Positions 1-33,769 of a DNA stretch of 33,769 nt are shown in pieces. The position numbers were made by a program, and so were the translations under genes. The DNA is from Beijerinckiaceae bacterium. Its GTDB lineage: Bacteria; Pseudomonadota; Alphaproteobacteria; Rhizobiales; Beijerinckiaceae. Positions within the stretch are counted from its first letter, which is position 1, and each line of letters starts with the position of its first letter. The notes beneath the pieces are model-generated. The model worked only from the letters and a program-made list of their open reading frames with translations, had not been told where the DNA came from and searched no databases. The stretch spans positions 1-33,769 of the forward strand of contig CANBVC010000006.1 of assembly GCA_947372795.1 (NCBI GenBank). The letters run 5' to 3'.

Positions 1-695
<695 letters not shown>

Positions 696-696
<1 letters not shown>

Positions 697-1397
697 TGAC
701 CAGCGCCACCCGCAACACCCGCCGCAGCGAGCTGGAGCTCTATTTCGACCGCACTGCGGTCGAAGCCTGGAAGCGCCTGACCTCCGACGCGCCCGTGGGC
801 CGCATCCGCGCCCAGGTGCGCGCGGGCCGCGATACAATGCGGGACACGCTGCTGTCCTGGCTGCCTCAAGACATGCGGGGATTGCGCGTGCTTGATGCGG
901 GATGCGGCACCGGCGCGCTGGCGGTTGAGGCGGCCCGGCGCGGCGCTGATGTGCTGGCCATCGACATCTCCCCATCGCTCATCGATATGGCGCGCGAGCG
1001 GACGCCGAAAAATCTGGGCGAAGGCAGCATCACCTTCGCAGTCGGCGACATGCTCGATCCCTCGCTTGGAACCTTCGACCATGTGGTCGCCATGGATTCC
1101 CTGATCCATTATGTGGGCGAGGACATCGCGCAGACACTGGGCTCGCTGGCGCAGCGCACGCGCGGCTCCATGGTATTCACCGTGGCGCCCCGCACACCTG
1201 CCCTGACCCTTCTATGGGTCATGGGGCGTATGTTTCCGCGCAGCGACCGGGCGCCGGCCATCGAGCCCATAGCCAAACCGACGCTGGAGCGGCACATGGG
1301 CAAGCTCCCGCAACTCAAGGGCTGGACCATCCACCGTAGCCAGCGCGTCTCGCGCAGTTTTTACATTTCGGAAGCGCTGGAGGTGAAGCGGTCATGA
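696..1397 (+). CDS. bchM: Magnesium-protoporphyrin IX O-methyltransferase BchM
   Basis: BchM uses S-adenosylmethionine to methylate the C13 propionate of Mg-protoporphyrin IX, giving the monomethyl ester that is the substrate of the cyclase AcsF encoded further along this run. The protein has 233 residues, normal for the family. A Rossmann-type SAM motif, VLDAGCGTGAL, lies at about residues 65-75, followed by an acidic residue at the end of beta 2 in VLAIDISPSLI. A short helical N-terminal region precedes it. The ATG shares one base with the bchL stop, and the stop overlaps the lhaA start as ATGA. Gene order bchL-bchM-lhaA is the classical purple-bacterial arrangement, which supports the call over a generic ubiquinone-type methyltransferase. 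Confidence 0.95.
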
Positions 1398-2848
1398 ATC
1401 GCGCCAGCGCAGCCATGATCAAGGGACTGATGCGTTTCGGTCCCGGCCTTCTGCCCTTCGCGGACGCCGCGACGGTGGAATTGCCCATGGGTCGGCTGCT
1501 GCGCCTGTCGCTGTTTCAAGTGACCGTCGGCATGGCCGCCGTGCTGCTGATCGGCACGCTCAACCGGGTGATGATTGTTGAGCTGAACGTGCCCTCCTGG
1601 ATCGTTGCGATCATGCTGGCCCTGCCGCTGCTCTTCGCCCCCTTCCGCGCGCTGGTGGGCTTTCGCTCGGACAACCACCGCTCCTTCCTGGGCTGGCGCC
1701 GGGTGCCCTACATCTGGCTCGGAACCATGCTGCAATTCGGCGGTCTCGCCATCATGCCATTCGCCCTGCTGATCCTGTCGGGCGACACAACCGGGCCGAT
1801 CTTCGTGGGCCATGTGGCGGCCGCCCTCGCCTTCCTTATGGTGGGTGCGGGGCTACATACGGTGCAGACCGTGGGCCTCGCTTTGGCGACCGACCTCGCC
1901 CCCGAACACGCACGCCCCAGGGTTGTCGCCCTGCTCTGCGCCATGCTGCTGCTGGGCATGGCGGTGAGCGCCCTCCTCTTTGGCCTCGCCCTCTCCCATT
2001 TCACTCAGATCCGCCTCATTCAAGTGGTGCAGGGATCGGCGGTCATCACGATCGCGCTGAACGGCGTCGCCCTTTGGAAGCAGGAGCCGCGCTCCACCCT
2101 GATCGCTCCGAGCGGCGCCGGCCGCGCGCCCTTCCGCAGCGCATGGGCCTCCTTTGCCGATGAAGGCCGCACACGCCGCCGTCTCGTCGCCACGGCCTTG
2201 GGCACGGCGGCTTTCAGCATGCAGGATATTCTGCTGGAGCCTTACGGCGGCAAGATCCTGCAACTGCCGGTTTCCGCCACCACTGTCATGACCGCCATGC
2301 TGGCGATCGGTGGCGGCGCGGGGCTGATGCTCGCGGCCCGCTGGCTGACGCGCGGCGCTGACGCCCACCGGGTTGCGGCCCTGGGCGCGGTGGTCGGAGT
2401 CTTCGCCTTCGCCGCGGTCATTCTAGCCGCCCCAATGGATTCCATCGGCCTCTTCGGTTTTGGCGTCACGCTGATTGGCGCCGGCGCGGGCATGTTCGCC
2501 CACGGCACGCTCACCGCCACCATGGGCCTTGCGAAGCCCCAGGACCGGGGTCTGGCGCTAGGGGCTTGGGGAGCCGCCCAGGCCACCGCAGCAGGCCTCG
2601 CCATCGCCGTCAGCGGCGCCATAAATGATCTGGGAACCGCGCTCGCCACCTCTGGCGCGCTGGGCGAGGCGCTCGTCACGCCTGCGACCGGCTTCGCCAT
2701 GGTCTACGCCCTCGAAATCGTCCTGCTGCTGGCGACGGTCGTCGCCATTGGCCCGCTCGTGCGCTCGCCCCGCATGGCCGGACATGACGGGGGCAGCGGT
2801 TTCAATCTTGTCACAGCCAACACATTCATTCCGGGAGGCGTCAGATGA
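1394..2848 (+). CDS. lhaA: LH1 assembly protein LhaA, BCD-family major facilitator
   Basis: A 484-residue polytopic membrane protein of the PucC/LhaA/Bch2 (BCD) branch of the major facilitator superfamily, needed for LH1 antenna assembly and probably for handling bacteriochlorophyll at the membrane. Family hallmarks are visible: FADAATVELPMGRLLRLSLFQVTVGM near the N terminus, GTLNRVMIVEL, LLFAPFRALVGF, GWRRVPYIW, GLHTVQTVGLALATD and DILLEPYGG. About twelve hydrophobic segments are present. The ATG overlaps the bchM stop, and the stop overlaps the puhA start. Position between bchM and puhA identifies it as LhaA; the paralogue at 10848-12257 beside the antenna genes is pucC. The two are clearly homologous along their length. 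Confidence 0.93.
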   Translation: MNRASAAMIKGLMRFGPGLLPFADAATVELPMGRLLRLSLFQVTVGMAAVLLIGTLNRVMIVELNVPSWIVAIMLALPLLFAPFRALVGFRSDNHRSFLGWRRVPYIWLGTMLQFGGLAIMPFALLILSGDTTGPIFVGHVAAALAFLMVGAGLHTVQTVGLALATDLAPEHARPRVVALLCAMLLLGMAVSALLFGLALSHFTQIRLIQVVQGSAVITIALNGVALWKQEPRSTLIAPSGAGRAPFRSAWASFADEGRTRRRLVATALGTAAFSMQDILLEPYGGKILQLPVSATTVMTAMLAIGGGAGLMLAARWLTRGADAHRVAALGAVVGVFAFAAVILAAPMDSIGLFGFGVTLIGAGAGMFAHGTLTATMGLAKPQDRGLALGAWGAAQATAAGLAIAVSGAINDLGTALATSGALGEALVTPATGFAMVYALEIVLLLATVVAIGPLVRSPRMAGHDGGSGFNLVTANTFIPGGVR

Positions 2849-3621
2849 TGCGAGGATCTCTCACCAGTTACATAGATGTCGCGCAGATCGTGCTCTATGC
2901 ATTTTTCATATTCTTCTCGGGGCTGATCTTCTATCTCCGCCGGGAAGATCGCCGTGAGGGCTATCCGCTTGAGAACGAAGCGGCAGGCTACCAAAAGGCG
3001 CGCGGCTTCCTGCTGATCCCCACACCCAAGCGCTTCCGTCTGCATACGGGCGAGGTTGTGGAGGCTCCTAATTTCACCGCCGATCCCCGCACGCTGAAGG
3101 CGGAGAAGGTCGAGCCTTGGCCCGGCGCCCCGCTGCAGCCGGTGGGCGATCCCATGCTGGCGGAGGTCGGCCCCGGGTCCTATGCGCTGCGCGCTGACGT
3201 GACCGAGAAAACCCATGATGGTCGCGACCTGATCGCCCCCATGCGGGTGGCGACGAACTTTACCGTCGCGAAGGAGAACGGCAACCCAATGGGTATGCGC
3301 GTGTTCGGCGCCGACAGGGTCGTGGCCGGCGTGATCGTCGATCTGTGGGTGGATCGCGGCGAAGCCACGCTGCGCTACTACGAAGTCGAGACAGGCTCGC
3401 AGGGCGCCTCCCATCGAGTGCTGCTGCCCGTCAATTTCTGCAAGGTGAATTTCACCGGCAAGTCCATCGCGGTGCAGGCGATCCTCGGCCACCAGTTCGC
3501 CGATGTGCCCACCACGCGCCATCCCGACAAGGTGACCAAGCTCGAGGAAGAGAAGATCACCGCCTATTACGGCGCCGGCACCCTCTACGCCACGCCCGAG
3601 CGTTCGGAGCCGCTGATATGA
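2845..3621 (+). CDS. puhA: Photosynthetic reaction centre subunit H PuhA
   Basis: PuhA caps the cytoplasmic side of the type II reaction centre and guides protons to the secondary quinone. It has 258 residues, the usual size. One N-terminal transmembrane helix (about residues 10-30, YIDVAQIVLYAFFIFFSGLIFYL in two halves) is followed by the conserved REDRREGYPLE and a cytoplasmic beta-rich domain with PKRFRLHTG, the GMRVFGADRVVAG stretch and VDLWVDRGEATLRYYEVE. A GGGAGG-like ribosome site about 6 bases upstream supports the ATG at 2845; a second ATG follows at 2848. The gene overlaps lhaA at its start and puhB at its end (ATGA both times). The L and M subunits are not in this window. Confidence 0.97.
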   Translation: MMRGSLTSYIDVAQIVLYAFFIFFSGLIFYLRREDRREGYPLENEAAGYQKARGFLLIPTPKRFRLHTGEVVEAPNFTADPRTLKAEKVEPWPGAPLQPVGDPMLAEVGPGSYALRADVTEKTHDGRDLIAPMRVATNFTVAKENGNPMGMRVFGADRVVAGVIVDLWVDRGEATLRYYEVETGSQGASHRVLLPVNFCKVNFTGKSIAVQAILGHQFADVPTTRHPDKVTKLEEEKITAYYGAGTLYATPERSEPLI

Positions 3622-4277
3622 AAATCATCGACCTCGACAAGCTCCTGCCCGCCGACATTCCAGAGGGCGAGCGCGTGCTCTGGTATGGGCGTCCCGAATG
3701 GGTGAGCCTGCTGCGCCATGCCTACCGCGCGGATCTTGTCGCCGCCTATTTCGGCGCCCTCGCGATCTGGAACGCGGTGATGGACAACGAGGCGGGCGCC
3801 ATAGCCGCAGGGATCGCCATGGCCAAGACCCTTGCGCTCGGCGCTGTTTGCTTGGGCATGCTGGGCCTGCTGGCCGGGCTGAGCGCCCGCACGACGCTCT
3901 ATGTCGTCACATCGCGCCGCATCGTAATGAAGGTGGGCGTCGCGCTGCCGATCTTCTTCAACATTCCCTATTCGCAGATCGCCTCCGCCGCCCTGCGCGC
4001 ATTCAATGACGGGACCGGCGAAATCCCGCTGGCGCTCGGGCCAGGACGCCGCATCGCCCTGCTGCATCTGTGGCCCCATGCGCGACCCTTCCATATCGCC
4101 AATCCCCAACCAGCCTTGCGCTCCATCGCGGACGTTGGCGAGGTGGCCGAAATCCTGCGGCAGGCCATGATCGCCGAGGCCCAGACCCGTCTGCTCAAAG
4201 CCAATGTGAGCGCCCCAGTCATGGGGACTGCAAGCGCACAGCAAGAGACATTCCCTTCAGGCGCTGTGGCGGCCTGA
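3618..4277 (+). CDS. puhB: Photosynthetic complex assembly protein PuhB
   Basis: PuhB is a membrane-bound factor for reaction-centre assembly. Its family carries a PH-like domain after three hydrophobic segments. The protein has 219 residues from the ATG that overlaps the puhA stop. After a soluble start containing GERVLWYGRPEW, hydrophobic segments occur around residues 45-65 and 70-95, followed by the domain containing RTTLYVVTSRRIVMKVGVALP and FFNIPYSQIASA. A final stretch of about 30 residues is low in motifs. The order puhA-puhB-puhC is conserved across purple bacteria. An alternative longer reading in this frame would start inside puhA and is not supported. Confidence 0.93.
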   Translation: MKIIDLDKLLPADIPEGERVLWYGRPEWVSLLRHAYRADLVAAYFGALAIWNAVMDNEAGAIAAGIAMAKTLALGAVCLGMLGLLAGLSARTTLYVVTSRRIVMKVGVALPIFFNIPYSQIASAALRAFNDGTGEIPLALGPGRRIALLHLWPHARPFHIANPQPALRSIADVGEVAEILRQAMIAEAQTRLLKANVSAPVMGTASAQQETFPSGAVAA

Positions 4278-4296
4278 CGCGAAGAGGAACCAGAGA

Positions 4297-4770
4297 ATGA
4301 GCGAGTTGTCAGTCAAGGGAAACGCCGACCAGACGGGAGTGCCGCGCGCGCTGCTGATGGGCGCCCTGGCGCTGGTCATAGTCACGATCATGGGCTCGGG
4401 CTTCGCCCGCGTCACTGATGTCGGCGTCTCGCGCATGCCCACCTCCTCAGCCGTCGCGACCCTTTTGCTGCGCTTCGACGACCTCGATGATGGCGGAGTG
4501 GCCGTGCTCAACGCCGCTGACGAAAGCCTGCTCTACAAAGTCGAGCCAGGCACGAACGGCTTCATCCGCGCGACCATGCGGGGCCTCGCCCGTGAGCGCA
4601 TGCGCTCTGGGGTCGGCGCCGCAGCGCCCTTCAAGCTTACGCGCTGGAGCGACGGCACCATCTCCCTGCACGACGAGCCCACCGGCCGCCGTCTTGATCT
4701 CGACGCTTTCGGCCCCGCCAACGCCGGCGCCTTCGCCCAGTTCTTCGCAACAAAGGAGCCGCTGAAATGA
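4297..4770 (+). CDS. puhC: Photosynthetic complex assembly protein PuhC
   Basis: PuhC is a single-pass membrane protein that assists reaction centre-LH1 core organisation. Here it has 157 residues: a short cytoplasmic start, one transmembrane helix at about 18-37 (RALLMGALALVIVTIMGSGF), then a periplasmic domain with LLLRFDDLDDGGVAVLNA, the family's RGLARERMRSGV region and the C-terminal LTRWSDGTISLHDEPTGRRLDL. An RBS-like AGAGGAACC lies about 10 bases upstream of the ATG. The stop overlaps the next start as ATGA. Domain architecture and position after puhB make the assignment secure. Confidence 0.92.
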   Translation: MSELSVKGNADQTGVPRALLMGALALVIVTIMGSGFARVTDVGVSRMPTSSAVATLLLRFDDLDDGGVAVLNAADESLLYKVEPGTNGFIRATMRGLARERMRSGVGAAAPFKLTRWSDGTISLHDEPTGRRLDLDAFGPANAGAFAQFFATKEPLK

Positions 4771-5072
4771 CTATGCTCGGCCTCATCAGACGGCAGGTGT
4801 TCGAAGCGCCCTGCACGGTCACCATCGAGCATTCCGCCGACAGCCTGCACGCCCATGTGGACATCGCCTCTGATCTCGACATCCAGCCAGGCGACGAAGT
4901 TCTCGTACATGACGCGCCCACCGACATCGCATTTGGCGAAACTCTGGTGGTGACGCGCATGGCCACCATCATCCGCGCCAGCCTGATCGAGCGGCTCTGG
5001 ACCAAATTCGCTGGTCACTTCGAAATGACCGAACTTTTTGAAGTCAGCTTTACCGAGAGGAGGATCCTGTGA
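4767..5072 (+). CDS. Small conserved-position protein between puhC and acsF, function unknown
   Basis: A 101-residue soluble-looking protein without a signal peptide or membrane segment. It contains the acidic, beta-rich stretch [20 protein letters not shown] and a C-terminal [14 protein letters not shown] recognise no enzyme motif. Its ATG overlaps the puhC stop, and its TGA overlaps the GTG start of acsF (GTGA), so it is translated within the operon. Photosynthesis clusters of related bacteria often carry a small uncharacterised gene here. A role in reaction-centre assembly or in the cyclase step is only an inference from position. Because acsF starts on its stop codon, its translation may also set the level of the cyclase. 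Confidence 0.8.
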
Positions 5073-6133
5073 ACGCTCCCCTACGCCCCGGCATTTCTGC
5101 GGAGTCGACCAAGGTCGCGCAGGAAAACACCATGCTCAGCCCTAGGTTCTACACAACCGATTTCGACGAGCTCGACAAGACCGACGTCAGTTCCGTGCGC
5201 GCCCAGTGGGATGAGCTAATCGAAGAGCTCAAGTCGGACCCGAACAAGCGACATTTCGTCCGCAACGACGAGTTTGACGCGGATTTCTCCAATCTGCCGC
5301 CTGAGCTCGACAAGGAGTTCCGCGACTTCCTCATCAGCTCCATCACCGCCGAGTTCTCAGGCTGCGTGCTCTATGCGGAAATGCGCAAGCGTGCCAAGAA
5401 CCCCGACATGCGCGATCTCTTCGGCCTAATGAGCCGCGACGAGGCGCGCCACGCAGGCTTCATCAATGACACGCTGAAGGACTTCGGCATAGGCATTGAC
5501 TTAGGCTTCCTGACCAAGGCGAAGAAATACACCTTCTTCAAGCCCAAGTTCATCTTCTACGCCACCTATCTGTCGGAGAAGATCGGCTACGCCCGCTACA
5601 TCATGATCTACCGCCACCTTGAGCGCCACCCGGATCGGCGCTTCCACCCGATCTTCAAATGGTTCGAAAAATGGTGCAACGACGAGTTCCGCCATGGGGA
5701 GGCCTTCGCCCTGCTCATGCGCTCGAACCCGAAGCTGACCTCCGGGATCAACGTCTACTGGATCAAGTTCTTCCTCCTGGCGGTCTACGCCACCATGTAT
5801 GTGCGCGATCATTTCCGTCCGGCCTTCCACAAGGCCGTCGGCGTTGACCCCTCCGCCTATGATTTCGATGTGTTCCGGATCACCTCGGAGATCTCCCGCC
5901 AGACCTTCCCGCTGGTGCTGGACATCGACCACCCGAAGTTCAAGCCGGGCCTTGACCGCCTCGTGCGCATAGCCAACGACACCGCTGCGGCCAAGGCCCA
6001 GGGCGGGCTCATTGGCGGCGTCAAAAAGTTGCTGTGCAATCTGGATGCAGGCATCACCTTCGCCCGTCTCTATTTCCTGCCGGCCACGCCCAACGAGATG
6101 CCAGCTGAAATCCGCATGGCGCCGGTCTGGTAA
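5069..6133 (+). CDS. acsF: Aerobic Mg-protoporphyrin IX monomethyl ester oxidative cyclase AcsF
   Basis: AcsF is the diiron enzyme that uses oxygen to form the isocyclic fifth ring of bacteriochlorophyll, acting on the BchM product. The 354-residue protein shows ferritin-like diiron ligands: E95 in ITAEFSGC, E125 and H128 in DEARH, and E206 and H209 in DEFRH. The start is a GTG overlapping the preceding stop, with GAGGAGGATCC just upstream acting as ribosome site. An in-frame ATG at 5132 would remove 21 residues and is a less favoured alternative. The oxygen-independent radical-SAM cyclase bchE is not in this window, so this locus by itself supports pigment synthesis only when some oxygen is present. 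Confidence 0.96.
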
Positions 6134-6143
6134 GGAGCGCGCA

Positions 6144-7262
6144 ATGGCGACCTATGGACTGCCGATCCTCTTCACACTGGTGTTGTGGTGGGTCAGCACA
6201 GTTGTGATCCTCTATCTCGACGGCCTGCACAAGCGCACCTTTATCTGGTCGCTCGCTGGGGCCAGCGTGCTTATGGCGGTATCGCTTTGGGGCCTCCACG
6301 CATCGGCTGCGGACACCAGCGTGAATGGGGTCTATTGCGCCTTCGCCTGCGGCCTCACCGCCTGGGGCTGGCAGATCACCACCTTCTACATGGGCGCTAT
6401 CACCGGGCCTCGCAGGACCGCCTGCGAGCCTGATTGCAAGGGCTTCGCAAAATTCGTCGAGGCCGTGCGCACCTGCATCCATCATGAACTGGCGATCATC
6501 GTTATGGCAGCCGTGATGGTGATGATTTGCTGGAACAAGGCGAACCACTTTGGCCTCTGGACCTTCATCGTGCTGTGGTGGATGCACACCAGCGCCAAGC
6601 TCAATGTCTTTTTCGGTGTACCGAACCTGAGCGAAGAGTTGGTGCCCCACCACATGCGTTATCTCGTGAGCTTCATGGGGCGCAGGCCCATGAACATGTT
6701 TTTTCCACTGTCGGTGACAGCTTCCACCATCTGCGCGGTGAACCTCACCACCAAGGCGATAGCGCCCGAAGCGACACCCTTCGAGGCGACCGGCCACGCC
6801 ATGCTCGCGACCCTGATGGTTCTGGCCATTGTGGAACATTGGTTCCTGGTGACTCCATTCGACGCCAATGCGCTTTGGAAATGGGGCGTTAAAGCAGCGC
6901 AGGAGACGCCCCTCACACGTGAGGAGGCAGCGAACGGCGATAGCGATTATCTGCCTCCAACGAGCGGCGAGGCCGCTATCATGGACACCTGGAGCGCAGC
7001 GCCGCCCACCATCTGCGACGACGCCATCCTGACGCGCTTACTCGACGCCATTCGGGCTGGCGCCTTTGGCGATATCCGGAGCGTCAAAGGCGTGGTGCAG
7101 ACGAGGGCTGACTGGGTTCAGTTCGAAGTCGATCATCACCGTGCGAGAATTTCGCCATTCGCTCCCAAACAAAAGGTCGATCCCCTGGTGATCGCTTTAG
7201 GGCGCCGAATGGACAGGGTGCGTTTGCAAGCCGCCTTCGAAGCGTGCGCGGCGGCGGGATAG
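6144..7262 (+). CDS. puhE: Photosynthetic complex assembly protein PuhE with long C-terminal extension
   Basis: PuhE (DUF3623 family) is a polytopic membrane protein that modulates reaction centre and antenna levels. The start at 6144 gives the family N terminus [10 protein letters not shown] and follows AAGGAGCGCGCA. Hydrophobic helices run through about residue 245, with family stretches [56 protein letters not shown] and [19 protein letters not shown]. After residue 250 come about 120 further residues that are soluble and unlike the core, with [18 protein letters not shown] and [18 protein letters not shown]. From memory, family members usually end near the core, so this tail looks like an extension. 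It stays in frame without a stop or obvious frameshift. Ten bases separate it from acsF. Confidence 0.88.
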
Positions 7263-7312
7263 ACACCATGAACCATAACAAAATCAACTTGAATTGCGTG
7301 CAGGAGGTTGGA

Positions 7313-8638
7313 ATGGGGGAGCCATCGATGAATTATCAGGCACATTTCGAAGGCGCTATCGCACGTTTGAGGGCTGAGAGCCGGTATCGGGTATTCGCCA
7401 ATCTCGAACGCGACGCGTCACGTTTTCCCACCGCCCTTTGGCGCCCGGAAAGCAGCCCAAACGAGCCCCGGGAAGTGACGATCTGGTGCTCTAACGACTA
7501 TCTGGGCATGGGCGGGCACGAGGTCGTTCGCGACGCCGCGAAGGACGCTATCGAGCGTCACGGCGTAGGCGCTGGAGGCACACGCAACATCTCGGGCACG
7601 CACCATCCCATCGTGCAGCTTGAGGAAGAGCTGGCGGGCCTCCACGGCAAGGAGGCTGCGCTGGTCTTCACCTCTGGCTGGATCTCCAATCTCGCCAGCC
7701 TCTCGACCATCGCAGAACTGCTTCCCGATTGCCTGATCCTTTCGGACGCCCTCAATCATAACTCCATGATTGAAGGCATCCGCCGTTCAGGTTGCGAGAA
7801 AACGCTGTGGCGCCACAACGATGTGGAGCATCTGGAGGAATTGCTGATCGCGGCGGGCCCCGACCGCGCCAAGCTGATCGCTTTCGAAAGTCTCTATTCC
7901 ATGGACGGCGATATCGCTCCGGTGGCCAAGATCGTCGAGCTCGCGAAGAAATATAACGCGCTCACATATGTGGACGAAGTCCACGCGGTCGGGATGTATG
8001 GCGACCACGGCGGCGGCATCTGCGAACGCGAAGGTTTGATGGATTCAATCGACATCATAGAAGGCACGCTCGCCAAGGGCTTCGGAGGCCTCGGCGGCTA
8101 CATCGCCGCGAACGCTGCGATCATCGACGCGGTCCGCAGCTATGCGCCATCCTTCATCTTCACCACTTCCCTGCCCCCAGCGGTGGTTGCAGGCGCAAGG
8201 GCGGCGGTGCGTCATCTCAAGTCGTCCGGCATCGAGCGCGCCCGTCATCAGCATATGGCGGCCATGACCAAACATGCGCTACGCGCCGCAGGCTTGCCGA
8301 TCATGCACAACGTCTCACATATCGTGCCGCTGATGGTGGGCGATGCGGAACTGTGCAAGGCGGCGAGCGATCTGCTGCTGCAGCGCCACGACATCTATAT
8401 TCAACCCATCAATTATCCGACGGTCGACATCGGAACAGAGCGCCTGCGCATCACCCCGACACCGCGCCATACGGAAGTTCATGTGGCCGACCTTGTCGAG
8501 GCGCTGGTCGATGTGTGGAAGACCCTTGGCCTTACCTTCGTCGAGCCAAAGGTTATTCCGCTACGTCCCCTGCGCACGGCCGCTCTCGATGCGGACGCAC
8601 AATGCGGCTATGTGGAAATCAAGAAAGCGGCTGAGTAA
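7313..8638 (+). CDS. hemA: 5-aminolevulinate synthase (C4 pathway)
   Basis: HemA condenses glycine and succinyl-CoA to 5-aminolevulinate, the first committed precursor of bacteriochlorophyll and heme. It is a pyridoxal-phosphate enzyme of the alpha-oxoamine synthase group. Visible features are [12 protein letters not shown] near the N terminus, [56 protein letters not shown] and the PLP lysine in [13 protein letters not shown] (K255 from this start). The ATG at 7313 has a perfect AGGAGG five bases upstream. An in-frame ATG at 7328 gives the more usual MNYQAHF start and has a G-rich site of its own, so the true start is 7313 or 7328. Having hemA inside the cluster ties precursor supply to the pigment operon. 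Other hemA copies may exist elsewhere. Confidence 0.95.
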
Positions 8639-8692
8639 TCAGATAGCCGGGTTCGCAGTCATGCGAATCTGGCGCGTTCAACCGGAGCAGTC

Positions 8693-9994
8693 ATGACGGA
8701 TGATGCAGCGACAAGGGCGCCACCGCTGACGCCGCATCCTCTGCGCGCCGCCGTACTCGGCGAAGTGCATGCGCGCCCGTTCCACCCGGTTGGCACGCCG
8801 CTACGCATTCTGCATTTCGCCTTTTCCACAAACGCGGTCCAGGCTGTGGAAGCGCACAAGGCGCTTGTTGTCTATTGCAACGGGCGCGGCGCTGAACCGC
8901 CACACGAGGGTGTGAAACATTTCCGCGTTTCGCTCGGTGGCGCCGTCTTGCGCTGGGAGAGTCATGCGGAGTTCACTACCTATACCTGGGAGTTCCCGGC
9001 GCAGGGGCGCGCGCCCTTTGATCCGCCCTCGGCGTCGCTGGCCTCAGCCATGGCGGGCCTTCCCCAGCCAGGCCCGCATCTTGTGTCAGTTGATCTGCAT
9101 CTGATGTCGGCGACTGACAATGTGCCGCTGGAGAGCATCTTTGATTCCGCGAGCCTGACTTCCGCGAAAGTTGATGGCGGAGGCGCTATTGTGGCGACAG
9201 ATTTCCGCCCCGATCCCGCAGGCTTTGTGCGAATTCTGCTTCGTGATTTCGGTTTGACGCCATCGCGCGCAGGCGCATTGGTGCAACGACTTCTTGAGAT
9301 CGAAACCTATCGCTTGCTGGCGCTGCTGGGATTGCCAGAGGCGCAAAAGTTGTTACCCCGCGTTCAGTCAATCGAAACGCGCGTGTCGGAGGTCGCAAGC
9401 CAGATGACGCAGTCATCCGGTCTTGAGGTCGATCATAAATTACTGGATGTCCTAACCAGCCTTCTTGCAGATCTCGAAGCACAGTCGGCATCGTGGATGT
9501 TCCGAATCGGGGCCACGCGCGCATACGAAACGCTTGTGCAACAAAGGCTCGTAGCGATTGGCGAGGAGGCCCATGACGGCTGGCCCACCATCGGCGCCTT
9601 TTTATCACGACGAATGGCGCCCGCGATGCGCACGGTCGAGATGCTGGAGACGCGCCAATCTGAACTGGCGCGCAAACTTGTCCGCGCGGCGAATCTCTTG
9701 CGCACACGCGTCGATGTTGAAATTGAGCAGCAAAACCGGGACCTTTTGCGCTCCATGAATGAGCGCACACGCATGCAATTGCGCCTTCAGCAAACCGTTG
9801 AAGGCCTGTCGGTCGCAGCCATCACCTACTATACCGTGGGGCTCGCCGCCTATGTCATCAAAGGTCTGAAGGACGGTGGATTAATCTCGGTCGACGCCTC
9901 TCTGGCGACTGCGGTGGTCGTCCCATTCGTGCTGCTTGGTGTTGCGTTAGTTCTTCGTCGCATTCGCGGTGGAGCCCTTAAGGAAAATATTTAA
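8693..9994 (+). CDS. DUF3422 family membrane-anchored protein
   Basis: A 433-residue protein of the DUF3422 family, function unknown. The family signature EVHARPF lies at residues 24-30. The middle is helical (about 225-370) and includes an ETYRLLALLGLPEAQ stretch and a long charged region rich in Arg, Glu and Leu. Two hydrophobic segments close the protein, at about 380-398 (ITYYTVGLAAYVIKGL) and 408-425 (TAVVVPFVLLGVALVL), so it is probably tethered to the inner membrane by its C terminus. It follows hemA after a 54-base gap and precedes a hairpin at 10018, so it is likely the last gene of the long operon. Its closeness to photosynthesis genes does not by itself prove a photosynthetic role. 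Confidence 0.85.
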   Translation: MTDDAATRAPPLTPHPLRAAVLGEVHARPFHPVGTPLRILHFAFSTNAVQAVEAHKALVVYCNGRGAEPPHEGVKHFRVSLGGAVLRWESHAEFTTYTWEFPAQGRAPFDPPSASLASAMAGLPQPGPHLVSVDLHLMSATDNVPLESIFDSASLTSAKVDGGGAIVATDFRPDPAGFVRILLRDFGLTPSRAGALVQRLLEIETYRLLALLGLPEAQKLLPRVQSIETRVSEVASQMTQSSGLEVDHKLLDVLTSLLADLEAQSASWMFRIGATRAYETLVQQRLVAIGEEAHDGWPTIGAFLSRRMAPAMRTVEMLETRQSELARKLVRAANLLRTRVDVEIEQQNRDLLRSMNERTRMQLRLQQTVEGLSVAAITYYTVGLAAYVIKGLKDGGLISVDASLATAVVVPFVLLGVALVLRRIRGGALKENI

Positions 9995-10017
9995 GTCTCG
10001 TACGGCTTCATTTTTTA

Positions 10018-10045
10018 ACGCAGAGGCGTCAACGCGCTTCTGCGT
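10018..10045 (+). terminator. Hairpin after the DUF3422 gene, probable terminator
   Basis: An 11-bp stem (ACGCAGAGGCG pairing with CGCTTCTGCGT, one G-U pair) with a 6-base loop begins 24 bases after the DUF3422 stop. The following TTATATTTT is only a loose U tract. It sits where the long operon should end before the puc promoter. It may be a partly effective terminator. Confidence 0.5.
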
Positions 10046-10055
10046 GCGCGTTATA

Positions 10056-10071
10056 TTTTGATGCATCAAAA
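10056..10071. promoter_or_regulatory. Perfect 16-bp palindrome upstream of pucB
   Basis: TTTTGATGCATCAAAA is a perfect palindrome 48 bases before the first PpsR-type box. It resembles an FNR site but has two spacer bases between TTGAT and ATCAA instead of four, so FNR is doubtful. A dimeric regulator site is likely from the symmetry; which protein binds is unknown. Confidence 0.4.
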
Positions 10072-10118
10072 CGGGTTAGCGTCGCCTCAACAGTTTTTGT
10101 CGTAAATAGCGTTTAATA

Positions 10119-10136
10119 TGTCAAAATTTGTTGACA
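10119..10136. promoter_or_regulatory. PpsR/CrtJ box 1 of pucBAC, overlapping a -35 element
   Basis: TGTCAAAATTTGTTGACA matches the full PpsR consensus TGTC-N10-GACA. Its right half contains TTGACA (10131-10136), a perfect sigma-70 -35 hexamer, so a bound repressor would block polymerase. A convincing -10 is not evident; TAAGAC at 10153 is the nearest candidate. PpsR itself is encoded at 16718-18031. Confidence 0.8.
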
Positions 10137-10144
10137 ACTGAAGT

Positions 10145-10162
10145 TGTCAGAATAAGACTACA
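10145..10162. promoter_or_regulatory. PpsR/CrtJ box 2 of pucBAC
   Basis: TGTCAGAATAAGACTACA fits TGT-N12-ACA and lies 26 bp after box 1, over the expected -10 region. Paired sites allow cooperative PpsR binding, as is known for puc and bch promoters. A separate perfect palindrome, TGACAACTGAAGTTGTCA (10132-10149), bridges the two boxes. Confidence 0.65.
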
Positions 10163-10163
10163 A

Positions 10164-10250
10164 CTGTCGTAGTACGACAGCGACAATGGGGCCAGGCGTG
10201 CAACCGCTCGACATGGCCGCCTGGCGCAACCCACGTGCTGGGTGAGCACG
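10164..10250 (+). promoter_or_regulatory. Structured leader of the puc transcript (three hairpins)
   Basis: Three consecutive inverted repeats occupy the probable 5' leader of pucB: CTGTCGT/ACGACAG (10164-10180, 3-base loop), GCCAGGCG/CGCCTGGC (10191-10198 with 10218-10225) and CGTGCT/AGCACG (10234-10239 with 10245-10250, 5-base loop). All arms pair perfectly. The first could instead be a protein-binding operator. Leader hairpins would be expected to stabilise an abundant antenna mRNA; that role is inferred. Confidence 0.5.
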
Positions 10251-10283
10251 AGACTGATCGCATTTCTCTATGGAGGTAGCGAT

Positions 10284-10439
10284 ATGACAGACGACCCAAA
10301 CCGTGTTTGGCCAACGGGATTAACCGCCGGGGAATCTGAGGAACTGCACAAGCACCTGATCGATGGAACCCGAGTTTTTGGGGCCATCGCTCTGTTCGCG
10401 CATTTCCTCGCCTATGTTTATTCACCCTGGCTTCACTAA
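10284..10439 (+). CDS. pucB: Peripheral light-harvesting (LH2/LH3) beta polypeptide
   Basis: A 51-residue single-helix antenna apoprotein. The N-terminal part [19 protein letters not shown] is the LH2 beta signature. His40 in FAHFLAY should ligate the ring-bacteriochlorophyll pair, and His22 corresponds to the residue near the B800 pigment. The C terminus ends SPWLH, like Rhodoblastus acidophilus beta chains. GGAGG lies about 8 bases upstream of the ATG. It is followed 12 bases later by pucA. It belongs with the peripheral antenna, not the LH1 core, because of the partner alpha sequence and the adjacent pucC. Confidence 0.93.
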
Positions 10440-10451
10440 GGGAGAACGAAC

Positions 10452-10673
10452 ATGAACCAAGGCAGACTCTGGACAGTGGTCCGGCCCACCGTTGGGCTTC
10501 CCATGTTCCTCGGCGCTGTGGCGATCACTTCATTGATCGTCCACTTTGCCGTCTTGACGCACACCACCTGGTTCCCGGCTTTCTTGCAGGGCGGCCAGAA
10601 GAAGGTTGCGATCGAAACCCAGACGACCGCTACGGCCGCTCTGGCTCTGAACGACGTGGCGACCGTCAAGTAA
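10452..10673 (+). CDS. pucA: Peripheral light-harvesting alpha polypeptide, B800-820 (LH3) type
   Basis: A 73-residue antenna alpha chain starting [12 protein letters not shown], very close to the LH2 alpha of Rhodoblastus acidophilus. His31 is the bacteriochlorophyll ligand of the ring. Residues 44-45 are Phe-Leu (PAFLQGG); in B800-850 complexes these are Tyr-Trp, whose hydrogen bonds to the pigment acetyl groups set the 850 nm band. Phe-Leu at this place is known from the B800-820 complex, so a band near 820 nm is predicted. The C terminus has about 20 residues beyond the acidophilus length, ending [10 protein letters not shown], possibly trimmed. GGGAG lies 7 bases before the ATG. A terminator-like hairpin follows the gene. 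Confidence 0.94.
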
Positions 10674-10700
10674 CGGCTTCAACTTCGTTTAAGGAACAAG

Positions 10701-10730
10701 GGGTCGGGATCCTGCGATTCCGGCCCTTTT
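10701..10730 (+). terminator. Rho-independent terminator/attenuator between pucA and pucC
   Basis: GGGTCGGGA pairs with TTCCGGCCC (9 bp, two G-U pairs) around an 8-base loop, followed by TTTT. Placed 27 bases after pucA and before pucC, it fits the known partial termination in puc operons, which gives far more pucBA than pucC message. Confidence 0.75.
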
Positions 10731-10847
10731 AAAATACGGCGATCAACGCCGAGATCGCGTGCGGCTGAGGGTGCACGCCCACAAAAAGGATCAAAGGCGC
10801 GCTGTCTCCACTTGATCCACGTGGCCACAAAAGGACTGGCTCACATC

Positions 10848-12257
10848 ATGAATCGCGTCAGCCTGAAACTCATGCACACTTGGTTAGGCCTTGGCTCACG
10901 GTTTCTTCCTTTCGCCGACGCAGCGACGCCTGACCTGCCGCTGGGACGCCTCATGCGTCTTTCCATGTTTCAGGTGACGGTCGGGATGGCGCTTGTCCTG
11001 CTGGTGGGCACGCTCAACCGTGTGATGATCGTCGAGCTGGAAGTGCCTGCATCGTTGGTGGGCGTGATGATTTCACTGCCGCTTCTGTTCGCGCCTTTCC
11101 GCGCGCTGATCGGGTTCAAATCAGACACACATCAATCCGCCCTTGGCTGGCGGCGCGTACCCTTCATCTTTCGCGGCACCATGGTGCAATTCGGCGGCCT
11201 CGCCATCATGCCATTCGCCTTGCTGGTCTTATCGGGCGGTGGCGAATCCGCGCGCTACCCGATCTGGGTCGGGCACATTGGCGCGGGCATAGCGTTTCTG
11301 CTCGTAGGAGCGGGTCTTCATACGGTGCAGACCATAGGCTTGGCGCTGGCCACTGATCTTGCGCCCCCCGAATCTCAACCCAAGGTCGTTGGCCTTATGT
11401 ATGTCATGCTGCTTCTTGGCATGATCGTCAGCGCAGTATGCTTTGGCGCGGCGCTGGCTGACTTCAGCCCGCTGCGGCTCATTCAGGTGATTCAGGCCTG
11501 CGCGGTGATCACCATCGTTCTCAATGGGGTCGCCGCCTGGAAGCAGGAGGGCCGCCACGCGGCGCGACGAAATCCTGCACGCAGCCAGCCGTCCTTTCGT
11601 GAGTCCTGGGACTCTTTCGCGCAAGGCGGTCATGCGGTAAGGCGCCTTCTGGCGGTCGGATTCGGCACCATGGGTTTCAGCATGGCGGATGTGCTGCTGG
11701 AACCCTATGGCGGGCAGATTCTGCATCTGAGCGTGGGCGCGACGACAAGCCTGACGGCTACGCTCGCTGGCGGGGGCCTGATCGGCCTCGCCATTGCCTC
11801 GCGCGTGCTGAGCCGCGGCGCGGATCCTTTCCGTATGGCGAGTTATGGCGTGATGACGGGCGTACCCGCCTTCGTGGCGGTCATGGCGGCTTCGCCATAT
11901 CAAGCTCCCGAATTCTTCGCCGTGGGCACCTTGATGGTCGGCTTCGGCGCTGGGTTGTTCGGCCACGGCACCCTGACGGCGACGATGAATTTGGCGCCAC
12001 GCACACAGGTTGGACTTGCGCTCGGCGCCTGGGGCGCGGCGCAGGCGATCGCCGCGGGTCTTGCGATCGCCGTTGGCGGCATCATACGTGATCTCGTCAC
12101 AAGCGCGCCGATTGAGAGCCAGCTTGGGCCGGCGGCCGGCTATATGTGCGTTTACGCACTGGAAATAATACTGCTGATCTGGACACTGGTCACAATGGCG
12201 CCCTTGATGCGCCAAAGCATCGGCGTCTCCGCCAGGAGCAGAGGCCCATCTGTTTAG
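10848..12257 (+). CDS. pucC: LH2 assembly protein PucC, BCD-family major facilitator
   Basis: A 469-residue polytopic protein, paralogue of the LhaA at 1394-2848, needed for assembly of the peripheral antenna. It repeats the family signatures: FADAATPDLPLGRLMRLSMF, GTLNRVMIVELEVP, LLFAPFRALIGF, GWRRVPFIF, GLHTVQTIGLALATD and DVLLEPYGGQ, with about twelve hydrophobic helices. The ATG at 10848 gives the family-like start MNRVSLK; an upstream TTG at 10812 is possible but not convincing. It follows pucBA, which decides pucC over lhaA. The last four bases overlap the 3' end of the convergent small gene at 12254. Confidence 0.92.
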   Translation: MNRVSLKLMHTWLGLGSRFLPFADAATPDLPLGRLMRLSMFQVTVGMALVLLVGTLNRVMIVELEVPASLVGVMISLPLLFAPFRALIGFKSDTHQSALGWRRVPFIFRGTMVQFGGLAIMPFALLVLSGGGESARYPIWVGHIGAGIAFLLVGAGLHTVQTIGLALATDLAPPESQPKVVGLMYVMLLLGMIVSAVCFGAALADFSPLRLIQVIQACAVITIVLNGVAAWKQEGRHAARRNPARSQPSFRESWDSFAQGGHAVRRLLAVGFGTMGFSMADVLLEPYGGQILHLSVGATTSLTATLAGGGLIGLAIASRVLSRGADPFRMASYGVMTGVPAFVAVMAASPYQAPEFFAVGTLMVGFGAGLFGHGTLTATMNLAPRTQVGLALGAWGAAQAIAAGLAIAVGGIIRDLVTSAPIESQLGPAAGYMCVYALEIILLIWTLVTMAPLMRQSIGVSARSRGPSV

Positions 12258-12616
12258 AGGCTCGAGGCCCAGGCGATGCAGAGCAGCACTCCCGCTACGC
12301 CTGCGCTTCCATGGGCGACCAGCATGGCGTTGGCGATTAGGCGTGAGCGTTTGCCAAAGATCGGGGTCAGCAACCCGATGAAAGCCGCCAGCGCCAGAAG
12401 GCCGGCGGCGACATTGCCGAAGTCGCCTGCGGGCAGGCCATCGGCGCTGGGCGTCCCTTTCAGGAGAACGACCAGAATTTCAAGAGCGCCTAGACCCAGC
12501 AGAAGGTGCAATCCAATCAGAACTGGCTTTCGTATGCCGCGCAGATGAAGACCAACTAGAACAACACCAAGCGCCATGGCGGCGAGCGGAAGAATCAGGA
12601 ACGGAAACATCGGCAT
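12254..12616 (-). CDS. Small four-helix membrane protein, unknown
   Basis: A 120-residue, very hydrophobic protein with about four membrane segments: FPFLILPLAAMALGVVLVGLHL, PVLIGLHLLLGLGALEILVVLL, FGNVAAGLLALAAFIGLL and a last one ending GVAGVLLCIAWASSL. A central hydrophilic loop contains KGTPSADGLPAGD. I recognise no named family. The ATG at 12616 starts MPMFPFLI; an ATG at 12610 or a TTG at 12634 are alternatives. It converges on pucC with a four-base overlap of the 3' ends and is divergent from the repeat-protein gene at 12883. The shared 266-bp upstream region contains a PpsR-type box, so it could be co-regulated with antenna genes; that is an inference. Confidence 0.7.
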   Translation of the reverse strand: MPMFPFLILPLAAMALGVVLVGLHLRGIRKPVLIGLHLLLGLGALEILVVLLKGTPSADGLPAGDFGNVAAGLLALAAFIGLLTPIFGKRSRLIANAMLVAHGSAGVAGVLLCIAWASSL

Positions 12617-12785
12617 GTCAGAACCCGGGCGCAATTGAGAGCGGCGAAACGGCTTGCAGAATAATCATCAAGGCGTGGTCTGGGCAATGGCGTTAGTAGC
12701 TTAGCATGCTTTGCGGCTCGCACCTCTCAGCCTAACGAAAATCGTTTCGTAGCAGCCTGTAGCGGACTTGCCAGAAAGCTGTTTC

Positions 12786-12803
12786 TGTCGCAAATTTAAA
12801 ACA
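12786..12803. promoter_or_regulatory. PpsR-type box upstream of the 16-residue-repeat gene
   Basis: TGTCGCAAATTTAAAACA fits TGT-N12-ACA and ends 79 bp before the ATG at 12883, within the divergent intergenic region. A six-base match of this kind arises by chance about once in 4 kb, so position is the main support. A separate inverted repeat, ACGAAA-4-TTTCGT, lies at 12735-12750. Confidence 0.5.
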
Positions 12804-12882
12804 AAGTATGGTCAGCGCGAAAGCAAACTAAAGCGGAATTTGCGGCGCTCGAATTTAACCCCCAACTACAGGCGCGGACGTC

Positions 12883-13821
12883 ATGAGCACACTCATTACC
12901 CGATTCTATCAAGCCTACGGCGACGCCTTGAGCGCGGTGAACGAACTCAGGGGCAACAAGTTCGGCGGCGGCTCGCTCCACCTGATCTCGCTTGCCCCGA
13001 ATGATCCAGCCCAGATTGGAGTCGCTCTCGAGGATCGCATCATCCAGGCAGGCATTCCCGCGGCTGACGCCGCAGCCTTCGCCTCAGCCGTGCAGCAGGG
13101 CTATTCGCTTGTCGCCGTCAACGCCGTGATGGGCGTCGGGCTCAAGGCCACGGCCATTCTCAACGCCCACAATCCAATGAAGGATATGGTCGAGAGTAAA
13201 GACTATTACGTTTCTACGGTCGATAAAGGCGCGCCCTTGTCCTCGGTCCTGGGTATTCCTGTCGTGCTGCGCGATCCGACGCCGTTCGCCACCTTCTGGA
13301 ACATGCCGTCACTGGTTAAATCCTCGACGCCCCTTTCCAACTTTTTCAGCATTCCCTCCCTGTGGCGCCAGCCCTCGAGCGAGACCACCCTCTTCGGGTT
13401 CCCGAAGCTGCTGCGCAGCAAGCAGACCCTCTCCTCTTGGTACAACCTTCCGCTGCTGATCAAGAGCGGGCGGCCCTTCAACGAATTCTTCCGCATGCCG
13501 GAGCTCACGAGCATCTCATCGCCCTTCTCGTCCTTCTTCCGCATCCCCTCGCTCATCAACGAGCCCGGCTGGGACGCGCAGGTGCAGGGCGTGCCCAAGC
13601 TGGTGGACAGTTCTGCGTCCCTGTCTAGGTTCTTTGGCTGGCGAATATTGACGGAGAAGAGCGACCCCATCTTCCCGTCATCTGGAGTGAACAATCTCAG
13701 CGGAACGCCAGCGCCACTTTCCGCGATGTTGAGCATTCCCACGTTGTTAAAGAACGGCGGGTCGCTCTCGGGGATGTTCGGCATCCCGCTGTTGCTGAAC
13801 AAGCGTAAAGTGGGCGGCTGA
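12883..13821 (+). CDS. Repeat protein: stress-protein-like N-domain plus twelve 16-residue repeats
   Basis: A 312-residue protein that I cannot name. Residues 1-100 resemble the YflT/general-stress-protein-17M fold: an N-terminal FYQAYGDALSAVNELRG, then AGIPAADAAAFASAVQQGYSLVAVNA, as in that family's acidic helix followed by a beta strand. From about residue 118 to 309 twelve units of exactly 16 residues follow without any insertion. The pattern is roughly P-L-S-x-F-F-x-I-P-x-L-L then four polar residues; prolines fall at 126, 142, 158, 174, 190, 206, 222, 238, 286 and 302, with Arg and Asn at 254 and 270. There is no signal peptide or true membrane helix. It stands between pucC and the bphO-bphP-ppsR operon with a PpsR-type box upstream, so a photosynthetic or antenna-related role is plausible but unproven. 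Confidence 0.85.
   Translation: MSTLITRFYQAYGDALSAVNELRGNKFGGGSLHLISLAPNDPAQIGVALEDRIIQAGIPAADAAAFASAVQQGYSLVAVNAVMGVGLKATAILNAHNPMKDMVESKDYYVSTVDKGAPLSSVLGIPVVLRDPTPFATFWNMPSLVKSSTPLSNFFSIPSLWRQPSSETTLFGFPKLLRSKQTLSSWYNLPLLIKSGRPFNEFFRMPELTSISSPFSSFFRIPSLINEPGWDAQVQGVPKLVDSSASLSRFFGWRILTEKSDPIFPSSGVNNLSGTPAPLSAMLSIPTLLKNGGSLSGMFGIPLLLNKRKVGG
13234..13809 (+). repeat. Twelve in-frame 48-bp units encoding the 16-residue repeats
   Basis: The coding repeats keep a strict 48-base period over 576 bases. Protein pattern is conserved (FF/FW, then I/M/L-P, then L), while codons have diverged between units, so this is an old array under protein-level selection, not a recent slippage tract. Units 9 and 10 (around residues 254 and 270) are degenerate but keep the frame and spacing. 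Confidence 0.85.
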
Positions 13822-13840
13822 TCCCGTCGAGCATCGATCA

Positions 13841-13864
13841 GGGGGCCTTGGGCAAAAGGCCCCC
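13841..13864. terminator. Hairpin between convergent repeat-protein and bphO genes
   Basis: GGGGGCCTT and AAGGCCCCC form a perfect 9-bp stem with a 6-base loop, 19 bases after the repeat-protein stop and 12 before the bphO stop. There is no U tract on either strand. Position suggests a bidirectional terminator. Confidence 0.5.
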
Positions 13865-13876
13865 CATGGCTGGCCC

Positions 13877-14500
13877 TCAGACCGCAAGACCTGGGGCCTC
13901 TGCCCGCCAGCACGCCATCCAGGTCTCGAAATCCGAGAAGGTGCGGACCGCGCCTGCAACAACCGCAAGCTCGTCGGCCTCGTCGCCAGCAAACGCGTCG
14001 AGTTGCTCAAGAAACCCCCGCCACATAGCGCCATGCCGGGAGCCATAACCCAGAAAGAATCGGCGCCCCTCGCCCTCGGCGCCGCCAAACAAGCCAGACA
14101 GGGCCCTGGCGATGTGGAGCCCGCCAAGGGTTGACCCTTCAACCACATAGAGGGCGCCGAAGAATTCCGCCCCATTTCGCGGCCGAAAGATATGGTCGCA
14201 GCGAGGCAACGCGGCGATCTCTCCCGCGCTGAGCCCCATCGAGCGAAGATCTTCTTCGAGCATTGGTGCCCGGGCGCGTGCGGCCATATCCATATCGAGG
14301 CGAAGGCTGCCGACAGCCGTCTCTAAGACGATCTCGAAAGCCTTGTGGAAGCCCCATAGACGGATCAGAAGCTGGCGGTAGTCCTCACGCGCCATGACGC
14401 CGGAGGCCGCTGCGCCAAGGCCGGGATGCCCATGTAGACGCTCATGAATATCCGATGTGGCCTGGCGCAGCCGCGCACGTAACTCAGGCGCCGCCGTCAT
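13877..14500 (-). CDS. bphO: Biliverdin-producing heme oxygenase BphO/HmuO-type
   Basis: This 207-residue protein of the heme oxygenase family opens heme to biliverdin, the chromophore of the phytochrome encoded immediately upstream. The proximal heme ligand is His19 in TSDIHERLHGHPGL. The distal helix is visible as GALYVVEGSTLGGLHIARAL, and FSDFETWM is in the C-terminal helix. Its ATG overlaps the bphP stop (ATGA), so chromophore supply is coupled to apoprotein synthesis. A role in iron acquisition from heme is unlikely, as no heme transport genes are nearby. The gene ends close to the hairpin at 13841. Confidence 0.93.
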   Translation of the reverse strand: MTAAPELRARLRQATSDIHERLHGHPGLGAAASGVMAREDYRQLLIRLWGFHKAFEIVLETAVGSLRLDMDMAARARAPMLEEDLRSMGLSAGEIAALPRCDHIFRPRNGAEFFGALYVVEGSTLGGLHIARALSGLFGGAEGEGRRFFLGYGSRHGAMWRGFLEQLDAFAGDEADELAVVAGAVRTFSDFETWMACWRAEAPGLAV

Positions 14501-16692
14501 GCCCTATCCCCGCCGCCACCCGCCTCGGGGGATCCCAGCGACAGCTGTTCAAGCACCTCGACCGTGCGGGCGACGGAGGCCCGGACACTTTCAAGCAGAT
14601 TTGGCATGCGGCCAGTGTCGATCCCATCGGTGATTTCGAGCGCAGCCAATTGCGCGTTTTCGATAATGGTCGAAAGCAGCGACTGCGCCATGAGATCGTT
14701 CTGGGATTGGAGCGGGCCCTTGGACTTGCGGTGGCTTTGCAGGATTCCCTCCTGAAAGCGCCGCCGCGCCGCGTCAGCCGCTTTGCGCTCGGTAAGATCC
14801 ATGAAGAGCAGAACGAAGCCAAGCGCGCGGTCAGGGGAGGATATGACGGGATCGGCCCGCAGCAGCAGCGGCTTGCGCTCGCCTTTGGCGTTTTCCAGCT
14901 CGACTTCGCCGCGCCAGGGCTGGCGCGATCGCCGCAGAATCTGCAGTCGGCGCTGAAACTCCGCCGGATCCGTGAAATAATAGGGTAGATCGTCCAATGT
15001 CTTTACGGGCCGATTACCTGAGCCCAGCAGGGAGGCGAAGGCGGGATTGGCTTCCAGAATCTGCCCACCCGCATCGGCCACGATGACATGCTGATCCGAG
15101 GATCGAACCTCCCGCAGCACCTGCTCCAGCTGATCCTGGGCGATCAGGATCCGCACGGATCTAAATTGCACGATCACATCCGTAACGCTCGCGCCGATCA
15201 GTCGCGCGGCGGTCAGATCTGGGGCGGTCCAGGGATCGGATGTGCCTTCCACCACCTGATGCCATTGGGCGAAGGAACGACGGGGGGACAGTTCCAGAGG
15301 GTCGTCGGAGGTGGACACTTTCTGAAAGGGATTGCCGCCCCAGGTCACGGTGCGCACCCGCTCACTACGGAACCAGATAAGCATGTCGCTGGCATCGCCC
15401 GAAATGCGGGTGGCGACCACGCCGCTGGCGACGCCGATCAGGGGCGCGAAAGCGGCGTCCTCGGCCGCCAGACTCGCCGTGGCGTAAACGCCTTGCGTGA
15501 TCTGCGGCTCCAGCCAACGACCGATGTCGCGGATCTTCTCGGTGGCGGGAACCTCGCCGGTAGTGAGAACCTGACCCTCGAAGAGGAGCGCCGCCCCGGT
15601 GGCGTTGAGGGGCAGCAACAGGGAGCGCGCGCTGTCGAAGAGCGCGCTGCGCCAGTCGCCATCTCTGGAGATGCTCTCCACCATCCGTTGCTCGAGACGG
15701 CGCACGGATAGCTCCGCCTGGCCTTGGGTGAAGCTTTCCAGCGCTGTGATCCGCGTGCCCATGACCTCGGCCAGCAATTCACAGACGGCGCGCATTTCAA
15801 AGGGCAGAAAGCGGGTGGAATAGTGGTGGCAGGAAATCAGCCCCCACAATTTACCGCCCACCATGAGCGAAACCACCAGGGTCGCACCCACGCCCATGTT
15901 CTTTAGATATTGCGTATGGATCGGCGATACGCTGCGCAGGAAGCACAGGGACATGTCCAAATCCTCGCCGGTGAAGGGCGAGAGGCGCGGCTCAAGAGGC
16001 TCGGGCTGATAATTGATGTCCGACAGCAGGCGCACGCGGTTCTGCTCATAAAGGCGCCGCGCGATCTGCGGTATGTCGGTGGAGGGATAGCGGTTGCCCA
16101 GAAAGGCTTCGAGGTCCGACTTCTTCGTTTCCGAAAATACCTGACCATGGCCCGCTTCGTCGAATCGATAGACCATGACACGGTCATAGCCAGTCAGATC
16201 CTCGAAGACGCGCGCAGCCTCGTCGCAAAGCACCTGCAAAGTGGTGGCGCCGAGAAAGACCTGAATCGCCTGCTCGATTTGCGACGAAGCACCGAATGGT
16301 GGCCCCGGCCGTTCGAGTTCAATCACCAGACCGCCGCCACGCGGATGGTGCAGAAGGGCGGTGAACGACTGCGCCGGATCACCCAGATGGCAGCGCAGCG
16401 CAACAGGGATCGCGTCGATGCTTGCGCCAAGGTACGGCCGCACAAGAGCCCAGAGGTCGCCGCCAAGCGCCTTGAGGGGAGTACCCAGAAGATCGCCGGA
16501 AAGGCCCAGAAAGACGCTGGCCTGCGCGCTGCATTGAACGATTACGCCGTCGGGCGCTCGGAGAAGCAGAAGCGCGCCATGGGGCTGAATCGACGCGGCG
16601 AGGTGGATCTGCTCCCGCTCACAATTGGAAAGATTGGCCGTACCGAAGGCGGGAGAAGTACCCTGACCTGAGCCCAAATCGCGCGCCTCCAT
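14497..16692 (-). CDS. bphP: Bacteriophytochrome with PAS/coiled-coil output, no kinase (BphP1-like)
   Basis: A 731-residue red/far-red photoreceptor. Cys24 (LSNCEREQIHL) is the expected biliverdin attachment site in the N-terminal PAS region. The GAF domain (about 140-310) has DIP at 206-208, His259 in PIHTQYL and His290. The PHY domain shows WGG at 451-453 and the tongue motif PRRSF at 470-474. A further PAS domain (about 525-635) and a C-terminal helical segment follow. No histidine-kinase H-box or ATP-binding motifs are present. This matches the architecture of Rhodopseudomonas palustris BphP1 and Bradyrhizobium BphP, which act by antagonising PpsR2 under far-red light. It is 25 bases from ppsR and overlaps bphO by four bases. 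Confidence 0.95.
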   Translation of the reverse strand: MEARDLGSGQGTSPAFGTANLSNCEREQIHLAASIQPHGALLLLRAPDGVIVQCSAQASVFLGLSGDLLGTPLKALGGDLWALVRPYLGASIDAIPVALRCHLGDPAQSFTALLHHPRGGGLVIELERPGPPFGASSQIEQAIQVFLGATTLQVLCDEAARVFEDLTGYDRVMVYRFDEAGHGQVFSETKKSDLEAFLGNRYPSTDIPQIARRLYEQNRVRLLSDINYQPEPLEPRLSPFTGEDLDMSLCFLRSVSPIHTQYLKNMGVGATLVVSLMVGGKLWGLISCHHYSTRFLPFEMRAVCELLAEVMGTRITALESFTQGQAELSVRRLEQRMVESISRDGDWRSALFDSARSLLLPLNATGAALLFEGQVLTTGEVPATEKIRDIGRWLEPQITQGVYATASLAAEDAAFAPLIGVASGVVATRISGDASDMLIWFRSERVRTVTWGGNPFQKVSTSDDPLELSPRRSFAQWHQVVEGTSDPWTAPDLTAARLIGASVTDVIVQFRSVRILIAQDQLEQVLREVRSSDQHVIVADAGGQILEANPAFASLLGSGNRPVKTLDDLPYYFTDPAEFQRRLQILRRSRQPWRGEVELENAKGERKPLLLRADPVISSPDRALGFVLLFMDLTERKAADAARRRFQEGILQSHRKSKGPLQSQNDLMAQSLLSTIIENAQLAALEITDGIDTGRMPNLLESVRASVARTVEVLEQLSLGSPEAGGGGDRA

Positions 16693-16717
16693 CGATCCGC
16701 TCTTATGGCACGATCGA

Positions 16718-18031
16718 TCATTTCACTTCTAGAACATACTTTTTCAACTTCGAATGCAAGCTCTGTCTGCTCAGGCTGAGACGTTTTGCGGCGTTGGTGA
16801 TGTTGCCCTTGCAAAGGTTGAGAACAGCGATGATCGTCTTGCGCTCAATGGCTTCGGTCGACGCGCTCACCAATTGCTCGAGCGAGAAGCCCTCCGCATA
16901 GGCCTCGACCGCGCCGGAACCCGCCGCCGCGTGTCCCTCCGAAAGCCGAGTCGTCACATCCCTCAGCAAGAGACCGAAATAGGCAGGCTGGTCCGGCCTG
17001 TCGCCAACGGCCGAAATCTCGACCTGCGTGTTGGAGCCCAGGTCCCCATAAATCATGGTCGTCAACAGGCGCACGCCACCATGACGATGCACCAGATTCA
17101 GAATGAGCGAGGCGTCTGCCCCCGGATGGGAGAGCCAGCGTTCGATTTTCTCGCCCAGAACCGCGTTTTCTGCGCCAATCTGAATGAGATCGAGGAAGGT
17201 GTGGTTGGCGCGCTGGACGACCCCATCCCGGTCCACGATCGCAAAGCCATCGGGTAAGCGCTGGAGGATGTTGTCGCTGGACAGATTGTCCAGCGCCTCC
17301 AGCGGAACCTGCGCCGCACCCATTGGCGTCATCTGAAACAGATAAAAGGCGCCGGCGTCGGTGGTCATGAGCGAGGCGCGCAGGCTCCACAACGCATCGG
17401 TCGGCGACAAGCGAAGAGCAATGCTGGGCGCACGGCCCTGCTCGCGCACCTTGCCCAGCATCGCGTCGAAAGACCTACGGTCGCGCGCGGACATGTCCTG
17501 AAAGAACTCGGGGCCAGGAAGAAGGCCCAGACGCTTGGTTGCCGCCGCATTGGCCTCGACGACACGCAAATTCGTCACGCGCACCACAACTGCCGGCTCA
17601 GTCGAAGCGTCGAAGAGCATCTTGTAGCGGGTTTCGATTTCCCGGAACCGCCAATGATCTCGCTCGCGCTCCTGCTGCGCCTGTTGAAGGCGCGCCTGCA
17701 AATCGGAAATGGCCTGAAGATTCTTGCCAACCGCGATGAAGCCCAATTCCTTGCCCAGGCTAACGGCCGTATATTCGAAGGGCAGTTCACGGCCGCTGGG
17801 CAGCCGTTGGCTCACTTGAAAACAGGACGCAGCGCCCTTCAGGCGCATATCCTCGATCATTTTTAGAATTTGCGGATTGATCTCAGCATTGATCGTATCG
17901 GCCCAGGAGCAACCCCGCCAAGCGTCGATCCCCTCATCCGCAAGAGCTTCGGAAGGCACAGCATTGCGAATGACGCCCTCCGCATCAAGCGTCAATGTGA
18001 TGTCCGGCTTTGCGAAACTGCTAACGATCAT
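16718..18031 (-). CDS. ppsR: Photosynthesis repressor PpsR (CrtJ family)
   Basis: PpsR represses photosynthesis promoters by binding TGT-N12-ACA pairs and responds to redox and, with BphP, to light. From the ATG at 18031 it has 437 residues: an N-terminal domain, a Q-linker helix (LQARLQQAQQERERDHWRF), two PAS domains and a Fis-type helix-turn-helix at the C terminus (NAAKRLSLSRQSLHSKLKKY). A cysteine at about residue 407, just before the HTH (NLCKGNI), matches the conserved redox-active one. A TTG at 18097 would add 22 residues but overlaps the PpsR-type box at 18089, which favours 18031. No good ribosome site precedes 18031. It leads the ppsR-bphP-bphO operon. Confidence 0.93.
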   Translation of the reverse strand: MIVSSFAKPDITLTLDAEGVIRNAVPSEALADEGIDAWRGCSWADTINAEINPQILKMIEDMRLKGAASCFQVSQRLPSGRELPFEYTAVSLGKELGFIAVGKNLQAISDLQARLQQAQQERERDHWRFREIETRYKMLFDASTEPAVVVRVTNLRVVEANAAATKRLGLLPGPEFFQDMSARDRRSFDAMLGKVREQGRAPSIALRLSPTDALWSLRASLMTTDAGAFYLFQMTPMGAAQVPLEALDNLSSDNILQRLPDGFAIVDRDGVVQRANHTFLDLIQIGAENAVLGEKIERWLSHPGADASLILNLVHRHGGVRLLTTMIYGDLGSNTQVEISAVGDRPDQPAYFGLLLRDVTTRLSEGHAAAGSGAVEAYAEGFSLEQLVSASTEAIERKTIIAVLNLCKGNITNAAKRLSLSRQSLHSKLKKYVLEVK

Positions 18032-18088
18032 AGGAGGTCCAGACGCGGATGTGCGCACTGCAACACAGGTCGTGCCACAGAGGCCGAA

Positions 18089-18106
18089 TGTCAACAAAAA
18101 TTTACA
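18089..18106. promoter_or_regulatory. PpsR-type box upstream of ppsR
   Basis: TGTCAACAAAAATTTACA fits TGT-N12-ACA and lies 58-75 bp upstream of the ppsR ATG at 18031. It suggests autoregulation. The AT-rich surroundings raise the chance of a random match. Confidence 0.5.
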
Positions 18107-18647
18107 AATAAATATGGAAAACTATGATTACGATAGCGGCAAGCAATTATAAGGCCCCAGCACTTGGAAAAGAGCGGGCACGCCGCTGAAATATTAGAAC
18201 TTTTAAAAAAGCCTATTAAAAATATAAAATATTTTTATAACGAATTGAGAAACAATTATCCTAACAAAATATTTTTAAATAACATTTTTAAGAATACAAA
18301 ATATCTTATTTAATGTAATTAAACACTATAAATGATTTTTTTAAAAATTTATAAGTATTTATATTACGTTTATCAATAAAATTATCTTCGATTAGGCCCG
18401 CCAAAACATGCACCCGGCAATGGGTATACTGCGCCTGAAACAGCGAACAGGAAAGGCCAAACTCCCCCGGCAGACGGCGTAAAGCAGCCGCGTCAGTCGC
18501 TTCGCCGGGTGGGGGATGGGACCAGCCGGCGTTGGTCAAAAGCCCGCCGAATGGCCATATTCAAGAGGGCCGTTCATGCATTTTATGAAAGTTACAGCTT
18601 GCACCCTGCAAAAGGGGATACAACCGACCGGGACCGACGTATCCACT
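18107..18647. other. Intergenic region with an AT-rich island (about 18191-18395)
   Basis: No convincing gene lies between ppsR and the end of bchG. About 200 bases are roughly 10-20 percent GC, dominated by A and T runs such as AAAATATAAAATATTTTTAT, in an otherwise GC-rich window. The rest (18400-18647) has normal composition, with short frames but no recognisable protein. The island could hold the ppsR promoter and an intrinsically curved or nucleoid-protein-binding segment, or be inserted DNA. bchP and bch2, which often sit near bchG, are not here. Confidence 0.6.
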
Positions 18648-19541
18648 TCAGGCCGAAACGGCGAAGACCCGCGCCGCACAGGCGCTCGCCATCATGCCCA
18701 GCACGAAGAGCGGCACGCCAAAGCCGCTGTACCAGAGCGCCTTCTCCACGGGGGCTTTCAGGAATTTCGCCATCATCAGCAATTGCCCGATCAGCAGCAG
18801 CACGATGAAGGCGCCCTGGATCGGCTGGCCCCAGGAGAAGACCAAGCCAATGACGATCACCTGAGGCGCAGCCATGATGGCGCAGGCGACCTTTGCGGCG
18901 CCATCAGCGCCCAGCTGAACGGGAAGCGAATGGACGCCCATCTGGCTGTCGCCATTGATCGACTTGAAATCATTAAGGGTCATGATGCCATGGGCGCCGA
19001 TGCTGTAGAGAATGGCGAGGCCGATGGAAGCATTGGTCGGCAGGGCGCCGCCCAGCATAACCGCCCCGCCAGTGATCCAGGCGAGGCCCTCATAAGAGAA
19101 GCCGCAGGCCGCATTACCCCACCAGCCGTTTTCCTTGAGCCGGAAGGGAGGCGCGCTATAGGCCCATGCGAGAGATGCGCCGATGATGGCCGAGATAAGC
19201 ACCCATTGCCCCAGCAAAGCAGCCACCGCCAATGAAAGCCCGGTCCAGGCGACGCCGATATAAAGGCCCCATGCGCCGGGGATGCGGCCCGAGGGGATCG
19301 GGCGGTTGGGCTCGTTGATTGCGTCCACATGGCGGTCATACCAGTCGTTAACCGCCTGACTCATGGCGCAGACCAAGGGCCCCGCCAGAATGATCCCCAC
19401 AATGGCGACCAAGCCATTCTGGATAATGGGCGCGCCGGAGGCCAGAACTCCGCAGGCGAATGCCCACATGGGCGGAAACCAGGTGATGGGCTTCAGCAAT
19501 TCCAGAACGGCCGCTGGGGCGGGATAGGTTTTGCCCTGCAT
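18648..19541 (-). CDS. bchG: Bacteriochlorophyll synthase BchG
   Basis: BchG attaches the geranylgeranyl or phytyl tail to bacteriochlorophyllide. It is a 297-residue membrane prenyltransferase of the UbiA family with about nine hydrophobic helices. Prenyl-diphosphate/Mg-binding motifs are clear: NDWYDRHVDAINEPNRPIPSG near residues 65-85 and NDFKSINGD further on. The stretch LKPITWFPPMWAFACG at the N terminus and AWAYSAPPFRLKENGWWGN are specific to chlorophyll synthases. The gene stands alone on the minus strand: ppsR is downstream and also on the minus strand, but more than 500 bp away. At 19591-19608 upstream there is a one-mismatch PpsR-type site (TGTC...TACG). Confidence 0.96.
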   Translation of the reverse strand: MQGKTYPAPAAVLELLKPITWFPPMWAFACGVLASGAPIIQNGLVAIVGIILAGPLVCAMSQAVNDWYDRHVDAINEPNRPIPSGRIPGAWGLYIGVAWTGLSLAVAALLGQWVLISAIIGASLAWAYSAPPFRLKENGWWGNAACGFSYEGLAWITGGAVMLGGALPTNASIGLAILYSIGAHGIMTLNDFKSINGDSQMGVHSLPVQLGADGAAKVACAIMAAPQVIVIGLVFSWGQPIQGAFIVLLLIGQLLMMAKFLKAPVEKALWYSGFGVPLFVLGMMASACAARVFAVSA

Positions 19542-20764
19542 GAAATGATCCGCCCCCTGATGCGCCTGATTGCCTCAACCAAACAATAAGTGTCTATTCA
19601 ACTTTACGCAAAAATCCAGAGGTTGGATGACTAAGAATTTTTGGACCTCGCTCGGCGGACGCGGCGGATCGTCCTCTGCAGCCTTTGAAAATGGGGTATC
19701 AATATGTTCTTTTCGGCCGCCTCACTATGATGAGAATTGTCGGCAATACCCTTCAATACGATTGCTTCAATTCTGGGCAGATGTCAGGGCTACGGCTTAA
19801 AACTACCTCCTCCTGCGACGATCAAACCCATCAGATCAGCTATCGCGCTGGCGACGTCATTGCGATTCGCATCGGCGGCCTGCGGCTCCAGCGTAACTTC
19901 GCCAGCCGCCCGGATCTGGTGACCGAAGCCATGCCAAGCGTTTCAGGCACAACGGCTGCGCCCTCGACAGTTGAAGTGCTCGTGGTACCTTTGCGCTCTC
20001 CCTCATTCCCATCGCTTCCACAAATGGCGCGCGGGTCGTCAAAAGGGACGCATCAGGCCGCGAAATGAGTTCAGACATATCCCTTTACACCGAAGCGCGG
20101 CTGCTTGCGCTTGGCATAAAAGTTATGTCCGGAGGCGGGCGACGACGACTGGCTTCAAACAAATTCAATTACGTAGTCTACCAAAATGACCAGCGAACGA
20201 ACGGTTGGGGAAATGCGACGGGGCTTTCGAATTTCCTTGCAGGAACGGCTTCACGCCATTCATTAACGGTAGACAAAATCATGTTCTGGAATTGCCGACC
20301 TGTAGTCAGCTTTCCATAACAAATGATTGAACGGTGCAACCTGTGTTGTCTTGCCTACCGTCGAACCCGGTCCGCGTAATTATAATGGTTTAATCAAGAA
20401 CTCAATTTTACCCGTTAAGTCCTCTACACGACCACGTCATACGCGTTAATCCGGAAGACTCATCCGACTGTTGGTGTAGCCGCACCCAAAACATGCATCA
20501 AACCGCCCTCTTCAGTTGGCTCTAAATCACCTAAACGGATTACATAAAAAGGCTTACGCGTTCGTCTCCCAGATCGGTTGGAACACCATTGGGCAACGAT
20601 CATCATCTGCGCGCGTCCTCATCTGCGCAGGCCGAGAAAAGCTGGGGGAACATACAAGAGGCTTCCGGGTTTGAGATTTGTTGGCGAACGCTAGGGTTAC
20701 TCGTTCGTCGCCGCTTACCGCAACTTGCGGAAACAAAGTCTCTCAACATATGGAGGCAATCAGC
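19542..20764. other. Long intergenic region, no supported gene
   Basis: About 1.2 kb separates bchG from the exopolysaccharide operon. Short frames exist, the longest on + at 19685-20068 (127 codons), with no recognisable motif or ribosome site. On the minus strand near 19795-19925 a short open stretch reads as an amphipathic, protein-like segment (LEPQAADANRNDVASAIAD) with stops on both sides, which may be gene debris. A perfect TATAAT occurs at 20381-20386 but without a good -35. The region should carry the bchG promoter at its left end and the promoter of the polysaccharide operon at its right end. I see no insertion-sequence ends. Confidence 0.5.
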
Positions 20765-21433
20765 ATGCAAAGCCGAATGGCGAACTATTGCCCTGCCGAT
20801 AAAGCCAACATCCGTCGAACACCGCTTGGCGCCCTAACAAAAAGCATCATGGATATTGTTGTGGCTAGTCTGGCCCTGCTGGTCCTTTCTCCCTTGTTCG
20901 TGCTGATCGCAATCCTTGTCGCCACCAATGGGGGCTCGGTTCTTTATCGCCACCCGAGGGTGGGCAAGAATGGCAAGATGTTCAATTGCCTCAAGTTCAG
21001 CACCATGATCATGGGGGCGACGGAATGTCTTGAGGAATATCTCTCCTATCATCCCGACGCCCGCGATGAATGGGAAAGCTCAAGAAAGCTGACCTTCGAT
21101 CCGCGAACCACCGCCATCGGCCGCCTTCTCCGGCGCACGAGCCTTGATGAACTGCCTCAGCTATTCAATGTCCTCGCTGGAGACATGAGCCTGGTGGGCC
21201 CTCGTCCTGTCACCCAGCCCGAGCTAGCCTATTACGGGGACAAGGCTGATCTTTATCGCTCGGTGCGCCCCGGCATCACGGGCCTGTGGCAGGTCAGCGG
21301 TCGCAATGATGTCTCCTATGACCAGCGCGTGGCGCTCGACGCTCGATATGTCAGGGAACAGAGCTTCTGGCGCGATGTCGCCATTCTCCTTCGAACGCCT
21401 CGCGTTGTTTTGGCGAGAACCGGCGCCCATTAA
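20765..21433 (+). CDS. ExoY-like undecaprenyl-phosphate sugar-phosphate transferase
   Basis: This enzyme of the bacterial sugar transferase family loads the first sugar-1-phosphate onto undecaprenyl phosphate at the inner membrane and so starts the polysaccharide repeat. The 222-residue form is the short ExoY type: one hydrophobic hairpin (IMDIVVASLALLVLSPLFVLIAI) and then the catalytic domain. Family motifs are YRHPRVGKNGKMFNCLKFSTM, LRRTSLDELPQLFNVLAGDMSLVGPRP and YRSVRPGITGLWQVSGRN. The ATG at 20765 has GGAGG 8 bases upstream; upstream TTG (20678) and ATG (20750) starts are less likely. It heads the operon. Confidence 0.92.
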   Translation: MQSRMANYCPADKANIRRTPLGALTKSIMDIVVASLALLVLSPLFVLIAILVATNGGSVLYRHPRVGKNGKMFNCLKFSTMIMGATECLEEYLSYHPDARDEWESSRKLTFDPRTTAIGRLLRRTSLDELPQLFNVLAGDMSLVGPRPVTQPELAYYGDKADLYRSVRPGITGLWQVSGRNDVSYDQRVALDARYVREQSFWRDVAILLRTPRVVLARTGAH

Positions 21434-21464
21434 CTCATCAAAAGCCATCAAAGTGAGGTCCGAA

Positions 21465-22283
21465 GTGTCGACCGTTAGCACGCTGATGTCCACCTACGCC
21501 GCAGAGAAGGCGTCCAATCTAGCGGAATCGCTTGAAAGCGTTTTCGCCCAGACGCGGCCACCTGAGCAGGTCGTGATTGTCATAGACGGCCCAATTCCAC
21601 CTGCGCAGGAAACGGTCATCAGAAGCTATTGCAACGATCAGCGCGTCGGCGAGATCACAGTATTGTATCTGCCGGAGCAATCGGGTCTGGCGGCCGCAAT
21701 GAATGCAGGGCTCAAGGCCTGCAAGGGCGATTACATCATGCGGATGGATTCCGATGACATTTGTACGCCAGACCGACTCGAAATTCAGATGCGATATGCT
21801 CTCGACAACCCCGATGTCGACATCGTCTCCTCATGGAGCGAGGAGTTTTTCGAAGACGGAGCCGCCCCCCAGATCAAGGTTTCGCCAGTCGCTCACGAAC
21901 ATGTCACGGCGGCCCTGCGCTGGCGCAACGTCCTCGTTCACCCAACCATTCTCGCCAAATCAAAAGCTCTTCGCGAGGTCGACGGCTATCGCAGCAAATT
22001 CGGCCAGCTTGAGGATTACGACCTATTCGTGCGCCTCGCTCTTGAGGGCTTTCGCTTTCACGTCATTCCCAAGACTTTGGTGCGGGTGCGCTCCAGCGTT
22101 GCGCAAAAAGAGCGTCGGGGTGGATGGCGCTACAGTCTGAAGGAAGTCGCTTTCCGTTGGGAGTGTAAAAGACTGGGCTTTCTTCGACTCCACCAATTTG
22201 CAGCTACCACAAGTCTCTACCTCCTCTTCAGGTTGGCGTCAGGCGCCATGCGCAAGCGGCTCTACGCTCTGGCCAGAGCTTGA
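21465..22283 (+). CDS. Family 2 glycosyltransferase
   Basis: A 272-residue GT-A transferase that would add a sugar to the lipid-linked repeat on the cytoplasmic face. Visible are VVIVIDGPIPP at the end of the first strands, SGLAAAMNAGLKACKGDYIMRMDSDD with the DxD-type metal motif, the HPTILAKSKALREVDGYRS region and EDYDLFVRLALEG. The start is a GTG at 21465 with GAGG 6 bases before it; a GTG at 21453 is possible. Longer readings would begin inside the upstream gene. Its gap to the ExoY-like gene is 31 bases. The sugar specificity cannot be told. Confidence 0.88.
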   Translation: MSTVSTLMSTYAAEKASNLAESLESVFAQTRPPEQVVIVIDGPIPPAQETVIRSYCNDQRVGEITVLYLPEQSGLAAAMNAGLKACKGDYIMRMDSDDICTPDRLEIQMRYALDNPDVDIVSSWSEEFFEDGAAPQIKVSPVAHEHVTAALRWRNVLVHPTILAKSKALREVDGYRSKFGQLEDYDLFVRLALEGFRFHVIPKTLVRVRSSVAQKERRGGWRYSLKEVAFRWECKRLGFLRLHQFAATTSLYLLFRLASGAMRKRLYALARA

Positions 22284-22289
22284 TCGGCA

Positions 22290-23711
22290 ATGGTCATGAA
22301 AGGAAGCATCGTGAACGATCCTGCTAAAATATCCGCTGTTAAATGGGCCTTCTGGGCCACGCCGGGGGACGCGCCGCACGCAAGCCAAAGCAGTCTGGCG
22401 AGGCGCGAACGCATAATACGTTTCATGGCTGGCTTTGGCGCTGTAGTTGCGACATCCGTTGTCGTCTGGCCGCTACTGCCAAGGCGTTATGAAGCCTCAG
22501 CTTCTGTGATCCTCCACGCCTCAGAACAGGATGACGCCCAAACTGGCATCAAGCAGGGCATACTGGACGACGGCGCCATCCAGTCAGAGATGGATCGCAT
22601 GTCCTCGCCGCTGCTGATCGATCAGGCGATGTCGCGCATCGACATCGCCAAAGATCCGGCCTTCAGCAGTCAGGGCTTTATATCACGATATCTATCAGGC
22701 TTGGTTCCTGGCTGGCGCACCAACGAGCCCGATCTGGCGAAGATACGAAACACGCTCCGCGAGCGGATCTCGATTGCGCGCGAACGACGGTCATACACGC
22801 TGAAATTGTCGATATGGGATCGCGACGCTCACCGCGCCGCCAACCTCGCCAACGCGCTCGTCGACGTCTACATCGACGATCAGATCAATCGCAAGCGCGA
22901 CGCTATGGAAGCGCAAAAGCTTCGGCTTGAGCAAAGGGCGTCCATGCTGCGCGCCAGCCATCAAAGCGCGCTTGAGGCGGTTCGCGCATTTATGCAGCAG
23001 ACCGGCATTAGCGACCGGGGCGACGGCGCTGAACTGCAAAATCAGTTAACCACGCTAAGCGCTGAACTCGCCCAGTCCCGCGCGAGGGCCATCGAGGCTA
23101 AGGTGCGGTTTGAGGCGCTCGAGCGGATGCAGCGCCTCGGCGTTTTGCTCAACGCCCCCGAAGTTCTTTCGGCGCCATCGGTGCAAAAAGCTCGCGACCT
23201 TTATGCCGCAGCAAGAGCAAAGCCAGCCAATCTCGCCGTCGAAACCTCCAATCTTCTGGCGCAGGTGGACGAGGAAGCGCAGCGCGTCGTGCATGCCGCC
23301 GAGCAGGAAGCTGCGACCTGGCGCGCCCGTGAAGACATGTTGCGCAACGAAGTCGCCAGCATACGCGGCGAAATGGTGCGCCGCCGTCTTGATGAACTGC
23401 GCCTTGACGAATTGCGTCGCGACGCAGTCTCCGACGAAACCGCCCTGACGGATGCGCTAGCAAAACTTAAGGCGCAGCTTGGGCGCACAAAGGCGATCCA
23501 GCCCGACGCCGACCTCGTTGGGCGCGCCGAGGCTGCGCGTAATGCGGCTTTCCCCAGCCTCGTACTAACAGCCATAGGAACTTTGTTGCTGGCGGGTCTC
23601 GCCGGCGCCTTCGCATCAGCACGGCCCGGCTTCCTTAGGCGCATGGTCAATGCAATCCGCCGCCTATGGGCAGACGCCTACAGCAGCTTGACGCCTGGAG
23701 CACATTCATGA
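22290..23711 (+). CDS. Wzz/ExoP-like chain-length protein without kinase domain
   Basis: A 473-residue inner-membrane polysaccharide co-polymerase. A membrane helix at about 42-63 (FMAGFGAVVATSVVVWPLL) precedes the Wzz domain with RRYEASASVILHAS. A long coiled-coil periplasmic part covers about 180-400, and a second helix lies at about 422-445 (LVLTAIGTLLLAGLAGAFA). The ATPase/BY-kinase domain found in ExoP-type proteins is absent, with no Walker motifs and no C-terminal tyrosine cluster. The ATG at 22290 is one choice; ATG 22296 and GTG 22311, which has AGGAAG upstream, are others. The stop overlaps the next ATG. It probably pairs with the ExoF-like protein at 27042 to form the export channel. 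Confidence 0.82.
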   Translation: MVMKGSIVNDPAKISAVKWAFWATPGDAPHASQSSLARRERIIRFMAGFGAVVATSVVVWPLLPRRYEASASVILHASEQDDAQTGIKQGILDDGAIQSEMDRMSSPLLIDQAMSRIDIAKDPAFSSQGFISRYLSGLVPGWRTNEPDLAKIRNTLRERISIARERRSYTLKLSIWDRDAHRAANLANALVDVYIDDQINRKRDAMEAQKLRLEQRASMLRASHQSALEAVRAFMQQTGISDRGDGAELQNQLTTLSAELAQSRARAIEAKVRFEALERMQRLGVLLNAPEVLSAPSVQKARDLYAAARAKPANLAVETSNLLAQVDEEAQRVVHAAEQEAATWRAREDMLRNEVASIRGEMVRRRLDELRLDELRRDAVSDETALTDALAKLKAQLGRTKAIQPDADLVGRAEAARNAAFPSLVLTAIGTLLLAGLAGAFASARPGFLRRMVNAIRRLWADAYSSLTPGAHS

Positions 23712-24934
23712 CGGATTTGACTCTCATGCCTGCCCCAACGGTAGAACGCGACGCGGTCTCCACTGAGGAGACGCCGTTGCGAGTGCTTTTTTGGCACTGG
23801 GGCCGTGGCGGCGCTGGATCAAAATATACATTCGAACTGGTGCGCGCAGCCGGGTCTTGCAACGGAGTCCAGCCCTTCGTCTCCGCCGTCGAAAATTGCG
23901 AGCTCGCCGGCTTGGTTCAGGGCCTGCCCATAGCTCCGCCCATATGCCAGGTTCAAACCTTCGCAGGCCGCAAGGACACGATGGCTGGAAAGCTCGCAGC
24001 CATTCGCGGCCTCACAGGACTGATGCGCATCGGTCGGCAGTTCGAGGCCTATGTGAAAGACAATCGGATCGACGTCGTCATATGCACCATGCTGTCGATC
24101 TGGGATGTCGCTGTCCTGCCAGCTCTGCGCAGATTGGGGGCGCCCTTCGTCCTCGTAATGCATGACGCCAATCCACATCCCGGCGACAGCTATCCCTTCC
24201 GCCGCCTCGCCATGAGCCACGAAATCGCCGCCGCGGATGGCGTGGTGGTTCTGACCGATCATGTGCGCCAGCAAGCTGTCGAATGCCACGACGTGCCTGA
24301 CGACCGGATGTGGATCATTCCGCACGGGTCCTTCGACTTTGGCGCTGACGGCCTGCGTAATCTTCCACAGCACCGCCCCCCACGCCTGCTCTTCTTCGGG
24401 CGCATTCTCGCCTACAAGGGCCTCGGCTTGCTGCTTGACGCCTATCGCCAGCTCAGGCGCGACGGCGTGAGAATTGAACTCGACATCATGGGATCGGGCG
24501 ATATGGCCCCCTATGCGGCCAAGCTGACTGGCCTTGATGGCATACGCCTCACCAACCGCTGGCTCGACGATGGTGAGATCGGCCCGGCGCTAGCCGATAC
24601 CGACATCATGGTTTTGCCTTATGTGGAGGCGAGCCAATCGGGCGTGGCGGCGGCGGCAGCGGCGGCAGGCATGCCGACAGTCGCCACCCCCGTCGGTGGT
24701 CTTGCAGAACAAGTCCGGCACGAGCAGACAGGACTCATATGCGATGAGGTGACAGCTTCCAGCCTCGCCGGTTCGATTCGTCGCCTTCTAGAGTCCCCTG
24801 CCCTTTATGAAAAATGCTCCGCGGGCGCCCTCGCCCATGCGCGCGACGACCTTGGCTGGGACTCGATCGCCACCCGCATGATGGAAGTTGCGCGCGAGGT
24901 CGTTCGGCGCGCGCGCATTGAGGGGAAGGCTTGA
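23708..24934 (+). CDS. Family 4 glycosyltransferase
   Basis: A 408-residue GT-B retaining glycosyltransferase. The N-terminal domain begins LRVLFWHWGRGGAGSKYTFELVRAA, with a glycine-rich loop. The C-terminal domain has LLFFGRILAYKGLGLLLDAY and the nucleotide-sugar-binding part VLPYVEASQSGVAAAAAAAGMPTVATPVGG, whose Glu corresponds to the EX7E region. The ATG at 23708 overlaps the previous stop (ATGA); a longer reading from 23666 would run into the upstream gene. The stop shares a base with the next start (TGATG). It is likely the second repeat-unit transferase of the operon. Confidence 0.9.
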   Translation: MTDLTLMPAPTVERDAVSTEETPLRVLFWHWGRGGAGSKYTFELVRAAGSCNGVQPFVSAVENCELAGLVQGLPIAPPICQVQTFAGRKDTMAGKLAAIRGLTGLMRIGRQFEAYVKDNRIDVVICTMLSIWDVAVLPALRRLGAPFVLVMHDANPHPGDSYPFRRLAMSHEIAAADGVVVLTDHVRQQAVECHDVPDDRMWIIPHGSFDFGADGLRNLPQHRPPRLLFFGRILAYKGLGLLLDAYRQLRRDGVRIELDIMGSGDMAPYAAKLTGLDGIRLTNRWLDDGEIGPALADTDIMVLPYVEASQSGVAAAAAAAGMPTVATPVGGLAEQVRHEQTGLICDEVTASSLAGSIRRLLESPALYEKCSAGALAHARDDLGWDSIATRMMEVAREVVRRARIEGKA

Positions 24935-27045
24935 TGGTGACGCAAGAACGGCTTGATCTGCATCCGGGGCCGTTGCGTCATCGCGCTATCGCATGGATGG
25001 AAAGCCCACTCGCCTTCAGCGCGCTCGTTCCAATTCTCACGCTTGCGGGCGCGGGCACGACCCTGCTCGCCCCGATGCTGCTTGACCCCGCGGCCTTCGG
25101 CGCCTTCGCCCTGCTCTCCATACTCTTTCAATATACGGCTGCGACCGATTTGGGCCTGTCGCAACTGGCCGATCGCTCCGCGGCCAAAGATGCTGGCAAT
25201 TCTGCGGCGATCTTGAGCGCGCGCTGGCGCATGGCGATCTTGGTGGCCAGCCTGGGCGTTCCGGCGGCTGCAGCATTCGCATGGTGGTCAGGGTCGCTTC
25301 CCATCCTTGCCACGGGACTTGCCGTGCTTGCAGGCGCCGCGTTCATGGCCGGCAATGGCCCCGTATCCATTCACCGCGCAGCGGCACGTATTGGCCATTT
25401 CACTTTAGCCGCACTCGTTCTCCAATTCGGCTTGACGTTGCCACGTCTCGCAGGGCTCGAACTGGGCGGCGTCACCGGCTGCTTCGCCGCGCTCGCGATC
25501 TGGTATGTGGGCGTCGCGCTGCTGATCGCGCGGCCCCCGCAGGGTAACAAGGGAAACATAACCGCCCTGCTCTCGCAATCCTTACCGCTCTTCGCCTTCT
25601 ATGGCGCATGGCTGCTTTTTATATCCGCCAATCGCTGGATCTCATGGGCGGTGTCATCGAGCGAGGCGGAGTTCGGCCTTTTCGCTTTTGGCGCTGGCTT
25701 TTTGATGGTGGGAGTTGGTGTCGTTTCAAACATCAGCCAGGTCCGCTATCCCCGCATCATCGCGAAGGTTGCGGCGTCAGGAGGCGCTGGCGCAAAAATG
25801 CTCGCGGGAGATCTAACGAGACTGGCTTTGGCCACTGCAATCTGTGTCGCTTTGGCGATCCCATCTGCCCACGCAATTATTGTTAGCCTGTTTCCACAGT
25901 ATGAGGCAGCGACCCCTTCAGCCATAGCGCTCGCGACAGGCGCGATCCCGCTTGCCATGGTTGCCTGGAGCCTGCCCGTATCGATCAGCCTGTCGCATCG
26001 TCCATGGCGGGACGCTTTGGTAGTCTTCGCCACTCCCATGCTTATGCTCGCTCCAGCGATGTGGCTCGGCCAACGCTCGGCGGGATTATCGGGACAGGCA
26101 TGGGCCTGCACCTTGGTAGCCGCGCTGCTCGCCAGCCTTCAACTTGATCTGCTTCGTCGAGCGGGCGCTCTAACCCTTGCGGGCGCAGGCCGTTGCCTTG
26201 CGCTTATGGCGAGCCTTGTCGTCGTGCTGGGAGGAACGATCAAAATGGCGAGCGCCGATGACAGGCCCATGTATAAAAAGCCACCAGCCGAGAATTTAGC
26301 TTTCGAAGATAATTTCGAAAAGCTACGTCTATGGAATGGCGTCTCTGGCGTATGGCAGCCCATCCTGCCATGGGGTGGCCGCACGATACCGACAAATCGA
26401 GAACGTGAGTTCTACGTCGACGCGCGCATCGATCCCCCTGCCATCGCCAGCCTCGCGCCCTTCTCGATCGACAACGGCCTTGTCATCACGGCCCGCCAAA
26501 TCCCTACCGACGCCCGTGCCGCATCTGCTGGTCTGCCCTATGCCTCCGGCCTGCTGACGACCGCACATGCGTTTTCGCAAACCTATGGCTATTTCGAAAT
26601 GCGGGCGAAAATGCCGAAAGGCCGTGGCTTGTGGCCCGCCTTCTGGCTGCTTCCAATCGATCGCACGTGGCCACCAGAAATCGACGTTATGGAAGCTCAT
26701 GGACATATGCTGAGCGGCTATTGGGCCACGATCCATTGGCGCGAGGCCGGTGGCGCTCCGCAAGAAAAAGGATTCCGGATCACCACGCCGGATCTCAGCG
26801 AGGACTTTCACGACTATGGCGTGGAATGGGGCCCGGAACATATCATCTGGACTTTCGACGGACGCGTGACGGCTCAAGCGCCAACACCCCCATCAATGCA
26901 AAAGCCCATGTACGTGGTCGTCAACCTCGCGGTCGGCGGCAAATGGCCGGGCGATCCGGACGCCGCAACGATATTCCCCGCTAGCATGCAAGTTCAACGT
27001 GTCCGCGCCTGGCGTCTCGACGCCAAGAAGGAGATTTCGGAATGA
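24934..27045 (+). CDS. Fusion: polysaccharide flippase (Wzx/MATE-like) plus GH16 glycoside hydrolase
   Basis: A 703-residue protein combining two polysaccharide functions. Residues 1 to about 440 form a polytopic membrane domain of the oligosaccharide flippase type, with about twelve helices. From about 450 there is a glycoside hydrolase family 16 domain: FEDNFEKLRLWNGVSG, YFEMRAKMPKGRGLWPAFWLLP and the catalytic motif E582-I-D584-V-M-E587. The junction helix (LALMASLVVVLGGTIKMASA, about 422-441) looks like a signal peptide, as if a secreted ExoK-like glycanase were fused in frame to a flippase. An ATG at 26206 within it lacks a ribosome site, so separate translation is unlikely. The ATG overlaps the preceding stop and the end overlaps the next start. 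Hydrolase orientation should be periplasmic. Confidence 0.87.
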   Translation: MVTQERLDLHPGPLRHRAIAWMESPLAFSALVPILTLAGAGTTLLAPMLLDPAAFGAFALLSILFQYTAATDLGLSQLADRSAAKDAGNSAAILSARWRMAILVASLGVPAAAAFAWWSGSLPILATGLAVLAGAAFMAGNGPVSIHRAAARIGHFTLAALVLQFGLTLPRLAGLELGGVTGCFAALAIWYVGVALLIARPPQGNKGNITALLSQSLPLFAFYGAWLLFISANRWISWAVSSSEAEFGLFAFGAGFLMVGVGVVSNISQVRYPRIIAKVAASGGAGAKMLAGDLTRLALATAICVALAIPSAHAIIVSLFPQYEAATPSAIALATGAIPLAMVAWSLPVSISLSHRPWRDALVVFATPMLMLAPAMWLGQRSAGLSGQAWACTLVAALLASLQLDLLRRAGALTLAGAGRCLALMASLVVVLGGTIKMASADDRPMYKKPPAENLAFEDNFEKLRLWNGVSGVWQPILPWGGRTIPTNREREFYVDARIDPPAIASLAPFSIDNGLVITARQIPTDARAASAGLPYASGLLTTAHAFSQTYGYFEMRAKMPKGRGLWPAFWLLPIDRTWPPEIDVMEAHGHMLSGYWATIHWREAGGAPQEKGFRITTPDLSEDFHDYGVEWGPEHIIWTFDGRVTAQAPTPPSMQKPMYVVVNLAVGGKWPGDPDAATIFPASMQVQRVRAWRLDAKKEISE

Positions 27046-28256
27046 CCTTGGGCCCCATTTCCTGCCTGCGTATGGCGCTTTTATGCTCGGCCCTGTCGGC
27101 GCCATGGGCGGCGACCGCCGCAGAGGCGAACTACAAGCTTGATACTGGCGATATCGTAGAAATCGACATTTTCGGCATGCCCGAATTTAAACGCCGCGCA
27201 ACCGTTAATATCGACGGAGACGTGGCTATTCCCTTTGTCGGAGGCCTTCATGCTTCGGGCCTTTCGCTGGCGGAACTTCGTAGCTCAATCGGCGCCGCCC
27301 TCATTGGCGTCGGCGCAATGCAAAGCCCGCAAGTGACTGTCGAGATCGCCGAACATCGGCCATTCTTCATTAGCGGCGACGTATCGCGCCCAGGCGCGAC
27401 AGCTTACCGCAAGGGACTAACCGTCCGTCACGCCATCGCTTTATCGGGCGGCTTCGACGCGCTCCGCTTCCGGTCCGAGAACCCGTTGATGGCGGCCCCT
27501 GAACTGCGCGCCAAACATCAAGCCCTGCTCCTCGATCTGGCACGGGCGGAAGCGCGGATCGCAAGCGTGCAAGCCGAGATCGGCAATCAAACCGACTTTG
27601 AGATGGAGGCTGCGAGCTCAACGCAAGGCGCCTCCGCCAAGGTGATCGAGGAAATAACGAAGGCGGAACGACACTCGCTCGCCGCGCGGATGCAAGAATG
27701 GGCGAAGCAACATGAATTTCACCGGGTGAAAATTGAACAAGCGCGGGAACAGGTGGCGGCGCTAACAGGAAGTCTTGAGCAGCAAAGCGAAGCTGCAAAA
27801 TATCAAAAAGCCGCAATGGAGCGCACAACCGCCAATGTCATGAAGGGTGTCACAGCAATTAATAGGGGCGATGAGGAACGTCGCAGCCTAGCCCTCATGA
27901 AATCGACTGAAACAGACACGCGTTCGCGCCTTGCAAGCGCCAGCACGGACCTTGCGAACGCTGTTCGCGAACTCGACAGAATGTCCGCCGACCGTGCTGC
28001 AAGTCTCCAGAAGTCTTTTGAGGCAGCGACGGTCGAACGTGAGAAGCTCAAGCTAGACCTACGCGCGATGACGGAAAAGCTTCTCTATGCTGGTGCGCTG
28101 AAGGCGCAGATGGGCAAGGCGGCTGCGCCAGAAATCACAATTCACCGGAACGCTGATGGCGAAAAAACGTCGTTCTCCGCTGACCAGGACACATTGATAA
28201 AGCCGGGCGATCTCATTGAGATCGCAATCGACCCGATGGCTCTCGCAAGTCGGTAA
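27042..28256 (+). CDS. ExoF-like polysaccharide export protein (Poly_export/SLBB)
   Basis: A 404-residue periplasmic/outer-membrane export protein. A signal peptide covers about residues 1-27 (RMALLCSALSAPWAATAAEA), with no lipobox Cys at the cut site. The Poly_export domain follows, with YKLDTGDIVEIDIFGMPEF and VNIDGDVAIPFVGG. Then an SLBB-type stretch has VEIAEHRPFFISGDVSRPGATAYRKGLTVRHAIALSGG. A coiled coil of about 170 residues (170-345) comes next, and a short C-terminal repeat of the domain, DTLIKPGDLIEIAI. The long coiled coil is typical of rhizobial ExoF. The ATG overlaps the stop of the flippase-GH16 gene. Confidence 0.87.
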   Translation: MTLGPISCLRMALLCSALSAPWAATAAEANYKLDTGDIVEIDIFGMPEFKRRATVNIDGDVAIPFVGGLHASGLSLAELRSSIGAALIGVGAMQSPQVTVEIAEHRPFFISGDVSRPGATAYRKGLTVRHAIALSGGFDALRFRSENPLMAAPELRAKHQALLLDLARAEARIASVQAEIGNQTDFEMEAASSTQGASAKVIEEITKAERHSLAARMQEWAKQHEFHRVKIEQAREQVAALTGSLEQQSEAAKYQKAAMERTTANVMKGVTAINRGDEERRSLALMKSTETDTRSRLASASTDLANAVRELDRMSADRAASLQKSFEAATVEREKLKLDLRAMTEKLLYAGALKAQMGKAAAPEITIHRNADGEKTSFSADQDTLIKPGDLIEIAIDPMALASR

Positions 28257-28280
28257 GACAAAAGAAAGCAAGGCAATGTC

Positions 28281-29675
28281 ATGATCGACCAGACGCTGGA
28301 TAACAGCGCCCGCCAAACGCCACCAAGCCTGACCGCGCTGATCGCAGTTTCAGCGCTGATCGCGCTCTTCTGGCTTGGAAGCCTGTCGCTCATTGGCCCG
28401 GTCGGCTATTTTGCGCCGTTCGTTCTCTTATTAGCGGGCGCTGCTTTATGGGTTGTCGCTTCAGCCATACAGGGCCGCGACTGGGCGCTGGCTGGCATGC
28501 TTGGCTTTGCGATCGTGGTCCCGAATATTTATTTTCAGCCTCAGGAGTTGCATGAGGCCGCCAGCTTGAACGCACAGAACGGCCTGAAGCTGCTTCTCTG
28601 GGCTGCGATGGGCGTCGTGGGTTTGGCGCGCTTGCCCCAGTATCTGACGCTGCTGAATGATCGCGTCATCCAATCCATTGGGCTCTTTAGCATCATCGCT
28701 GTCGCTTCGACGATATGGTCGCTCACGCCCGTATATACAGCCGTCGGCGCGCTTGGGTTCCTCGCCGCCATTCTATTTTGCTGCGCCGTCGCGGCGGAAA
28801 TTTCCGAACAGGCTATCTACCGCACCGTTGTCGTCTCATTTTTAATCTATGCCGCACTTAATCTTATCGCCACGATCGCTATACCTGATGTCGCATGGTT
28901 GGCGGGCTATAGCGACGGTGAAGCTCCCAGACTACAGGGGGTTTCAAGTCACCCCAACATTCTTGGCAAGGAAATGGCGTCGTTCATCTGCATATTGCTG
29001 CCGCTTGCGCTGGCCTACGGCCACAGGCGCAGGGCGCTGATGTTAGTGACGCTAGCCCTAGCAATCATGCTGGCGACGGGAAGCCGAACTTCGCTTGGAG
29101 CGATTGCGATCACACTCGCCTTGCCGATCATCGCCAGACCAAAAATCGCCAAGTCCCTCGTTTGGACCATAACAGCCCTGTGCGCCCTCGCTACGCTCTC
29201 GATCGCGCTTGGCTTCGTTCCCAATCTGCAACGGCTTCTCGACGGCGCAAGTCGCACGAGCGATGCAAGCGAAATTCTGACGCTGACCGGCAGAACGGAA
29301 TTATGGGGCTTCGTTTGGGACAAGATTTTGGAAGCGCCTCTCCTCGGCCATGGCTTCGGCGCAGCCGATGCTGTGTTAAGCCGCGAATGGTGGGGAGCGC
29401 CGGACGCCAGCGTGGGCGCCCACAACACCTGGCTTCAATCACTTCTGATCGTCGGCCTCGTCGGGACGCTTCCCTTCGCCTATTTCCATTTGGAATCGAT
29501 TAGACGCTGGTTCGCCAACCCTAACACTCTCACCAGACTGATTTCGCCCTATCTACTTATCTTGGGAATGACGGAAGTCGAAATCGCGGCCCATCCCGTG
29601 ATGCTTACGATCACGACGTTTCTGATCGTCGCCATCGATGTAAGGCGCAACCAAAACACGGCCGAGAACAAATGA
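28281..29675 (+). CDS. ExoQ/Wzy-like polysaccharide polymerase (O-antigen ligase family)
   Basis: A 464-residue membrane protein with about ten or more helices that should join lipid-linked repeats in the periplasm. The Wzy_C region is present: SSHPNILGKEMASF, TGSRTSLGAIAITLALP, then the larger periplasmic loop with LTGRTELWGFVWDKILEAPLLGHGFGAAD and VGAHNTWLQSLLIVGLVG, which is the most conserved part. This matches ExoQ of rhizobia better than O-antigen ligase WaaL, given the ExoY/ExoF neighbours. Twenty-four bases follow the ExoF-like gene. The stop overlaps the next start (ATGA). Confidence 0.88.
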   Translation: MIDQTLDNSARQTPPSLTALIAVSALIALFWLGSLSLIGPVGYFAPFVLLLAGAALWVVASAIQGRDWALAGMLGFAIVVPNIYFQPQELHEAASLNAQNGLKLLLWAAMGVVGLARLPQYLTLLNDRVIQSIGLFSIIAVASTIWSLTPVYTAVGALGFLAAILFCCAVAAEISEQAIYRTVVVSFLIYAALNLIATIAIPDVAWLAGYSDGEAPRLQGVSSHPNILGKEMASFICILLPLALAYGHRRRALMLVTLALAIMLATGSRTSLGAIAITLALPIIARPKIAKSLVWTITALCALATLSIALGFVPNLQRLLDGASRTSDASEILTLTGRTELWGFVWDKILEAPLLGHGFGAADAVLSREWWGAPDASVGAHNTWLQSLLIVGLVGTLPFAYFHLESIRRWFANPNTLTRLISPYLLILGMTEVEIAAHPVMLTITTFLIVAIDVRRNQNTAENK

Positions 29676-30823
29676 ATCAATTTCTTCGTCGGAGCGCCGA
29701 CAGGGCAAACATAACAGCGATCGGCGCCGCCCTCCGCCTGCTGAGCCTACCGCCAGCTCTGCGCTACGCGCGCGAGCGTCTGGAACATGCGGGTATGATC
29801 CTGATGTTTCATCATGTGGCGCCCAAGCGCGCCAATCGGCTGGGCGTCAACACCGGACTGGAAGTGACGCCAGAAACGCTTGAGGGCGTACTGACAAGCA
29901 TGAAGGCGCAAAACTACGACATCATATCGATGGATGAAGTGCCGGAACGTCTTGTGCGCGCGCGATCCGACCAGCGGCGCTTTGCAGCGCTGACATTCGA
30001 CGATGGAGGGCGCGACAATCTTATTCACGCAGCGCCAATCCTCCAGCGCCACGGCGCGCCCTTCACGATTTACGTCACCACGAGCTTTGCATCAGGGCTG
30101 ATCGCCCCATGGTGGTATGTTATAGAGCGCGCAACCATGGCTGCGTCATCCCTCATGATCGATGATGGACATGAACCCCGCCGCTTCGACACGGCAGACC
30201 ATCGTAGAAAAGCACAAGCGGCGGATGCGCTTCGCGACATCATGTGGCGCGCCAATGAGCCGCTGCGCGCACGCCAGACCGCTGACCTCGCGCGGCAGGC
30301 TGGCCTCGATCTGTGCGCATTAACCCGAGATTTATATATGGACTGGACCGAGCTTTCAGAAATCGCGGCGCTGCCGGGCTGCACCATCGGCGCACATACC
30401 GCAACTCACGCCAACCTGGCCCGGCTCGACGATAAATCAGCGATGAGGGAAATAGTCGAAGCGCGCGATATCATCCGCGAGCGTCTGAAGGTCGAGGTCA
30501 ATCATTTTTCCTATCCATATGGCGCCGTCGGCTGCTGCGATACGCGGGAATATGAATTCGCTCGCCAGGCGGGCTTTGCAACAGCTGTCACGACGCGACG
30601 AGGCGTACTAGCGTCCTACGATTTCGACGGACTGGCTTGCCTGCCGCGTGTGCCGATCAATGGTCATTATCAACATCCCCAGATGATCGATGCGCTAGTG
30701 AGCGGCTTGCCGATGGTCCTGGGCGCTCGCACAAGCGCTCTTCTGGCACACATAAAACGAAGCCTTCGAGTGCCTGGCAAGCCTAACAATCACCCTCGGC
30801 GACTTTGGGAGAAGCGGACCTAG
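29672..30823 (+). CDS. Polysaccharide deacetylase (CE4/NodB family)
   Basis: A 383-residue protein with a NodB-type domain. The metal and catalytic motif 1 is visible as LTFDDGGRD (about 107-115), motif 2 as HTATHANL (His-x3-His, about 241-245), and motif 3 as FSYPYGAVG. An inserted helical stretch of about 100 residues separates motifs 1 and 2. There is no clear signal peptide; the start contains RSADRANITAIGAALRLLSLPP, so location is uncertain. It is the last gene of the operon and could remove acetyl groups from sugars of the polymer made here. The 3' end converges on the enoyl-CoA hydratase gene 29 bases away, with no strong hairpin between. Confidence 0.87.
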   Translation: MNQFLRRSADRANITAIGAALRLLSLPPALRYARERLEHAGMILMFHHVAPKRANRLGVNTGLEVTPETLEGVLTSMKAQNYDIISMDEVPERLVRARSDQRRFAALTFDDGGRDNLIHAAPILQRHGAPFTIYVTTSFASGLIAPWWYVIERATMAASSLMIDDGHEPRRFDTADHRRKAQAADALRDIMWRANEPLRARQTADLARQAGLDLCALTRDLYMDWTELSEIAALPGCTIGAHTATHANLARLDDKSAMREIVEARDIIRERLKVEVNHFSYPYGAVGCCDTREYEFARQAGFATAVTTRRGVLASYDFDGLACLPRVPINGHYQHPQMIDALVSGLPMVLGARTSALLAHIKRSLRVPGKPNNHPRRLWEKRT

Positions 30824-30852
30824 CGCGCCTCACCGAGCAAAATGCGGACTAC

Positions 30853-31635
30853 TCAGCGCCCCTGCCAGACAGGCTCACGCTTTTCGAGAAAGGCGCGCGC
30901 GCCCTCCTTGCGGTCTTCTGAATAATAGACGTCAGGACCCGCATCGAGCCTTATGCCGGCATGCAAAGGCAATCCGTGAGACTTGCGGAAGGTCAGCTTC
31001 ATGCGTTGCAGGGACAGCGGCGCCGAACGGGCGATTTCGCCGGCAAGTTCCATCGCCACGCTCATCAATTGATCCGGAGGGGCGATCCTGTTCACGAGTC
31101 CCCAGCGCTCCGCCTCATCAAGACCGATGCGCCGCCCGGTATAGAGCCATTCCATAGCGATGCCGGGAGGAACCATGGTGGGCAGCACGACAGAGGCGAA
31201 ATTCGCACCCATCCCACGCCGCGCCTCAGGCACACCGAAGAACGCGTTGTCTGCGGCCACACGAAGATCGCAAGCCAGAGCCAGTTCGCAACCACCCGCG
31301 AGCGCTGGACCATTCACGATCGCGAGGAGCGGCTTGCGCGAGTCGATCATGACTTCGTAAATGCTGCGCTCTGGTTCATGCAGCGGCCCGCGATATGTCC
31401 CGGTCGATTCATCCGTGGCTCGCGCATCTTTCAAGTCAACACCCGCGCAAAAGGCGCTGCCCGCCCCGGTGATGGCCACAACCGCCACGTCGTCATCGAC
31501 ATCCGCCGCGATGATGGCCCGGCGCAGGGCCTGCGAGAGATCATGCGAGAGGGCGTTACGCCGGTCGGGGCGGTTGAGCGTCAAGAGCCGAATTTTGTCC
31601 TTGGTCTCGATCTTGAGAATGTCAGCATCGCTCAT
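30853..31635 (-). CDS. Enoyl-CoA hydratase/isomerase (crotonase family)
   Basis: A 260-residue crotonase-fold protein acting on acyl-CoA thioesters. Oxyanion-hole segments are AFCAGVDLKD and GPALAGGCELALACD. Both catalytic glutamates have counterparts, one in GGCELA and one in GVPEARRG, so hydratase activity is plausible. The C-terminal half carries EWLYTGRRIGLDEAERWGLVNRI. A GGGGGAG site lies just upstream of the ATG. A broken HMG-CoA lyase fragment is adjacent on the other strand; the two enzymes are partners in leucine breakdown, which hints at a methylglutaconyl-CoA hydratase role, but the true substrate is not determined. It is unrelated to the neighbouring photosynthesis and polysaccharide genes. 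Confidence 0.9.
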   Translation of the reverse strand: MSDADILKIETKDKIRLLTLNRPDRRNALSHDLSQALRRAIIAADVDDDVAVVAITGAGSAFCAGVDLKDARATDESTGTYRGPLHEPERSIYEVMIDSRKPLLAIVNGPALAGGCELALACDLRVAADNAFFGVPEARRGMGANFASVVLPTMVPPGIAMEWLYTGRRIGLDEAERWGLVNRIAPPDQLMSVAMELAGEIARSAPLSLQRMKLTFRKSHGLPLHAGIRLDAGPDVYYSEDRKEGARAFLEKREPVWQGR

Positions 31636-31757
31636 GTCCGCTCCCCCTTAAAACTGGCGCGCCATAATGTTCGCAGATGCCTTTAGAAGCAAAAGGTGGG
31701 ATGGCCGACAGGGCTGCCCACTTGAACTTCTGCGAGCCGCCATGCAATTCTACCTGA

Positions 31758-31877
31758 CAGGGCAATGCGGGCGCGGCGGGCAATATCTGCACCGAAAATT
31801 TCGTTCTGATGTGCGACGAGATGGGCGTGGCGACTGGCGTCGATCTCGTGCGCGCTGACACGGCGGGCAGGGATTGA
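31758..31877 (+). pseudogene. Probable C-terminal remnant of an HMG-CoA lyase gene
   Basis: The frame ending at the TGA 31875-31877 reads GNICTENFVLMCDEMGVATG followed by VDL, which looks like the C-terminal GN-(I/V)-(A/C)-TE-D-(x)-V-x-M-x-x-x-(M/L)-G-(I/V)-x-TGVDL segment of hydroxymethylglutaryl-CoA lyases. In-frame stop codons close the frame just before (31755), and the final 40 or so residues of the family are missing. No upstream part of the enzyme is found in the 120 bases to the enoyl-CoA hydratase start. It is therefore most likely a deletion relic. Recognition is from memory of the family and should be treated as probable. The rest of the 348-base gap (31636-31983) shows only the promoter space of the flanking genes. 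Confidence 0.5.
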
Positions 31878-31983
31878 ACGATTTCAGCCATCGCGCCGCA
31901 ATCAGCAACTAGCTTTTTGCAGGCGCGGCCCTCAAAAAACGGCTACATTCGGATCATCACGACAAAACGAGGAAACCACCCAG

Positions 31984-33006
31984 ATGCAGTTCGGCCTTTA
32001 TGCGCCCATTCCTATGGCGACCGTTGGATCCCCCGAGGTCGCCAAGTCGCATGCGGAGGCTCTCAAGGCCCTCCCCGCCGGCACTCGGGACCTGCAACTG
32101 GAACATTCCACCGATCTCCTGGTCGCCGCCGATCAATCAGGATTCGACATATGCCTCTTCGCTGAGCGGCATCTGGGCAGCGATTTATCCGCCTGGCTGC
32201 TCGCCAGCGCAGTTGGCTCGCGCCTTGAACGCATGCGCGCGCTCGTCGCCATTCATCCGGGCCTGCTAGATCCCGTGCTCGCGGCCAAGATGGCAGCCTC
32301 GCTTGATCGCATGTGCAAGGGCGGCATGGCCTTCAACATCGTCAACGGCTGGTTTGGCGAAGAATTCGAAATGTTCGGCGGAAAGATCCTGCAAGGCGCT
32401 GACCGCTACAAGCGAGCGACCGAATTCATCGAGGTGATGCGCGGCCTGTGGGAAAACGAGACCTTTTCCTACGAAGGCGAGTTCTTCCGCTACACGGACG
32501 CGCGCCTGCTTCTGAAGCCCGGTCATGGCGAATCCCCCGAAATCTACTCTGTCAGCGCGGGCGACGAGGGGCGCGACTTCATCGCCCAAAATTGCGACTG
32601 GTGGTTCATCAACTACCCCAAACAGGCCGAAAACGTCGATGACGTCATGCGCGGCGTCGAAAGCTCGGTGAGCGACATGCGCAGGCGCGCCGAGCGCGAG
32701 GGACGCAAGGTGCGCTTCGCCATGAATCCCTTCGTCGCAGTCGAAAAAGACGAGGAAACCGGCATCAACAAGACCATCGAAGAGGTCATGAAATATGATC
32801 CCGAGCCCGATGTGCGAAAGATGGAGCGGCGCATGCTGCCCGCGCTCAAGGCCGGCCTTATCGGCACGCCCAAGAATATCCACGCACAGCTGCGCCGATA
32901 CCGTGACCTTGGCCTTGAACTTATCCTTTGCAAGATGATTCCCACTGTGGAAAACATCCGGCGGATTGGCGAAGAGGTCGTCATTCCCGGCCATCAGATC
33001 AACTGA
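31984..33006 (+). CDS. LLM-class (luciferase-like) flavin-dependent monooxygenase
   Basis: A 340-residue TIM-barrel flavoprotein of the bacterial-luciferase-like group, using reduced FMN and oxygen. Typical parts are MQFGLYAPIPMATVG at the first strand, ICLFAERHLGSDLSAW, ALVAIHPGLLDPVLAAKMAASLDRM, FNIVNGWFGEEFEMFGG, RYKRATEFIEVMRGLW and PEIYSVSAGDEGRDFIAQNCDW. It is closest in style to alkanesulfonate/dimethylsulfone monooxygenases (SsuD/SfnG), but its substrate cannot be fixed and no sulfonate transport gene adjoins. GAGGAAA lies about 9 bases upstream of the ATG. It appears to be a single-gene unit, followed by a hairpin at 33022. Confidence 0.87.
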   Translation: MQFGLYAPIPMATVGSPEVAKSHAEALKALPAGTRDLQLEHSTDLLVAADQSGFDICLFAERHLGSDLSAWLLASAVGSRLERMRALVAIHPGLLDPVLAAKMAASLDRMCKGGMAFNIVNGWFGEEFEMFGGKILQGADRYKRATEFIEVMRGLWENETFSYEGEFFRYTDARLLLKPGHGESPEIYSVSAGDEGRDFIAQNCDWWFINYPKQAENVDDVMRGVESSVSDMRRRAEREGRKVRFAMNPFVAVEKDEETGINKTIEEVMKYDPEPDVRKMERRMLPALKAGLIGTPKNIHAQLRRYRDLGLELILCKMIPTVENIRRIGEEVVIPGHQIN

Positions 33007-33021
33007 TCAACCGGACGAAAG

Positions 33022-33044
33022 GTGCGCCGACGACCCCGGCGCGC
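33022..33044 (+). terminator. GC-rich hairpin after the LLM monooxygenase gene
   Basis: GTGCGCCG pairs with CGGCGCGC (8 bp, one G-U) around a 7-base loop, 16 bases after the stop. No U tract follows, so termination is uncertain. Confidence 0.3.
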
Positions 33045-33176
33045 AGATCCTGCGGAGCTGGTTTCAGCCGACAAAAACCTTGAATTAAGCACAATCTTCA
33101 GTAATGGAGGACGGCTCGCTTCGTCGCCATTTGGGCAGGCTTAAGCCCGCAAGCGAGCAAGTGGAGGGAGAATCCC

Positions 33177-33769
33177 ATGCCGAATGGGCAGACGCTCGTG
33201 GAAACGCGGGATTTGATCATGCGTTTCGGGCCGGTCACGGCGGTGAATGGAGTCTCGTTTTCCGTCAACCGGGGCGAGGTCGTGGGCTTCCTTGGTCCCA
33301 ACGGGGCGGGCAAATCCACCACCATGAAGATCATCGCGGGATTTCTTGAGCCCACATCTGGCTCGGCTTTCGTCGCGGGCCATGACACGCGCAAGGACCC
33401 CATCCCCGCGCGCCAGCATCTTGGCTATCTCCCAGAGGGCGCGCCAGCCTATCCTGACATGACCGTGGCTGATTTCCTGAGCTTCGTCGCCGGACTGCGC
33501 GGACTCACCGCGCGCCAAACCAATGACCGCCTCGCCGAACTGGTTGAAAGCATTGATCTCGCCGAGGTCTGGGACCGCCGCATCGAGGCCCTGTCGAAGG
33601 GCTACAAGCGGCGCGTCGGCATCGCTATGGCGCTGGTGCACGACCCTGACGTGCTCATTCTCGATGAGCCGACCGATGGTCTTGACCCCAACCAGAAGCA
33701 CGAAATGCGCTGCCTCATCCGCACGCTGGCGCCCAGCAAGGCGATCATCGTTTCGACGCATATCCTTGA
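33177..33769 (+). CDS. ABC transporter ATP-binding protein (3' truncated)
   Basis: The N-terminal 197 residues of an ABC ATPase, running off the end of the window. Walker A is FLGPNGAGKSTTMKII, the Q-loop region LGYLPEGAPAYPDMTVADFL, the signature LSKGYKRRVGIAMAL, Walker B VLILDEPTDGLDPNQ, and the H-loop histidine is in STHIL at the very end. This type (GldA/NosF/drug-export-like) usually works with an ABC-2 permease or a Gld-type partner encoded downstream, outside this window. GGAGGGAG lies 8 bases upstream of the ATG. A 170-base gap separates it from the preceding gene, so it probably has its own promoter. Confidence 0.9.
   Translation, partial: MPNGQTLVETRDLIMRFGPVTAVNGVSFSVNRGEVVGFLGPNGAGKSTTMKIIAGFLEPTSGSAFVAGHDTRKDPIPARQHLGYLPEGAPAYPDMTVADFLSFVAGLRGLTARQTNDRLAELVESIDLAEVWDRRIEALSKGYKRRVGIAMALVHDPDVLILDEPTDGLDPNQKHEMRCLIRTLAPSKAIIVSTHIL

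Follow-up and report, generated by a model that had tools for sequence, protein, structure and literature searches.

We analyzed a stretch of DNA of 33,769 nucleotides (hereafter, the window) from a Beijerinckiaceae bacterium, in which a gene downstream of the pucB, pucA and pucC antenna genes encodes P0001, a protein of 312 residues with an N domain and twelve tandem units of 16 residues. In textbooks LH2 is a complex of alpha and beta chains, and the LH2 14 kDa gamma of Rhodobacter capsulatus is PucE. The repeats of P0001 resemble those of another gamma, the LH2-gamma of Rhodopseudomonas palustris, and the repeat-bearing family is tied to LH2. The likeliest role of P0001 is that of an LH2-gamma-like subunit or an assembly ribbon. 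Judged from its sequence, it seems to be a variant of the LH2-gamma kind, a kind that would then reach well beyond Rhodopseudomonas as a wider LH2-linked family, and gamma itself may be a repeat-only, pigment-binding offshoot of that ribbon family. Three questions thereby become open to test: does a third subunit occur in many alphaproteobacterial LH2 rings, what determines ring size, and where did the bacteriochlorophyll-binding serine arise? A search of the open-access literature returned nothing pointing to a puc-linked family with this N domain and repeats, apart from the report on R. palustris LH2 (PMC9618040). The features discussed below are as follows.

10119..10162, forward strand: pair of TGT-N12-ACA boxes preceding pucB
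10284..10439, forward strand: pucB, LH2 beta chain (PF00556 match at 10332-10433; translation)
10452..10673, forward strand: pucA, LH2 alpha chain with H31, F44 and L45 (PF00556 match at 10461-10574; translation)
10812..12257, forward strand: pucC (PF03209, E 5.6e-151)
12786..12803, forward strand: TGT-N12-ACA box preceding the repeat gene, not conserved
12883..13821, forward strand: LH2-gamma-like protein P0001, 312 residues (open reading frame with ATG start)
12883..13212, forward strand: N domain, residues 1-110, with YflT-like sequence and PII/CutA-like (ferredoxin-like) predicted fold
13234..13809, forward strand: twelve 16-residue units, residues 118-309 (self-similarity, motif scan and alignment)

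The repeats and the N domain of P0001

Self-similarity within residues 117-308 was greatest at lags 16, 48 and 32 (z 10.8, 10.6 and 9.6), and none of 2000 shuffles reached the lag-16 value, whichever lag between 5 and 59 was taken. The units run from residues 118-133 to residues 294-309, twelve in all and without insertion or deletion, just as the initial annotation had described, and their commonest residues give the consensus P-F/L-S-S-F-F-G-I-P-S-L-T-R-S-S-T. The anchor proline is kept in 10 of the 12; R254 replaces it in unit 9 and N270 in unit 10, the two units already noted as having lost the proline and kept the phase. A motif scan, using a profile made from family sequences, that of the window protein among them, recovered ten of the twelve units, and nine of these passed the strong threshold. 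The two that fell below the motif threshold, units 8 and 10, have drifted with their phase kept. Position 5 is occupied, in order, by L, W, F, F, Y, F, F, Q, F, S, L and F: serine occurs there once, in a degenerate unit, and the residues of the other units at this position are mostly hydrophobic. Serine is frequent at position 2, where it may merely cap a one-turn helix that AlphaFold draws at low confidence.

The repeat region of the window protein aligned without internal gap to those of eight orthologues, whose identity to it over this region is 57-90%, and all twelve units are kept throughout, suggesting, as far as sequence can tell, that the repeats make a counted, register-locked contact and are not a loose linker. 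AlphaFold gave residues 111-312 a pLDDT below 50, and the repeats scored 29-45 per block of ten residues with no regular structure, so the solenoid proposed earlier was not borne out. Because the mean pLDDT was only 38.3 when the repeat region was modelled alone, we make no claim of a known fold for it. Neither Pfam nor NCBIfam gave a match to P0001 at E 0.1, and the plasmids searched gave none either.

The AlphaFold model of residues 1-110 is compact, of alpha/beta type, and has block pLDDT values of 65-90. The best fold match of this predicted domain was a PII protein, with Z 8.7 over 80 aligned residues, rmsd 2.8 and 9% identity. PII and CutA proteins may share the predicted fold of the N domain (Z up to 8.7), but their identity to it is 3-15% and the Z values are close to those of common arrangements; no shared function is implied. 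In sequence, the N domain has the pattern of the YflT or general stress protein 17M domain (PF11181). P0001 itself had no Pfam match to YflT at E 0.1 or 1, 4 of 24 aligned family members matched it weakly (best E 0.014), and a profile of the N domain picked up a YflT-type protein, L138, at 2.8e-18, which, unlike P0001, has no such repeats. The assignment of a YflT-type N domain in the initial annotation is thereby weakly supported.

Antenna genes and the distribution of the repeat gene

Profile searches and translations recovered the neighbours named beforehand: pucB, pucA and pucC and, further along, genes for heme oxygenase, BphP and PpsR. The alpha chain of the window, presumably similar to the alpha chains of nonameric LH2, appears LH3-like at position 44 (F44). 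LH3 is given as F44 with M45 or F45, a list from which the L45 of the window is absent, in the part of the source available to us (PMC5069747). With F44 and L45, the antenna can be called LH3-like, as had been proposed.

The window contains eight TGT-N12-ACA boxes against 2.55 expected. The pair upstream of pucB is found again in L002, L003, L004, L006 and L007, five of the six orthologous loci tested that include the upstream DNA; the sixth, L008, has only the second box of the pair. A PpsR-type box upstream of the repeat gene had also been reported, and it is indeed present, 97 bases before the gene; the 300 bases upstream of the gene in eight of eight orthologues contain no such box, and a conserved PpsR box at this site was therefore rejected. 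In the window clade, the distance from pucC to the repeat gene is about 610-660 bases, so the gene may have its own promoter there. On the reverse strand of the same interval (12254-12634), divergent from the repeat gene, lies a gene for a conserved hydrophobic protein of 126 residues, likely a membrane protein. Of 10 loci tested, 9 have it, at 52-86% identity, and 122 of its residues gave no match in Pfam or NCBIfam.

We then surveyed the neighbourhoods of homologues, as the initial annotation had suggested. All three of pucB, pucA and pucC lay within 3.5 kb of the gene in 44 of 48 loci and in six of six further loci of the window clade, giving 50 of 54 in total. The locus L091 has pucBA and no close pucC, the contig breaking off shortly past the gene; L133, L135 and L136 are extra copies with no puc genes in the DNA read around them, from genomes in which a further copy sits at a puc operon. 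Altogether, four extra paralogues in two genomes sit away from puc genes; those at L135:7610-9601 and L136:7699-8616 have steps of 25-29 residues. The gene is fewer than 260 bases from pucC in 31 of 48 loci. It lies between pucA and pucC in ten (L052, L053, L086-L090, L092, L130 and L131) and between two pucBA pairs in two (L093 and L094); in the latter (L093:7555-10680 and L094:7489-10560), pucBA pairs flank the gene on both sides and pucC follows. The region L132:2590-8349 contains five successive pucBA pairs and pucC, together with a divergent relative of 332 residues whose steps measure 10, 18, 22 and more.

A family-profile search matched 36 of 397 genomes of the order. On reading, 20 of the 36 (the window, G037, 17 others and G133) had the unit motif, and at least one step of 16 or 17 residues was found in 15 of these 20; G085, G298, G060, G096 and G133 had from one to three or four looser units with steps of at least 25 residues. 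The other 16 genomes matched by the N domain alone, and 13 of them lack reaction-centre genes. Reaction-centre genes are present in 76 of the 397 genomes and in 19 of the 20 that carry the repeat gene; the exception, G220, has pucBA adjoining its repeat gene. Among the 57 reaction-centre genomes without the repeat gene, 53 had two or fewer antenna-chain matches, which we read as LH1 alone, and four, all of one genus, had six to eleven. The repeat gene was thus found in 20 of 24 LH2-bearing genomes versus 0 of 53 single-pair phototrophs (Fisher p 7e-15, uncorrected for kinship), the four LH2-bearing genomes without it being those of the single genus. Antenna genes occur in 10 of 41 genomes of the window genus, where the gene is present in all five with pucBA and absent from all five with one LH pair or less. 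In a sample of the class, 11 of 33 matches were strong, and all ten besides the window adjoin pucBA. We read the 11 strong class matches and 2 of the other 22; the matches L096 and L097 were rejected as due to chance. Family matches numbered 39, and those read were six repeat-bearing genomes (window included) and one that was YflT-only. Homologues widespread in non-phototrophs and with another named function had been put forward beforehand as an observation that would speak against a link to the antenna. The repeat-bearing homologues passed this check, since they track LH2, although relatives with the N domain only do occur in non-phototrophs.

Resemblance to the gamma subunit of Rhodopseudomonas palustris

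The repeat had been described as unlike any nameable family; we found that it resembles the repeat described for LH2-gamma of R. palustris. According to the parts of the source available to us, gamma, reported in 2022 and found by BLASTp only in Rhodopseudomonas, runs as an extended ribbon close to the cytoplasmic side and passes around six of nine LH2 alpha/beta pairs, and a serine in each of its repeats ligates an extra bacteriochlorophyll at a mean spacing of 27.6 Å (PMC9618040). The same parts list alpha, beta and a gamma of about 10 kDa in purified R. palustris LH2, with no mention of an N-domain protein; they describe gamma as a stable subunit in four structures, unseen in other LH2 structures, and report that recombinant LH2 assembled without it (PMC9618040).

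In a sequence search of the PDB, the best match of P0001 was R. palustris LH2-gamma at E 0.1, which is not significant; when the family profile was used instead, gamma ranked third (E 0.53) after two albumin-binding fragments that matched the N domain. Gamma (RPA1495; PDB 7zcu chain S) consists, like the repeat region of P0001, of tandem 16-residue units, and the registers match once the prolines are aligned: both have G at position 6, P at 8, L or I at 10, and aromatic or hydrophobic residues at 1 and 4. Both are also encoded with pucBA and pucC, the gamma gene in the pucBA-pucC operon in related genomes. However, gamma is a chain of about 97 residues with six units and no N domain, whereas P0001 has 312 residues, twelve units and a predicted folded N domain; and the Mg-ligating serine, present at position 5 in every gamma unit (six of six in the six-unit chains scanned), is missing from 11 of the 12 units of P0001. 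Because of the missing serine and the N domain, P0001 is, on its sequence, not gamma proper.

We examined the shared register with a profile of 108 units from nine twelve-unit proteins of the window clade. Three gammas gave column-permutation p values of 0.0014, 0.0018 and 0.0074, and for each a single phase stood out, the runner-up scoring far lower. When the profile was made from seven other members, p was 0.02 for gamma and 0.0002 for the repeats of P0001; for a negative control, a period-17 repeat cut into 16s, it was 0.06. By itself this test is moderate evidence. A gamma fragment searched against the 397 genomes of the order gave two hits, both of which were read and rejected, that in G038 (L059) because its repeat period is 17 and that in G364 (L060) on reading.

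The same fragment matched 9 of 149 genomes of the family of G376, in three genera, and we read eight regions from seven of the nine. The gammas of two matching genomes are 93-95% identical to that of R. palustris, and the genus g431 was therefore taken to be Rhodopseudomonas. In all eight regions the order was pucB-pucA-pucC, an N-domain protein that we call X, and a repeat-only gamma-type chain. X is 214-222 residues long, except that the second copy of L113 has 249 from its first start codon. Its first and last units are of the window type, such as TPFSSWLGLPVLL, its inner units are of the gamma type with serine, such as GPYKSYSGEPLLL, and all are in a single register except for some contracted 13-residue steps. 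X thus shares with P0001 a similar N domain, window-type units at both ends and its position after pucC, but differs in length and in having seven units, the inner five of the gamma type with serine. The N-domain profile scored three X proteins at 1.4e-17, 5e-19 and 2.6e-24 and found none of 1200 shuffles. Since this profile also finds L138, the N domain alone would not tie X to the window family, and the tie rests on the N domain, the units and the place after pucC jointly. An N domain, in-register units and puc linkage were all found in this family, the Rhodopseudomonas-like X included. We consider that X, in carrying both kinds of unit, supports a relation between the repeats of P0001 and those of gamma.

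Two genes of R. palustris CGA009, RPA1491 and RPA1492, are pucBe and pucAe (PMC5069747), and RPA1495 encodes gamma (PMC9618040); gene order would then make RPA1493 pucC and RPA1494 the gene for X. Five relatives (X and gamma of L111, and the relatives from L132, L045 and L086) came nowhere near a cut-off in NCBIfam; in Pfam, X of L111 had no match, and the gamma of L111 hit DUF3823 at 2e-4, which falls short of the cut-off for that family.

Proposed role at the LH2 ring and alternatives

We regard P0001 as a probable wrapping or assembly subunit of the antenna and favour, with moderate confidence, its being a gamma-like ribbon subunit dedicated to LH2. The repeat relation and the puc linkage can be seen in the sequences, and the docking, pigment and ring-size roles are proposals. 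The N domain would lie in the cytoplasm. The repeats, presumably unfolded alone, would become ordered as an extended chain on LH2, running in the headgroup zone along the outer cytoplasmic rim of the ring, with one 16-residue unit docked per alpha/beta pair on the model of gamma. Such a chain could brace or close the ring, and it may bind additional bacteriochlorophyll, with some other ligand in place of the serine of gamma. The earlier guess that the protein binds antenna rings is likely to be right. Speaking against the subunit reading are the direct E-values to gamma, which are not significant, and the p of 0.06 in the register control. The same holds for the near-absence of the ligating serine, for the N-domain protein going unmentioned in the available parts of the R. 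palustris LH2 paper and recombinant LH2 assembling without gamma, for the four LH2-bearing genomes that lack the gene, for the five order members with few units and no 16-residue step, and for the four paralogues away from puc genes.

The number of units bears on this model. At a step of 27.6 Å, twelve units would span about 330 Å, and the circumference of a nonamer at the ligands is about 250 Å; the chain is thus too long for one turn of a nonamer unless some units are undocked. Either the ring is larger than nine-fold, or the drifted units 8 to 10 are undocked, or the chain overlaps itself or reaches a neighbouring ring. A bolder version, which we regard as doubtful, is that a single twelve-unit chain fully girdles the LH2 (LH3-like) ring, as a ruler that fixes its size or as a belt adding up to 12 bacteriochlorophylls through a non-serine ligand, and represents an overlooked third kind of subunit in many Alphaproteobacteria.

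Other roles would account for parts of the same evidence. P0001 could be a transient factor for LH2 assembly, whose N domain works with PucC and whose repeats hold successive alpha/beta pairs or pigments and then leave. The closeness of the gene to pucC in those 31 loci fits this role, as does a long chain with no predicted fold of its own, which would suit the binding of clients, and the available part of the R. palustris LH2 structure paper mentions gamma but not the N-domain protein (PMC9618040). On the other hand, gamma, with a similar repeat, is described there as a stable subunit, and four genomes have LH2 and no such gene. We give this role limited weight, as a possibility. It is unlikely that the protein is a linker between complexes, with units docked on the rims of several LH2 rings, or of LH2 and LH1, so as to organise the membrane: twelve units exceed nine alpha/beta pairs, and the drifted units 8 to 10 could be a hinge between two docking stretches, but relatives scanned from beyond the window clade mostly show 3 to 7 recognised units, a small number to serve two rings.

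The reading of P0001 as a general stress protein of the YflT type with an unrelated low-complexity tail draws on the YflT-like N domain and on the 16 N-domain-only matches, most of them in genomes without reaction-centre genes. We consider it highly improbable, as the repeat-bearing members track LH2 and sit in puc operons. L058, the N-domain-only match that was read, has no repeats.

Gamma-type chains themselves vary in unit number and length. At L113:10165-10602, a chain of nine units, eight of them with the serine, lies beside six-unit gammas, and its unit number equals the number of alpha/beta pairs in a nonamer. In gamma relatives at L114:7078-7356 and L115:8028-8282, several units are shortened to 13 residues with SG-P-LL kept.
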